64,000 nucleotides of DNA. Origin: Defluviimonas sp. SAOS-178_SWC (GTDB lineage: Bacteria; Pseudomonadota; Alphaproteobacteria; Rhodobacterales; Rhodobacteraceae). Of this stretch, positions 1 through 64,000 are shown in pieces. Position numbers and translations under genes: made by a program. The DNA lies in contig NZ_CP156081.1 in assembly GCF_039830135.1 (NCBI RefSeq), positions 2,528,001 through 2,592,000 on the forward strand. The letters are read 5' to 3'. Numbering within the stretch: the first letter of the stretch is position 1; each line of letters opens with the position of its first letter. Under the pieces are notes generated by a model. That model was not told the DNA's origin, ran no database searches, and saw only the letters and a list, made by a program, of their open reading frames with translations.

Positions 1-1609
1 CGTCGACACGCCGGGCCACGCCGATTTCGGCGGCGAGGTGGAGCGGATCCTCAACATGGTCGACGGGGTGGTCCTTCTCGTCGACGCGGCCGAAGGGCCG
101 ATGCCGCAGACGAAGTTCGTGACCTCGAAGGCGCTGGCGCTCGGCCTGCGCCCCATCGTCGTCCTCAACAAGGTCGACAAGCCGGACGCGGAGCCGGACC
201 GGGCGCTGAACGAGGTCTTCGACCTCTTCGCCAATCTCGGCGCCGATGACGACCAGCTCGACTTCCCGCATCTTTACGCCTCCGGCCGCTCCGGCTGGGC
301 GGATGCGGAGCTGGACGGGCCGCGCCAGAATCTCGACGCGCTCTTCGACCTCATCGTGCGCCACGTCCCGGCGCCGCGCCAGGTCGCGGATGCCGACAAG
401 CCGTTCCGGATGCTCGCGACGACCTTGTCCGCCGATCCGTTCATCGGCCGCATCCTCACCGGCCGGGTCGAATCGGGCCGTCTGAAGGTCGGCGAGACGA
501 TCAAGGCGCTTTCCCGAAAGGGCGAGCGGATCGAGCAGTTCCGCGTGACCAAGATCCTCGCCTTCCGGGGGCTCTCGCAGCAGCCCATCGACGAGGCGCA
601 GGCCGGCGACATCGTGACCCTTGCGGGCATGACCAAGGCCACGGTCGCCGACACGCTCTGCGATCCGGCGATCGACGTGCCGCTCCCGGCGCAGCCGATC
701 GACCCGCCGACGATCTCCGTCACCTTCGGCATCAACGACAGCCCCCTGGCCGGCAAGGACGGCACCAAGGTCCAGTCCCGCGTGATCCGCGAGCGGCTGA
801 TGAAGGAAGCGGAATCGAACGTCGCCATCAAGATCGAGGATACGCCGGGCGGCGAGGCCTTCATCGTCTCGGGCCGCGGCGAATTGCAGATGGGCGTCCT
901 CATCGAGAACATGCGCCGCGAGGGGTTCGAGCTGTCGATCTCCCGCCCCCGCGTGATCTTCCGCGAGGAGAACGGCGTCCGCATGGAGCCGATCGAGGAA
1001 GTCATCGTCGATGTCGACGACGAATATTCCGGCACCGTGATCGACAAGCTTACCGGCCAGCGCAAGGGCGACCTCGTCGAGATGAAGCCCGCCGGCGTCG
1101 GCAAGACCCGGATCGTCGCCCATGTGCCTTCGCGCGGTCTCATCGGCTATCACGGCCAGTTCCTGACCGACACGCGCGGCACCGGGGTTCTCAACCGCAT
1201 CTTCCACGGCTGGGCCCCGCACAAGGGTCCGATCGAGGGTCGCCGCGTCGGCGTCCTGATCTCGATGGAGAATGGGGTGTCGGTCGCCTACGCCCTCTGG
1301 AACCTCGAGGAGCGCGGCAAGCTTTTCATCGGCGCGCAGGAACAGGTCTACGAGGGGATGATCATCGGCGAGCATTCCCGCGACAACGACCTGGAAGTGA
1401 ACCCCCTGAAGGGCAAGAAGCTCACCAACATCCGCGCCTCGGGCACGGACGAGGCAGTGCGGCTGACCCCGCCGGTGCGGATGAGCCTCGAAGAGGCCAT
1501 CGCCTATGTGCAGGACGACGAGCTTGTCGAGGTCACGCCGAAGATCGTGCGGCTGAGGAAGCGCTTCCTCGACCCGCATGAGCGCAAGCGGCAGGCCAAG
1601 GCCGGCTGA
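1..1609 (+). CDS. typA: Ribosome-associated GTPase TypA/BipA (5' end cut by window)
   Basis: Translational GTPase that binds the 70S ribosome and aids 50S maturation and stress or low-temperature growth. The open frame enters from the window edge (reading from base 2) with the G3 motif DTPGH, followed by the G4 motif NKVD. The EF-G-like domain II, domain III and the TypA-specific C-terminal domain follow, and the protein ends in a Lys/Arg-rich tail at 1609. The GTG at base 38 is internal, not the start: P-loop and switch I must lie upstream of the window. The family is about 605 aa, so roughly 70 residues are missing here. It is followed after 66 nt by a small membrane protein on the same strand. 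The identification is firm. Confidence 0.95.
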
Positions 1610-1675
1610 ACGCCCCCTTCCCGCGCCCGGCCTATGTGCTAACCTGAGGCCCCCGCCTCAGGAAAGGAACGCGTC

Positions 1676-1921
1676 ATGGGTATCATCGTCATGCTGCTGG
1701 TCGGCGCGATCGCCGGCTGGCTCGCCGGGCAACTCGTCAAGGGCTACGGCTTCGGGCTGATCGGCAATATCGTCGTCGGGATCGTCGGCGCCTTCATCGC
1801 CGGCCTGATCCTGCCCAGGATCGGGTTCGGCATGGGCGGCGGCTTCCTTGCCGCCATCGTTCATGCCACGATCGGCGCGGTGATCTTCCTGTTCTTGCTG
1901 AGGCTGGTGAAACAGAGCTAA
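1676..1921 (+). CDS. GlsB/YeaQ/YmgE-family small membrane protein
   Basis: An 81-residue inner-membrane protein with three hydrophobic helices (about residues 3-20, 26-47 and 54-75) and Gly-rich packing motifs (GAIAGWLAGQLVKG, GNIVVGIVGAFIAG). These are typical of the transglycosylase-associated / GlsB family, which is often induced by stress and has no proven enzymatic role. The ATG lies 7 nt after a GGAAAGGAAC ribosome-binding site. It is downstream of typA on the same strand but probably has its own promoter. Full length for the family. Confidence 0.85.
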   Translation: MGIIVMLLVGAIAGWLAGQLVKGYGFGLIGNIVVGIVGAFIAGLILPRIGFGMGGGFLAAIVHATIGAVIFLFLLRLVKQS

Positions 1922-2111
1922 GTCTGTCGCAGGGACGAAGCAGACGGTCGGCACGCGGCCTTTGTCTTGGCTGTATTGAAGTGCGGCAGATACTTCGCGT
2001 CAAGCTCAACGTGATATCCAACTTGCTTGCGACAGGCACCGAGCGCAACATCGATCGCAGGAGAGCCAAACATGATACTGCCCTCCGAGCTATCCGAAAG
2101 GAGTACATCGA

Positions 2112-2444
2112 ATGCCTTTGTACCTGACGCGATTTAGCTACACGCCCGAAACATGGGCCCGACTAACCAAGACCCCCGAGGATAGAAGAGCCGCCGCCAA
2201 GAAATACATCGAATCCGTAGGTGGGAAGCTGCACGGGTTTTGGTATGCTTTTGGCGGCCAGGACGGTTACAACCTCTGGGAGGCCCCTGACAATGTGGCG
2301 ATGGCCGCAACGGCTATCGCGATAAGTGGCGGCGGTGCGCTCAGCTCTTTCGAAACAACGACATTGCTGTCGGTCGAAGACACCTTGGAGGCGTTAAGGT
2401 TGGCAAGTTCGATCAAATATCAAGCGCCGGGGGATACGCATTGA
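2112..2444 (+). CDS. GYD domain-containing protein
   Basis: A 110-residue soluble protein of the GYD family. It starts PLYLTRFSYTPE, has the central GKLHGFWYAFGGQDGYN motif that names the family, and then the DNVAMAATAIAISGGGA segment. These proteins have a dimeric ferredoxin-like alpha/beta-barrel fold; their function is unknown. A GGAGTACATCGA site precedes the ATG. The gene and its flanks (about 1922-2590) are visibly richer in A/T and use codons such as ATA, AGA, AAA and TTA that are rare in neighbouring genes, which points to recent acquisition. It has no obvious operon partner. Confidence 0.8.
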   Translation: MPLYLTRFSYTPETWARLTKTPEDRRAAAKKYIESVGGKLHGFWYAFGGQDGYNLWEAPDNVAMAATAIAISGGGALSSFETTTLLSVEDTLEALRLASSIKYQAPGDTH

Positions 2445-2590
2445 CGATTGCATTGGATGTATGGCGCTGATCGACAGCGTGCTGCGGAGTTGTAAGACCC
2501 CTCTTTCGGCACTCAGGTAATCTTGCCGGACAATTTCCGTTTGCCCTTCGCACCGCGCTTCCATGTCCGTTCCGGGCTCCAAGCCGCCCC

Positions 2591-3010
2591 TCACGCCCCC
2601 GTATCCACCACCTCGAAGTCGTGCGTGACCTCGGCGGTCGCCGCCATCATCGCGGAGGCGGAGCAGTATTTCTCGGCCGAAAGCTGCACCGCGCGTTCGA
2701 CCTTGGCGGGGTTCAGGCCGCGGCCCGTCACGATGAAATGCATGTGGATCTTCGTGAAGACCTTCGGCTCCGTCTCGGCCCGCTCCGCCGTCAGGTCGCA
2801 GACGCAATCCTCGATGGGTTCGCGGCCCTTTTCGAGGATATGCACGACGTCGAAGGCCGCGCAGCCGCCGGTGCCGATGAGGAGAAGCTCCATCGGGCTC
2901 GGACCCGGCTTCGGCTTGTCGCCGATCCCGTTGCCGAAGACGATCTTGTGCCCCGCCTCGACTTCCCCGGTAAAGGTCCGGTCCTCGACCCATTTCACAC
3001 GCGCTTTCAT
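2591..3010 (-). CDS. OsmC-family peroxiredoxin-like protein
   Basis: A 139-residue protein of the OsmC/Ohr superfamily, which reduces organic hydroperoxides through a pair of reactive cysteines. Both are present: Cys50 in IGTGGCAAFDV and Cys116 in AEKYCSAS. The KPGPSPMELLL segment before Cys50 is the family signature. The sequence is nearer the YhfA/OsmC branch than Ohr. The ATG is preceded by GAGGTGAGCG. It is followed after 172 nt of upstream DNA by usg, the neighbour on the same strand, which lies 5' of it. The substrate cannot be deduced. Confidence 0.85.
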   Translation of the reverse strand: MKARVKWVEDRTFTGEVEAGHKIVFGNGIGDKPKPGPSPMELLLIGTGGCAAFDVVHILEKGREPIEDCVCDLTAERAETEPKVFTKIHMHFIVTGRGLNPAKVERAVQLSAEKYCSASAMMAATAEVTHDFEVVDTGA

Positions 3011-3182
3011 CGCTCACCTCTTGCGGTTCGTTGCCCCTTCTATGAGGGCAAGCGCGCGGCGCTGCAATGTCCTTTGCGGGCGCGCCCTGCGTTGCGCGAT
3101 TACGGGCTGCGGCGCGCGGTCTGTAGCTACGGGAAACCTACGCTTCTCCTACGCCGAAACGACGCAAGCGCTACGCCGGTTT

Positions 3183-3464
3183 TCAGTGCAGCCGGAACTC
3201 GCCCACGACGTTGCGCCATTCGCCGGGACCGATCAGCTTTCGGTGGCAGAAGCGGACCGAATGCAGCGGCCCCTCGATCTTTTCCTGCCAGAATTCGATG
3301 AAGCGGAACAGCTCCGGATAGTCCGGGGCGAGGTCGTATTCCTGCCAGATGTAGGAGTTGAGGACGTGCCGGTAATCCGGCATCCGGTAGTAGAATTCGG
3401 CCGTCGTGAGCCCGTAGCCCTTCAGCATCAGCTCCGTCTCGGCCCCCGGTTCGCTCGCGCGCAT
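3183..3464 (-). CDS. usg: Usg family protein
   Basis: A 93-residue protein of the Usg family, first noted near trp genes in Caulobacter and largely restricted to alphaproteobacteria; function unknown. Family hallmarks seen are LKGYGLTTAEFYYRMPDYR, then YIWQEYDLAPDYPELFRF, and the C-terminal HRKLIGPGEWR block. GGAGGCACTC precedes the ATG at 3464, which supports this start over the internal Met13. It lies upstream of the OsmC-like gene on the same strand and diverges from gyrA. Confidence 0.85.
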   Translation of the reverse strand: MRASEPGAETELMLKGYGLTTAEFYYRMPDYRHVLNSYIWQEYDLAPDYPELFRFIEFWQEKIEGPLHSVRFCHRKLIGPGEWRNVVGEFRLH

Positions 3465-3666
3465 GAGTGCCTCCGTCAGTGCCTTCCTCGGACCATGCTA
3501 CATCAGCCTCTGGTAACGACAATGAAAACAATGTGTTATGATTGTGTTGCCGGAACCCGGCGAAAGCGGGGCGGCTGCCATTGCACCCTATGGATGGCAT
3601 GGGGTATAGTTCGCCGCAACAATATCTAGCGCCCTGAGCGGGCCGAAGGACAGAGGGCGAGCATCC

Positions 3667-6402
3667 GTGACCGACACCCCGGAAACCCCTGAAAACGCTG
3701 AAAACGCTGAAGAAAAACCCCGGCGCCCCACATATGACGGCCCCAGCGTCGACATCGCGGAGGAGATGAAGACCGCCTATCTCGACTACGCTATGAGCGT
3801 GATCGTGAGCCGGGCGATTCCGGACCTGCGCGACGGGCTGAAGCCCGTGCACCGCCGCATCCTCTACGCGATGCACGAGACCGGCAACAGCCACGACAAG
3901 CCCTACCGGAAATCCGCCCGCCCCGTCGGCGACGTGATGGGGAAATACCACCCGCACGGCGATGCCGCGATCTACGACGCGCTGGTCCGCATGGCGCAGG
4001 ATTTCTCCATGTCGCTGCCGCTTCTCGACGGCCAGGGCAACTTCGGCTCGATGGACGGCGACAACGCCGCGGCCATGCGCTACACCGAGGTGCGGATGGA
4101 CAAGCCGTCGGCCTTCCTTCTTGCCGACATCGAGAAGGAAACCGTCGATTTTCAGGACAACTACGACGGCAAGGACAAGGAACCGACGGTCCTTCCCGCG
4201 CGCTTCCCGAACATGCTGGTCAACGGCGCGGGCGGCATCGCGGTCGGCATGGCCACGAACATCCCGCCGCACAACCTGGGCGAGGTGATCGACGGCACGC
4301 TGGCGCTGATCGAGGATCCCGACCTGTCGATGGAAGCGCTCATGGAGATCATCCCGGCGCCGGATTTCCCGACGGGCGGCATCATCCTTGGCCGCTCCGG
4401 CGCGCGGAAAGCCTATCTCGAAGGGCGCGGCTCCGTCGTCATCCGTGCCAAGACGCGGGTGGAGGAGATCCGCAAGGACCGCTATGCCATCGTGCTGGAC
4501 GAGATCCCGTATCAGGTCAACAAGGCCTCGATGATCGAGAAGATCGCCGAGATGGTCCGCGACAAGAAGATCGAGGGCATCGCCCACGTGCAAGACGAAA
4601 GCGACCGGGTCGGCGTGCGCGTCGTCGTCGAACTGAAGCGCGACTCGACGCCCGAAGTGGTCTTGAACCAGCTTTTCCGCTTCACGCCGATGCAGACCTC
4701 GTTCGGCTGCAACATGCTGGCCCTGAACGGCGGACGGCCGGAAACCCTGACGCTGCGCGATTTCCTTACGCATTTCATCGGTTTCCGCGAGGAAGTCGTG
4801 GCGCGGCGGACGGCTTACGAGCTGCGCAAGGCGCGTGAACGCAGCCATATCCTCTGCGGGCTTGCCGTCGCGGTGTCGAACGTGGACGAGGTGGTGGCGA
4901 CGATCCGGTCCTCGGCCGATCCCGCCGAGGCGCGCGAGAAGCTGATGACCCGGCGCTGGCCGGCGGCCGACATCGCCGACTATATCCGGTTGATCGACGA
5001 TCCCACCCACAAGATGAACGACGACGGCACCTATAACCTCTCCGAGACCCAGGCCCGCGCGATCCTCGACCTGCGCCTGCAGCGCCTGACAGCGATGGGC
5101 GTCAAGGAAGTCACCGACGAGCTTCAGGAGCTTGCCGGCAAGATCAAGGACTACCTCGACATCCTCGGCAGCCGCGAACGGATCATGGCAATCATCTCGG
5201 ACGAGCTTCGCGAGGTGAAGGCCCAGTTCGCCGTGCCGCGCCGCACCGAGATCGTCGACTGGGCCGGCGACATGGACGACGAGGACCTGATCGAGCGCGA
5301 GGACATGGTCGTCACGATCACCTCGGGCGGGTACATCAAGCGCACGCCCCTGGTCGATTTCCGCAGCCAGCGGCGCGGCGGCAAGGGCCTCAGCAGCATG
5401 GCGACGAAAGAGGATGACGTCGTCACCACGCTGTTCGTGGCGAACACCCATACCCAGCTTCTGTTCTTCACTACCGACGGCATGGTCTACAAGCTCAAGA
5501 CCTGGCGCCTGCCCTTGGGCGGTCGGACCGCGAAGGGCAAGGCGATCGTCAACATCCTGCCGATCCCGACCGGCGTCTCCATCGCCGCGATCATGCCCGT
5601 CGACGTGCCGGAGGAGGAATGGGAAGCCTTGCAGATCTTCTTCGCCACCTCTGAAGGCGACGTGCGCCGCAACGCGCTTTCCGATTTCACCAACGTGATG
5701 CGGAACGGCAAGATCGCGATGAAGCTGCCCGAAGGCGTCAGCCTCGTGAATGCGCGGATCTGTGACGAGAATGACGATGTGATGCTGGTCACCGCCCTCG
5801 GCCGCGCCATCCGCTTCCCGACGACCGAGGTCCGCGTCTTCAAGGGCCGCGACTCGACCGGCGTCCGGGGCGTGCGGCTCGCCGCGAAGGACGAGGTCGT
5901 CTCGATGTCGGTCATCCGTCATTTCGAGGCCACGCCCGAGGAGCGCGCCGCCTACCTCAAGCAGCGCCGCCTGATGGCCGGCGTGACCGAAGACGAAGCG
6001 CCGGACGAGGACGAGGAAGCGGTGGCAGAAGGTCAGCTCAGCCAGGACCGCTACGCGGAGATGTCCGCGGCCGAGGATCTGATCCTGACCATCACCGCCA
6101 AGGGCGCGGGCAAGATCTCGTCCAGCCACGACTACCCGGTGCGCGGGCGCGGCGGCCAGGGCGTGATGGCGATGGACAAGGCGATGCGCGGCGGACGGCT
6201 CGTCGCCTCCTTCCCGGTCGAGATCGACGACCAGGTCATGCTCGCCACCTCGACGGGTCAGTCCATCCGCTGCCCGGTCGACGGGATCAGCTTCCGCTCG
6301 CGCTCCGCAGGCGGGGTCCGGGTCTTCGACACGGCGAAGGGCGAGGAAGTCGTCTCGGTCGCGCGGATTGCCGATCAGGGCGAGGACGACGAGGCCGAGT
6401 GA
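3667..6402 (+). CDS. gyrA: DNA gyrase subunit A
   Basis: The 911-residue A subunit of gyrase, which with GyrB introduces negative supercoils. Catalytic Tyr139 lies in AAAMRYTEV (E. coli Tyr122). The quinolone-determining region reads [15 protein letters not shown], so position 100 (E. coli Ser83) is Ala while Asp104 (Asp87) is kept. The GyrA box QRRGGKG that wraps DNA is present in the C-terminal beta-pinwheel. An acidic insert ([10 protein letters not shown]) lies between pinwheel blades. The start is a GTG after GAGGGCGAG; the next in-frame ATG is past the conserved N-terminus. A weak promoter-like pair (TTGCAC/TATAGT, 18-nt spacing) lies at 3581-3610. Confidence 0.97.
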
Positions 6403-6766
6403 CGCGCCGCACCGGCCTACGGCCGGCGCCGGTCAGCATCGTTAGCGCTTTGTCCCAAAGCGGCATGTCCAGCGGCGCCCGCGCGTTCACGCGCGGGCGC
6501 CGCGCGATTCGGGCCGGTTCCGCGCCAAGGGCGGCACAATCTTAAGATGAAAATCAGATCCGAAACAATCTGACGCAACAGGCGCCGATTGTCTTCAAAG
6601 CTCGTCGGCAAGGGCAAGATTTCAACAAATTCTTGAGGGCTATTACCACATTCCAACCGAAGTCCCGCCCGATTTGGCTGACAATCATTCAATCAGGGGG
6701 AGACTGTTTCGGGTTTATCAGTGATTTGGGTCTCGGTTTTCTAGTTGCCAGAGAAGGGACTGCGTC
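6403..6766. other. Intergenic stretch without a gene
   Basis: A 364-nt gap after gyrA. It contains the gyrA stem-loop terminator (6472-6503) and a shorter inverted repeat near 6414-6436, then A/T-richer DNA that should hold the promoter of the membrane-protein gene at 6767. No open frame with a credible ribosome-binding site or recognisable product is seen on either strand. Confidence 0.6.
6472..6503 (+). terminator. Stem-loop terminator after gyrA
   Basis: A perfect 14-bp stem, GCGGCGCCCGCGCG against its complement, with a TTCA loop, 70 nt after the gyrA stop. There is no T-run after it, so it may be an intrinsic terminator of the GC-rich type or a 3'-end stabilising stem left after Rho termination. 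Confidence 0.6.
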
Positions 6767-7399
6767 ATGGCGGATCAAGAAACAAGAAACGCACAACTGA
6801 ACCAGAGCGGGCAGAACCTTGTCCGCATTGTCATCGCCTCGTATTTCCTAGCGGTCTCGCTGGGTCTCATCCCCGGTACCGTCGCCTGGCCATTGACCGC
6901 GCCGTTCCTGCCTGAACCCTATGCCGATCTCGCCGGCAAGGCGGTGATCTTCACGACGGCCTATCTGGTTCTGGTCGGCGCCTGGCTGCGGGTCTCCGCG
7001 CTTCTTCTGGCGACCGTGCTCTTCTGGTCGAGCTACATCCAGAATATCTCCTCGAACAACCTCGAGGGCTTCTGGCGCGACCTCGCTCTGATCGGTGCGC
7101 TGATCCTGACCTACACCCAGACCCTGCCGCGCGCCAATTCCCGCCGGTCGGCGCTGCACTGGAGGCCGCGCGCCCGCAAGATCGCGCCGGCCCCGGTGGT
7201 CGCCCCCCGGCGCGTGGTAAACGTCCCGCGGCAACCGCGCGACGAATCGGCACGTCCGCAATCCGCGCGGCCCGGATTTACGACCCATCACGCGGCCCGC
7301 CCGAAGCCTGCGCGCGGCATGTCCGTTCAGCCGCATCTCAACCTGGTCGTCAACGACAACATCTTCCGCGAGCACCCGGACCTTGCCCTCGCGTCCTGA
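6767..7399 (+). CDS. Uncharacterised DoxX-like inner-membrane protein with basic tail
   Basis: A 210-residue protein I do not recognise with certainty. Residues about 15-125 carry four hydrophobic segments (VRIVIASYFLAVSLGL, KAVIFTTAYLVLVGAWL, RVSALLLATVLFWSSYI, LALIGALILTYTQTL). This four-helix layout resembles DoxX/SURF4-type proteins. Residues 125-210 form a Pro/Arg/Ala-rich, probably disordered cytoplasmic tail. The ATG follows AGAGAAGGGA. It is monocistronic: a stem-loop follows and the next gene has its own long leader. Function unknown; the DoxX likeness rests on topology only. Confidence 0.65.
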   Translation: MADQETRNAQLNQSGQNLVRIVIASYFLAVSLGLIPGTVAWPLTAPFLPEPYADLAGKAVIFTTAYLVLVGAWLRVSALLLATVLFWSSYIQNISSNNLEGFWRDLALIGALILTYTQTLPRANSRRSALHWRPRARKIAPAPVVAPRRVVNVPRQPRDESARPQSARPGFTTHHAARPKPARGMSVQPHLNLVVNDNIFREHPDLALAS

Positions 7400-7437
7400 C
7401 CTTGCGTCAGGGTCAGGATGAGTGGCCTGCGGGCCAC
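7395..7437 (+). terminator. Double stem-loop after the DoxX-like gene
   Basis: Two small inverted repeats in tandem: CCTGACC/GGTCAGG (7395-7401 with 7411-7417), which overlaps the stop codon, and GTGGCC/GGCCAC (7422-7427 with 7432-7437). No strong T-run follows. They probably form the 3' end of the preceding transcript. Confidence 0.45.
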
Positions 7438-7585
7438 AATTCCGACACAACCCTCGGTTTATAAATACAACATTAACGCAATCTAAAGAATTTCCTTCCC
7501 AGCATTGATTACCACTCATCGCACCATTTCGTGCATGTGCCATTGATCGGGACCGGTTCCGGCCGGCCCTTACGGAGGACGAGAC

Positions 7586-7786
7586 ATGAGCCTGTTCGAC
7601 ACCACCGCCAACTATCCGGCCGGACCCGCCCGGACGCCTCTTGGCAGCGCCCTCCTCGCCTCCATCGCCACGGGATTCTCGCATTTCCGCCGTGACCTCG
7701 AGACGGAAGCGGAGGCCTCGCACGACCGCTCCAACAAGGCGGATAGGGACTACCTCAAGGATATCGGCGTCGAGATCGGGTTCTGA
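7586..7786 (+). CDS. Small conserved protein with a DUF1127-like C-terminus
   Basis: A 66-residue soluble, charged protein. The strong ribosome-binding site TACGGAGGACGAGAC sits just before the ATG. The C-terminal stretch DRDYLKDIGVEIGF resembles the ending of DUF1127 proteins (typically DxxLxDIGL), although the N-terminal part is not a clear match. It has a long A/T-rich leader (7440-7575) and no operon partner. DUF1127-like proteins in alphaproteobacteria have been linked to RNA turnover and phosphate or carbon metabolism; that role is inference here. Confidence 0.6.
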   Translation: MSLFDTTANYPAGPARTPLGSALLASIATGFSHFRRDLETEAEASHDRSNKADRDYLKDIGVEIGF

Positions 7787-7843
7787 ACCCGATCCGCCCG
7801 CACGGGGCTTTTCATTCCGCCGGACATGGCCTAGATCGCGGCC

Positions 7844-9184
7844 ATGCGTGACAGACTCCACATCGTCGGTGGCGGCATGGCCGGATCGGAGGCCGCCTGG
7901 CAGGCGGCCACAATGGGGGTTCCCGTCACCATCCACGAGATGCGGCCGAAGGTCGGCACCTTCGCGCACCGCACCGGCCATCTGGCCGAGATGGTCTGTT
8001 CCAACTCGTTCCGCTCCGATGACGACGAACGCAATGCGGTGGGCCTCCTCCATTGGGAGATGCGCGCGGCAGACGGCCTGATCATGACCGCGGCCGACCG
8101 CCACCGCCTGCCCGCCGGCGGCGCGCTCGCGGTGGACCGCGATCCCTTCGCCGAAAGCATCACCGAAACACTGCGCTCCCATCCGCTGATCGAGGTCAGC
8201 GGTGACGAAGTGACGGCGCTGCCACGGGACGGGCACTGGATCATCGCCACCGGCCCCCTCACCTCCGGCGCCCTGGCCGAGGCCATCCGCGCCGAGACCG
8301 GCGCCGAGGCGCTTGCCTTCTTCGACGCGATCGCGCCCATCGTCTATGCCGAAAGCGTCGATATGTCGGTCGCCTGGATGCAGTCGCGCTACGACAAGGG
8401 CGAGACCGAGGACGAGCGCACCGCCTACATGAACTGCCCGATGACCCGCGACGAATACGAGGCGTTCATCGACGCGCTCCTCGCCGCAGACAAGACGGAG
8501 TTCCACGAAGGCGAGACGGCGGGCTATTTCGACGGCTGCCTGCCGATCGAGGTGATGGCCGAACGCGGGCGCGAGACGCTGCGCTTCGGCCCGATGAAGC
8601 CCGTGGGCCTGACCAATGCCCACCGGCCGGAGGTCAAGCCCTATGCCGTGGTCCAGCTCCGCCGCGACAATGCGCTCGGCACGCTCTACAACATCGTCGG
8701 CTTCCAGACGAAGATGAAGTACGGTGCGCAAACGGATGTTTTCAAACGGATCCCAGGCCTGGAGGACGCAAGTTTCGCGCGCCTCGGCGGCATCCACCGC
8801 AATACGTTCATCAATTCGCCCACGCTTCTCGACAGCCGCATGCGCCTGAAATCCCGGCCGCATGTCCGCTTTGCCGGGCAGATCACCGGCGTCGAGGGCT
8901 ATGTCGAGAGCGCCGCGATGGGTCTTCTGGCCGGGCGCATGGCGGCGGCCGAGATCCTCGGCCGCGACCTGCCGCCACCCGGTCCCGAAACCGCGATGGG
9001 CGCGCTCATTACCCACATCACCGGCGGCGCGGATGCGAAGACGTTCCAGCCGATGAACGTCAATTTCGGGCTCTTCCCCCCGATCGACGCGAAGGGCGGC
9101 CGCAGGGGCCGGAAGGATCGCTACAAGGCCTATACCGACCGGGCGAAAACCGTTTTTTCGGAATGGCTTGCGGCGCAAGGCTGA
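7844..9184 (+). CDS. trmFO: tRNA (uracil-5-)-methyltransferase TrmFO, folate-dependent
   Basis: Uses 5,10-methylene-THF and FADH2 to make 5-methyluridine at position 54 of tRNAs. The 446-residue length is typical. The N-terminus has the FAD dinucleotide-binding motif [12 protein letters not shown], followed by the family block [10 protein letters not shown] and the [15 protein letters not shown] segment. The C-terminal [17 protein letters not shown] motif and the [10 protein letters not shown] block close the match. Its stop overlaps the gluQ start by one base (TGATG), so the two tRNA-modification genes are translationally coupled. No unusual residues seen. Confidence 0.95.
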
Positions 9185-10020
9185 TGCGCACCCGCTTCGC
9201 GCCCTCGCCGACCGGCCCGCTTCATCTCGGCCATGCCTATTCCGCGATCCTCGCCCATGACATGGCCCGACGCGCCGGCGGCGAATTCCTCCTGCGGATG
9301 GAAGATACCGACCTCGGACGCAGCAAGCCGGAATGGGAAGCCCTGATCCGCGAAGACCTGTCCTGGCTCGGCCTGAGATGGGACGGTCCCGTCCACCGGC
9401 AGTCCGGGCACATCCCCGACTACAATTCCCGGCTGGAGACGCTCGCCGACAGCGGCCTTCTCTACCCCTGCTCCTGCAGCCGCGCCGATATCCGCAATGC
9501 GGCCTCCGCACCGCAGGAAGGCGTTGCGCACCAAATCTATCCCGGCACCTGCCGCCACCGACCGATGTCGGACCGCAAGCCCGGCGACGCGCTGCGCCTC
9601 AATCTCGGCCGCGCATTCGACCAAATCGACCCGGACGCCCTCGTCTTCACCGAAACCGGAGAATGCCATCGGGGCCAGCACCGCATCAGCCGTGCGAAGG
9701 TCGTCTCGGAGATCGGCGATGTGGTCCTGTCCCGGAAGGGGGAGAACATCGTGGCCTATTTCCTCGCCTCGGCCTTCGACGATGCCGACCAGCGTATCAG
9801 CCACGTGATCCGGGGCGAGGATCTCTTCGGCTTCACGCCCGTCCAGGTCATCCTCCAGCACCTCTTCGGCCTGCCGACGCCAATCTACCACCATCACCGC
9901 CTGATCCGCGACGCGGCAGGCAAGCGGCTCGCCAAGCGCGACGATGCCCGCGCCATTTCGAAGTACCGGGCCGAAGGCGCGAGTCCGGCGGATATCCGCC
10001 GCATGGTCGGCCTGGCCTGA
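9184..10020 (+). CDS. gluQ: Glutamyl-Q tRNA(Asp) synthetase (GluQRS)
   Basis: A truncated GluRS paralogue that attaches glutamate to queuosine 34 of tRNA(Asp). At 278 residues it has only the catalytic Rossmann domain. The class I motifs are seen as APSPTGPLHLGHA near the N-terminus and RLAKRD (KMSKS equivalent) near the C-terminus. The zinc-site ligands appear as CSC in LYPCSCSR and Y/C in YPGTC. I chose the ATG at 9184, which overlaps the trmFO stop, because the conserved RTRFAPSPTG begins there; longer upstream in-frame starts lie inside trmFO. It converges on hisI with a 3-nt gap. Confidence 0.93.
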   Translation: MRTRFAPSPTGPLHLGHAYSAILAHDMARRAGGEFLLRMEDTDLGRSKPEWEALIREDLSWLGLRWDGPVHRQSGHIPDYNSRLETLADSGLLYPCSCSRADIRNAASAPQEGVAHQIYPGTCRHRPMSDRKPGDALRLNLGRAFDQIDPDALVFTETGECHRGQHRISRAKVVSEIGDVVLSRKGENIVAYFLASAFDDADQRISHVIRGEDLFGFTPVQVILQHLFGLPTPIYHHHRLIRDAAGKRLAKRDDARAISKYRAEGASPADIRRMVGLA

Positions 10021-10023
10021 CGC

Positions 10024-10383
10024 TCAGGCCTCGGGCGCCATGATCTCGACCTCGCCGCCATCCCGAACGGCGGTGAAAAAGCAGCTCCGGCGGTTGGTGT
10101 GGCAGGCCGGCCCGGTCTGCTCGACAAGCGCCAGCAGGCAATCGCGGTCGCAGTCTAACCGCATCTCGACCAGCTTCTGCACGTGGCCCGAGGTTTCGCC
10201 CTTCACCCAGAAGGCGCCCCGCGACCGCGACCAGTAGGTCACCCGCCCCGTCGACAGCGTCCGCGCCACCGCCTCCGCATTCATCCAAGCCAGCATCAGC
10301 ACCTCGCCCGAACCGTGATCCTGCGCGACCACGGGGATGAGGCCACGGTCGTCATAAACCAATGTCGCGGGGTCGAAGGGCAT
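10024..10383 (-). CDS. hisI: Phosphoribosyl-AMP cyclohydrolase
   Basis: Third step of histidine synthesis: hydrolytic opening of the purine ring of PR-AMP. The 119-residue stand-alone HisI form (not fused to HisE) carries all the metal and catalytic signatures: [15 protein letters not shown], the DCDRDC zinc/magnesium motif, and [10 protein letters not shown]. The start is the ATG at 10383; an upstream in-frame extension is Arg-rich, unconserved and would overlap the divergent gene. It is alone here; other his genes are not in the window apart from the unrelated HisD paralogue at 62.5-63.8 kb. Confidence 0.95.
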
Positions 10384-10447
10384 GGCGCCACCTTTCCAAG
10401 TCGCTCGTCGCGTCCTATCTAGGGGGGAACCGCCGACAGGAAAAGCC

Positions 10448-10891
10448 ATGAGCGACACCGATCTCATCAAGCTCTATTCGCAGCGCATCCTCGCGCTCGC
10501 CGCCGACATCCCGCATGCGCGGCGGCTCGACCACCCGACGGCGACGGCGCGGAAGCGCTCGCCGCTCTGCGGCTCCACCGTGACGGTCGATGTGGTCGTG
10601 AAGGACGGCCGGATTGTCGACTACGGCCAGGACGTGAAGGCGTGCGCCCTGGGGCAGGCCTCCGCGGCGCTCTCGGGCGCGCACATGATCGGACGGAGCC
10701 GGGAAGAGGTCGAACGCGCGCGCGACGAGCTTCGCGCCATGCTGAAGGAGGGCGGGCCGGTGCCCTCCGCCCCCTTCACCGGCTACGAGGTGCTGGAGCC
10801 CGCGCGCGACTACAAGAACCGCCACGCCTCGATCCTTCTCGCGCTCGAAGCGACCGCCGAGGCGCTGGCCGAGGCCGAAGCGGCCGCCTGA
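10448..10891 (+). CDS. Iron-sulfur cluster assembly scaffold, NifU/IscU N-terminal type
   Basis: A 147-residue protein of the NifU-N/IscU fold. Two of the three cluster-ligating cysteines of IscU are clear: Cys41 in SPLCGS and Cys66 in KACALG. At the place of the third (the HC motif of IscU) the sequence is KNRHASIL, with His but no Cys. This variant occurs beside hisI in many Rhodobacteraceae. It diverges from hisI with 64 nt between starts. The start follows AGGAAAAGCC. Whether it holds a cluster is unknown; a role in Fe-S or metal handling is inferred from the family. Confidence 0.8.
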
Positions 10892-10892
10892 G

Positions 10893-10944
10893 CTTCTTCT
10901 GTTCGAAAATACTCTGAGGGGTCCGGGGGGCAACGCCCCCCGGC
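10893..10944 (+). repeat. Rhodobacteraceae intergenic repeat, copy 1 (terminator-like)
   Basis: The string runs CTTCTTCTGTTCGAAAATAC, then a G-rich link, then the stem CCGGGGGGC-AAC-GCCCCCCGG. A close relative lies at 36460-36508. Both sit directly after the last gene of a plus-strand unit, so they probably act as mobile or dispersed transcription terminators or mRNA 3'-end stems. Confidence 0.6.
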
Positions 10945-10973
10945 GGATCGGCGCGCGGCACGCGCGCCGACAT

Positions 10974-11010
10974 AAAAAAACCGCCGCGCTCCGGTTCGGG
11001 AGGCGGCGGC
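10974..11010 (-). terminator. Intrinsic terminator of the 40-aa gene
   Basis: Read on the minus strand, a GC-rich hairpin (arms CCGCCGC/GCGGCGG with an inner CTCC/GGAG pairing, 10981-11009) runs directly into seven T residues (A-run 10974-10980 on the plus strand). This is a textbook intrinsic terminator 100 nt downstream of the small gene at 11111-11233, which supports that gene as a real transcription unit. Confidence 0.75.
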
Positions 11011-11110
11011 AGGAAGCGATTTCCGTTTTCCGGGCGCGCGGCTCGGGGAGAGCCGGGGACTGGGGACAGGCGCAAGACCGGCGGAAAACCGCGAGGCAGT
11101 AACGTCAGGA

Positions 11111-11233
11111 TCAGATGAGGCTCGGCAGGTGCAGCCCGACGATCAGCATCGCGACGAGCGATGCAAGGCCGGCCATGTCCTGGGCAAGGGTGCCACGGGC
11201 GCGGAGCAGGACGGATTTCAGATCGGTCTTCAT
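11111..11233 (-). CDS. 40-residue single-helix membrane protein
   Basis: A short open frame encoding 40 residues: a basic N-terminus (MKTDLKSVLLRARG), then a hydrophobic helix (about 21-36, LASLVAMLIVGLHLP). AAGGGGTTGCCCG precedes the ATG, and a strong intrinsic terminator lies 100 nt downstream, so it looks like a genuine monocistronic gene. Just upstream (11255-11330) is an A/T-rich patch suitable for a promoter. I recognise no family; the layout fits a small membrane regulator or stress peptide. A non-coding RNA between the same promoter and terminator is the alternative. Confidence 0.55.
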   Translation of the reverse strand: MKTDLKSVLLRARGTLAQDMAGLASLVAMLIVGLHLPSLI

Positions 11234-11336
11234 CGGGCAACCCCTTCAGCTTCACCTCTGTTGCTCATTTGTTCTCACAGCAGAAGCGCTTTGTAAAGAA
11301 CTTTTTAAGAACATTAGTGAACGAAAGCGGATTTCC

Positions 11337-15650
<4,314 letters not shown>

Positions 15651-15729
15651 AGTCTTCGCGTCGCTGCCCGTCCCATTGCGCCCACCGGCCCGCGCCCTCC
15701 CCCAAGGGCGCGGAGCGCGCGGCCGCCGC

Positions 15730-16443
<714 letters not shown>

Positions 16444-16495
16444 CAGGCGTTCTCCGCATTAATCCCTCGATCACCCCCACACTGGATCAGAATGG

Positions 16496-16510
16496 TTAAT
16501 CACAAGTTAC
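16496..16510. promoter_or_regulatory. Candidate CtrA box upstream of ctrA
   Basis: TTAA-N7-TTAC, against the CtrA consensus TTAA-N7-TTAA(C), 53 nt upstream of the ctrA start. One mismatch in the second half site. It fits autoregulation of ctrA; a symmetrical TCAAC-CTAAA-GTTGA (16533-16547) overlaps the end of sciP close by. Confidence 0.4.
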
Positions 16511-16537
16511 CGTAGCGGCAGGATTATTCTGATCAAC

Positions 16538-16816
16538 CTAAAGTTGACGATATTTCTGGATCGCCGTCACTTTCAAGGCCTTTTCGCCGTGCTTTTCGAC
16601 GGCATCGCGCCAGATCTCGAACTCCTCCTCGCTGAGCGCGTAACGCTCGAGCGCCTCCCTCAGCGGCAGAAGGCCGTAGGCCACTGCCCTGACAACCCGC
16701 GCCTTGCGGCTCGCCACCCAGCGGCGCGTCTCGGCCGGCGGCAGGTCGGCCCGCGTCATGATCGTTCCGTCGGGAAGCGTAATGGCCCTCGGCCCGTCGA
16801 TTTTCTTCAGGAACAT
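16538..16816 (-). CDS. sciP: CtrA inhibitor SciP (DUF1153)
   Basis: A 92-residue helix-turn-helix protein that binds CtrA and blocks its activation of target promoters in Caulobacter. The DUF1153 signature is complete: a Pro-rich TLPDGTIMTRADLPP start, then RRWVASRKARVVRAV and GLLPLREALERYALSEEEFEIWRDAV in two pieces forming the HTH. Family proteins are about 90 residues. It is directly upstream of ctrA on the same strand with a 94-nt gap, an arrangement typical of Rhodobacteraceae. GGGGTGTACC precedes the ATG. It diverges from mnmA. Confidence 0.92.
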   Translation of the reverse strand: MFLKKIDGPRAITLPDGTIMTRADLPPAETRRWVASRKARVVRAVAYGLLPLREALERYALSEEEFEIWRDAVEKHGEKALKVTAIQKYRQL

Positions 16817-16938
16817 GGTACACCCCTTGTCTTCGCCCGCGGAAAATCTGGACCGCCAGACTTAAGGAGGGGTGAAACTGCGGGTTGTGAGTGGATCGAA
16901 TTTTCCTATATTCCATTCGATCTTCCCCGGAGTGCACG

Positions 16939-18081
16939 ATGGCGCTGGACCACCACGGACTGAATTCGCTCGGCTTGCCGAAGCCCCCCGCCGAAACGCG
17001 GGTCGTCGTCGCCATGTCGGGCGGCGTCGACAGCTCGGTCGTCGCGGCCATGCTGAAGGAGGAAGGCTACGACGTCGTCGGCGTCACCCTGCAGCTTTAC
17101 GACCACGGCGCGGCGCTGGCCAGGAAGGGCGCCTGCTGCGCGGGTCAGGATATCCACGATGCCCGCCGGGTGGCCGAGGCGATGGGCTTTCCGCACTATG
17201 TCCTCGACTATGAGAACATGTTCCGCGAGGCGGTGATCGACGAATTCGCCGACGCGTATCTTGCCGGCGCGACGCCGGTGCCCTGCATTCGCTGCAACGA
17301 GCGGGTGAAGTTCAAGGATCTTCTGGCAACGGCCAGGGATCTCGACGCGGATTGCATGGCGACCGGGCACTACATCCAGCGCAAGATGGGGGCGAACGGG
17401 CCGGAACTGCATTCGGCCGCCGACCCGAACCGCGACCAGTCCTATTTCCTCTTCTCGACGACGCCGGAGCAGCTGGCCTACCTGCGCTTCCCGCTCGGCC
17501 ATCTCGCCTCGAAGGCCGAGACCCGCGCGCTTGCGGCGAAGTACGGGCTTTCGGTCGCCGACAAGCCCGACAGTCAGGACATCTGCTTCGTGCCGAACGG
17601 CGACTACGCGAGCGTGATCGAAAAGCTGCGCCCCGGCGCGGCCGATCCGGGCGAGATCGTCGACATGGACGGCAATGTCCTCGGCAGCCACCGGGGCGTC
17701 ATCCACTACACGATCGGCCAGCGCCGCGGTCTCGGCATCGGCGGGCTCGAGGATCCGCTCTACGTGGTCAAGCTCGACCCCGCGACCCGGCGCGTCGTCG
17801 TCGGGCCGAAAGAGGCGCTCTCGACCCGCACGGTTCCGGTCCGCGAGATCAATTGGCTCGGCGACGGGGACTTCGACGCGGCCGCCGAACGGCCGGTCCA
17901 TGTCCGCATCCGCTCCACCCGGCCACCGCGACCGGCCGTGATCCGGCCCCTGTCGGCCACGACGGCGGAGGTCGAGCTTCTCGACCCCGAAGAGGGCGTC
18001 AGCCCCGGCCAGGCTTGTGTCTTCTACGACCCGGACGGCAGCCGCATTCTCGGCGGCGGCTGGATCTGGCGCGGAAACTGA
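16939..18081 (+). CDS. mnmA: tRNA-specific 2-thiouridylase MnmA
   Basis: Thiolates U34 of tRNA(Lys/Glu/Gln) using persulfide sulfur and ATP. The PP-loop SGGVDSS is at residues 27-33; catalytic Cys119 is in [10 protein letters not shown], and the second cysteine is in [11 protein letters not shown]. The [10 protein letters not shown] block and a C-terminal beta-barrel follow. The 380-residue start at 16939 (ATG after CCGGAGTGCACG) is preferred because an upstream in-frame start adds an unconserved leader. Alone on its strand, converging on lpxB across a stem-loop. Confidence 0.96.
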
Positions 18082-18099
18082 TCCTCTTCACCTTGCTTC

Positions 18100-18156
18100 A
18101 AATATCCCCCGAGGAGCGTCCTTCGGCAGCCGTGGGAGCCTCCGGCGGGGATATTT
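18100..18156. terminator. Bidirectional terminator between mnmA and lpxB
   Basis: A perfect 10-bp inverted repeat AAATATCCCC (18100-18109) / GGGGATATTT (18147-18156), extended by further imperfect pairing, with T/A-rich outer ends on both strands. It sits between two converging genes. The AATAT-C-run core resembles the left part of the intergenic repeats at 10.9 and 36.5 kb. Confidence 0.6.
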
Positions 18157-18179
18157 CCGGCGAGATGATGTCCAGGGCC

Positions 18180-19322
18180 TCAGAGATGCGCGAGGACCGA
18201 GCGCGCCGCGCGCAGCCCCGGAGCCTCGCCGCCCTGTCCGAGCCGGTCCATCGTCAGCGCCATCGCCGAAAGCTGGGCCGCGCGGGCATCCTCGTCGTCG
18301 ACGAGCCGCGCGAGTGCGGCGGCGATCGGGCCCGGGCGGCAGGCAGGGCCGAGGAATTCCGGGATGGTCCGGGTCTCCGACACGATATTGACGAGCGTCA
18401 CCGTGTCGATCAGGGCGGCTCGTTTCATCATCTGCCAGGTGAGCCAGTTGAAATCATGCGCGATGACCATCGGGATCCGGTTGGCCGCGAGCTCCAGACT
18501 GACCGTGCCCGACGCGGCGAGCGCGATATCGGCGGCGGCGAAGGCCGCGCGCTTGTCGTCGGCGCCCTCGACCACGAGCGGCACGACCTTCCAGCCGGCC
18601 ACGATACCGCGCACCAGCGCGCTGACGCCGCGCACGGTGGGGATCACGACGCGCAGGGTCGGCTCGCGGTCGCGCAGCCGGGCGATCGCCTCCTCGAAGC
18701 GCGGCGCGAGACGGGTGACCTCGCTGCGCCGCGAGCCCGGCAGGCAGAGGAGGAGCGGCTGGTCGGCGCCGATCATGTGCGTCTCGCGGAACGCCTCCGC
18801 CTCGTCGGCGGTACCGAGGCGGTCGGCCACGACCGGATGGCCGACGAAATCGCAGGTCATGCCGGCAGCTTCCATATAGGGCGGCTCGAAGGGAAAGAGT
18901 GCCAGCACATGGTCGATGACGGGCGCCATCTTCGCGGCCCGGCCCGGACGCCAGGCCCAGACCGTCGGCGCGACATAGTGCATGGTCCGGAGCGCGGGCC
19001 GCAGGGTCCGCGCTGCGGCGGCGACGCGGAGGCAGAAATCCGGGCTGTCGATGGTGATGAGGGCGTCGGGCGCAAGCTCCGCCACGGCCGCGGCGGTTTC
19101 CGCGATCCGGCGCTTCAGATGGCGGTATTTCGGCAGGATCTCCACCAGCCCCATGACCGAGAGCTCTTCCATCGGGAAGCGGCTCTTCAGCCCTTCGGCC
19201 TCCATCCTCGGGCCGCCGACACCGTGGAAGGCGATGCCGGGCGCGAGGGTCTTCAGTCCCGCCATCAGGGCGGCCCCGAGGGCATCGCCGGAAGCTTCGC
19301 CCGCGATGAGGAACAACTTCAT
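18180..19322 (-). CDS. lpxB: Lipid-A-disaccharide synthase
   Basis: A GT19 glycosyltransferase that condenses UDP-2,3-diacyl-GlcN with lipid X at the inner membrane. The 380-residue product starts MKLFLIAGEASGD, the LpxB hallmark, and contains FHGVGGPRMEAEG, ITIDSPDFCLRVA, the HYVAPTVWAWRPGRA motif, LPGSRRSEV and ASGTVSLELA. It is the last gene of the long envelope operon; its ATG overlaps the lpxI stop by 4 nt. Confidence 0.96.
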   Translation of the reverse strand: MKLFLIAGEASGDALGAALMAGLKTLAPGIAFHGVGGPRMEAEGLKSRFPMEELSVMGLVEILPKYRHLKRRIAETAAAVAELAPDALITIDSPDFCLRVAAAARTLRPALRTMHYVAPTVWAWRPGRAAKMAPVIDHVLALFPFEPPYMEAAGMTCDFVGHPVVADRLGTADEAEAFRETHMIGADQPLLLCLPGSRRSEVTRLAPRFEEAIARLRDREPTLRVVIPTVRGVSALVRGIVAGWKVVPLVVEGADDKRAAFAAADIALAASGTVSLELAANRIPMVIAHDFNWLTWQMMKRAALIDTVTLVNIVSETRTIPEFLGPACRPGPIAAALARLVDDEDARAAQLSAMALTMDRLGQGGEAPGLRAARSVLAHL

Positions 19323-20143
19323 CGTTCCCGCGCCCAGAGGAAGAGGCCGGCGGCCCTGGCCGCTTCCACCATCGCGGCGGGGTCGAGCAGGATCACCCCC
19401 GACGCTTCCCAGGCGATGCCGGCAAGACCGGCGGCGGCGGCGGCGCGGACCGTGTCGGGCCCGAGCGTCGGCAGATCGACCCGGCGGTCCTGAGAGGGCT
19501 TCGGCGCCTTGTAGAAGACGCCCCGCGCACCTGCCGGATCGGGTCTGAGCCTGGGAGCATGGAGTGCCACGAAGGCCAGCATCGCGTCGGTGCCCGGCAG
19601 CGTTTCGACGGCAAGGCAGAGCCCCTGCGCCACCACGGCCCCCTGCCCGAGATCGAGCGCGCCGAGGCCCGCGACGATTTCGGCGGCGCGGGCGGCGTCG
19701 CGGCGATCGGCCTCGCCCGGCGTGCCGGCGAGAAGTCCGGCGCCGGGAACGAGGTCGGGCGCGAGCGTCTCGGCACCGACGACCTCGAACTCCCAGTCCT
19801 CGAAGATCGCGATGACTTCGCGGAGCGCCGCGTCATCACCCTCCCCGATCGCGGCGAGAAGCCGGGGCACGAGCGTCGCCGTTCTCGGATCGAACAGCTC
19901 CGGGTCGAGGCGCGGGCGTCGGATCGCCCCGGCAAAGACGACGCGGGTCACTCCGCGCGCGGCGAGATCGTCGAGAAGGAGCGCAAGACGCTCGATACGG
20001 AACCGGATCGGGGTCACGCCCGAAACGTCGGCCGGAAACCCGTCGAGTTCGGCCAGGATGCAGGTCTCGCCGCGTTCCGCGAGCGCCGCGACGAGCCGGG
20101 CCGGCAGCCCGCCCTCGCCGGCGATGATCGCCGTTCCGCTCAT
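19319..20143 (-). CDS. lpxI: UDP-2,3-diacylglucosamine pyrophosphatase LpxI
   Basis: Hydrolyses UDP-2,3-diacylglucosamine to lipid X, the alphaproteobacterial replacement for LpxH. 274 residues; the N-terminus AIIAGEGGLPARLV, the central GVTRVVFAGAIRRPRLDPE and the C-terminal ETLPGTDAML and KAPKPSQDRRVDLPTLGP segments with the catalytic Asp are all LpxI (DUF1009) signatures. It overlaps lpxA upstream (20140-20143) and lpxB downstream by 4 nt each, so all three are coupled. I placed the start at 20143; the open frame continues upstream into lpxA without conservation. Confidence 0.94.
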   Translation of the reverse strand: MSGTAIIAGEGGLPARLVAALAERGETCILAELDGFPADVSGVTPIRFRIERLALLLDDLAARGVTRVVFAGAIRRPRLDPELFDPRTATLVPRLLAAIGEGDDAALREVIAIFEDWEFEVVGAETLAPDLVPGAGLLAGTPGEADRRDAARAAEIVAGLGALDLGQGAVVAQGLCLAVETLPGTDAMLAFVALHAPRLRPDPAGARGVFYKAPKPSQDRRVDLPTLGPDTVRAAAAAGLAGIAWEASGVILLDPAAMVEAARAAGLFLWARER

Positions 20144-20934
20144 CGCGGCGTGAGGAAGGAGCGGTCGGACGGGCCGAGGATGAAGTCCAGCACCTCGCGC
20201 ACGAGCGCGCAGTCGGGATTCTCCGCCGACCGTGCCCGCGCGGTATCCCGGAAGGTGCCCTGCCCCAGCGCCGCGACCAGATCGCGAAGCGCGGTGATGT
20301 CGCCGCGCCCGGCCCCGCGCCGTTTCAGGCCGACGAGGTTCAGCCCGTCGAGCGTGCCGCGCGGGCCCTGAACGAGACCGTGGGGGATCACGTCGGCCGT
20401 CACCATCGTCACCGCGCCGATCATGGCGCCGCGGCCGATGCGGACGAACTGGTGGACACCGGAGAGGCCGCCGACGATGACCTCGTCCTCCAGCACGCAA
20501 TGGCCGGCAAGGGCGGCGTTGTTGACAAGGATGACCTTGTTGCCGAGCTGGCAGTCATGCGCGACATGGGCCCCGGCCATCAGAAGGCAATCGTCGCCGA
20601 TCCGGGTCACGCCACCGCCGCCCCCCGTGCCGACATTGATCGTCACGTGTTCGCGGATGCGGTTGCGCGCGCCGATCACGAGCGACGTATCCTCTCCCTG
20701 GAACTTCAGGTCCTGAGGGATTTCGCCGATGGTCGCGAAGGGAAAGATGACCGTGCCCTCGCCGATCTCGGTCCGGCCGGTGATCACGGCATGGCTCTTG
20801 ACCTCGACCGCCCGGCCAAGCACCACCTCCGGCCCGATCAGGCAGAACGGCCCGACCCGGCATCCCGCGCCGATACGCGCGCCCGGCTCGACATGCGCCG
20901 AGGGATGGATCTGCGCGCTGGGGTCGATGGTCAT
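20140..20934 (-). CDS. lpxA: UDP-N-acetylglucosamine O-acyltransferase LpxA
   Basis: First step of lipid A synthesis: 3-O-acylation of UDP-GlcNAc with an acyl-ACP. 264 residues with left-handed beta-helix hexapeptide repeats (IHPSAHVEPGARIG, VEVKSHAVITG, IGDDCLLMAGAHVAHDCQLG). The catalytic His is in AHVAHDC, and the C-terminal helical domain follows GLVQGPRGTLDGLNLVGLKRR. It starts 2 nt after the fabZ stop region and overlaps lpxI by 4 nt. Confidence 0.96.
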   Translation of the reverse strand: MTIDPSAQIHPSAHVEPGARIGAGCRVGPFCLIGPEVVLGRAVEVKSHAVITGRTEIGEGTVIFPFATIGEIPQDLKFQGEDTSLVIGARNRIREHVTINVGTGGGGGVTRIGDDCLLMAGAHVAHDCQLGNKVILVNNAALAGHCVLEDEVIVGGLSGVHQFVRIGRGAMIGAVTMVTADVIPHGLVQGPRGTLDGLNLVGLKRRGAGRGDITALRDLVAALGQGTFRDTARARSAENPDCALVREVLDFILGPSDRSFLTPR

Positions 20935-20936
20935 CC

Positions 20937-21395
20937 TCAGTCCCTGAGATCCATCATCGCGGCGATCTCGGCCTCGCAGGCGAGTTGGTCCCCGACCATC
21001 GCCCGGCCATCGAACTTCCAGATCTTGCCGCCGCCGCGCTTGACCGTCATGTGCAGTTCCAGAACGTCGCCGGGAACGACCATGCGGCGGAAACGGCAGG
21101 AATCGATCGAGAGGAAGTAGGTCAGGAGATCACGGCCCACCACATCCATCGAGATGCCGACCAGAACCGCCGCCGCCTGTGCCATCGCCTCGACCACCAG
21201 CACGCCCGGCATGATCGGCTTGGCCGGGAAATGGCCGGTGAAATGCGGCTCGTTGAAGGTGACGTTCTTGATGCCGACACACCCCTTGTCGGGGACGATA
21301 TCGACGACCTTGTCGATCAGCAGGAAGGGGTAGCGATGCGGAATGATCCGCTGGATCAGATGGATGTCGGCCTCGGTGATCGGCTCTGCTGTCAT
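20937..21395 (-). CDS. fabZ: (3R)-hydroxyacyl-ACP dehydratase FabZ
   Basis: Dehydratase of type II fatty-acid elongation, supplying acyl-ACP shared with lipid A synthesis. 152 residues with hot-dog-fold motifs [11 protein letters not shown], the catalytic His in [10 protein letters not shown], and catalytic Glu in [10 protein letters not shown] use the ATG at 21395, which follows GGGGGAGACGATCTC; an earlier in-frame start adds an unconserved leader. It lies between ompH and lpxA. In many proteobacteria lpxD occupies the site just upstream; it is absent here. Confidence 0.95.
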
Positions 21396-21463
21396 GAGAT
21401 CGTCTCCCCCGCGATGGTCCGGTCTAGCTAGCAACTCGCCCCGGCGCTGGCAAGAAGAAGCGC

Positions 21464-22069
21464 TCAGTTGCCGTCATCCGCCGCGCCCGGTGCCTCCGTC
21501 CCGTCGGCGGGCGCCGGCATCGGCACATCCTCCCCGGCACCGATCGAGGCGTCGATCCGGGCGACCATTTCCCCGGTGATGTCGATCACGTCGGCGGCAA
21601 GGAAGATCGCACGGGAATCGAGGACCGCGACCGCGCCCCGGCTGCGGAGAACCTCGCCCATGACCGGCAGTGCCGCCGCATAGAAGCGCTGGCGTTCGGT
21701 GTCCTGCATCTGACCGATGGCGCGCGCCTTCGCATCCTGCGTGTGGCGGATTTCGGTGACCTTGGCGTCGAAAGCGTCGGCTGCCGTCCGGAATTCCTCG
21801 GCCGGCATCGAGGCGCGTTTTTCCGTGAGCGCTTTTTCCTCGGCCGTCAGGTCCGTCTCGATCCGACGGTTCTCCGCGGCGAGGTCCGCAGATGCCGCCT
21901 CGATCCGCGCAGCCGCGCGTTTTCCCCAAAGCGTTTCGGCAAAAAGCCGATCCTGATCCAGCGTCAGGATCGGACTTTGGACCGGCTGGGCTGGCGCGGT
22001 TTGTGCAATCGCAACATTGGCGCCGGCGAGCCATGCCAGCGCCAGGAGTGCGGACCAGAACCGGCCCAT
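21464..22069 (-). CDS. OmpH/Skp-family periplasmic chaperone
   Basis: A periplasmic chaperone that holds unfolded outer-membrane proteins for BamA. 201 residues with a signal peptide (1-22, cleaved after ANVAIA), the [10 protein letters not shown] start of the OmpH domain, a long charged coiled coil (about 55-125), and a C-terminal [18 protein letters not shown] segment. It ends in an acidic, disordered tail. Its ATG overlaps the bamA stop by one base, so the two are translationally coupled. Sequence similarity to E. coli Skp is low; the call rests on architecture and context. Confidence 0.88.
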
Positions 22070-24393
22070 CAGAACCGCGTCGAGACGGTCAGGTCGAAAT
22101 TCTGCTCCTTGTCGTAGCTCTGCTTGTCGAGCGCTTTCGAGAAGTTGAAGCGGAGCGGGCCAAGCGCGGTATCCCAGAAGATCGAGAAACCGATCGAGGA
22201 GCGCAGGTGCATCCCGTCGTCGATGATGCCCAGAGTGTTGTCGAGCCCCCAGACCGAGCCGAAATCGGCAAAAAGACCGCCGCTGATCCCGTATTCCTCG
22301 GGCAGTCCAAGCGGGAATTCCGCTTCCAGCCGCGCGACGGCGAAGTAGTTGCCACCGACCGCGTCCTCGTTGGTCGCGGTCAGATCGCGCGGACCAATGC
22401 CGTTCGGTTCAAATCCCCGGATCTTTCCGTTCCCGGTGAACCGGTCGACAAGCCGGCTGTCGCCGCCGCTCGTGAACAGCGCACCGCCTTCGATCTCCGC
22501 CCGCAAGGTGACTTCCTCGCGGAACGCCTTCATTTGATAGGAGGCAAGAGCCGTGGATTTGACCGACTGGATATCGCCGCCGACGCCGGCAAAATCCTGC
22601 CCGAACTCGAACCGGACCGAGCGGTTCGGATCAAGGCCACCGATCCGGGTGTCGTAAGCATAGCGGTAGCCGAGCGAGCTGGTCAGTTCGGCGCCACGGG
22701 CTTCCTCGTTCTTCAGGAGCTGGGAGGAATTGGCGTCGACATCGTAGATCTCGTCCTGCGAGACCTTGTAGCTCAGTTCGAGACTGCTGAATTCGCCCAT
22801 CGGGAACTCGATCGACGGAGAACCGCCGATCCGTTTCGTCGAGTAGTCCGAATTGTCATTCTCCGTAGTGTTGTAATAGGCGGAGAAGCGGAACTTCAGG
22901 TCGCGGTCGAGGAAGGCAGGTTCGACGAACGTGATCGAGCTGTTCTTGTTGTCCGTCCCCGCGGCGAGATTGAGGCTGACATACTGGCCGCGTCCGAGGA
23001 AGTTCGCCTCGCTCAGTCCGATATTGAATCCGACGCCATTGGAAACCGAGTAGCTCGCGCCGAAGCTGAGCGAGCCGGTCGGCTTTTCCTCGACGTTCAC
23101 GTCGACAATGACCTGGTCGCCCGCTGTGCCCTGACGCGAATTGACCTCTGCCGTCTCGAAGAATCCAAGCGCCCGGGTCCGCTCCGCGCCCTCGCGGATC
23201 TCGCGCGGATTGAACGGGTCGCCTTCCACGGTTTTGAACTGACGCCGGATGACCTTGTCGAGCGTGGTAGCGTTGCCTTCAATGTCGATGCGCTCGACGA
23301 AAACCCTCGGTCCCTTGGTCAACGCGAAGACAATGTCGAGCGTCTGGTCGCGCTCATTGCGGGTGACGCGGGGCACGATGTTGACGAAATTCAGCCCCTG
23401 ATCGAGAGCGATCTTCTCCATCCGGCTGATCGTGGTATCGATCGCGAGAGGAGAGTAGGTCGCACCCGGACGGATCCGGACAACGGCGTCGTAGGGCGCG
23501 GCGTCCACGCCCTCGTATTCACTGACCGTCGTGATCTTGCCGAACTTGTAGCTCAGACCTTCACGGACCGCGAAGGTCAGGAAGAAACCATCGCGTTCAC
23601 GGGAAAATTCGCGCGTCACCGACAGAACCTGGAAGTCGATGTAGCCACGGGCCCGATAGAAGTCGGTCAGCATCTGTTTGTCGAACTCGATGCGGTCGGC
23701 GACATAGGTGTCGCGTTGAATGATCGTGCGCAGCAAACCGGCCTGCTTGGTCCCGAGAACCTGCCGGAGGCGGCGGTCGGAATAGGCGCGGTTGCCCGTG
23801 AAGCTGAGCCGTTCAATCTCCGTCACCTTGCCTTCGCGGATCTCGAACACCAGATCGACGCGGTTGTTGCCGCGGTCGATGATCCTTGGCTCGACCCGTG
23901 CGGCGAGGCGGCCGGCATCGGCATAGGCCTGGGTGATCGCGGCCGCATCCGCCTCGGCCTGGGCTGCCGAGTAGACGCGGCGGGCCTGCGACTTGACGAC
24001 CCCGGCGAGGTCCTCGTCCTTCAGCCGCCGGTTGCCCTCGAAGTTCACGATGTTGACCACGGGATTTTCCCGCACCCGGATGACGAGCGTGCCGCCGGAG
24101 GTGACAATATCCGCCGAAGCGAAGAGACCGGAGCCGATCAAGCGCTGGACAGCGTCGTTGAGCGCCGCGTCCGACACCGTCTCGCCCTGGGCGATTCCTG
24201 CGATCTTGACGATGGTCGCGGGCTCGATCAGTTCGTTACCTTCGACCGACACCCGGGAAAAGCTGTAGTTCTGCGCCTCGGCCTGGGTGAAGAGGAGCCC
24301 GCAAATCACGGTCAGAACGGTGAAAAGCGCAAACCTGAAACCGCCCTTCAGGTTGCGCCCGATTTTAAATCCATTGCGCCCGTCCGCCGACAT
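22069..24393 (-). CDS. bamA: Outer-membrane protein assembly factor BamA
   Basis: The central Omp85 component of the BAM complex. 774 residues: signal segment at about 18-40, five POTRA domains (SRVSVEGNELIEPATI ... VERIDIEGNATTLDKVIRR), then a 16-strand beta-barrel beginning near SLSFGASYSVSNGVGFN. The loop-6 VRGF motif appears as IRGFEPNGIGPRD, and the protein ends in the aromatic LTVSTRF typical of barrel C-termini. It sits in the classic rseP-bamA-ompH order, with a 54-codon gene inserted after rseP. Confidence 0.96.
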   Translation of the reverse strand: MSADGRNGFKIGRNLKGGFRFALFTVLTVICGLLFTQAEAQNYSFSRVSVEGNELIEPATIVKIAGIAQGETVSDAALNDAVQRLIGSGLFASADIVTSGGTLVIRVRENPVVNIVNFEGNRRLKDEDLAGVVKSQARRVYSAAQAEADAAAITQAYADAGRLAARVEPRIIDRGNNRVDLVFEIREGKVTEIERLSFTGNRAYSDRRLRQVLGTKQAGLLRTIIQRDTYVADRIEFDKQMLTDFYRARGYIDFQVLSVTREFSRERDGFFLTFAVREGLSYKFGKITTVSEYEGVDAAPYDAVVRIRPGATYSPLAIDTTISRMEKIALDQGLNFVNIVPRVTRNERDQTLDIVFALTKGPRVFVERIDIEGNATTLDKVIRRQFKTVEGDPFNPREIREGAERTRALGFFETAEVNSRQGTAGDQVIVDVNVEEKPTGSLSFGASYSVSNGVGFNIGLSEANFLGRGQYVSLNLAAGTDNKNSSITFVEPAFLDRDLKFRFSAYYNTTENDNSDYSTKRIGGSPSIEFPMGEFSSLELSYKVSQDEIYDVDANSSQLLKNEEARGAELTSSLGYRYAYDTRIGGLDPNRSVRFEFGQDFAGVGGDIQSVKSTALASYQMKAFREEVTLRAEIEGGALFTSGGDSRLVDRFTGNGKIRGFEPNGIGPRDLTATNEDAVGGNYFAVARLEAEFPLGLPEEYGISGGLFADFGSVWGLDNTLGIIDDGMHLRSSIGFSIFWDTALGPLRFNFSKALDKQSYDKEQNFDLTVSTRF

Positions 24394-24469
24394 GCTCTGC
24401 CCCCCGGGTTTTATTTACTACTCTCTGTCGAAGTGACTACCGGGAAAGGCGTATCTTGTCAAAAGGCAC

Positions 24470-24493
24470 GGCGCGGCCCTTTGGGGCCGCGCC
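24470..24493 (-). terminator. Stem-loop between the 54-aa gene and bamA
   Basis: A perfect 10-bp stem GGCGCGGCCC/GGGCCGCGCC with a 4-nt loop. Read on the minus strand it lies just after the 54-aa gene and is followed by CCTTTTG, a weak T-run. It may part-terminate transcripts from upstream, so bamA may have its own promoter in 24394-24465. Confidence 0.55.
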
Positions 24494-24528
24494 GGTATTC
24501 GGGCGATAGAAGACTGCCGCGCGGACAG

Positions 24529-24693
24529 TCAGTGCATGAAGGGGTTTTCCGGGCTCTGGAACTGCGTCAGCTCGGCGCCGATCATCGCGCCGCCGGCAAG
24601 GCCGAGGACGATGGCCAGCGGGATCAGGATACGGTCCAACCCGAGGTCGAGCACCAGAGAAAAGCCGCGATATCCGCTCTGAATCAGCTGCAT
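24529..24693 (-). CDS. 54-residue membrane protein between rseP and bamA
   Basis: A small protein of 54 residues: N-terminal MQLIQSGYRGFSLVLDLGLDR in an amphipathic stretch, one hydrophobic helix (about 22-40, ILIPLAIVLGLAGGAMIG), and a polar C-terminus TQFQSPENPFMH. The start at 24693 has GAAGG a few nt upstream; a longer frame to 24756 is possible but less likely. It lies in the envelope operon, with a stem-loop after it. I do not recognise a family. Position suggests a small partner of RseP or BAM, which is inference only. Confidence 0.6.
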   Translation of the reverse strand: MQLIQSGYRGFSLVLDLGLDRILIPLAIVLGLAGGAMIGAELTQFQSPENPFMH

Positions 24694-24806
24694 GGGCCTG
24701 AACCTTCGATGACCTGGACGATTGGCCCAAAAATTAGGCGCCGAATATGGCAGCAATGCGGCACGATGGGGGCGCTATTGCGCTGCCGCGCCGCGGCATC
24801 CGTCCC

Positions 24807-26144
24807 TCAGCGGCAGAAGAGGTCGTTGGTCAGGCCGAAGAGCATCAGCGCGAGAACGAGCGTCAGCCCGACGGCCATCGCCACGTTCATGAAGCGGTCC
24901 GGCGGCGGCTTGCCCGTCGCCCATTCATAGGCGTGAAAGACCAGATGCCCGCCGTCGAGGACCGGAATCGGGAAGAGATTGAGAAGCCCGATCGCCGTCG
25001 AAAGCGCCGCGATGAGCCAGACGAAGGAGGACAGCCCCGCACTCGCGGCCGCCCCCGTGGCCTGTGCCATGCCGACCGGGCCGTTGAGGTTGCAGGTGGA
25101 AATCTTGCCGGCCACCATCGAGGAAAGCGCCGAGAAGGTGGTCTCGATGATTCCCCAAGTCTGACCGACCCCGGATTGCAGGGCTTCGCCAAGGCCCGGC
25201 GCCCGCGTCGCGGGATCGAACATAAAGCTGCCCGAAATGCCGATCTGATAGCCGGTCTGAAGCCCGCCATCCTCGGCCGTGACCGGACGTTCGCGGGGCG
25301 CGAGCCTGGTCTCGAACTCCGTTCCGTCGCGCCAGACGCTGAGCGTGATGGGCTCGCCGCCGCTTTGCTTCACGATAGCCTGCAGATCGTCGAACCGCGG
25401 CGTCGGTGTGCCGTTCATGGCGAGGATGACATCGCCTTCCCGAAGCCCGGCATCCATCGCCGCGCTTTTCGGCAGCACCGCGAGCACAAGCGCCGGGATC
25501 AGCGTCGGCCCGTCCACCGTCACCTCCTGCCCGTCCCGCAGGACCCGGTAAGCGACCGATGCATCGTCCGGCAGCATCTCGGCCACCTTGCCGAGCGCCT
25601 CGTAATCCGGTGTCTCGTGCCCCGCCACCGACAGGATACGATCGCCGGGCATCAGGCCGTTCTCCACCGGAAGGGGCCGCAGCGCCTCGATTTCCGGCGC
25701 ATCTGTGGCGACGCCGCTGACAAAAAGCATGCCCGCGAAGACGACGACCGACAGGACGAAGTTGAAGGCCGGGCCCGCGAAAACCGTCGCGGCGCGCGCC
25801 CAGAGCGGGGCACCGTGCATCGTGTGCCGGCGTTCGTCGTCCGAAAGCCGCGACATCGTTGTCGTGTCTGCCCCGGCGGAGGCCGCGTTGGCGTCGCCAA
25901 GGAACTTCACATAACCGCCGAAGGGCACGGCGGCGATCTGCCAGCGGGTACCACGCCGGTCCATGCGGCTCCACAGCACCGGGCCGAACCCGAGAGAGAA
26001 GACGTCGGCATGGATGCCGGACCAGCGGCCGACGATGTAGTGCCCGTATTCGTGCACCGCGACGATGATCGACAACGCAATCACGAATGCGCCGGCGGTG
26101 TAGGCAAAATCGCCGAGCGAGGTCAGAAGTCCGGGAAAATCCAA
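24807..26144 (-). CDS. rseP: Site-2 zinc protease RseP (RIP metalloprotease)
   Basis: An intramembrane protease that cuts anti-sigma factors and signal-peptide remnants. 445 residues: first helix with the HExxH zinc site HEYGH (31-35), two PDZ-like regions in the periplasm (GDRILSVAGHE and GDVILAMNGTP), and the second active-site motif NLFPIPVLDGGH. The start is a TTG at 26144, two nt after the dxr stop; the protein from MDFPGLLTSLG onward matches the family's usual N-terminus and no ATG is available. Tight spacing and a rare start imply translation by coupling to dxr. Confidence 0.95.
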   Translation of the reverse strand: MDFPGLLTSLGDFAYTAGAFVIALSIIVAVHEYGHYIVGRWSGIHADVFSLGFGPVLWSRMDRRGTRWQIAAVPFGGYVKFLGDANAASAGADTTTMSRLSDDERRHTMHGAPLWARAATVFAGPAFNFVLSVVVFAGMLFVSGVATDAPEIEALRPLPVENGLMPGDRILSVAGHETPDYEALGKVAEMLPDDASVAYRVLRDGQEVTVDGPTLIPALVLAVLPKSAAMDAGLREGDVILAMNGTPTPRFDDLQAIVKQSGGEPITLSVWRDGTEFETRLAPRERPVTAEDGGLQTGYQIGISGSFMFDPATRAPGLGEALQSGVGQTWGIIETTFSALSSMVAGKISTCNLNGPVGMAQATGAAASAGLSSFVWLIAALSTAIGLLNLFPIPVLDGGHLVFHAYEWATGKPPPDRFMNVAMAVGLTLVLALMLFGLTNDLFCR

Positions 26145-26146
26145 GG

Positions 26147-27328
26147 TCAGATCCTGTCGGTTTCGCCGATCACCTCGCCGGCAATGCGGCGGGCAGATCG
26201 GTCCATGTCGTAAACCATATCGAGGCTCGTGGCCGGTTTGCCAAGCCCACCCTGCCCGGAAAGCCGGTCGAGCACCTCTTCGACAACACCGGACATGGCC
26301 GTGAACCCGATGCGGTCGGCGATGAAGGCATCGAGCGCGGCCTCCTTCGCGGCGTTGAACGCGGAGCCGGCAAGGCCGCCCGCCGCCATCACCTCCCGCG
26401 CCAGCCGGAGTGCGGGGTACCGCGCCGGATCGGGGGCGGAGAAGGTCAGCCGCCCGATCGCCGCGAGGTCGAGCCGCGCGACGGGCAGATGCGCCCGGTC
26501 GGGCCAGTTCAGCGCGTAACCGATGGCATGGCGCATGTCGGGGGCGCCAAGATGCCCGATCATGCCACCGTCGCGGAAGCTGACCAGCGCGTGGAGCATC
26601 GATTCGGGATGGACGAGGACCTCGATCCGGTCGGGGTCTATTCCAAAGAACTCCCTTGTCTCAATGACTTCCATCGCCTTGTTGAACATGGAGGCGCTGT
26701 CGATAGTAATCCTCTGCCCCATGTTCCAGTTCGGATGCGTGGACGCTTCGGCCACCGATGCGCGGGCGAGGTCTTCAAGCGGCCAGTCACGGAAGGCGCC
26801 GCCCGAGGCGGTAATCGTGATCCGCTCCACCGCGTCCATATCCTCGCCCGCCAGCGCCTGGAACACCGCGGAATGCTCGCTGTCGACCGGCAGGATCCGC
26901 GCCGAATGGCGGGCGGCCTCTTCCATCAGCAAGGGACCGGCCGTCACCAGGCTTTCCTTGTTCGCGAGCGCCAAAGTCCCGCCATGCGCCAGAGCCCGGA
27001 AACCGGGCGCGAGGCCGGCGGCACCGACGATGCCGGACATGGCCCATTCGGCGGGCCGGTCGGCGGCCTCGGCCACGGCGGCGTCGCCAGCCGCCGTGGC
27101 GATCCCCGTGCCGGTGAGGGCCTCCCGCAGGTCCGGCAATAGCGCCTCATCCGCAATGACGGCGATCTCTGGCCGGAGCACCCGCGCCTGTTCGGCAAGC
27201 CGCCGCACGTTGCGGCCGGCCGTCAGGGCGACGATGCGGTATGTGTCCGCCCCGCCCTGCCGGGTCAGGAGATCGAAGGTGCTTTCACCGATCGACCCGG
27301 TGGCGCCGAAGACCGAAACGCGGCGCAT
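26147..27328 (-). CDS. dxr: 1-deoxy-D-xylulose-5-phosphate reductoisomerase
   Basis: Second step of the MEP isoprenoid pathway, NADPH-dependent. 393 residues with the NADPH fold VFGATGSIGESTFDLL, the substrate/metal loop VDSEHSAVFQAL, the flexible catalytic loop ITASGGAFRDWP, and NWNMGQRITIDSASMFNKA. It is followed by rseP two nt later and preceded by cdsA with a 3-nt gap. Together with uppS it links isoprenoid supply to envelope synthesis within one operon. Confidence 0.97.
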   Translation of the reverse strand: MRRVSVFGATGSIGESTFDLLTRQGGADTYRIVALTAGRNVRRLAEQARVLRPEIAVIADEALLPDLREALTGTGIATAAGDAAVAEAADRPAEWAMSGIVGAAGLAPGFRALAHGGTLALANKESLVTAGPLLMEEAARHSARILPVDSEHSAVFQALAGEDMDAVERITITASGGAFRDWPLEDLARASVAEASTHPNWNMGQRITIDSASMFNKAMEVIETREFFGIDPDRIEVLVHPESMLHALVSFRDGGMIGHLGAPDMRHAIGYALNWPDRAHLPVARLDLAAIGRLTFSAPDPARYPALRLAREVMAAGGLAGSAFNAAKEAALDAFIADRIGFTAMSGVVEEVLDRLSGQGGLGKPATSLDMVYDMDRSARRIAGEVIGETDRI

Positions 27329-27331
27329 GAC

Positions 27332-28126
27332 TTAGAACCTGACGACGGGCACATCCGTCAGTTGCGCCACGAGAAGCATGAAGAGCGCGGCCCCGAGAAG
27401 CCCGTCGAACCGGTCCATCAATCCGCCATGCCCCGGGATCAGGTTCGACGAATCCTTCACCCCGGCCTTCCGCTTGATCGCGCTTTCGGCGATATCGCCC
27501 AGTTGCGACGCGAAGGCCAGCAGGGCCGAGATCCACAAGAGGTCGATGCCGGCGGTAGAGAGGCGTAGGAAGACGAGCCCGATAAGAGCCGCGGCGATCC
27601 AGCCCGCCACCGTGCCGGACCATGTCTTCTTCGGGCTGAAGCGTGGCCAGAATTTCGGTCCCCCGAAGATCCGGCCCGCGAAATAGCCGGCGATATCGGT
27701 GACGACGACGACGAGGACCAGCCAGAGAAGCCACAAGAGCCCGTAGCCCTCACGGAAGGCGACGAGCCCGTAGCTCGCGATCATGACCATCGCCGCGTAA
27801 AGCACGAAGGCGAGACGCATCGGCCGTTTCGGGCGCAAGAGACCAAAGAGCGTAGGCACCATGAGAAGTGGCAGATGATAGGGGTTGTGCGAGACGAGGA
27901 TCGTGCTGAGGATCACGGCAGCGGCGGCGGCCAGCAAGAGCGCCTCGGCCGGACGGCCTGGATCGGTCATCCGCGCCAGTTCCCAGATCATCAGCGCGCC
28001 AGCGACGATGGCAAGTCCGGCGAACCATGGCCCACCCATCCAGACCAGCGTCAACCCGCCCACTGCCATCACGGCGCCCGAGATCAGGCGCGGGGCAAGG
28101 TCGCCCCATTTGCCGGCATCGCTCAT
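27332..28126 (-). CDS. cdsA: Phosphatidate cytidylyltransferase (CDP-diglyceride synthase)
   Basis: Integral membrane enzyme making CDP-diacylglycerol from phosphatidate and CTP. 264 residues, about seven to eight hydrophobic helices. The CDS signature is near the C-terminus (SAIKRKAGVKDSSNLIPGHGG followed by LMDRFDG), preceded by GYFAGRIFGGPKFWPRFSPKKTW. Its ATG overlaps the uppS stop by 4 nt. Confidence 0.96.
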   Translation of the reverse strand: MSDAGKWGDLAPRLISGAVMAVGGLTLVWMGGPWFAGLAIVAGALMIWELARMTDPGRPAEALLLAAAAAVILSTILVSHNPYHLPLLMVPTLFGLLRPKRPMRLAFVLYAAMVMIASYGLVAFREGYGLLWLLWLVLVVVVTDIAGYFAGRIFGGPKFWPRFSPKKTWSGTVAGWIAAALIGLVFLRLSTAGIDLLWISALLAFASQLGDIAESAIKRKAGVKDSSNLIPGHGGLMDRFDGLLGAALFMLLVAQLTDVPVVRF

Positions 28127-28851
28127 GCCGTCAGCGCGCCGCCGTAGCGGCGTTCGCGCGCGTGGTAGCGCGACAGGATCGCCTCAAGCTCGGCCGGGGT
28201 GAAATCCGGCCACAGGGTCTCGGTGAATTCGTATTCGGCGTAGGCCGACTGCCAGAGGAGGTAGTTGGAAATCCGCGTCTCTCCCGAGGTGCGGATCACG
28301 AGGTCGGGATCCGGCAGGTCATGGGTGTCAAGCCGCGCCTCGAGCGCGGCATCGTCCACAGCCTCGGGGGCGATCCGTCCCGCAGCCACATCCTCGGCCA
28401 GTGTCCGTGCCGCGCGGGCCAACTCGTCCCGGCCGCCGTAGTTGATCGCGACCGTCAGGTGCAGCCGGTCGTTGTTCTTCGTCTTTTCCTCGATCCCGGC
28501 CATCAGCTTCTGCAGCTTCTTGTCGAGCCGGTCGCGGCTGCCGATGAAGCGCAGGCGCACGCCTTCGGCCGAAAGACGCTCCGCCTCGGACTGGATGTAG
28601 CGGGCGAAGATCGTCATCAGGCCGATGACCTCTTCGGTCGACCGCTTCCAGTTCTCGGTCGAGAAGGCATAGAGCGTGAGATAGCGGATCCCGAGGCCCG
28701 GTGCGGCCTCGACGATGGTGCGGACGCGCTCGGCCCCCCTGCGGTGGCCGACGAGACGCGGCCAGCCGCGCGAGGTCGCCCAGCGTCCATTGCCGTCCAT
28801 GATGATGGCGACATGTGACGGCGCGGCGCCCGTGATGTCCTTCGCGGCCAT
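28123..28851 (-). CDS. uppS: Undecaprenyl diphosphate synthase
   Basis: A cis-prenyltransferase making the C55 lipid carrier for peptidoglycan and O-antigen. 242 residues; the catalytic Asp is in IIMDGNGRWA, followed by HRRGAERVR, the LYAFSTENW motif and the C-terminal DLVIRTSGETRISNYLLWQ and FTETLWPDF. I chose the ATG at 28851 because GGAAAGGGCAGGG lies directly before it; a start ten codons earlier is possible. It overlaps cdsA by 4 nt and follows frr by 34 nt. Confidence 0.96.
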   Translation of the reverse strand: MAAKDITGAAPSHVAIIMDGNGRWATSRGWPRLVGHRRGAERVRTIVEAAPGLGIRYLTLYAFSTENWKRSTEEVIGLMTIFARYIQSEAERLSAEGVRLRFIGSRDRLDKKLQKLMAGIEEKTKNNDRLHLTVAINYGGRDELARAARTLAEDVAAGRIAPEAVDDAALEARLDTHDLPDPDLVIRTSGETRISNYLLWQSAYAEYEFTETLWPDFTPAELEAILSRYHARERRYGGALTA

Positions 28852-28885
28852 TGGCCCTGCCCTTTCCGGCCCCCGTGGCAAGTCC

Positions 28886-29449
28886 TCAGACTTGCATGAT
28901 CTCCGCCTGCTTGTCTTCCAGTGCCTTGTCGACGGCGGAGATCTGCCGATCGGTCAGGCCCTGCACCTCGTCGTGCCAGAACTTCTGATCGTCTTCGCTC
29001 ATCCCGTCGTTCTTGGCCTTCTTGATCTGGTCCATGCCGTCGCGGCGCACGTTGCGGATCGCGACGCGCGCGCTCTCGGCATATTGCGCGGCGACCTTCG
29101 TCAGTTCGCGGCGGCGCTCCTCGTTCAGCTCGGGGATCGGCAGCATGATGATCGTGCCGTTGAGCTGCGGGTTGATGCCAAGTCCGCTGTCGCGGATCGC
29201 CTTCTCGACCTTGCCGACAAGGCCCTTGTCCCAGACGTTGATCGTGACCATCCGGGGTTCCGGCACATTGACGGTGCCAACCTGGTTGATCGGCGTCATC
29301 GCGCCGTAGGCATCGACCATGACCGGTTCCACCATGCTCGCCGAGGCGCGCCCGGTGCGCAGACTCGCGAATTCGTGGCGCAGCGCCACCATCGCGCCGT
29401 CCATCCGGCGTTCAAGATCGTCGATGTCGATTTCGATGTCGTCTGACAT
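28886..29449 (-). CDS. frr: Ribosome recycling factor
   Basis: Splits post-termination ribosomes together with EF-G. 187 residues, the normal length; [20 protein letters not shown], the [15 protein letters not shown] segment, the [16 protein letters not shown] helix and the [12 protein letters not shown] helix match RRF. The start at 29449 was chosen because it begins [16 protein letters not shown], the usual N-terminus; an upstream in-frame start adds 17 unconserved residues. Second gene of the operon after pyrH. Confidence 0.97.
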
Positions 29450-29524
29450 GGGAAAAGTCCGTATTGGGTCGTCAAATTGCTGTTCGGCGCCCTTTACCAC
29501 GAAAGGCGCAGGAAAGGATAGGAT

Positions 29525-30256
29525 TCAACCGCCGACGCGGGTGTAAGTTCCGCGGCCCGAAAGAATGCCCCGGAAACCGCCGGGCTCGTCGAGCGAAAAG
29601 ACGATGATGGGAAGGTGATTGTCGCGCGCGAGCGCGATGGCCGAGGCGTCCATCACGCCGAGATGCTTTTGCAACACTTCATCGTAGCTGACCGTGTCGT
29701 AGCGCTTGGCATCGGCGTGTTTCTTCGGGTCCTTGTCGTAGACCCCGTCGACCTTCGTGCCCTTGAAGATCGCCTGGCACGCCATTTCGTTGGCGCGCAG
29801 CGTCGCGGCGGTGTCGGTGGTGAAATAGGGGTTTCCGGTGCCGGCGGCGAAGATGCAGACCCGCTTCTTCTCGAGGTGCCGGACGGCGCGGCGGCGAATG
29901 TAGGGTTCGCAGACCTGATCCATCGGGATCGCGCTGATCACGCGGGTATGGACGCTGAGCTGTTCGAGCGCCGCCTGCATCGCGAGCGCGTTCATCACGG
30001 TGGCGAGCATGCCCATGTAATCGGCGGTCGTCCGCTCCATCCCCTGAGCGGAGCCCTGAAGGCCGCGGAAGATGTTGCCGCCGCCGATCACCATGCAGAT
30101 CTCGACGCCGAGGTCGTGGACCGATTTCACCTCGGCCGCGATGCGGGCCACGGTCGGGGGATGCAGGCCGTAGCCCTGATCTCCCATCAAGGCCTCGCCC
30201 GATATCTTCAGAAGAACGCGCTTGTAGGTTACCTTGGGTTCTTCCGCCCCTGCCAT
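29525..30256 (-). CDS. pyrH: UMP kinase
   Basis: Phosphorylates UMP to UDP; hexameric amino-acid-kinase-fold enzyme. 243 residues with [14 protein letters not shown], the GGGNIFRG nucleotide loop, [29 protein letters not shown] and [15 protein letters not shown]. The ATG at 30256 follows GTGGAGCGAAGA. It is the first gene of the 13-gene operon running to lpxB; its promoter should lie in the 123-nt gap shared with the divergent miaA. Confidence 0.97.
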
Positions 30257-30379
30257 TCTTCGCTCCACTTGCCGCCTCTTTTGTTCCGGCGCAAAATGAA
30301 TGAAATCGACGGCGGGTTCAACCGGCCTCGGCGGGAAAGCGGCAGAGGTCTGCGGCCCGCCATCCAAGACACGTGAAGA

Positions 30380-31270
30380 GTGGCGGGCACAGCACTGGAA
30401 TTCATCGACAATATCGACCCCGAAAAACCGGTCGTCATCGCCGGACCGACGGCGTCGGGGAAATCCGCTCTGGCCCTGCGTCTGGCCGAGACGCAGGGCG
30501 GCGTAATCGTCAATGCCGATGCGTTGCAGGTCTGGTCGACCTGGCGGATTCTGTCGGCACGGCCAACGGCGGAAGACGAGGCCCGCGCGCCGCACCGGCT
30601 CTACGGTCACCTCGCCCCCGGTGCCGACTATTCCGTGGGGCATTGGCTGCGGGAGGTGGCCCCCCTTCTGGAAGGCCCGGAACGCCCGATCATCGTCGGC
30701 GGCACCGGGCTTTATCTCAGCGCCCTGACCGAGGGTCTGGCCGAGATTCCGCCCGTGCCGGCGGCGATCCGCGCGGAGGCCGCCGCCCGCCTCGCCGATG
30801 GCGGGCCCGCGGCGCTCCTGGGCGAAATCGACGCCGAAACGGTATCGCGGATCGACCGGCGGAACCCCGCCCGCATCCAGCGCGCCTGGGAAGTCGCCCG
30901 CGCCACCGGCCGCGGCCTGTCCGCCTGGCAGGACGAAACCGGCGCGCCGCTTCTGTCGGCCGACCGCGCCACCCTCATCGTCCTCGACGCGGAGCGCGAC
31001 TGGCTGGCCGGGCGGATCGACCGCCGTTTCGAGGCGATGGTGCGGCAGGGCGCACTCGACGAGGTTCGCGCCACCCTCGCCCGCTGGGATCCGAAGGCGC
31101 TTTGGGCCAAGGCCATCGGCGCCCCCGAAATGGTCGCGCATCTGCGCGGCGAGATGACGCTGGAAGCGGCGGTGACGGCCGCCCAGGCGTCCAGCCGGCA
31201 ATATGCGAAGCGCCAGAGGAGCTGGTTTCGCGGCCGGATGCGTGGCTGGACATGGCTGCGGCCAGAGTGA
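30380..31270 (+). CDS. miaA: tRNA dimethylallyltransferase MiaA
   Basis: Adds the isopentenyl group to A37 of tRNAs reading UNN codons, using DMAPP. 296 residues; P-loop GPTASGKS, then [18 protein letters not shown], the [10 protein letters not shown] motif, [13 protein letters not shown] and the C-terminal [12 protein letters not shown] tRNA-binding segment. Start is GTG at 30380, after ACGTGAAGA; no nearby ATG. Divergent from pyrH. Position 2-3 of the conserved NADALQVW replaces the more usual NADSMQVY, a common variant in this order. Confidence 0.95.
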
Positions 31271-31414
31271 CAAGCCGGCCACGCTCCGCCGATCCTGCTG
31301 ATTCCGCATATTTTTTCCTTGGGGATTGGCGGCCGGCTGGCTATGATCCGGCGACCGCTCAGACGACCCTCCTTTCGCCGCCCGACCGTCGGCCCGATCC
31401 TGAGGACCCTGCCC

Positions 31415-32302
31415 TTGAAGCTTTTCTCTGGCACGCCGCTGTCGCAATTCTCCGACCGGCCCGCCGCCAAGACCGCACCCAAGGCACCGGCAGCCGCGCC
31501 GGCGATTCCCGAAACGTCAGCAAAGTCGCCGCTGCGGATCGTGCCGATCCCGCGCCTGGCCGCCGGCGGACGCTGGCGGATCGAGGCGATGCGGTCGCTG
31601 TCGGAACCGCTCCTTCTGTGGTTCACCCGAGGTCAGGGCCGGATCACGGTGGGCGGCGTAACGCGGGGCTACGGCGTCCACAACGCGATCTTCATTCCGG
31701 CCGGCGTCATGCACGGGTTCGAGGTCGGCGCACAGACCTACGGCACGGCGGTCTTCTTCGGTCGCGGCTGCACGACGGACCTGCCGCAAACGCCCCAGCA
31801 TCTGCGCATCCGCGAAGTCGGCCCGCAAGCCGAGTTGTCGGGGCTGATCGACAACATCCAGCGCGAGCTGGAAAGCGGCAAGCCCGGCGCGGAACGTGCG
31901 GCGCAACATCATCTCGGCCTGCTCGGTGTGTGGCTCGAACGCCATGTCGATGCGGATGGGGCCGGCGCCAAGAAATCCGATGCCGCCCGGCGCCTCGCCG
32001 CGCGCTATTCGGCCCTTCTGGAAAGCGAATTCCGCTCGGGCAAGGGCGTGGCCGAATATGCCCGCGCCCTCGGCGTCACGCCCACGCACCTGACGCGGGT
32101 CTGCAACCAGACCTGTGGCCGCTCGGCCTCGGACATCCTTCATGACAGGGTGATCTTCGAAGCACGGGTTTTGCTCGCCGAAACCGGGATGCCGATCGCC
32201 CGGATCTCGGAGGCGCTGGGCTTCACCTCGGCGGCGTATTTCACCCGTGCGTTCCAGCACCGGACAGGAAAGACCCCCTCGGCGTTCCGCCGCTCCGTCT
32301 GA
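31415..32302 (+). CDS. AraC-family transcriptional regulator with cupin domain
   Basis: A 295-residue regulator. The N-terminal half has a cupin-type sensor domain ([14 protein letters not shown] ... [15 protein letters not shown]), and the C-terminal half has the two AraC helix-turn-helix motifs ([20 protein letters not shown] and [17 protein letters not shown]). I propose the TTG at 31415, nine nt after GAGG, because translation upstream (TTG 31319 or ATG 31343) gives an unconserved Arg/Pro-rich leader. The gene precedes a dipeptide-type ABC operon on the same strand, so it may control it. Its effector is unknown. Confidence 0.85.
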
Positions 32303-32480
32303 GAGCCTCCCCGCCGTCCGCGATGTCGCAAAAAGACCGCTCGTGACGGAATCGGGCGTTGACGCAGGGGGAAAAAAAGGGCGCAATGCGGGCGTGAGCA
32401 CAGATCCGGCTGCGTCAGCTACCGCCCGTTCAGGGGCATAGGCGCAACGGAATCAGAGAACGACTCGCAGGGAGAAAACT

Positions 32481-34127
32481 ATGACCAAGCATTTCGCGCC
32501 GGAGATCCATCCGGCTGCCATTCACTATGCCGACGAAGTCCGCGCGGGCACGTTGAGCCGCCGGGAGTTCCTGACCCGGGCCTCCGCGCTTGGCGTGAGC
32601 AGCGCGGCGGCTTACGGCCTCTTGGGCCTCAAGGCCCCGGCGCTGGCGCAGGACACCCCGAAACCGGGCGGCACGCTGCGCATGCAGATGGAAACCAAGG
32701 CGCTCAAGGACCCGCGCACTTTCGACTGGTCCCAGATCGCCGACTTCGCGCGGGGCTGGCTGGAATACCTTGTCGAATACAATGCTGACGGGACGTTCCG
32801 CGGCATGTTGCTGGAAAGCTGGGAAGTCAACGACGACGCCACCGAATACACGCTGAAGGTCCGTCAGGGCGTGAAGTGGAACAACGGTGACGACTTCACC
32901 GCCGAGGACGTGGCCCGCAACATCACGGGGTGGTGCGACGCCGAGGTCGAGGGCAACTCGATGGTCGCCCGCATGGGCGGTCTCGCCGACGAGACGACCA
33001 AGAAGGCCCGGGACGGGGCCATCACGGTGGTGGACACCCATACCGTCAAGCTGTCCCTGCCCGCGCCCGACATCACCATCGTCGCCGGCATGGCGGATTA
33101 TCCCGCGGCGATCGTGCATTCGAGCTATGCGGGCGGCGATCCGACCGACAATCCGATCGGTACCGGGCCGTACATGCCCGAGACCAACGAGGTCGGCGTC
33201 AAGCAGGTTCTGGTCAAGAATGCCGACCAGGTCTGGTGGGGCACCGATGTCTATGGGGGCCCCTACCTCGACCGGATCGAGTATATCGACCTCGGCACCG
33301 ATCCCTCGGCTTATCTTGCCGCGGCAGAAGCCGAAGAAATCGACGTCACCTACCAGACCACCGGCGACTTCGTCGAGATCTTCGACGGGCTGGGCTGGAC
33401 CAAGTCCGAGGCGGTGACTTCCGCCACGATCTGCGTCCGCTTCAACCAACTGGCCGACCTCTACAAGGACGTCAAGGTGCGCAAGGGCCTGCAGATGATG
33501 GTCGACAATGCCGTCATCCTGGAACTCGGCTACGCCTCGCTCGGGACGGTGGCGGAAGATCATCACGTCTGCCCGATCCACCCGGAATATGCCGAACTTC
33601 CGCCGCTCGCGGTCGACCCGGCCGGCGGCAAGGCGCTGATCGACGAAGCGGGGCACGCGGATACCGAATTCGAGCTGATCTCGATCGACGACGACTGGCA
33701 GGCGGCGACCTGTGACGCCGTGGCCGCCCAGCTTCGGGACGGCGGTGTGAATATCAAGCGCACGATCCTGCCCGGCTCGACCTTCTGGAACGACTGGACG
33801 AAGTACCCGTTCTCGGCGACCGAATGGAACATGCGCCCGCTTGGCGTGCAGGTTCTGGCCCTCGCCTACAAGAGCGGCGGTGCCTGGAACGAAACGGCGT
33901 TCAGCAATGCCGAGTTCGACTCGCTTCTAGCCGAAGCCATGTCGATTGCCGACGCCGACAAGCGGCGCGAGGTCATGGCCAAGATCGAGAAGATCATGCA
34001 GGACGAGGGTGTGATCATCCAGCCCTACTGGCGGTCGCTCTATCGTCACTTCCGCGAGGGCGTGAAGGGCTGCGACATGCATCCGACCTTCGAACACCAC
34101 CATTACAAGTGGTGGCTGGAAAGCTGA
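32481..34127 (+). CDS. ABC importer family 5 solute-binding protein, Tat-exported
   Basis: The periplasmic binding protein of a dipeptide/oligopeptide/nickel-type importer. 548 residues with a twin-arginine signal ([12 protein letters not shown] at about 24-35, cleavage after APALAQ), then [54 protein letters not shown] in pieces, and the NPIGTGPYM motif of the family. A Tat signal means the protein is exported already folded, which is usual for this subgroup. First gene of a four-gene operon with two permeases and a double ATPase. AGGGAGAAAACT precedes the ATG. Substrate not predictable. Confidence 0.9.
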
Positions 34128-34135
34128 TCGGCCTC

Positions 34136-34172
34136 TTGGGGGCGTGTGCCGCGGCGCGCGCTCCCGCCCCAA
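34136..34172 (+). terminator. Stem-loop after the binding-protein gene
   Basis: Imperfect stem TTGGGGGCG / CGCCCCAA around a GC-rich inner part, 9 nt after the stop of the solute-binding protein. Such stems between a binding protein and its permeases commonly leave the binding-protein message in excess; that role is inferred. Confidence 0.4.
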
Positions 34173-34225
34173 TTCGTCTTTGTGACGCCCCGTTCCACCA
34201 GATGGCGGAAAGGACATAATAGCGC

Positions 34226-35266
34226 ATGCTCACGTTCCTCCTCCGGCGCATCGTGACAATGATACTGACGGCGCTCTGCCTGACCTTCGTCGTATTCTAC
34301 CTCACGAACCTGCCTCCGAACCTCGAGAAACTCGCCAAATCCGAAGCCGGAACCCGCATCTCGGACGCAGAGGTGCAAAGCTGGCTGGAAAAGAACGGGC
34401 ATGGCAGCCCGCTTCTCGTCCGCTACGGCGAATGGCTGGGCGTCATGCCGGGCTGGACGCGCGAGGAAAACGGCGTGACCACGGGGCGTTGCATCGCGCG
34501 CGGGCAAGATCCCGCGACGGCGCCCGCCTTCTGCGGGGTTCTCGAAGGCTACTGGGGCTTTTCCTCGGTCTTCAAGGAAAATGTCGGCTCGATCATCGGC
34601 ACCCGGCTCGGCCTGACGGGCGTTCTCATGTTCTGGGTGATGATGCTCATGGTGCCGGTCTCGCTCATCATCGGAATTCTCGCCGGGATGCGCGAGGGCT
34701 CGAAACTCGACCGTTCGCTCTCGACCTTCTCCATCGCCTCGACCGCCACCCCGGAATATGTCTCCGGCGTCATCCTCATCGCGGTCTTCGCGACCTCGAT
34801 GGGCTGGAAGGTGTTCAAGGGCACCGCGACCTCGGCGATGGACAGCATCACCTTCGAGAACTTCTTCCTGCCGGTCCTGACCATCGCGCTTTACGGCATC
34901 GGCTATATCGCCCGGATGACCCGCGCCTCGATGACCGAGGTGATGACGGCGCAGTATATCCGCACCGCACGGCTGAAGGGCGTCAGCTTTGCCAACGTGG
35001 TGATGAAACACGCGCTGAGAAACGCCCTCATCGCGCCCTTCACCGTGATCATGCTCCAGTTCCCCTGGCTCCTGAACGGCGTCGTCATCGTCGAGACCCT
35101 CTTCAACTACAAGGGTTTCGGCTGGACGCTGGTGCAGGCCGCCGGCAACAACGACATCCAGCTTCTTCTCGGCTGTTCGGTCGTCGCCGTGGTCGTGGTG
35201 CTCACCACGCAGCTCATCTCCGACGTGGGCTACGTTTTCCTCAACCCCAGAATCAGGATCAGCTGA
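34226..35266 (+). CDS. Dipeptide-type ABC permease (DppB-like)
   Basis: 346-residue inner-membrane permease with six predicted helices and the BPD_transp_1 EAA region (YIRTARLKGVSFANVVMKHALRNAL in pieces). Between helix 1 (residues 9-30) and the rest is a periplasmic loop of about 80 residues with SWLEKNGHGSPLLVRYGEWL, longer than in E. coli DppB. GGAAAGGAC precedes the ATG. Its TGA is one nt before the next permease's ATG, so the two are coupled. Confidence 0.9.
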   Translation: MLTFLLRRIVTMILTALCLTFVVFYLTNLPPNLEKLAKSEAGTRISDAEVQSWLEKNGHGSPLLVRYGEWLGVMPGWTREENGVTTGRCIARGQDPATAPAFCGVLEGYWGFSSVFKENVGSIIGTRLGLTGVLMFWVMMLMVPVSLIIGILAGMREGSKLDRSLSTFSIASTATPEYVSGVILIAVFATSMGWKVFKGTATSAMDSITFENFFLPVLTIALYGIGYIARMTRASMTEVMTAQYIRTARLKGVSFANVVMKHALRNALIAPFTVIMLQFPWLLNGVVIVETLFNYKGFGWTLVQAAGNNDIQLLLGCSVVAVVVVLTTQLISDVGYVFLNPRIRIS

Positions 35267-35267
35267 C

Positions 35268-36443
35268 ATGGAAGACCTTGGCTGGGGTGCCATCCTCTTC
35301 GGACTGGCAAAGCAATTCACGCCGGTCTGGATCGCGCTTGTCGTCACCTTCGCGGTGTCGATCCGCTACAAGCGGCGTCTCGGGCTCTATGGCAAGCTCT
35401 TCGATTCCACTATCGGCATGATCGGCTTCGCCATCGTCATGTTCTGGGTCTTCTCGGCGCTCTTCGCCGACCTGATCGTGACCCATGACACGCTGAGCCA
35501 GATTAGCCAGATGAAGAACAAGGCGCCCGGAACGCTGCAACCGGACGGGACCGCCTGGTACCTCCTCGGCGGCGATCACCTCGGGCGCGACGTCTTCTCC
35601 CGAATGGTCGCGGGCAGCCGCGTGGTGATCCAGATCGCCCCCCTCGCAACGCTCTTCGCCTTCATGGTCGGCGTGACGCTCGGCCTGCCGGCGGGATATT
35701 ACGGCGGCCGGCTCGACACCGGGCTCTCGTTCCTCGCGAACCTCATCCTCGCCTTCCCGGTGATCCTCCTCTTCTACCTCCTCGTGACGCCGGAGATCGT
35801 GGAGACCGGGCTGCCGCAATACCTCGCGATCGTGCTCTTCCTCTTTCCGATCATCTTCCTGATGGTGCTGGTGAATTCGCGCTTCTACGTGATGCCGGCT
35901 TTCCGCAACAAGATGATGACGGCGATCGCGGTGGTCGGCGGCTACGTCTACCTCTCGCTCGTGGGCGAGGTCGGCACCAAGGTCGCGGTCCTGCCGAACG
36001 CGCTCGACCTCATCCACGTGCCGGGCAACATCCTCATCGTCTTCGTCTCGGTGGTCTTCGTGAACTCGCCCACCGTCTTCCGGATCGTCCGGGGCATCAC
36101 GCTCGACATCAAGACCCGCGACTATGTCTCGGCGGCCCAGACCCGGGGCGAGCGGCCCTGGTACATCATGCTCTGGGAAATCCTGCCCAATGCCCGCGGG
36201 CCCCTCATCGTCGATTTCTGCCTCCGGATCGGCTACACCACGATCCTCCTCGGCACCCTCGGCTTCTTCGGCCTCGGCCTTTCCCCCGAAAGCCCCGACT
36301 GGGGCTCCACGATCAATGCCGGCCGCAAGCTCCTCACAATCGCGCCGCACCCCGCCATCGTGCCGGCCCTTGCGCTGATGAGCCTCGTCCTCGGCCTCAA
36401 CCTCCTTGCGGACGGCCTCCGCGAGGAAAGCCTGAAGGACTGA
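35268..36443 (+). CDS. Dipeptide-type ABC permease (DppC-like)
   Basis: 391-residue permease, second membrane subunit of the importer. It has the OppC-type N-terminal helix (about 40-65, IGMIGFAIVMFWVFSALFADL), GGDHLGRDVFSRMVAGSRV leading into the transport domain, and the EAA loop YVSAAQTRGERPWYIMLWEILPNA in pieces. It is longer than usual DppC (about 300 aa) because of an inserted segment with extra hydrophobic helices (about 170-260). It is followed by an intergenic repeat and then the ATPase gene. Confidence 0.9.
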   Translation: MEDLGWGAILFGLAKQFTPVWIALVVTFAVSIRYKRRLGLYGKLFDSTIGMIGFAIVMFWVFSALFADLIVTHDTLSQISQMKNKAPGTLQPDGTAWYLLGGDHLGRDVFSRMVAGSRVVIQIAPLATLFAFMVGVTLGLPAGYYGGRLDTGLSFLANLILAFPVILLFYLLVTPEIVETGLPQYLAIVLFLFPIIFLMVLVNSRFYVMPAFRNKMMTAIAVVGGYVYLSLVGEVGTKVAVLPNALDLIHVPGNILIVFVSVVFVNSPTVFRIVRGITLDIKTRDYVSAAQTRGERPWYIMLWEILPNARGPLIVDFCLRIGYTTILLGTLGFFGLGLSPESPDWGSTINAGRKLLTIAPHPAIVPALALMSLVLGLNLLADGLREESLKD

Positions 36444-36459
36444 GCCGGTGCGGCCCACC

Positions 36460-36508
36460 CTTCTTCTTGGCCGAAATACTCCGGGGGTCCGGGGGCAGCG
36501 CCCCCGGC
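36460..36508 (+). repeat. Rhodobacteraceae intergenic repeat, copy 2 (terminator-like)
   Basis: CTTCTTCTTGGCCGAAATAC, a G-rich link, then the stem CCGGGGGC-A-GCGCCCCCGG. It matches the element at 10893-10944 in order and in most positions. Unlike copy 1 it lies inside an operon, between permease and ATPase genes, so it could lower expression of the ATPase. Confidence 0.6.
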
Positions 36509-36530
36509 TGACCCGCAAGGGAGACACGCC

Positions 36531-38615
36531 ATGACCAAATGGGACTATGACGGCCCGATCCTCGAAATCGAGAACCTGTCGATCAGCTTCTTCACGCGCC
36601 TCCGCGAAATCCCCGCCGTGATGGACTTCTCCTGCGTGGTCCAGCCCGGCGAGGCGATGGGCCTCGTGGGCGAATCCGGCTGCGGCAAGTCCACTGTCGC
36701 CCTCGCCGTGATGCGCGACCTCGGCAAGAACGGCCGCATTGTCGGCGGAACGATCAAGTTCAAGGGCCGCGACCTCACGACGATGTCCGAGGAAGAACTG
36801 CGCCTCATCCGCGGCTCCGAGATCGCGATGATCTACCAGGAGCCGATGGCCTCCTTGAACCCGGCGATGAAGATCGGCCAGCAGCTCATGGAAGTGCCGA
36901 TGATCCATGAGGGCATTTCGAAGGAGGAAGCCTGGAAACGCGCGCTCGAAGTCGTCACCGACGTGCGCCTGCCCGACCCCGAGCGGATCCTGAAAGCCTA
37001 TCCGCACCAGCTTTCGGGCGGCCAGCAGCAGCGTATCGTCATCGCGATGGCGCTGATGTCGAAGCCGGCCCTTCTCATTCTCGACGAACCCACGACCGCG
37101 CTCGACGTGACGGTCGAAGCGGCGGTGGTCGATCTCGTCAAGGATCTCGGCCGCAAATACGGCACCTCGATGCTGTTCATCTCGCACAACCTCGGCCTCG
37201 TCCTCGACACCTGCAACCGGCTTTGCGTGATGTATTCGGGCGAGGCGGTGGAAACCGGCAGCATCGAGGATGTCTTCGACAAGATGCAGCACCCTTATAC
37301 CCAGGCGCTCTTCCGCTCGATCCCTCTGCCGGGGGCGGACAAGAATTCGCGCCCCCTCGTCGCCATTCCCGGCAACTTCCCCCTCCCGCACGAACGGCCC
37401 CAGGGCTGCAATTTCGGCCCGCGCTGCGACTACTTCGTCGCCGGGCGCTGCGACAAGGCCGATATCCCGATGATCCATGTGCCGGGCAACGACCGCCACG
37501 ATACCCGCTGCCTCAGGGTGGACGAGATCGACTGGGACGCGCCCGTGAAGGCGACGAAGACCGTCGAGAAGACACCGATCGGCGACGTCGTCCTGAAGAT
37601 GGAGGACTTGAGGAAATACTACGAGGTCAGCGCCAACGCGCTCTTCGGCGGCGGCGACACCAAGGTCGTGAAAGCCAACGAGACGCTGAGCTTCGAGGCG
37701 CATGAGGGCGAGACGCTCGCCATCGTCGGCGAATCGGGCTGCGGCAAGTCCACCTTCGCGAAGGTACTGATGGGGCTGGAAACCGCGACCTCAGGCCAGA
37801 TCTTCCTCTACGACAACGAGATCCAGTCGACCCCCATCGAATCCCGCAATACCGAGACGGTCTCGGGCGTCCAGATGGTGTTCCAGAACCCCTTCGACAC
37901 GCTCAACCCCTCGATGACCGTCGGACGGCAGATCATCCGGGCGCTGGAGATTTTCGGCGAGGGCAATACCGACGACGAGCGTCGCCAGCGGATGCTGGAG
38001 CTTCTCGACCTCGTGAAGCTGCCGCGCGCCTTCGCCGACCGCATGCCGCGCCAGTTGTCGGGCGGGCAGAAGCAGCGGGTTGGCATCGCCCGCGCCTTCG
38101 CCGGCGGCGCCAAGATCGTGGTCGCGGACGAACCCGTCTCGGCCCTCGATGTCTCGGTGCAGGCGGCGGTCACCGACCTCCTGATGGAGATCCAGCGCAA
38201 GAACCGCACGACGCTTCTCTTCATCAGCCACGACCTGTCGATCGTCCGCTACCTCTCGGACCGGGTCATGGTGATGTATCTTGGCCATGTGGTGGAACTG
38301 GGCACGACCGATCAGGTCTTCTCGCCGCCCTACCATCCCTATACCGAGGCGCTCCTCTCCGCCGTTCCGATCGCGGACACCCGCGTCCAGAAGAAGCGGA
38401 TCGTCCTCGAAGGCGATATCCCCTCGGCAATGAACCCGCCGCCCGGATGCCCGTTCCAGACCCGGTGCCGGTGGAAGTCGAAGGTGCCGGGCGGTATCTG
38501 CGATACCGAGATGCCGCCGGTCCGCATGCTCGCGAACGGCCATCAGATCAAGTGCCACCTCCCGGACGAGGAATTCGCCGCCATGGAGCCGGTGATCAAG
38601 ATCGCGGCCGAGTGA
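36531..38615 (+). CDS. Fused double ATPase of dipeptide-type ABC importer (DppD-DppF)
   Basis: 694-residue cytoplasmic ATPase with two complete nucleotide-binding domains in one chain. NBD1: Walker [10 protein letters not shown], signature LSGGQQQR, Walker [17 protein letters not shown]2: Walker [10 protein letters not shown], signature LSGGQKQR, Walker [15 protein letters not shown]. Each is followed by an oligopeptide-ATPase C-terminal domain with Cys-rich [15 protein letters not shown] and [11 protein letters not shown], which in relatives can bind an Fe-S cluster. Energises the permeases just upstream. Its last 20 nt overlap the convergent FemAB-like gene. Confidence 0.93.
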
Positions 38616-39495
38616 GCGCCGGCAGGACGAGGCCCGTCGCCCCGAGGGCCACGACTTCGGCGCCGGTGCCGACCTTGTACCGGGCAAGGCCGGGCGCGCC
38701 TTCGGTATTCACGTCGCCGAGGTCGAGCATCCGGTAGCCGTCCGCCTTCAGACGCAGCACGGCCTGCCAGAGAAGGAGGTTGTGCGCGTTCTGCCGCCGG
38801 CCCTCTGGTCCGGCCCAGCCGATGTGGTAGGTGGCCCAGGGCCGGTGCAGGAGAAAGAGCATCGCGGCGATCACCTCGCCCCCACGCCGCGCCTCGACAA
38901 GAAGCGCGTGACCCGGATCTCCGGCGAGCCAGGCATGCGTGAACCGGGCCGGCAACGCCCGGTAGCCCCGCGCCTTCTGCTGCCCCGCATCAAGGGTCAG
39001 AAGCCGCGCGACCGGCGCCGGGTCGGGATGGCCGAGATGGACGCGCAGGCCCGCCGCCTCCGCCCGGACCAGCCGGTTGCGCCATTTGCCGCGAAGCCCG
39101 GCCCTAAGGCGCTCCACATCGGGTGAGAGGTCGAGCAGAGCCACATGGCGCGGGGTGACGATGGGCACGAAACCCCACCCGCCACCGCCGTCTTCCGGCA
39201 TGACGACGAGCGGCGAGGCGGACCGGGCAAGGACGCGCAACGCCTCCAGCTTCTCGTCAGGCGTCACATCCGCCGTCCAGACAGGTCCGCGAAGCAGAAG
39301 CGACAGGCGAAGCGGACCGAAGCGCCGCGAGACGATGCGGGCGAAACCGACCGGATCACTGCCGCGCAGGATCTGAACGCGCCGGGTCGTGCCGCCAAGC
39401 CGCCGAAGCGCCGCCGCATAGCCCCGGCTTTGCTGGAGCGGAAGGGCCGCCGCCCCGTCCTCCTCCGCCGCGATTCCGTCCCAGACGATGTTCAT
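38596..39495 (-). CDS. FemAB-like / GNAT-fold acyltransferase
   Basis: 299-residue cytoplasmic protein with the double GNAT fold of the FemAB/peptidoglycan-bridge family. Seen: LQQSRGYAAALRRLGG, GFVPIVTPRHVALLDLSP, LRGKWRNRLVRAEAAGLRV (the KWRN basic segment is typical), and the C-terminal YHIGWAGPEGRRQNAHNLLLWQAV and LDLGDVNTEGAPGLARYKVGTG, the latter a strong family block. Gram-negatives lack FemAB peptide bridges; these relatives probably acylate lipids or peptides. The start at 39495 was preferred over an upstream frame. The 3' end overlaps the ABC ATPase gene by 20 nt on the other strand. Confidence 0.75.
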   Translation of the reverse strand: MNIVWDGIAAEEDGAAALPLQQSRGYAAALRRLGGTTRRVQILRGSDPVGFARIVSRRFGPLRLSLLLRGPVWTADVTPDEKLEALRVLARSASPLVVMPEDGGGGWGFVPIVTPRHVALLDLSPDVERLRAGLRGKWRNRLVRAEAAGLRVHLGHPDPAPVARLLTLDAGQQKARGYRALPARFTHAWLAGDPGHALLVEARRGGEVIAAMLFLLHRPWATYHIGWAGPEGRRQNAHNLLLWQAVLRLKADGYRMLDLGDVNTEGAPGLARYKVGTGAEVVALGATGLVLPALTRPRS

Positions 39496-39540
39496 GGCCG
39501 CATTACGCGCGCGGAAACCTAACGGGTGCCTAATGGCGGC

Positions 39541-39708
39541 ATGAGACAGAGCCACACCCCGGTTCCTCACACCGTCCACGCCGTTCACGCCCCCGCCGCA
39601 CGGCTGACCTTGCCGGCCGCGCTGCCTGTCGCGATGGGTCTTGCTTCGGCCTTTCTCGCTGTGCTGGCGGGTGTCAGCTTCGCCATGACGATGATCCGGC
39701 CCGGCTGA
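39541..39708 (+). CDS. Possible 55-residue membrane protein
   Basis: Short frame encoding a His/Pro-rich N-terminus (MRQSHTPVPHTVHAVHAP) and one strong hydrophobic helix (about 28-52, LPVAMGLASAFLAVLAGVSFAM). No good ribosome-binding site is visible, but the frame fills the space between the divergent FemAB-like gene and the convergent aglK, ending 3 nt before it. Small hydrophobic proteins of this shape are common; coding status uncertain. Confidence 0.4.
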   Translation: MRQSHTPVPHTVHAVHAPAARLTLPAALPVAMGLASAFLAVLAGVSFAMTMIRPG

Positions 39709-39711
39709 CCC

Positions 39712-40800
39712 TCATCGGTAAAGAAGCGAACGGCCGACATGGAACAGGTGGACCCTGGCGGGGTCCACCCGCAGCCCGACCGACGCGTGCCGCAGTCCGG
39801 GATGAATGCCGGGAAGCTTGGCGATGACCGGCGCCGTGCCGTTCCGGGCCTTGAAATACAGAAGCGTCACCTCGCCAAGCGCCTCGGTGATCTCGACCTC
39901 GCCGCGCCAGGCCACCGCCGCATCATCCGCCGGCACGAAATGCTCCGGCCGGATCCCGACCCGGACCTTGAGCCCGCGGTCGCCAGCTTCCGTAGGGACC
40001 GTCGAGGTCACCGTCCCGCCAGAATCCAGCCGCACCGTTGTCTCCGCCCCGGTCCCGGTGATCTCGCCGTCGAGAAGGTTCATCGCCGGGGATCCGATGA
40101 ACTGCGCGACGAACTCGGTCTCGGGGCGTTCGTAGAGATCGAGGGGCGTTCCAACCTGCGCGATGCCGCCCCCCGAAAGAACCACGATGCGGGAGGCGAG
40201 TGTCATCGCCTCCACCTGGTCATGCGTGACGTAGATCATCGTCGCCCCCGGCATGTTCTCCTTCAACTGCGCGATCTCGATCCGGGTCGCGACACGCAAG
40301 GCGGCGTCGAGGTTGGAAAGCGGCTCGTCGAAAAGATAGACCCTGGGGTCGCGCACGATCGCCCGGCCGATGGCGACACGCTGGCGCTGGCCGCCGGACC
40401 GCGCCTTTGGCAGCCGGTCGAGATAGGGGGTCAGTTGCAGGATTTCGGCCGCCCTGCCGACGGCGGCCGCGATCTCCACCCGGCTTTTCCTCGCGATCTT
40501 CAGCGCGAAAGCCATGTTGTCGCGCACCGTCATATGGGGATAGAGCGCATAGGACTGGAACACCATCGCGATGCCGCGCTGGGCCGCGGGAACCGCGTTC
40601 GTCACCACGCCGTCGATTTCCAGCGTGCCACGCGTGATCGGTTCCAGCCCCGCGATCATGCGCAGGAGCGTCGACTTTCCGCAGCCCGACGGGCCGACGA
40701 ACACGATCAGTTCGCCCTGCCGGATATCGAGATTGATATCCCTGAGGACCTCGACATTGGCGTAGGATCTGCCAATGCCTGTCAGTTTCAGCCCGGCCAC
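39712..40800 (-). CDS. aglK: Alpha-glucoside ABC importer ATPase AglK (variant signature motif)
   Basis: MalK/UgpC-type ATPase, 362 residues. Walker A GPSGCGKST (36-44), Q-loop Gln82, Walker B VYLFDEP (154-160), and the C-terminal OB/TOBE regulatory domain (VGIRPEHF). The ABC signature reads RSGGQ (134-138) where the family has LSGGQ; the codon at 40399-40401 is CGG, one base from CTG. The start is a GTG at 40800 after GAGGAGGCGTCG, directly behind the aglA-remnant stop. An in-frame extension upstream runs through that remnant and is not coding. With aglE-F-G it would import alpha-glucosides such as trehalose, maltose or sucrose. Confidence 0.85.
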   Translation of the reverse strand: MAGLKLTGIGRSYANVEVLRDINLDIRQGELIVFVGPSGCGKSTLLRMIAGLEPITRGTLEIDGVVTNAVPAAQRGIAMVFQSYALYPHMTVRDNMAFALKIARKSRVEIAAAVGRAAEILQLTPYLDRLPKARSGGQRQRVAIGRAIVRDPRVYLFDEPLSNLDAALRVATRIEIAQLKENMPGATMIYVTHDQVEAMTLASRIVVLSGGGIAQVGTPLDLYERPETEFVAQFIGSPAMNLLDGEITGTGAETTVRLDSGGTVTSTVPTEAGDRGLKVRVGIRPEHFVPADDAAVAWRGEVEITEALGEVTLLYFKARNGTAPVIAKLPGIHPGLRHASVGLRVDPARVHLFHVGRSLLYR

Positions 40801-40810
40801 CGACGCCTCC

Positions 40811-40945
40811 TCACGCCGCGCGCCGCAGCAGGTTGCACTGCCACGGCCCAAACGCCAACACCCCGCCCTCCCGCGGCGCGGCGCCGCGCCACCAGTCCCG
40901 GTCCCCGTCAAGCTGCGCCGCTGCCGGCAGGTTCGTCGCGGTCAC
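40811..40945 (-). pseudogene. aglA: aglA remnant: alpha-glucosidase with an internal in-frame deletion
   Basis: A 44-codon frame sits exactly where aglA lies in agl operons. It starts GTG one nt after the aglG stop, reads MTATNLPAAA and then DRDWWRGA, which is the characteristic N-terminal motif of GH13 alpha-glucosidases (normally WWRGAVIYQIYPRSF). It then jumps to EGGVLAFGPWQCNLLRRAA and stop, which looks like the C-terminal strand of the same enzyme. About 500 codons are missing. The junction lies in GC-palindromic DNA (GCGCGGCGCCGCGCC), suitable for slippage or recombination. The reading frame is kept into the stop, so coupling to aglK would be maintained. Confidence 0.75.
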
Positions 40946-40946
40946 G

Positions 40947-42092
40947 TCAGCCCCCTTTCACGGATCCAGCGAGTATGCCCCGCACGAGGAATTTCTGCAT
41001 CGAGAAGAACACCAGAAGCGGCACCGCGACGGAGACGAAGGCCGAAGCCGCTAGAATCTCCCACTCGCCGCCCCGCGAGCCCATGAGATTCACCAGCCGC
41101 CCGGTCAGAACCAGCTTCTCGTCCTGCGGGCCGAGAAAGACCAGCGCCACGAGAAGGTCGTTCCAGGTCCAGAGGAACTGGAAGATCGCGAAGCTCGCGA
41201 GCGCCGGAAAGGAAAGCGGCAGGACGATCCGGGTGAAGATCTGGACGTCGCTCGCCCCGTCGAGACGGGCGGACTCCATCACCTCGCGCGGAAGCCCGGC
41301 CATGTAGTTGCGCAAGAGATAGATGGCGAGCGGCAGTCCGAACCCGGTATGGGCAAGCCAGATGCCGAGATAGCTTTTCGGTTCGAAACCAAAGGCTTGC
41401 CCGGCAGAGTTGTAGATCTTGAGGAGCGGGATCAGCGAGATCTGCAAGGGCACGACCTGAAGCCCGACCACCGCCGCGATCAGGAGGGAACGCCCCGGAA
41501 ACGGCATCCAGGCCAGCGCATAGGCGGCGAATGCGGCGACAAGGATCGGGATCACGGTCGCGGGCACGGCGACGGTCATCGAGTTCAGGAAGGACCGGCC
41601 GAGACCGGCCGCCGTCAGGACGCCCCGGTAATTCTCCGCCGTGAAGCGCGGCGGCAGATCGGCGGTGTAGAAGATACGCTGCCCGCGCGCCCCGGCGGAA
41701 CTTTGCGGGCCCGAGAGTTCGAACCTGCCGTCTTCCGCGACGCTGAGCGTCACGCCGTCCTTCAGTTCCGCCGTCGCCCCCGGCGCGAAGGCGGCCGGGT
41801 CGCGCGAGGAGAAGCCGAAGGCCGACACGCGGCCGGCCCCGCCCTCCAGCACGTTGCCGGTCAGGACGTGGCGGCCCGCCACCAATGGTCCCCCGTCACC
41901 CGGCGGCGCGCGGAAGACGCGGTTCTGCGACGAGGTCGACAGCGCCGTCCACCAGCCCGAGACCGAGATCTGGTCCTTATCCCGGAAAGACGAGACGAGA
42001 AGCCCGGCCGTCGGCAGCGTCCAGAGCAGGACGAGAATGGCGACCGAAAGCTGCACGGCCCAGGCGAGCGGGGATCGCGGCCGCGACGGCAT
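40947..42092 (-). CDS. aglG: Alpha-glucoside ABC permease AglG
   Basis: 381-residue MalG-type permease. Six hydrophobic helices; the first (about 12-35) is followed by a large periplasmic loop of about 110 residues (SGWWTALSTSSQNRVFRAPPGD onward in parts), a feature of AglG. The EAA motif is GLPREVMESARLDGASDVQIF. The ATG at 42092 overlaps the aglF stop by one base. It is intact, in contrast to the aglA remnant directly downstream. Confidence 0.87.
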   Translation of the reverse strand: MPSRPRSPLAWAVQLSVAILVLLWTLPTAGLLVSSFRDKDQISVSGWWTALSTSSQNRVFRAPPGDGGPLVAGRHVLTGNVLEGGAGRVSAFGFSSRDPAAFAPGATAELKDGVTLSVAEDGRFELSGPQSSAGARGQRIFYTADLPPRFTAENYRGVLTAAGLGRSFLNSMTVAVPATVIPILVAAFAAYALAWMPFPGRSLLIAAVVGLQVVPLQISLIPLLKIYNSAGQAFGFEPKSYLGIWLAHTGFGLPLAIYLLRNYMAGLPREVMESARLDGASDVQIFTRIVLPLSFPALASFAIFQFLWTWNDLLVALVFLGPQDEKLVLTGRLVNLMGSRGGEWEILAASAFVSVAVPLLVFFSMQKFLVRGILAGSVKGG

Positions 42093-43102
42093 CACCGATC
42101 CCCCGTCTCGGACCGCGCCCGCAGGATGTTCCAGATCATGATCGGCACGACGAGCACCATGATCACGACGGCGATGGCCGCCCCGCGCCCGAAATCGCCG
42201 CCACCCCGAAACATCCAGTCGAACATGAGGTTCGCGAGGACCTGGCTGTTCCACTGGCCGTTCGTCATGGCCAGCACGATGTCGAAGACCTTGAGGACGG
42301 TGATGGTGATGGTGGTCCAGACGACCGCGATCGTGCCCCAGATCTGCGGCACCATAATCCGCAGGAAGATCTGAAGACCCGAGGCGCCGTCGAGGATGGC
42401 CGCCTCGATTGTTTCTTCCGGAATCCCCCTCAACGCGGCCGAGAGGATGACCATCGCGAATCCGGTTTGGATCCAGATGAGGATCACCATCAAGAAGACG
42501 TTGTTCCAGAACGGCAGGGCGATCCACGCCTGCGGTTCACCGCCGAGGGAGACGACAATCGCATTGAGGAGGCCGATCTGATCGGAGCCTTCGCCCCGGT
42601 AATCGTAGACGAATTTCCAGATCACCGCGGCGCCGACGAAGGAGATCGCCATCGGCATGAAGATCAGCGATCTGGCGATGTTGCCCCAGGCGATCCGGTC
42701 TGTAAGGGCGGCGGCGACAAGGCCGAGGAAGTTCGACGCCGCCGGCACCACGAGAAGCCAGAGAAGGTTGTTCACCATCGCTTCCCGGACCCCCGGATCG
42801 CCCAGCAGCCAGCGGTAGTTGGCGAGCCCGACGAAGTCCTGCCCGCTCCGGTCGTGAACGCTGAGCCAGATCGACGCGAAAACCGGGTAGACGAGGTAGA
42901 GCCCGAGCGCCAGCAAGGCGGGCCCGAGGAAGAGCCAGGGCCGGATCAGCGCCGCACGGGCGATGTTGCGCGACGCCACCGCCCTGTCGGCGGCCCGGAG
43001 CGGGAAGATCCGGTCAAGACACCAGTTGGAGCCCCAGAAATAGAGACCCGCCCCGGCAATCCCGCAGACGATGGTGAAAAGCGCGGCCCAGAGCTGTTCC
43101 AT
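42092..43102 (-). CDS. aglF: Alpha-glucoside ABC permease AglF
   Basis: 336-residue MalF-type permease with about eight helices including two N-terminal ones (LWAALFTIVCGIAGAGLYFWG and PWLFLGPALLALGLYLVYP). The EAA motif is GIPEETIEAAILDGASGLQIF. GGAGGGGGTATGG before the start is a good ribosome-binding site. It follows aglE after a 24-nt gap and overlaps aglG by one base. Confidence 0.87.
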   Translation of the reverse strand: MEQLWAALFTIVCGIAGAGLYFWGSNWCLDRIFPLRAADRAVASRNIARAALIRPWLFLGPALLALGLYLVYPVFASIWLSVHDRSGQDFVGLANYRWLLGDPGVREAMVNNLLWLLVVPAASNFLGLVAAALTDRIAWGNIARSLIFMPMAISFVGAAVIWKFVYDYRGEGSDQIGLLNAIVVSLGGEPQAWIALPFWNNVFLMVILIWIQTGFAMVILSAALRGIPEETIEAAILDGASGLQIFLRIMVPQIWGTIAVVWTTITITVLKVFDIVLAMTNGQWNSQVLANLMFDWMFRGGGDFGRGAAIAVVIMVLVVPIMIWNILRARSETGDR

Positions 43103-43126
43103 ACCCCCTCCCCCCGGCGGGCCGCC

Positions 43127-44482
43127 TTACTTGATCGCGTCCCACTCGGCCTGGATCGCCGCCGCGACGGCGCCGGTCTCCTTGCCGCCGGCGTAGTCGA
43201 CCATGCCGGTCCAGAAGGCACCGGCGCCGATCTTGCCCGGCATCAGGTCCGATCCGTCGAAGCGGAAGGTCGTGGCGCCGAGGAGGATCTCGCCCTGCTT
43301 CCTCAGCGCGGAATTGGCATAGGCGTCGACATTGACCGCCTTGAAGGGGGTGAGAAAGCTCGATTGCGCCATCCAGACCTCGTGCGCGATGGGCGTTTTC
43401 AGAAACTCGATGAACGCCCGCGCGGCCTCTCCGTCCCGGGTGATCATGGCGAGCGTGCCGGCGCCAAGGACGGGTTTCCCGAGGTCCTTGCCCGCATAGG
43501 CCGGAAAGTAGAAGAAATCGGCGTCGCGCCCCAGTTTCGTTCCTTCCGGGAAGAAGGACGGGATGAACGACGCCTGGTGATGCATGTAGCATTTCGGCGG
43601 CGAGGCGAAGAGCCCCTTGGCGCTGTCACGGAAATCGGTCGTCGCGACCGCGGCGGCTCCGCCATCAACGAAGGCGTCGTTGCGGGCGAACCAGCCGAAT
43701 TCGTCGATCGCGCCGGTGATGGCGAGGTCGGTGAAGGGCAGATCATTGCCGATCCACCTGTCGTAGACATCCGGCGCGGCCGTCCGAAGCAACAGATCCT
43801 CGACCCAGTCAGTCGCGGGCCAGCCGGTCGCGCCACCCGAGCCGAGACCGATACACCACGGCGTTCCGCCATCGGCGGTGATCCGTTCGGTCAACGCCTT
43901 CAGGTCCTCCATCGTCCCCGGGACCTCGTAGCCCGCATCCTCGAAATTCTCGGGCACGTACCAGACGAGCGATTTCACGTCGATCTTGTAGGGGAACGCG
44001 TAGAGCGCCGAGGTTCCGTCGGCGCCCTTGTAGATACCGAGGCCGGCCCAGCTGTCGCCCGCAGCGTAGTTCCCGCGAATCCATGCCTCGGTCTCGTCGC
44101 CGAGCGGCGCCAGCAACCCTTTCGCGGCGAGGTCGCCGATCAGCCCCGGTTGCGGCAGGATCGCGATGTCGGGCGGGGAGCCGGCCTGGGTGTCGATGAC
44201 GATCTGCTGTTCGTAGTTCTCCGACGAGGAGTAGATCACCGTGATACCGGTGGCGGCGGAGAAATACGCAAGGACACTTTCCGCGAGCACCTGATCCTCG
44301 CCCCGCCACGGTCCGAAGATCGACAGCGACTGACCGTCAAGGTTGTATTTATTGGCATAGGAATCGAAGCTCGCCCAGTCGAAACGCGCATCCTCGCCCG
44401 GTTCGAATTTCAGCTCCTGCGCTGCCGCGCCGCCGGCAAGAAGCGCCAGGGCGGCGGCTCCGACATGAAGCGTACTCGTCAT
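43127..44482 (-). CDS. aglE: Alpha-glucoside-binding periplasmic protein AglE
   Basis: 451-residue family 1 solute-binding protein. Sec signal peptide at 1-21 (cleavage after GGAAA), then SLSIFGPWRGEDQVLAESVLAYF, GSPPDIAILPQPGL, and the LPGKIGAGAFWTGMVDYAGG ending, all typical of AglE/ThuE-like proteins. ATG at 44482 preceded by GATGTGGGGATATC. First gene of aglE-F-G-(aglA remnant)-K. The LacI-type regulator gene aglR, often upstream, is not present here; a LacI-type operator-like site is (44539-44554). Confidence 0.87.
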   Translation of the reverse strand: MTSTLHVGAAALALLAGGAAAQELKFEPGEDARFDWASFDSYANKYNLDGQSLSIFGPWRGEDQVLAESVLAYFSAATGITVIYSSSENYEQQIVIDTQAGSPPDIAILPQPGLIGDLAAKGLLAPLGDETEAWIRGNYAAGDSWAGLGIYKGADGTSALYAFPYKIDVKSLVWYVPENFEDAGYEVPGTMEDLKALTERITADGGTPWCIGLGSGGATGWPATDWVEDLLLRTAAPDVYDRWIGNDLPFTDLAITGAIDEFGWFARNDAFVDGGAAAVATTDFRDSAKGLFASPPKCYMHHQASFIPSFFPEGTKLGRDADFFYFPAYAGKDLGKPVLGAGTLAMITRDGEAARAFIEFLKTPIAHEVWMAQSSFLTPFKAVNVDAYANSALRKQGEILLGATTFRFDGSDLMPGKIGAGAFWTGMVDYAGGKETGAVAAAIQAEWDAIK

Positions 44483-44976
44483 GATATCCCCACATCGTTC
44501 GTTGGCGTTCCGACACTCATTATCCTTTTTTATAATGATTACAAAGCGTTTTAAAACATGATCCGCAGGCCCGCGTCGGGGCGGCTCAACGTCGTCTGGA
44601 CGATCTTCCGCCACGCGCCGGATTGCACGCCTGAACCAGGCGGGCGGTGAGTATCGAGGCGGCCGACGGCCTTGCGTATACTCAACCGAAGGACGATCTC
44701 TTGGACGTGACCGCGCATCATGGCGCGGCATTTCCGGACGACCGTCTCATGGTCCGTTGGCGGCCATGTGGCTGACCTACTTCGGCGTCTTCGGGATGTG
44801 GGCGACGCCCGCGCCGCGTCACCCCCACCACGCCACGCACGGGATCGCGGCATCGGCCGCCCAAAACCCGTCTTACGTCCCGATATCGGCGCAGCGCGCT
44901 TGATGCGGACCCCGAAAGCATCCTATCACGCCATTGAGGGCCCCACGACCAAAGCCCCTGCAAAGCGAAGATGCGG
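44483..44976. other. Intergenic stretch upstream of aglE and glk
   Basis: A 494-nt gap between divergently transcribed aglE and glk. The aglE side has an A/T-rich island (44515-44560) with the operator-like sequences listed separately. The remaining 400 nt are GC-rich. Open frames on both strands translate into Arg-rich, low-complexity products with no recognisable motif; I find no trace of aglR or of a mobile element. Confidence 0.5.
44530..44554 (-). promoter_or_regulatory. aglE promoter island with LacI-type operator-like site
   Basis: Two overlapping symmetrical elements. Site one, TTATAATGATTACAA (44530-44544), pairs 6 of 7 positions. Site two, TTACAAAGCGTTTTAA (44539-44554), has the central CG of LacI-family operators and pairs 6 of 8. 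They lie about 50-70 nt upstream of aglE in the only A/T-rich patch of the gap. Control by a LacI protein such as AglR is inferred. Confidence 0.4.
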
Positions 44977-45942
44977 ATGCCTGAGACCCTTTCGCTCGTG
45001 GCCGATATCGGCGGCACCAACACCCGCGTCGCGCTGGCGCGGGGGGATGCCGTCGACCGCGCGACGATCCGGCGCTTCGCCAATGCCGATTTCCCCGGTC
45101 TCGGCCCCGTCCTCGTCCGATACCGGGCCGAGTCGGGCAATCCGGCCTGTGCTGGCGCCTGCGTCGCCGTTGCCGGGCCGGTCGATCACGGCGTTGCACG
45201 CCTCACCAATCTCGACTGGACCATCGACCGGGCTGCAGTCGGGGCAGCGACCGGGGCAGAGCGGGTCGCGGTCCTGAACGACCTTCAGGCCCAGGGCCAT
45301 GCGCTCGGCCACATCGCGGCCGACTGCCTGCGGCCGCTGATCGTGGCCGAGGGTTCCGGCCGGACCGACGGGCCGCAACTCGTCATCGGCGTCGGCACCG
45401 GCTTCAACGCCGCCGCCGTCCACGAGGCGCCCGGCGGGCGGATCGTCACCGCCTCCGAAAGCGGCCATGCCAGCCTGCCGGTCCGGACCGAGGCCGATCT
45501 GCGGCTGATGCGGTCCGTCGAGACGGCACACGGGTTCGCCGGGGTGGAGGATGTGCTTTCGGGTCGCGGGCTCGAACGGCTCCACGCCTGGGCGGCGAGC
45601 GAGGCCGGTCGCGACGAACTTCTCGGGGCCTCCGCGATCATGGCGGCGATCGCCGAGGGCACGGACCCGGTCGCGACCGAAACGGCGCGCGCCTTCCTCC
45701 GCCTCCTTGGCACCGTCGCCGGCGATCTGGCGCTGACCCACCTGCCCTTCGGCGGCATCTACCTGATCGGCGGCGTCGCCCGTGCCTTCACCGATCACTT
45801 CGACCGCTTCGATTTCGCCGCCGCCTTCCGCGACAAGGGGCGGTTCTCGACCTTCATGCGGGAATTCCCGGTGTCGATCATCGAGGACGATTACGCCGCC
45901 CTCGAAGGCTGCGCCCGCTACCTGAGCGCCGCCGCTATCTAG
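44977..45942 (+). CDS. glk: Glucokinase
   Basis: ATP-dependent glucose phosphorylation. 321 residues of the GlkA type: phosphate-1 loop LVADIGGTNTRVALA, VAVAGPVDHG, NDLQAQGHAL, VIGVGTGFNAA, the SESGHASLP motif with sugar-binding Glu/His, and IYLIGGVARAF. An ATG two codons earlier (44971) is possible; 44977 has better spacing from GCGAAG. It is divergent from the agl operon and convergent on pgi with a short gap, consistent with a glucose/alpha-glucoside utilisation region. Confidence 0.94.
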   Translation: MPETLSLVADIGGTNTRVALARGDAVDRATIRRFANADFPGLGPVLVRYRAESGNPACAGACVAVAGPVDHGVARLTNLDWTIDRAAVGAATGAERVAVLNDLQAQGHALGHIAADCLRPLIVAEGSGRTDGPQLVIGVGTGFNAAAVHEAPGGRIVTASESGHASLPVRTEADLRLMRSVETAHGFAGVEDVLSGRGLERLHAWAASEAGRDELLGASAIMAAIAEGTDPVATETARAFLRLLGTVAGDLALTHLPFGGIYLIGGVARAFTDHFDRFDFAAAFRDKGRFSTFMREFPVSIIEDDYAALEGCARYLSAAAI

Positions 45943-45980
45943 CCGACCCGCCGTCCAGGAAATCTTGACGACGATGCCCG

Positions 45981-47582
45981 TCAGCCGCCACCGAGCGCCG
46001 CGACCAGCATCCGGGTGGAGCCGTCCTTGCCCTCGGCACTTTCCCGCCCGGCAAGTATCGGTTCGAGCGCGAGCGCCAGTTCCTTGCCAAGCTCCACCCC
46101 CCATTGGTCGAAGGAATTGATCCCGAGGATCACGCCTTCGACAAAGACCCGGTGTTCGTAGAGCGCCACGATCTGGCCGAGCGTGTAGGGCGTCAGCCGC
46201 TCGTAGACGAGCGTCGTGGAGGGGCGGTTGCCGGGGAAGACCCGGTGGCGCGCCTGCCGGTCAAGCTCCGCCCCCGTCAGGCCCTTCTTCGCCATCATCG
46301 CCCGCGCATCTTCAAGGCTGCGACCGCGCATCAGCGCCTCGGACTGGGCGAGGCAGTTGGCGACGAGAAGGCGGTGCTGGTGGGCAAGCTCCGGCTCGTG
46401 GCCCTCGCGGCCAACCATGAATTCGCACGGGACGACCCGCGTTCCCTGATGGATGAGCTGGTAGAAGGCGTGCTGGCCGTTCGTGCCAGGCTCTCCCCAG
46501 ACAACGGGACCGGAATGCTCGATCAGGTCCGAGCCATCCATTGCGACGCGCTTGCCGTTGCTTTCCATCTCCAGTTGCTGAAGATAGGCCGGCAGGCGCG
46601 AGAGGCGCTGTTCGTAAGGCAGGACGGCGCGGGTCGCGTGGCCGCAGATCTGGTTGTGCCAGATACCGGTGAGGGCGAGCATGACCGGCAGGTTCCCGGC
46701 AAACGGCGCCTCGCGGAAATGCGCGTCCATCGCGGCCCCGCCGACGAGGAACCGCCCGAAATCCTCAGGACCGACAGCGATCATCAAGGACAGCCCGATC
46801 GGCCCCCACATCGAGTAGCGCCCGCCGACCCAATCCTCGAAGCCGAAGACACGGGCGGCGTCGATGCCGAAGGCGGCGGTCCTGCCGGCGGCGGTGGAGA
46901 CGGCGGCGAATTGCGCGGCCGGATTCGCGACCTTGGCCGCCATCCAGTCCCGCGCGGTCTCGGCGTTCGTCATCGTCTCGATCGTCGTGAAGGTCTTCGA
47001 GGCGACGATGACCAGCGTCGTTTCGGGGTTCAACGGCGCCAGAACGTCATGCACATGCGCCCCGTCGACGTTCGAGACGAAATGCGCCCTGGGCCCGTCG
47101 GCATGGGGCGCAAGCGCGAGACAGGCCATCGCCGGGCCAAGGTCGGACCCGCCGATGCCGATATTGACCACGTCCGTGATCGCGCCCCCGGCCCCCGTGA
47201 ACCGCCCGTTGCGAACGTCGCGCGCGAAGGCCACCATGCGCGCGTGGGTCGCGCGGACCTCGGGCATCACGTCGCGGCCATCGACGGTGACGGAGCCCGC
47301 GAGATTGCGAAGCGCGGTATGCAGGACGGCGCGGCCCTCCGTTTCGTTGATCTTCTCGCCGGAGAACATCGCGTCGCGCTTGCCGGCGACGCCCGATGCC
47401 TCGGCAAGCCGGATCAGGAGGTCGCGCGCGTGGGCGTCGATCCCGGTCTTGGAATAGTCGAAAAGCAGCCCGTCGGCGCGGATCGAGAAATGCCGCGCCC
47501 GGTCGGTGCCCTCGAAGAGCGACAGGATCGGCCTGTCTTCATGCCCCTTCCGGTGAAAGCGCAGGTCATCCCAGAGGCTCAT
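45981..47582 (-). CDS. pgi: Glucose-6-phosphate isomerase
   Basis: Interconverts G6P and F6P. 533 residues; [30 protein letters not shown], the [13 protein letters not shown] block, catalytic Glu in [11 protein letters not shown], and the C-terminal [14 protein letters not shown] signature are present. The start at 47582 is the second of two in-frame ATGs and is best spaced from GAGGGAG. It is the last gene of zwf-pgl-pgi. Confidence 0.96.
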
Positions 47583-47607
47583 CGACATCTCCCTCGTTCC
47601 GAAAATC

Positions 47608-48279
47608 TCATTCCGCCCAATGCACCGTCGCATCGGCCAGGACCGCGCGAACCGGCGCCTCCTGGTCCGTCAGCGACTGCGCGCGCTCCAGCGCGGCGCG
47701 CTTTTCCGCCCCGGTGATCAGGATGTGGCAGGACATCGCCCCGGCGAGGACCGGCGCGGTCAGCGTCACCCGGGGTTCGGGCGCGCCGGGCGCGCGCATC
47801 GGCATCAGGATCGGCGCCTCGGGCGACAGCGCCTCCTCCAGCCGGTCGGCGCCGGGGAAGATCGACGCGGTATGCATGTCCGCCCCCATGCCGAGCAGGA
47901 GGACCGAGATCGGCAGGCAGGGTTCGATCGCCGCCGTCAGCGCGTCGAGCGCGGCTTCCGGCTCCGGCGCGTCGGCATAGAGCGGGACGTAATGCGCGGC
48001 GGCGGCGCGGCCGGTGAGGAGCCGTTCCTTCAGGAGACGACCGTTGGAGCGCGGATGGCTCTCCGGCACCCAGCGTTCGTCGTTGAGGAAGACCGAGACC
48101 CGGTCCCAGTCGAGCTTCACGCCGGAGAGCACGTCGAAGACCGGGCCGGGCGTCGTGCCACCCGGCACGCAAAAGCTCACCCTCTCATGCTGGCGAAGCG
48201 CCATCGCAAGCTCGCTCGCCAGATGATCGGCGAGTTGGAACATCATCAGTTCGCGGTCAGGATACTCGACGAATTCCAT
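47608..48279 (-). CDS. pgl: 6-phosphogluconolactonase
   Basis: Hydrolyses 6-phosphogluconolactone. 223 residues of the NagB/DevB-type fold: [54 protein letters not shown] (active-site region) and [22 protein letters not shown] precedes the ATG at 48279. Between zwf (70-nt gap) and pgi (25-nt gap) on the same strand. Confidence 0.95.
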
Positions 48280-48349
48280 CGCTAACTCCTCCAACTTTTC
48301 CGCCCTCGTGCCGCAACGAGGTCGCGAGCCGTGGTTCTGGCGAAGCTGT

Positions 48350-49813
48350 TCATTCCCGAATCTCCCGCCACCTCCGGCCGTCGCGATGAAGCAGCATCAA
48401 GGCGTCTTCCGGTCCGGACGAGCCCGGATCGTAGCCTTTCGGCTTGTCGCCCCGCGCCTCCCAGGCGGCAATGATCGGGTCGGTCCAGGCCCAGGCGGCC
48501 TCGACCTCGTCGCCCCGCATGAAGAGGGTCTGATTGCCCCGGATCACGTCCATGATCAGCCGCTCGTAGGCGTCGGGAATGTCGGTTCCGTCCTCGCCGA
48601 GCGCCTCGGCGAAGGACATGTCGAGCGGCACCTCGGTCAGGCGCATGCCGCCCGGCCCCGGCTCCTTGATCATGACCGAGAGCGTCATCCCCTCGTTCGG
48701 CTGCAACCGGATCGACAGCACGTTCTCGCGCCAGCCCTCTTCGTCGTCGAAGATCGAATGCGGCACTTCCTTGAATACGACCGCGATCTCCGAGGCGCGG
48801 GCGCGGAGCTTCTTGCCGGTGCGCAGGTAGAAAGGCGTGCCTTTCCAGCGCCAGTTGGCGATCTGCACCTTCAGCGCGATGTAGCTTTCGGTCTTCGAGG
48901 CAGGATCCTCGGCATCCTCGACATAGGACGGCTCTCCCCCCGCCCTCGGGCCGCCGCGATACTGCCCCCTGACGATATCCTCCGGCCCGATCTCCTTGAG
49001 CGCGCGGATCACCTTCAGCTTCTCGTCGCGCACCGCATCCGGGTCGAACCTGTACGGCGCCTCCATCGCGATGAGACAGAGAAGCTGCATCAGGTGATTC
49101 TGCACCATGTCCCGCATGGCGCCGGACTTGTCGTAATAGGCGCCGCGCCCCCCGACCCCCACCGTCTCGGCCACGGTGATCTGGACGTGATCGACATGGC
49201 GGGCGTTCCACAGGGGTTCGAAGAGGATGTTGGCGAATCGCACCGCCATCAGGTTCTGGACGGTTTCCTTCCCGAGGTAATGGTCGATCCGGTAGATCTG
49301 GTGTTCGGTGAAGTGCTCGGCCAGCGTCGCGTTCAGGGCGCGGGCGCTGTCCAGATCGCGCCCGAAAGGTTTCTCCACCACGATCCGCGCCGTCTCCGTC
49401 GCGATCCTGAAACGGTGCAGCCGCTCGGCGAGGTCGCCGAAGAGCGATGGTGCGACCGAAAAATAGAAAGCCTGTACGACATCCTTGCGCATCAGGCGCG
49501 CGAGATCCTTCCAGCCGCCATCGCCCTTCGCATCGACCGACACGTAGTGGACATGACCGAGAAAACGGGCGAGCGTCTCGCCGTCGCGTTTGCCTTCGCT
49601 CACGAATTCGCCGATCGCCTCGGCGACAAAGGCCCGAAATCCGTCGTCGTCCATCTCGCCCCGCGCGGCGCCGATGATCCGCGACGAGTCGGGAACTTGC
49701 CCGGCAAGGAAGCGCCGGTAGAGGCCGGGCAGGATCTTTCGCCGCGCCAGATCGCCGGTTCCCCCGAAGATGACAAGGTCGAACGGATCGACCGGAATCA
49801 CGCGTGAGACCAT
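48350..49813 (-). CDS. zwf: Glucose-6-phosphate 1-dehydrogenase
   Basis: Oxidises G6P to 6-phosphogluconolactone with NAD(P)+. 487 residues; nucleotide motif VIFGGTGDLARRKILPGLYR, the active-site RIDHYLGKETVQNL block, and EKPFGRDLDSARALN. It is the first gene of zwf-pgl-pgi. A perfect 16-bp LacI-type palindrome lies 23-38 nt upstream of the start, so repression or activation by a LacI-family regulator is likely. Confidence 0.97.
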   Translation of the reverse strand: MVSRVIPVDPFDLVIFGGTGDLARRKILPGLYRRFLAGQVPDSSRIIGAARGEMDDDGFRAFVAEAIGEFVSEGKRDGETLARFLGHVHYVSVDAKGDGGWKDLARLMRKDVVQAFYFSVAPSLFGDLAERLHRFRIATETARIVVEKPFGRDLDSARALNATLAEHFTEHQIYRIDHYLGKETVQNLMAVRFANILFEPLWNARHVDHVQITVAETVGVGGRGAYYDKSGAMRDMVQNHLMQLLCLIAMEAPYRFDPDAVRDEKLKVIRALKEIGPEDIVRGQYRGGPRAGGEPSYVEDAEDPASKTESYIALKVQIANWRWKGTPFYLRTGKKLRARASEIAVVFKEVPHSIFDDEEGWRENVLSIRLQPNEGMTLSVMIKEPGPGGMRLTEVPLDMSFAEALGEDGTDIPDAYERLIMDVIRGNQTLFMRGDEVEAAWAWTDPIIAAWEARGDKPKGYDPGSSGPEDALMLLHRDGRRWREIRE

Positions 49814-49835
49814 ATTGCCCGTTCCTTTCCGGCGT

Positions 49836-49851
49836 CCGTTAGCGCTAACGG
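49836..49851. promoter_or_regulatory. LacI-family operator upstream of zwf
   Basis: CCGTTAGCGCTAACGG, a perfect 16-bp palindrome with central CG-type AGCGCT, the form used by many LacI-family repressors. It lies 23 nt before the zwf start, over or just behind the probable promoter. No regulator gene is adjacent. Confidence 0.65.
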
Positions 49852-50082
49852 TTCCGCTGATACCGCCTTGCCGTTCGAAAGTCTAGCATCGGGTTTTGGG
49901 GCTGGCCATGCCGAGGACCGGGTACTCGTCTTCGGACATCCGGAGACCATTCCGGGGCACCTGTCGAGGCGCAGCGCCCAGCCCCCGTCGACCCTGGGCC
50001 CGAAGACTATGTCAGCCTGTTCATCCTAGCCAGCGCGGACAGTGATGCGCCACGTCTCGCGCGGCTTCACATGCCGTGAAGT

Positions 50083-50101
50083 GGCGGCCGGTTGGGCCGC
50101 C
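50083..50101 (-). terminator. Stem-loop after acuI
   Basis: GGCGGCC / GGCCGCC with a 5-nt loop, 12 nt downstream of the acuI stop on the minus strand. Probable end of the DUF2182-DUF1326-dmdA-acuI transcript; no T-run. Confidence 0.5.
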
Positions 50102-50112
50102 AGGCCCGGGTT

Positions 50113-51108
50113 TCAGGCGTTCACGTCAACGACGACGCGGCCCTTGACCTGGCCCTTCAGGATATCCGCGCCGAGTTTCGGCAGGTCCGACAGCGTCGCC
50201 GGCTGGATCATCGCATCGAGCTTGTCCATCGGCAGATCCCTGGCGATCCGTTCCCAGGCGCGGACGCGGTTCGCATAGGGCTGCATCACGCTGTCGATGC
50301 CGAGAAGGTTCACGCCGCGCAGGATAAAGGGCGTGATCAGCGCCCCCTCGATCGCCGCGCCGCCGGCAAGGCCGACCGCCGCGACAGAGGTTCCGTATTT
50401 CATCTGCTTCAGAACGCGGCCGAGCATTGCGCCCGCGACGGCATCGACGCAGCCCGACCACTGCTCGCCCTCAAGCGGCTTGCGCGTGACCTCGGTCAGT
50501 TCCTCGCGCGCGACGATGCGACTGGCGCCGAGGCCGGTGAGGTAATCGGCCGTCTCGGGCCGCCCCGTGACCGCGGCCACCTCGTATCCGAGTTTCGCGA
50601 GGATCGCCGTCGCGACCGAGCCGACACCCCCCGCCGCGCCGGTCACCAGAACCGGCCCGTGGCCGGGTTCCAGCCCATGATCCTCGAGCGCCATCACCGC
50701 GAGCATCGCCGTCAGCCCGGCGGTACCCACCGCCATCGCGGCCCGTGTGCTCAACCCGTTCGGCAGCGGCACCAGCCAGTCGGCGCGCACCGACGCCTTC
50801 TGGGCATAGCCGCCCCAATGCGCCTCGCCCACGCGCCAGCCGGTCAGCACGACCTTGTCGCCGGACTTGTAGCGGGGATCGGAAGACGCCTCGACCGTGC
50901 CGGCGAAGTCGATCCCCGGCACATGCGGATAGTGCCGGACGAGCCCACCGCCGGGGCCGACGCAAAGCCCGTCCTTGTAGTTCACGGTCGAATACTCGAC
51001 CGCGACCTTCACCTCGCTCTCGGGAAGGCGGCTTTCCTCGATCGCCTGAACCGAGGCGCTGGTCTTGCCCGACGCCTCGTCCTTTTCCACCACAAGTGCG
51101 TTGATCAT
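50113..51108 (-). CDS. acuI: Acrylyl-CoA reductase (NADPH) AcuI
   Basis: A medium-chain dehydrogenase/reductase (YhdH branch) that reduces acryloyl-CoA to propionyl-CoA, detoxifying the acrylate products of DMSP breakdown. 331 residues: VEYSTVNYKDGLCV, GIDFAGTVEASSDPRYKSGD, the GEAHWGGYAQ motif and the nucleotide fold VTGAAGGVGSVATAIL. ATG at 51108 after GAAGGAGGCGGGACG. It starts 13 nt after dmdA, the gene order known from Ruegeria and other roseobacters, which supports AcuI over a generic YhdH. Confidence 0.93.
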   Translation of the reverse strand: MINALVVEKDEASGKTSASVQAIEESRLPESEVKVAVEYSTVNYKDGLCVGPGGGLVRHYPHVPGIDFAGTVEASSDPRYKSGDKVVLTGWRVGEAHWGGYAQKASVRADWLVPLPNGLSTRAAMAVGTAGLTAMLAVMALEDHGLEPGHGPVLVTGAAGGVGSVATAILAKLGYEVAAVTGRPETADYLTGLGASRIVAREELTEVTRKPLEGEQWSGCVDAVAGAMLGRVLKQMKYGTSVAAVGLAGGAAIEGALITPFILRGVNLLGIDSVMQPYANRVRAWERIARDLPMDKLDAMIQPATLSDLPKLGADILKGQVKGRVVVDVNA

Positions 51109-51121
51109 CGTCCCGCCTCCT

Positions 51122-52207
51122 TCAAATCCAGAACTTGTCCTGCACAACGGCATCCCGCATGCCGTCCTGCGTCTCGACCTCGACCGTCGTCCCCGCGCCC
51201 CAATGGCTCTTGTCGATCATCCCTATGGCGACGTTGGTATTGAAGTCGGGGCTGTATTTCGCGCTCGTCACCTGCCCGACTTTCGCACCGTCGGCATAGA
51301 CATGCCAGAGCCGGTCGCATCGCGGCAGGTCGCCCGAAATAGCGACGGGGCGGATCATCCGTTCGGCCGGCCGCGCGGCAAGGGCCGCCTTGCCGATGTA
51401 GTCTGCGGGCGAGTTGACGAACTTGCCCAGACCCGCTTCGAACGGCGTGTTCGCGCGCGTCATGTCGTTGCCGTAGCTCAGAAGCCCGCCCTCGACCCGC
51501 TCGATCAGGTTCGGGCAACCGGCGCGGACGTGAAGATCCTCTCCGGCCGCGAACAGCGCCTCCCAAAGCGGCATGCCGTAATCCCCGTCATCGACATAGA
51601 TCTCGAAGCCGCCCTGCCTGGAGTAGCCAGACCGGGCGACGATCATCTCGCGCCCTTCGAAGCTGAGCCGCTTGTAGCGGAAAAAGCGAACGTCCCGGAC
51701 CGCGTCACCGAAAACCCGCGCCATCAGATCGTCCGATTTCGGGCCCTGCACCGCGAGCGGCGAGACATCCGGTTCCTCAGCCTCGACATCGAGCCCGAGC
51801 GCGTCGGACACACCGAGAACGTATTGCAGAAAATCGCTGTCGGCGATCGAGATCCAGTAATGATCCGCCGCGATCTTCACCGCCACCGGATCGTTGAGCA
51901 TGCCGCCGTTGCGGTCGACCACGGGGATATAGTAGCACTGATCGTCCGCCATCTTGGCAAGATCGCGCGGGCTGATCAGCGTCATCAGCCTTGACGCGTC
52001 CGGCCCCCTGACGCTCACCTGCCGTTCGCAAGCCACGTCCCAGACCTGAACGTGACGCTTCAGATGGTGGTAATCCTCGACAAATCCGCCGAACTGCGCC
52101 GGAAGTAGCATGTGGTTGTAGACCGTGTAGCTCGTCACGCCTGCGGCCTCGACCCCGGGCGTGAATGGCGTGCGCCGCACGCGGCGCGAGGATGTGATGA
52201 CCGTCAT
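51122..52207 (-). CDS. dmdA: Dimethylsulfoniopropionate demethylase DmdA
   Basis: Transfers a methyl group from DMSP to tetrahydrofolate, giving methylmercaptopropionate: the entry to the demethylation route. 361 residues of the glycine-cleavage T-protein fold. The N-terminus SSRRVRRTPFTPGVEAAGV, YTVYNHMLLPAQF, HVQVWDVACERQVS, then ADDQCYYIPVVDRNGGMLNDPVAVK in pieces, and SPLAVQGPKSDDLMARVFG follow the Ruegeria DmdA closely rather than GcvT. GGGGAGCGCGAC precedes the ATG. It forms an operon with acuI downstream and DUF1326/DUF2182 upstream, divergent from a GntR gene. Confidence 0.95.
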   Translation of the reverse strand: MTVITSSRRVRRTPFTPGVEAAGVTSYTVYNHMLLPAQFGGFVEDYHHLKRHVQVWDVACERQVSVRGPDASRLMTLISPRDLAKMADDQCYYIPVVDRNGGMLNDPVAVKIAADHYWISIADSDFLQYVLGVSDALGLDVEAEEPDVSPLAVQGPKSDDLMARVFGDAVRDVRFFRYKRLSFEGREMIVARSGYSRQGGFEIYVDDGDYGMPLWEALFAAGEDLHVRAGCPNLIERVEGGLLSYGNDMTRANTPFEAGLGKFVNSPADYIGKAALAARPAERMIRPVAISGDLPRCDRLWHVYADGAKVGQVTSAKYSPDFNTNVAIGMIDKSHWGAGTTVEVETQDGMRDAVVQDKFWI

Positions 52208-52226
52208 GTCGCGCTCCCCGCCCCCG

Positions 52227-52847
52227 TCAGTTGGGCCCGTGCCAGTCGATCTGGCAGATCTCGGCCGAGCGGCCGTCGAAATCCCAGACCCGGCCGAAGG
52301 CGCGGACCTTGCCCTTGCTGGCCTTGGCGACCGTGATGTCGGGGCCCATCCAGTATTCGGTATTGGTCACCACGATATCCTTGCCGCCGTGGCCCTCGAC
52401 CGGCGCGATCTCGCCCTTGATGGCGCGGCCGACGGTCAGGCGGCGGGTCTTGCCCTCGGTCTCGAACGTCACGGGCGCGCGTTCGGCGCCGAGGAATTCG
52501 CTGACGAGCACCTTGAAAAGGCCCGTCGTCCCGCGCGCCTGGCCGGTGAAGACCTTCAGAAGGCCGTCATAGGCCTTGTTGCTGGCACGCTCGTCGATAT
52601 AGGCCGCCGCCTTCCAGTTGCCGCGCCCCATCCGGCCGGGGATCTCCAGAAGCAGTCCGATGTTCAGCCCCGACAGATCCTCGCCGTCGTAATGGCCCGC
52701 ATCGATGCGGATGCCGGCCCAGCCCATGCAGTGGCCTTCGGTCGGCGGGTGATCGCCGAGCGAGATCACGCACGGGCAGAAGACCGTGCAGTTGCAGTTG
52801 AGGATCAGCTCCCCCTTGATGGCCCATTCCGGCAACTCGCTGCCCAT
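52227..52847 (-). CDS. DUF1326 Cys-rich protein
   Basis: 206-residue cytoplasmic protein of unknown function. An N-terminal cysteine cluster CNCTVFCPC (Cys18, 20, 24, 26) is followed by GHCMGWAGIRIDAGHY with Cys40; this pattern is the DUF1326 hallmark and looks like a metal site. The remainder is beta-rich with VTFETEGKTRRLTVG and NTEYWMGPDITVA. It starts after GAGGGAGGACGAC and lies 11 nt downstream of DUF2182 and 19 nt upstream of dmdA. DUF1326 and DUF2182 genes commonly occur as a pair. A link to DMSP metabolism or metal homeostasis is inference. Confidence 0.85.
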   Translation of the reverse strand: MGSELPEWAIKGELILNCNCTVFCPCVISLGDHPPTEGHCMGWAGIRIDAGHYDGEDLSGLNIGLLLEIPGRMGRGNWKAAAYIDERASNKAYDGLLKVFTGQARGTTGLFKVLVSEFLGAERAPVTFETEGKTRRLTVGRAIKGEIAPVEGHGGKDIVVTNTEYWMGPDITVAKASKGKVRAFGRVWDFDGRSAEICQIDWHGPN

Positions 52848-52858
52848 GTCGTCCTCCC

Positions 52859-53656
52859 TCAGACAAATCCGGTGGCGCGGAGTGCCGTAACGCCCCCCGC
52901 GATGATCAGCGCCCATCCGACGGGCCGGGTCAGGCGCCGCCCTATATCGGGCAGTTTTTCGAGCGTCATGAAGAGCGTCGCCGCCCCCATCCAGACGAGG
53001 TTCATCACCCCGCCGACAAAGCCGAGCGCCATCAAGGCCCAGCAGCAGCCAAGGCAGACCGCGCCGAGACGGAGCCCCATCGCGAAGGCGGCGGGCGCGC
53101 CCGGACGCCAGCGCTCCATGAAGAAGGTCAGCGGCATCCGGCATTTGGCAAGGCAGGCCGCCTTGACGACCGAGAACTGGTAGAGCCCGGCCCCGACCAG
53201 AAGCGCCGCCGTCAGCCAGGGCGAGAGGCTCGCCCCGAAGGGCGTCAGCATCCCCGCCCGCGCCAGCGCCGCCTGCGCCCCCGCGCCGAGCGCCGAGGCC
53301 GTCAGCCAGACCGCGCCATATCCGGCGACGAGCGCCGCCGCGCCCGCAGCGGTCGTCGCGCCGGTCGCGGAGAGGTCGGCAAAGGTTCTGAGCGCCGGCA
53401 CGAAGGTCGGCAGCATCATCGCCGCCGCCATCAGCGCCCACATCGCCCAGAGCGCCGGCAGGGACGCCTCGGCCGCCGAGGCGCAGAGCGCCGCCCAGAA
53501 CTCCGCCGGGATGCCGCCTGAGGCCTGGCCGCGCGCCATCAGCGCCACCGAGACCCAGGCCAGAAGGATGAGCGCGTAAAAACCGATCCAGCCCCAAGCC
53601 CGCCGGGACGGCAGCGCGATGCCGCGCCCTTCGCCAGACTGGACATTCACGGACAT
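52859..53656 (-). CDS. DUF2182 integral membrane protein, predicted metal-binding
   Basis: 265-residue protein with about seven hydrophobic helices. It carries the DUF2182 motifs: MWALMAAAMMLP (72-83, Met-rich), KAACLAKCRMP (165-175; Cys168, Cys172) and CLGCCWALM (201-209; Cys201, 204, 205). Such Cys/Met motifs within membrane helices suggest metal (perhaps copper) binding, as the family has been described as predicted metal-binding. First gene of the operon with DUF1326, dmdA and acuI. No transport activity has been shown that I know of. Confidence 0.87.
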   Translation of the reverse strand: MSVNVQSGEGRGIALPSRRAWGWIGFYALILLAWVSVALMARGQASGGIPAEFWAALCASAAEASLPALWAMWALMAAAMMLPTFVPALRTFADLSATGATTAAGAAALVAGYGAVWLTASALGAGAQAALARAGMLTPFGASLSPWLTAALLVGAGLYQFSVVKAACLAKCRMPLTFFMERWRPGAPAAFAMGLRLGAVCLGCCWALMALGFVGGVMNLVWMGAATLFMTLEKLPDIGRRLTRPVGWALIIAGGVTALRATGFV

Positions 53657-53724
53657 GGCCCCCTCATTCCCGAAAAAAGCGATGGACGGATGACACCCTC
53701 CTGCCTACGGTCACCCTGACCGGA

Positions 53725-53757
53725 TCAAATGTCAAACAATTAATGTCTGACATTTGA
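53725..53757. promoter_or_regulatory. Inverted-repeat operator between DUF2182 and gntR genes
   Basis: Perfect 10-bp arms TCAAATGTCA and TGACATTTGA, 13 nt apart, in the 117-nt divergent promoter region. Inside lie TGTC..ACA half-sites like those of FadR-type GntR proteins. The position suits autoregulation plus control of the dmdA operon by the adjacent GntR. Confidence 0.65.
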
Positions 53758-53773
53758 AGATCGCGAGGACGGA

Positions 53774-54514
53774 ATGGAGAAACTGACGCTCGGCGCCGAA
53801 GGGGAATTGCCGATCCGCATCGCGGAAGGCATCCGCGAGGCGATCGTCGAGGGGCGGCTGATCGTCGACGAACGGCTTCCTTCCGAACAGGAACTGGCCG
53901 AGACATTCGGCGTGTCCCGCCCCACGGTGCGCGAGGCGCTGAAACGGCTGGCCGCGCAAAGCCTGATCCGCACCCAGCGCGGAGCGACCGGCGGCGCCTT
54001 CGTCAACCGGCTGTCCTACGACGAGGCGCGCGAGCAGCAGGTCACCACATCGACGCTGCTGCTCAGCATGAACGCGGTCGATTTCGAAACAGCCTGCGAG
54101 GCGCGCTACGCGCTCGAACGCGCCTGCGTGCCCTTCGCGGCGGACCGGCGCGGGCCCGACCATCTGGCGGCGATGCGGGCCGAGATCTTCCGGCAGGGCC
54201 AGCCGGGCCTTTCCGACGAGGGTTTCTGCGCCTCCGACGTGGCCTTCCACCGCGCGCTCGTCGATGCGGCGGGCAATCCGGTCCTGTCCTACCAGCTTGC
54301 CGGCGCGGTCGAGGCGATGCAGCCGCTGATGAACATGATCACCTTCTCCGCCCGGTCGCGCGAGTGGATCGTCGCCCTTCACACCGCCATCGCCGACGCG
54401 GTCGAGGTGTCCGATGCGCCCCGCGCCGAGGCGGCGCTGGCGGAGCTTTCGGTCTACACGGTCGCCCTGGCCCGCGATATCCGGGCGGCCCGGCAGAAAC
54501 GCGACGGCGGCTGA
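53774..54514 (+). CDS. GntR-family regulator, FadR subfamily (DMSP operon)
   Basis: 246-residue regulator. N-terminal winged helix: LPSEQELAETFGVSRPTVREALKRLAAQSLI with RGATGGAFV wing in pieces; C-terminal all-helical FCD ligand domain (about 90-235) with metal-ligand positions in DVAFHRALVDAAGN and LHTAIADAVE. It is transcribed away from DUF2182-DUF1326-dmdA-acuI across a perfect inverted repeat. Roseobacters carry a GntR gene next to dmdA, so it probably senses DMSP or a breakdown product such as acrylate or propionate; the ligand is not known from sequence. Confidence 0.9.
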   Translation: MEKLTLGAEGELPIRIAEGIREAIVEGRLIVDERLPSEQELAETFGVSRPTVREALKRLAAQSLIRTQRGATGGAFVNRLSYDEAREQQVTTSTLLLSMNAVDFETACEARYALERACVPFAADRRGPDHLAAMRAEIFRQGQPGLSDEGFCASDVAFHRALVDAAGNPVLSYQLAGAVEAMQPLMNMITFSARSREWIVALHTAIADAVEVSDAPRAEAALAELSVYTVALARDIRAARQKRDGG

Positions 54515-54603
54515 TTGCCACAGCTTCGCGCAATCATCGCCCAAGTTTTGTCCAAGGACCCTGACAAAACCGGCCAGAACACACAGAGCAGAGACGAGGC
54601 CCC

Positions 54604-55863
54604 ATGAAACCGGAAACCCTCCAGCGGATCTCCACCTGTTTTCTGATTTCCATGGTGGCGCTGGTTGTTGGAATCCTGTCCGGGCTGAAGGAATGGACGC
54701 CGGCAACGCTTTATACAACGGGCCAACAGATCGTGCTGTCGCTGCGCGATACGGGGCGGGTCCTGCCGGAGCACGCCTATTCGCGCCGCCGCGCCGGGTC
54801 GCCGGACGAGCGTTATGTCGTGAACCGTCCCGAATCGATTGCGCCGGGCGACCTGCTCATCAACCGGCTCCAGCTTCCCGAAAACCGGTTCGTGACCGAA
54901 CTTCTCGACGAAAGGGGCGAGGTGATCGGCAGTTGGCCCTCCGACTATTCGAACGTAGTCGAGAACGGCAAGCCCGGCGGCACCTTGCAGGCGACCTACC
55001 CCCTTCCCGACGGGTCGTTGCTTCTGGCCTACGATCAGGGGACCGCTCTTGTCCGGGTCGATATCTGTGGCAAGATCCTTTGGTCGCGGACGGATCAGAC
55101 CTATCACCATGCGATCCGCCCGGACGAGGATGCGGGCGGTTTCTGGGTCTGGCAGGCCGGGATGTGGTATGGTGGTGACGACCAACGGCTCGTGCGCTTC
55201 GACGAAGAGACCGGCGAGATCCTCGAGTCGATCGACCTGATCGACGACATCATCCTCAGATCTCCTGCGAGCAAAGTCGCGTTCGGCTTTCCCGACGGCT
55301 TCAATTTCTACCGCGACCTGCCGGAAGAGGCGTCGTCCGACGTTTTCCATCCCAACGACATCAAGCCTCTGCCGGCCCGGCTCGCGCGGGCTTTCCCGCA
55401 GTTCAAACCGGGCGATCTGCTGATCAGCCTGCGCAACATCAACCTGCTGGCCGTCGTCGACCGGACCACCAAGCAGCTGCTCTGGTCGAGGCACGGCCCC
55501 TGGCAGGAGCAGCACGACCCCGACTGGCAGGCGGATGGCACGATCACGGTCTATTCCAACAACCAGCGCCGCGGCGTCACGACGATCCTTAAGATCGACC
55601 CGAAGACGGACCTGGCCGAGGATCTTTTCGCCGACGCCAGCTTGCGGTTCTTCTCGCGCGTCATGGGTCAACACCAGTTGCTGCCGAACGGTAACTGGCT
55701 GATCGTCTCGCCGCTCGAAGGTGCCGCCATCGAAGTCTCCCCCGCCGGCGAGATTCTGCGCGAGGTGAGCAACCGGCTCACGGGCGAGTTCAACGGCATC
55801 CTGTCCTACGCGCAACTCTTGCCGCCGGGCTACTTCACCGCCCCGCCGCGCTGCGGGCGGTGA
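54604..55863 (+). CDS. Membrane-anchored arylsulfotransferase (ASST)-family protein
   Basis: 419 residues. An N-terminal helix (about 8-27, ISTCFLISMVALVVGILSG) anchors the protein; the rest is a periplasmic beta-propeller of the arylsulfotransferase family. Supporting motifs: GDLLINRLQLPE, the YHHAIRPDEDAGGFWVW His motif, FHPNDIKPLPA, GDLLISLRNINLLAVVD, and HDPDWQADGTITVYSNN. PQQ-independent sulfate-transfer activity is known only for some members. GAGACGAGGCCCC precedes the ATG. It follows gntR by 89 nt on the same strand; it converges with the ABC ATPase gene, 10 nt apart. Its role is unknown; a link to sulfur metabolites is speculation. Confidence 0.78.
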   Translation: MKPETLQRISTCFLISMVALVVGILSGLKEWTPATLYTTGQQIVLSLRDTGRVLPEHAYSRRRAGSPDERYVVNRPESIAPGDLLINRLQLPENRFVTELLDERGEVIGSWPSDYSNVVENGKPGGTLQATYPLPDGSLLLAYDQGTALVRVDICGKILWSRTDQTYHHAIRPDEDAGGFWVWQAGMWYGGDDQRLVRFDEETGEILESIDLIDDIILRSPASKVAFGFPDGFNFYRDLPEEASSDVFHPNDIKPLPARLARAFPQFKPGDLLISLRNINLLAVVDRTTKQLLWSRHGPWQEQHDPDWQADGTITVYSNNQRRGVTTILKIDPKTDLAEDLFADASLRFFSRVMGQHQLLPNGNWLIVSPLEGAAIEVSPAGEILREVSNRLTGEFNGILSYAQLLPPGYFTAPPRCGR

Positions 55864-55873
55864 CCGGGGGCCA

Positions 55874-57523
55874 TCAGGGCCCTCTCTTCCCCGCCTTTTC
55901 CGCGCGCTCCTTCAGCAGTTTCGTCAGCCAGTCCGGGTCCATCTCTGGGACGGAGGAGAGGAGGAGTTCGGTATAGGGATCGTGGGGCGGCTCGAACATT
56001 TCGAGCTTCGGGCCCTGCTCCACCACCTTGCCGTTCTGCATCACCACCACCTCGTCGGCGATCGAGCGCACGGTGGCGAGATCATGCGTGATGAACATGT
56101 AGGCGAGGTCGAACTCCGACTGGAGCCGGTCGAGAAGCTTCAGGATGCCCTCGGCTACAAGCTGGTCGAGCGCCGATGTCACCTCGTCGCAGATGATGAA
56201 CTTCGGCTCGGCCGCAAGCGCCCGCGCGATGCCGATCCTTTGTTTCTGCCCGCCGGAAAGCTCGGACGGCAAGCGGTCGATGAACCTGTCGGGATCGAGC
56301 TCGATCAGGTTCAGAAGGTCGCGGATCCGTTCCGTCAGCGCCTTGCCGTGCAGGCCGAGATACATCTGCGCCGGACGGCCGATCAGCTCGCGCAGGCGCA
56401 GCTTGGGGTTCAGCGCGGTATCGGCCATCTGGTAGATCATCTGCGCCTGCCGGAGCTGGTCGCGGCTGCGCTGCCGGTAATCGGCCGGCAGGGGCGCCCC
56501 GTCGAACAGCACCCTGCCCTGCCGCGGCGGCAGAAGCCCGGTGATCACCCGCGCGGCGGTGGACTTTCCCGAGCCGCTTTCGCCGACCACCGCGACGGTC
56601 CGGCGCTTGTGGATGTCGAAGCTGATGTTCCTGAGGATGTCGGCCGCGCCGTATCCCGCCGTCACGTTCTGCACCGAGACGACCGGAACGCCGCCGGTCA
56701 CCGGCGGCTGGACCGGCCGCGCATAGCTTCTGACCGCCCAGAGCGACTTGGTGTAGTCCTCTTTCGGGGCCGACAGCATGGTGCGGGTATCGGCCTCCTC
56801 GACCTCGTCGCCGCGCAGGAGAACCTTGATCCTGTCGGCCATCTGCGCCACGACCGCGAGGTCGTGGGTGATGTAGATCGCCGCGGTATCGAACTGCGCG
56901 ACGATGTCGCGGATCGCCGACAGAACCTCGATCTGGGTCGTCACGTCGAGCGCCGTCGTCGGTTCGTCGAAGATGATCAGGTCCGGCCGGCAGGCCATCG
57001 CCATCGCCGTCATCGCGCGCTGGAGCTGCCCGCCCGAGACCTGGTGGGGATAGCGGAAGCCGATCTCCTCGGGGTTGGGCAGCCGCATCCGGCGGTAAAG
57101 CTCCACCGCGTCCCGCTCCGCCTCGGCCCGTCCCATCACACCGTGCTGGACCGGCGCCTCGCTGTACTGGTCGATGAGCTTGTGGGCCGGATTGAAGCTC
57201 GCCGCCGCCGACTGCGCGACATAGGCGATGCGTTTGCCGCGCAAGCCGCGCCGCTGGTCCCTGGTCGCCGCCCGAAGGTCGATCCCGTCAAAGTCGATCG
57301 TGCCCCCCGAGATCCGGCAGCCGTCACGGGTGAAGCCCATCGCCGCGAGGCCGAGCGTCGACTTGCCCGCCCCGCTTTCGCCGATGAGGCCGAGCACCTC
57401 GCCCTTGCGCAAGGTCAGGTCCACGCCCTTGATGATCGGCGACCAGGTCTCCTCCGACCGGCCTTCGATATGGATGTCCCGCATCGTCAGGAGGACCGGC
57501 TTTTCCGCTTGCGTGTCCTTCAT
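55874..57523 (-). CDS. Fused double ATPase of a second dipeptide-type ABC importer
   Basis: 549 residues, two nucleotide-binding domains in one chain. NBD1: Walker A GESGAGKST, signature VSGGQLQR, Walker [17 protein letters not shown]2: Walker A GESGSGKST, signature LSGGQKQR, Walker B FIICDEVTSALDQ (Val replaces the usual Pro after Glu). The Cys-rich oligopeptide-ATPase tails of the first system (36531-38615) are absent, so the two importers are not recent duplicates. Last gene of the operon MR-enzyme, binding protein, two permeases, ATPase. Confidence 0.93.
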   Translation of the reverse strand: MKDTQAEKPVLLTMRDIHIEGRSEETWSPIIKGVDLTLRKGEVLGLIGESGAGKSTLGLAAMGFTRDGCRISGGTIDFDGIDLRAATRDQRRGLRGKRIAYVAQSAAASFNPAHKLIDQYSEAPVQHGVMGRAEAERDAVELYRRMRLPNPEEIGFRYPHQVSGGQLQRAMTAMAMACRPDLIIFDEPTTALDVTTQIEVLSAIRDIVAQFDTAAIYITHDLAVVAQMADRIKVLLRGDEVEEADTRTMLSAPKEDYTKSLWAVRSYARPVQPPVTGGVPVVSVQNVTAGYGAADILRNISFDIHKRRTVAVVGESGSGKSTAARVITGLLPPRQGRVLFDGAPLPADYRQRSRDQLRQAQMIYQMADTALNPKLRLRELIGRPAQMYLGLHGKALTERIRDLLNLIELDPDRFIDRLPSELSGGQKQRIGIARALAAEPKFIICDEVTSALDQLVAEGILKLLDRLQSEFDLAYMFITHDLATVRSIADEVVVMQNGKVVEQGPKLEMFEPPHDPYTELLLSSVPEMDPDWLTKLLKERAEKAGKRGP

Positions 57524-57527
57524 GGCC

Positions 57528-58451
57528 CTACTCCTTCAATCCGCTGGCACGGTGAAGCATCCAGTCCACCACGAAGTTGACCGCCACCGTCAGGAGCGCG
57601 ATGGCCCCGGCCGGCAGGAGCGGCGTCACGTCGCCGAAGGTGATCAGCGCCGCGTTCTCGCGCACCATCGACCCCCAGTCTGCCGTGGGCGGCTGGATGC
57701 CGACGCCAAGGAACGACAGCGCCGAGATCGCGAGGAAGACGAAGCAGAACCTGAGCCCGAACTCGGCGACCAGTGGCGCCAGCGCGTTCGGCAGGATCTC
57801 CCGCGTGATCAGCCGCCAGAGGCCCTCGCCCCTGAGCTTCGCCGCCTCGATATAGTCCATCACCACGATGTTGAGCGCCACCGACCGCGCCAGCCGGAAG
57901 ACGCGGGTGGAATCGATCGTCGCGATGACGAGGATCAGCGTGGTGACGGAGGTTCCGAAGATCGTGAGCAGCAGAAGCGAGAAGATCAGCGACGGGATCG
58001 CCATCAGGATGTCGACGATCCGGCTCAGCACCTGGTCGAGCCAGCCGCCGACCGTCGCCGCCAGAAGCCCGAGGATCGAGCCGATGGTGAAGGCGAGCGC
58101 GGTGGTGGCGAAGGCGATGCCCACCGTGTTGCGCGCGCCGTAGACCAGCCGCGTGAACATGTCGCGGCCGAGGTTGTCGGTACCGAAGAGATGGGTGGAA
58201 TCCCAGACCAGGAACTGCGCGCCGACCACCTCCCGCTCGCCATAGGGCGCGATGAGGGGCGCGAAGATCGCCACGACGAGATAGATGAGGATCACCAGCA
58301 TGCCGAACCCGGCCGTGACCGGCGCCGTGCGCAAGGCCCGGGCCGTCGGCCCCTTGGTCAGCGCGACGGCGGCGGCGCGGAAAAGCCAGCCCGCCCCGAG
58401 GGCGCCGGCAATGGCGACGGCGATCCAGAAGAGGTTGATCAGGATAGTCAT
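57528..58451 (-). CDS. Dipeptide-type ABC permease (DppC-like), second system
   Basis: 307 residues, six helices. The OppC N-terminal helix is about 50-72 (FGMLVILIYLVVAIFAPLIAPYGE), followed by FGTDNLGRDMFTRLVYGARN and the EAA loop YIEAAKLRGEGLWRLITREILPNA in pieces. Its stop lies 4 nt before the ATPase ATG. Close in size to E. coli DppC, unlike the longer counterpart at 35.3 kb. Confidence 0.92.
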   Translation of the reverse strand: MTILINLFWIAVAIAGALGAGWLFRAAAVALTKGPTARALRTAPVTAGFGMLVILIYLVVAIFAPLIAPYGEREVVGAQFLVWDSTHLFGTDNLGRDMFTRLVYGARNTVGIAFATTALAFTIGSILGLLAATVGGWLDQVLSRIVDILMAIPSLIFSLLLLTIFGTSVTTLILVIATIDSTRVFRLARSVALNIVVMDYIEAAKLRGEGLWRLITREILPNALAPLVAEFGLRFCFVFLAISALSFLGVGIQPPTADWGSMVRENAALITFGDVTPLLPAGAIALLTVAVNFVVDWMLHRASGLKE

Positions 58452-58462
58452 GTCACCCCTTC

Positions 58463-59416
58463 CTATTTGCGATGGATCAGACGCGGGTTCGACAGGGTCG
58501 ACAGCACGTCCGCGGTGAGGTTGAGAAGCACATAGGCCGCCGCGAAGATCAGCGCGACCGCCTGCACGACCGGGAAGTCGCGCTTCGACACGCTGTCCAC
58601 CATCAGCTGCCCGAGGCCGGGATAGACGAAGACCACCTCGACCACGACGACGCCGGTGATGAGATAGGCGAGGTTCAGCGCCACGACGGTGATGATCGGC
58701 GCCAGCGCGTTCGGCAGCGCGTGTTTCAGGATCACCCGCATCGGCTTCATCCCCTTCAGCCGCGCCATCTCGATATAGGGCGAGGCGAGAAGGTTGATGA
58801 TCGCCGCCCGCGTCATCCGCATCATGTGCGCCGTGACGACCAGTGTCAGTGTCAGCGCCGGCAGGAAGGTCCGGTAGAGCGCCTCGGCGAAGGTCGTCGT
58901 GGCATCCATCCGCGCCATCGACGGGAAGAGGCCCGACTGCGCGAGGACGAAGATGAGGATATAGGCGACGAAGAATTCCGGGAAGGAAATCGACGTCAGC
59001 GCCAGCGCGTTCACCGCCCGGTCGAAGATCGAGTTGCGGTAGAGCGCGGCGAGAACACCGAGCGCCAGCGACAGCGGCACCGCGATCGCGGCCGCGTAAA
59101 GCGCAAGGAAAAGCGTGTTGCCGAGCCGCGTGGCGATCAGGTCGGCGATGGGACGCTTGTTGGCAAGCGACGTGCCAAAATCGCCCTGGAGCGCGCCGAG
59201 AAGCCAGTTGATGTAGCGCGTATGCGCCGGCAGATCGAGCCCCAGCTCCCGGCGGAACGCGGCCACCGTCTCCGGCGTCGCCGACTGGCCGAGGATGTTC
59301 TTGGCAAGATCCCCGGGCAACAGCTCCGTCGCCCCAAAAATGATCACCGAAATCACGAACAGCGTCAGCAGGCCGAGGGCCAGACGCTTCGCAATCATGG
59401 ACCAGACTATGGACAT
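58463..59416 (-). CDS. Dipeptide-type ABC permease (DppB-like), second system
   Basis: 317 residues with six helices. The DppB N-terminus (RLALGLLTLFVISVIIFGATELLPGD) and short conserved loop GLDLPAHTRYINWL are followed by the EAA motif YIEMARLKGMKPMRVILKHALPNAL in pieces. It starts 90 nt after the binding-protein gene; a stem-loop lies in that gap. DppC follows after 11 nt. Confidence 0.92.
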   Translation of the reverse strand: MSIVWSMIAKRLALGLLTLFVISVIIFGATELLPGDLAKNILGQSATPETVAAFRRELGLDLPAHTRYINWLLGALQGDFGTSLANKRPIADLIATRLGNTLFLALYAAAIAVPLSLALGVLAALYRNSIFDRAVNALALTSISFPEFFVAYILIFVLAQSGLFPSMARMDATTTFAEALYRTFLPALTLTLVVTAHMMRMTRAAIINLLASPYIEMARLKGMKPMRVILKHALPNALAPIITVVALNLAYLITGVVVVEVVFVYPGLGQLMVDSVSKRDFPVVQAVALIFAAAYVLLNLTADVLSTLSNPRLIHRK

Positions 59417-59474
59417 CTTCGCCCCCTGTTCATTGTGCCACGCGTTCCGGCGGCTTGGCCCCGATGGGGCGAAA

Positions 59475-59499
59475 GGCCCCGGCGGCGACCGCCGGGGCC
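59475..59499 (-). terminator. Stem-loop after the second binding-protein gene
   Basis: Perfect 11-bp stem GGCCCCGGCGG / CCGCCGGGGCC with a 3-nt loop, 8 nt downstream of the binding-protein stop on the minus strand. As in the first importer, it probably sets binding-protein mRNA above permease mRNA. Confidence 0.6.
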
Positions 59500-59506
59500 G
59501 GGATCA

Positions 59507-61072
59507 TCAGGCGAGCCACCAGCGCTCGATCATGCGCAGGCCGTCCATGCCCTGGTTGGTGCCGACCACTTCGGGAACGCCGACCTTCTCGGTATGCGCC
59601 ATGACGTAGTTCGCGAACATCGGGATCACCGTGCCGCCTTCGTTGGCGCAAAGATCCTGCATTTCCCAGTACATCTGGCGGCGCTTGTCCTCATCGAGTT
59701 CCGACCGCGCGGCGACCAGAAGCTCGTTGAAGCGGGCATTGTCCCAGAAGCTTTCGTTCCACGGCGCACCGCCCTGGTAGGCGACCGAGAACATCAGGTC
59801 CGGCGTCGGACGCCCACCCCAGTAGGAGGCGCAGAACGGCTTTTTCATCCAGACGTTGTCCCAGTAGCCGTCAGACGGTTCGCGCACGACCTCGATGTTG
59901 ATCCCGGCGGCGGCGGCGCGTTCGGAGTAGAGAACCCCTGCATCCACGGCACCGGCGAAGGCGGAATCCGCGACCGAAAGCTGGACGCTGAGCGAGTCCA
60001 TCCCGGCTTCCTTCAGATAGAATTTCGCCTTGTCCGGGTCGTAGGCCTTCTGCTCCAGTTCGGTGTTGTAATAGGGCTGCTGCGCCCCCATCGGGATGTC
60101 GTTGCCGATCGACCCGTACCCTTGCAGGATCTTGTCGACCAGCTCTTGCCGATCGATGCCGTATTTCAGCGCCTGACGCACGTTGTTGTCGCTGAACGGC
60201 GCCGCACGGGTGTCCATCACGAAGACGTAGTGCTGGTTGCCGGCCACCGGCAGGATGGTGATCCCCTGCGCGCGCTGGAGCAGCCCGACGGTGTTCAGAT
60301 CGACGTTGTCGATCAGGTCGACCTCGCCGGTGATCAGCGCGTTCTGCCGGGCGGCGGGATCGACGATCGACAAAAGCTCGACCTCGTCGAACCAGGCGCG
60401 GTCCGTCTTCCAGTAGTTCGGGTTGCGCTTCAGCTTCCCGGAAACGCCCTGGTCCCACGATTCGACGATGTAGCCGCCGCAGCCATCCGTCGTCATCGGA
60501 TCGATCTTGCCGTCGGCCGAGGGCAGGATGACAAGGTGGTAATCCGCCATGATGAACGGGAAGTCGGCGTTACCGCCCGAAAGCGTCACGACGACGTTCT
60601 GCCCGTCCGCCTTGATGTCGGTGATCGGATCGACATAGGGCTTCGCGGCCGACTTCGAGTCTTCGCCGCGGTGATAGTTGATCGAGGCGACGACGTCGTC
60701 GGGCGTCAGCGTCTTGCCCGAATGGAAGGTGACGCCTTCGCGGATCTTGAACGTCCAGGTCGTCGCGTCGGCCGAGGCTTCCCAGCTTTCCGCGATCTCG
60801 GGGGCGAGGCTGCCATCCGGTGCGACCTCGGTCAGCGTGTTGTTCCGGGCGGTGTTGAAGATCTGCGTGTAGACCGAATCCCAGGTGCCGGGATCGTAGC
60901 TGTCGGTCGTGTTGCCGCTGGCCACCGCGATGCGGATGGAGCCGCCCCGCTTCGGTTCGGCCATGGCCCGGCGCACGCCCGCCGGCAGGATCAGCGCGGC
61001 GGTGCCGAGCGCGGTCGCGCCCTGCAGAAGTCCGCGGCGGCTGACGCCTCTCGGGGTGATGTTTTGTGTCAT
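59507..61072 (-). CDS. ABC importer family 5 solute-binding protein, Tat-exported, second system
   Basis: 521-residue periplasmic binding protein. Twin-arginine signal GVSRRGLLQGATALG at about 9-23, cleavage after RRAMA; then KRGGSIRIAVASGNTTDSYDPG, LAPEIAESWEASADATTW and FKIREGVTFHSGKTLTPDDVVASI in parts, typical of the dipeptide/oligopeptide family. AAGGAGGACGAC precedes the ATG. It is co-transcribed with the enolase-superfamily enzyme upstream (60-nt gap), which suggests the imported compound is the enzyme's substrate or a precursor. Confidence 0.92.
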   Translation of the reverse strand: MTQNITPRGVSRRGLLQGATALGTAALILPAGVRRAMAEPKRGGSIRIAVASGNTTDSYDPGTWDSVYTQIFNTARNNTLTEVAPDGSLAPEIAESWEASADATTWTFKIREGVTFHSGKTLTPDDVVASINYHRGEDSKSAAKPYVDPITDIKADGQNVVVTLSGGNADFPFIMADYHLVILPSADGKIDPMTTDGCGGYIVESWDQGVSGKLKRNPNYWKTDRAWFDEVELLSIVDPAARQNALITGEVDLIDNVDLNTVGLLQRAQGITILPVAGNQHYVFVMDTRAAPFSDNNVRQALKYGIDRQELVDKILQGYGSIGNDIPMGAQQPYYNTELEQKAYDPDKAKFYLKEAGMDSLSVQLSVADSAFAGAVDAGVLYSERAAAAGINIEVVREPSDGYWDNVWMKKPFCASYWGGRPTPDLMFSVAYQGGAPWNESFWDNARFNELLVAARSELDEDKRRQMYWEMQDLCANEGGTVIPMFANYVMAHTEKVGVPEVVGTNQGMDGLRMIERWWLA

Positions 61073-61132
61073 GTCGTCCTCCTTGTTGTCGGTAAGTGTT
61101 TTTCGCAGTTACGGCGCGAGGGAGCGCCCCGG

Positions 61133-62242
61133 TCAAGCCTCAACCGCACTCCTTTGATAGGTCGCCCGGTCGAGCCAGGCGGGATCGATGTCCACCCCCC
61201 ATCCGGGAGCGTCGGAAATGATGACCTTGCCATCGCGGACGGCAAAGGGATCACCGCGGAACAGCCCGTCCTGCCACGGGTAATAGTCTGCGCCCTCGAT
61301 AGAGAATTCCAGGTATTTCCCGGCATTCGGGATCGCGCCGAGAAGATGCATCGTGCAGATCGTCACGAGCGACAGGTTGGCACTGTGCGGCGTACAGGGC
61401 AACCCCGCCCTGGCAGCCATCCCGGCAACGAGGAGCGTCCGGGCGATACCGCCCATGTACATTACGTCCGGCTGCACGACATCGACCGCGCGCATGTCGA
61501 TCATCCTCTTCCAGGTGGCGAGGTCCCAGTCCTGCTCGCCCCCCGTCACGTCGATGTCGAGCGCGTCGGTGACCTCTTTCGTCTGCTCCAGTTCCCAGTA
61601 GGGACAGGGTTCCTCGAAATGCGAAATGCGTTCGGCTTCCAGCTGCCGGCCAACCGCGATCGCCCGCGCCGGGGAAAAGCCGGAATTGCCGTCGACGAGC
61701 TTCGCGACACCGTCGCCAAGCGCCCGCGCGACGACCGGAATCACCTCTTCCGTCCGGCCCGGCCATTCGTCCACGTCACGCCCGCATTCGGCGCCGACGC
61801 GCCATTTGAACGCATCAAACCCCTTGTCGTCGCGCAGACGGCAAAGCCGCGCCGCCTCGTCCTCCGGCGTGATATCGCGCTTCATCGAAGACGCATAGGC
61901 CCGCAGTTGCCCCGGCCTGCCGCCCAGCAATTCCACGACCGGCTTTCCCTCGCGCCGACCGCGCATGTCCCAAAGCGCGGTATCGAGCCCGGCAAGCGCC
62001 CGGCAGCGATAGGAGCCGGGGAACTTGTGCTCCTTCTCCTCGATCCGCTGCACGAGGCCGAGAATGTCGTCTGTCCCGGCACCGAGCGCATGGGGGGCCA
62101 CCTGGCGGTGGAGGATCTGGGCGGTGATGTCGGCATTGTAGGTGGAGCACTGGCCCCAACCGATGGCGCCGTCCTCGGCGGTGATGCGCGTGAAGCAGAC
62201 GAATTCGTTACTAAAGGTCTCGACGCACGAGATCTTCACCAT
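61133..62242 (-). CDS. Enolase-superfamily enzyme, mandelate racemase subgroup
   Basis: 369 residues: N-terminal capping domain and C-terminal TIM barrel. Active-site residues can be read: Lys146-x-Arg148 (FKWR) on strand 2, metal ligands Asp184 (LVDGN), Glu211 or 210 (FEEPCP) and Glu236 (GGEQD), then Asp259 (VQPDV) paired with His286 (CTPHS). The His-Asp dyad places it in the mandelate racemase subgroup (sugar-acid dehydratases, racemases), not among dipeptide epimerases. I use the ATG at 62242; ten unconserved codons lie upstream. First gene of an operon with a dipeptide-type importer. The specific reaction is unknown. Confidence 0.88.
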
Positions 62243-62391
62243 CCAGCCCCGCTCCCCCCTTATGTCCGTCATGTGCCGGTCTCACCGGCCTCGAGCGCCT
62301 TATCCCATAACGTCTAGGCTGCGACGATTTGGCGCCAACTCTGAAAACCGACGATAGACATAGCGTTTGCGACATCAAGGAAATTTTTGTT

Positions 62392-62407
62392 GATTGACTG
62401 GTCAATC
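62392..62407. promoter_or_regulatory. Palindromic operator upstream of the enolase-superfamily/ABC operon
   Basis: GATTGAC-TG-GTCAATC, a perfect 7-2-7 palindrome in an A/T-rich patch 150 nt before the start at 62242. The form fits a FadR-type GntR operator. No GntR gene adjoins it; the nearest in the window is at 53.8 kb. Confidence 0.5.
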
Positions 62408-62465
62408 TAAAGAATTTGCCGCGCAAGGCCCGCAAAACATTCGGAACATCCGCTCTTTCGGCAGA

Positions 62466-63785
62466 TCAGACGGACGAACCGGGCGTGGCGCCGAGGTCAA
62501 AGCGCTCGCCGGGAAATGCTTTCTCCAGCCGCAGATCGGCGGAACGGGCATGACCTTCCATCCCCTCGTGCCGCGAGATCCGGGCAGTGACGGCGGCCAG
62601 ATCGCGAAGCGCCTCGGGCGAAACCTCCTGCCAGGTGACGGCCCTGAGGAACTTGTGCACCGACAACCCGCCGGTATAGCGCGCCGCGCCCGATGTCGGC
62701 AGCACATGGTTGGTGCCCGCCGCCTTGTCGCCGAAGGCGACGGTCGTCGCCGCCCCGAGGAAGAGCGACCCGTAGGCCCGAAGCCGCCCCCGCCACCAGC
62801 CGAGATCGGCGGCCTGCACATGCAGATGCTCGGGCGCGATCCGGTCGGCATGCGCCGCCATCTCCTCGCGCGTATCGCACAGAACGACCTCGCCGCGCCC
62901 CGACCAGGCGGCAGCGGCGGCGGTCCGGTTCGGCTCCGGCAGGCTCGCGATGCAAGCCGGCACCCGCGCCATCACCGACTCCGCCAGATCGGCACTGTCG
63001 GTCACCAGCCAGACCGGAGAGGTCGGCCCGTGCTCGGCCTGTCCGACGAGGTCCGCCGCCACCAGATCGGCGTCGGCTCCGGCATCGGCGATCACCATGC
63101 TGTCGGTCGGCCCCGCCACCATGTCGATGCCGACACGGCCGAAGAGCTGGCGCTTGGCCTCGGCGACATAGGCGTTGCCGGGCCCGACGAGGATATCGGC
63201 GGGCGGCAGGCCAAACTGGCCGAAAGCCATCGCCGCGATCCCCTGCACGCCGCCGAGCGCAAGCACCGCGTCCGCGCCGCAAAGGTCGAGTGCGTAAAGG
63301 ATCGCCGGCGGAATGCCCGTGCCGGGGCGCGGCGGCGTGGCGGTGGCGATATGGGCGACACCGGCGACCTTCGCGGTCGTCACGGTCATCAGCGCCGAGG
63401 CGATATGACTGTAGCGCCCGCCCGGCACATAGGCACCGGCGGCGGCGATCGGGATCAGCCGTTGCCCGACCTTGAGGCCGGGTCGCAATTCCACCTCCGT
63501 CTCCCGGCAACTCGCGAGCTGGGCGCGGGCGAAGGCGGCGATGTTGTCATGCGCGTAGCGGATGTCGTCTTTCAGTCGCTCCGGCACCGCCGCGGATGCG
63601 GCCTCGATCTCGGCGCGCGGGATGACCGCTGGGCCGGTCCAGCCGTCGAGCTGCTCGGCATAGTGGCAGGTGACCGTCTCGCCGCCCGCCTCGATCTCGG
63701 CCAGGATCCGCGCCACCGTGACTTGAACCTCGGCCGTGAGCGAGGCTTGCTCTGCCGCCGCCTGCTTGAAAAATCTGACACTCAT
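62466..63785 (-). CDS. Histidinol dehydrogenase-family enzyme (catabolic paralogue)
   Basis: 439-residue zinc-dependent NAD dehydrogenase of the HisD fold. Zinc ligands Gln249 and His252 (VGQAEHG), Asp353 (FGDKAAGTNH) and His412 (GHAR), and the catalytic pair Glu319-His320 (APEHLHV), are kept. The usual biosynthetic GPSE segment reads GPTDSMVIAD, and no his genes adjoin it. Paralogues like this in roseobacters include HpsN (sulfopropanediol dehydrogenase), so an alcohol-oxidising catabolic role is likelier than histidine synthesis. ATG at 63785. A LysR gene diverges from it, and the enolase-superfamily/ABC operon follows 223 nt downstream. Confidence 0.87.
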   Translation of the reverse strand: MSVRFFKQAAAEQASLTAEVQVTVARILAEIEAGGETVTCHYAEQLDGWTGPAVIPRAEIEAASAAVPERLKDDIRYAHDNIAAFARAQLASCRETEVELRPGLKVGQRLIPIAAAGAYVPGGRYSHIASALMTVTTAKVAGVAHIATATPPRPGTGIPPAILYALDLCGADAVLALGGVQGIAAMAFGQFGLPPADILVGPGNAYVAEAKRQLFGRVGIDMVAGPTDSMVIADAGADADLVAADLVGQAEHGPTSPVWLVTDSADLAESVMARVPACIASLPEPNRTAAAAAWSGRGEVVLCDTREEMAAHADRIAPEHLHVQAADLGWWRGRLRAYGSLFLGAATTVAFGDKAAGTNHVLPTSGAARYTGGLSVHKFLRAVTWQEVSPEALRDLAAVTARISRHEGMEGHARSADLRLEKAFPGERFDLGATPGSSV

Positions 63786-63886
63786 GACAGCCACCCACTC
63801 CCGTCTTTGCCTCGAACGGCCTTGACCGGACCTCCCATCAGGTTCAACTTTCCGAAAGGTCCACCCGTCTGCCGCCCCGGAGCGCC

Positions 63887-64000
63887 ATGCTCGCCAAAGG
63901 CATCACCCTGCGCGCGCTCGAGCTTTTCGAGGCGATCGCCCGCACCGGCACCGTCGCGGACGGCGCCCGGGCCGTGGGGCTTAGCCTGCCCGCCGCCTCG
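63887..64000 (+). CDS. LysR-family regulator (cut by window end)
   Basis: Only the first 38 codons are in the window: start ATG then KGITLRALELFEAIARTGTV and ADGARAVGLSLPAAS, which is the beginning of a LysR winged-helix (ALELFEAIARTGTVADGA, then helix 2-3). It diverges from the HisD paralogue across 101 nt, the usual layout for a LysR protein that controls its neighbour. The rest of the gene lies outside. Confidence 0.8.
   Translation, partial: MLAKGITLRALELFEAIARTGTVADGARAVGLSLPAAS

Follow-up and report, generated by a model that had tools for sequence, protein, structure and literature searches.

A 44-codon in-frame remnant of aglA between aglG and aglK in the agl operon of Defluviimonas sp. 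SAOS-178_SWC

We report that the agl operon of Defluviimonas sp. SAOS-178_SWC carries, in place of the GH13 alpha-glucosidase gene aglA, an in-frame remnant of 44 codons set between full-length importer genes. This is ordinary gene loss caught at an unusually clean stage. Our preferred explanation, to which gene content and sequence comparison lead us to assign a probability of just under 60%, is that the importer still works and that a paralogous enzyme has taken over hydrolysis after the in-frame loss of the operon's own aglA. An operon of the order aglE-F-G-A-K, encoding an alpha-glucoside ABC importer and a GH13 alpha-glucosidase, would have lost the body of aglA in one deletion, leaving a dead stub whose translation may still carry ribosomes from aglG to the start of aglK. 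The AglEFGK importer would continue to work, the imported alpha-glucoside would be split by a paralogue encoded downstream of glgX, and the released glucose would enter metabolism via the neighboring glucokinase. We propose that the loss of the operon gene was tolerated because an enzyme remains elsewhere.

The window, meaning the whole stretch of 64,000 nucleotides that was analyzed, carries on its minus strand, in this order, aglE (43127..44482, solute-binding protein, PF01547), aglF (42092..43102, permease, PF00528), aglG (40947..42092, permease, PF00528), the 44-codon frame (40811..40945) and aglK (39712..40800, MalK-type ATPase, PF00005, PF17912 and PF08402). The importer genes are thus all present, in order, intact and full length with their expected Pfam domains, and no full aglA lies between aglG and aglK. 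The short frame runs from a GTG start to a TGA stop and encodes the 44 residues MTATNLPAAAQLDGDRDWWRGAAPREGGVLAFGPWQCNLLRRAA. It begins one base past the aglG stop codon and ends 10 bases ahead of the aglK GTG (40800), which is preceded by a GGAGG lying between the remnant stop and aglK. A scan of 39500-45100 gave no promoter-like sites and one terminator-like site, against 3.3 expected, and the predicted RNA folding of the stub is no better than that of shuffled sequences (z 0.68).

The slot between aglG and aglK is occupied in relatives by aglA, a GH13 alpha-glucosidase gene encoding, for example, 546 residues in G004 and 549 in G012; a full copy was found at this site in nine genomes of the genus and in two of other genera of the family. 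The best solved relatives of the G012 protein include 3wy1, a GH13 alpha-glucosidase, and 6aav, an alpha-glucosyltransferase. In the closest relative of the window genome (G019, whose AglG is 89% identical), aglA is split by contig ends, with the N-terminus on C42 and the C-terminus followed by aglK on C270.

Alignment of the 44 residues with AglA of these relatives, which the first-pass annotation had proposed as a check, gives a split match to both ends of the enzyme. Residues 1-22 correspond to the N-terminus through WWRGA and the last 22 to the C-terminus, where GPWQCNLL in the remnant faces SPWQCCLL in G019, so that about 22 N-terminal and about 22 C-terminal codons are joined at a junction uncertain by a few codons. 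In comparisons with 11 full AglA proteins, 2000 shuffles apiece, no shuffle reached the score of the N-terminal half with any of them; the score of the C-terminal half was reached by none with 10 of the 11, and by 9 of 2000 with L040. From the DWW motif to the end, the remnant has 28 residues and the full enzymes have 530-536, indicating that some 502-508 codons were lost. These 28 residues retain no part of the GH13 catalytic domain: in profile searches the remnant had no Pfam or NCBIfam match, PF00128 included. Both ends of the parent gene are recognizable in the expected place and order and the catalytic domain is missing, as in a pseudogene of aglA. The annotation's view of a 44-codon in-frame remnant of aglA, missing about 500 codons with frame and stop retained, is therefore upheld, and the spacing to aglK is retained as well.

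With both gene ends in place and the frame kept, comparison with relatives supports the view, also put forward at first pass, that the body of aglA was removed by a single in-frame internal deletion, here of about 1.5 kb. The junction flanks align with relatives (on the left, 98 of 120 bases are identical to G019; on the right, 54 of 72 aligned bases are identical to G012). Repeats at the breakpoints were read from 11 relatives: in G010, an 8-base stretch coding for Gly-Ala is common to both breakpoint zones in the same frame, and the other ten relatives have 4-8 bases in common between the two zones, whether in frame or not. The cause is probably short GC-rich direct repeats that code for Gly-Ala near both gene ends, rather than the GC palindrome through which the deletion had been suggested to run. 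A perfect 16-base palindrome does lie at the junction (40875..40890), but it is one of four such palindromes in the window, a number within chance expectation: 40 single-base shuffles of the window gave a mean of 2.0, and at least four in 7 of the 40. Because a deletion between in-frame repeats preserves the frame anyway, and one in three random deletions would do the same, an intact frame argues only weakly for selection. The deletion could also be absent from the cell and reflect an assembly error, given that it rests on a single assembly from one genome of the species. We regard this as hardly credible, as the genome is in two contigs, the breakpoint-zone repeats of the 11 relatives do not exceed 8 bases and are too short for an assembly collapse, and no second aglA copy with which to collapse was found in the genome.

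Loss of aglA from this position has occurred repeatedly. In the genus, aglG is present (E ≤ 1e-100) in 14 of the 22 genomes, and 4 of these 14, the window genome included, lack an intact operon aglA: ten carry aglA (one of them over two contigs), one has the remnant, and three (G011, G015 and G021) have neither aglA nor aglK at the site. AglK had no match at E ≤ 1e-100 anywhere in those three genomes, and no aglA relic was found behind their aglG (best E 0.44). Their aglE-F-G genes (L045, L043 and L041, respectively) adjoin a dpp-type operon and sit on very long branches. Beyond the genus, 8 of 80 named loci have aglG followed 36-126 bases later by aglK with no AglA match (E ≤ 1e-20) in the stretch. 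For a survey of the family, 296 genomes were drawn, of which 151 have aglG (E ≤ 1e-105), and the downstream side was read at 145 loci; omitted from the reading were G186 (contig edge), G304 and G308, and the loci of G000, G020, G022 and G023 were already covered. Of the 145 loci, 134 carry aglA, with a match over 450 residues or more, and the other 11 lack any AglA match; no partial match occurred. The two surveys overlap, the gap sequence of L187 (G153) being that of the named locus L096. A quickly built tree of 96 AglF+AglG rows, in which several branches are very long, requires a minimum of seven changes to account for the aglA-less state; this count does not separate gain from loss.

In the 8 named and 11 family loci without aglA, neither tblastn nor inspection of the gaps revealed an aglA relic, and among the aglA-less loci read, recognizable ends of the gene are kept solely in the window. 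Other contents of the slot were seen. In G188, a GH4 gene (L329, 79-1395) occupies the position between aglG and aglK, a non-orthologous replacement of aglA, and in G049 (L229) a 539-base gap separates the two genes with nothing recognizable inside. Two Rhizobium genomes (L081 and L087) have a common short frame right after the aglG stop that overlaps the aglK start; we did not adopt it as an aglA relic, for which the case is not clear, or as a conserved peptide, since the small number of differences between the two genomes alter residues.

A candidate replacement enzyme is present in the window genome, as had been suggested at first pass, in the form of one intact, predicted AglA-like GH13 protein. 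PF00128 has four matches in the genome, all in a single cluster that we name glgP-glgB-glgC-glgA-glgX-GH13 from reading the sequences. The last gene of this series (G000:C2:3506627-3508231), about 0.94 Mb from the agl operon, encodes 534 residues that are 54-59% identical to G012 AglA, the value varying with the aligned stretch, and is the genome's only other AglA-like match (E ≤ 1e-10). Its PF00128 domain is full (profile positions 1-445 of 446, E 4.6e-117), and its closest solved relatives are 6aav, aligned over residues 4-499, and 3wy1. The top NCBIfam name for both AglA and this paralogue, "beta-galactosidase BglA," fell below its cut-off and was not adopted. A genome search for GH31, GH4 and GH15, the alpha-glucoside-splitting families covered besides GH13, gave no match. 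Orthologues of the paralogue at 73-84% identity are encoded in G004, G008, G011, G020 and, split into two pieces, G009; in G004 and G011 the gene immediately follows glgX.

Across the 15 aglA-less genomes of the genus (4) and family (11) surveys, to which this check was confined, 10 have an AglA-like match elsewhere (E ≤ 1e-10), the window genome among them and the weakest match being 49% identical (G049). This co-occurrence leads us to favor a transfer of hydrolysis to a paralogue with the importer kept. The remaining five (G015, G021, G084, G278 and G188) have no such match at that threshold, which counts against a takeover by a paralogue, as do the faster change of the transporter genes and the disappearance of aglR described below. 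Among the ten genomes of the genus that carry operon aglA, four (G004, G008, G009 and G020) also have the same paralogue as the window genome, so that redundancy is permissive rather than diagnostic. Two of the aglA-less genomes with a match, G043 (L331) and G170 (L332), encode at other loci AglA-like proteins that are 65% and 63% identical to AglA, respectively, and that by their similarity may be relocated aglA genes.

Upstream of aglE the operon differs from those of several relatives. The 488-base interval (44483..44970) that separates aglE from glk, a glucokinase gene on the plus strand (44971..45942, PF02685) adjoining the operon, lacks both the LacI-type regulator gene aglR and the GH1 gene present there in those relatives. 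The first-pass description of an otherwise complete agl operon thus holds for aglE, aglF, aglG and aglK but not for aglR and the upstream GH1 gene, both of which are missing. A genome-wide search for aglR gave nothing at E ≤ 1e-40, and no convincing relic was found upstream of aglE in the window (best E 0.23; G012 has a weak match, E 0.001); the GH1 search covered this locus. The four loci of the genus with open reading frames listed (L035, L037, L039 and L047) all have aglR on the divergent side of aglE, and three of them have the GH1 gene ahead of glk, with Pfam confirmation in relatives for one GH1 and one aglR. Over the genus, aglR is present in 8 of the 14 agl-bearing genomes (E ≤ 1e-40); the six without it are all four that lack an intact operon aglA plus G010 and G012, in which aglA is present. 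A LacI-type aglR beside the agl operon is therefore usual without being strictly defining.

The main rival to a takeover by the paralogue is that the operon is decaying: aglR and aglA are gone, the transporter genes are drifting, and the open stub marks an early stage. The absence of aglR from all four genus genomes without operon aglA is in keeping with this, as are the three genomes on very long branches that also lack aglK at the site, and so is the rate of amino-acid change. At positions where G010 and G017 agree, AglE, AglF, AglG and AglK together have 68 residues changed solely in the window lineage and 26 changed solely in its sister G012, and 29 other window genes have 171 against 212 (odds ratio 3.2, Fisher p 1.7e-6). 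These 29 are drawn from 38 non-agl open reading frames after nine had been set aside for shortness, overlap, low identity, an incomplete match or a likely origin as shadow frames. A wider control of 37 non-agl frames above 60% identity shows the same trend (67 versus 27 for agl, 196 versus 278 for the others); in that count the agl frames extended too far and aglF did not stand as a frame of its own. When three outgroups and two sisters are used, agl changes number 57 in the window, 15 in G019 and 16 in G012, and glk, pgi and pgl counted in the same way give 10 in the window and 15 in G012. Synonymous changes are also raised, however (96 versus 51 for agl, 484 versus 414 for the others, p 0.012), and a comparison of the two kinds of change within agl shows no significant difference between their ratios (p 0.26), so the excess reflects in part a locally deeper or faster divergence and at most in part relaxed constraint. 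The solute-binding protein of a neighboring peptide-type ABC operon outside agl (32481-34127) also changed faster here, with 33 unique residues against 17. Further against decay, all four transporter genes remain open over their full length, and pairwise omega in comparisons with the window is low, at 0.05-0.07, for aglE and aglG, the two genes for which window pairs gave values (those of aglF and aglK gave none). On balance, we consider decay doubtful.

The importer may instead have changed role, taking up an alpha-glucoside (trehalose, sucrose or glucosylglycerol) to serve as a compatible solute instead of a nutrient once its hydrolase was gone. In favor of this, the genome has no OtsA match, and none of its four PF00128 matches, which all fall in the glycogen cluster, is TreS- or TreYZ-like; one aglA-less record is named Rhizobium halophilum, a name that suggests a saline habitat. 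Yet OtsA is missing from all 14 agl-bearing genomes of the genus, with or without aglA, the habitat is a guess from a name, and the intact paralogue, as a predicted alpha-glucosidase, should itself cleave a solute of this kind. We find this reading quite improbable. Selection may also have kept the stub as a translational bridge, allowing the enzyme to be dropped without uncoupling aglK translation from aglG; we think this unlikely. Were it true, the bridge would have left the importer free to work with a paralogous enzyme or in the uptake of a solute.

Taken together, the window appears to hold a clean intermediate of a recurrent loss, seen in Rhodobacteraceae-type and Rhizobiales loci, by which operons drop their own hydrolase and keep the importer. 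It cautions that sugar use is not safely predicted from lists of operon genes, and the glgX-linked paralogue offers a direct test case for the replacement of an operon enzyme by one encoded elsewhere. Our literature search, which left most subscription papers outside its scope, found no report of aglA remnants, of this deletion or of recurrent aglA loss.

Known systems place the locus between two arrangements. One source (PMC3518184) refers to AglEFGAK as a system reported to transport trehalose and lists AglEFGK for trehalose, maltose and sucrose. The Sinorhizobium meliloti aglEFGAK operon (Willis and Walker, 1999, as cited there) resembles the window in its order E-F-G-A-K, an alpha-glucoside transporter with a family-13 alpha-glucosidase gene inside, but in the window this gene is a 44-codon stub. 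3wy1 and 6aav, among the best solved relatives of both G012 AglA and the glgX-linked paralogue, differ from the remnant in the same respect, as it is without any catalytic domain. In R. etli, according to PMC3518184, aglA (treC2) lies upstream of aglEFGK and not inside it, so that the run of transporter genes is, as in the window, without aglA. There, however, the enzyme gene stands beside the operon, whereas the AglA-like gene of the window genome follows glgX far away on the genome, and a remnant persists in the old aglA slot.
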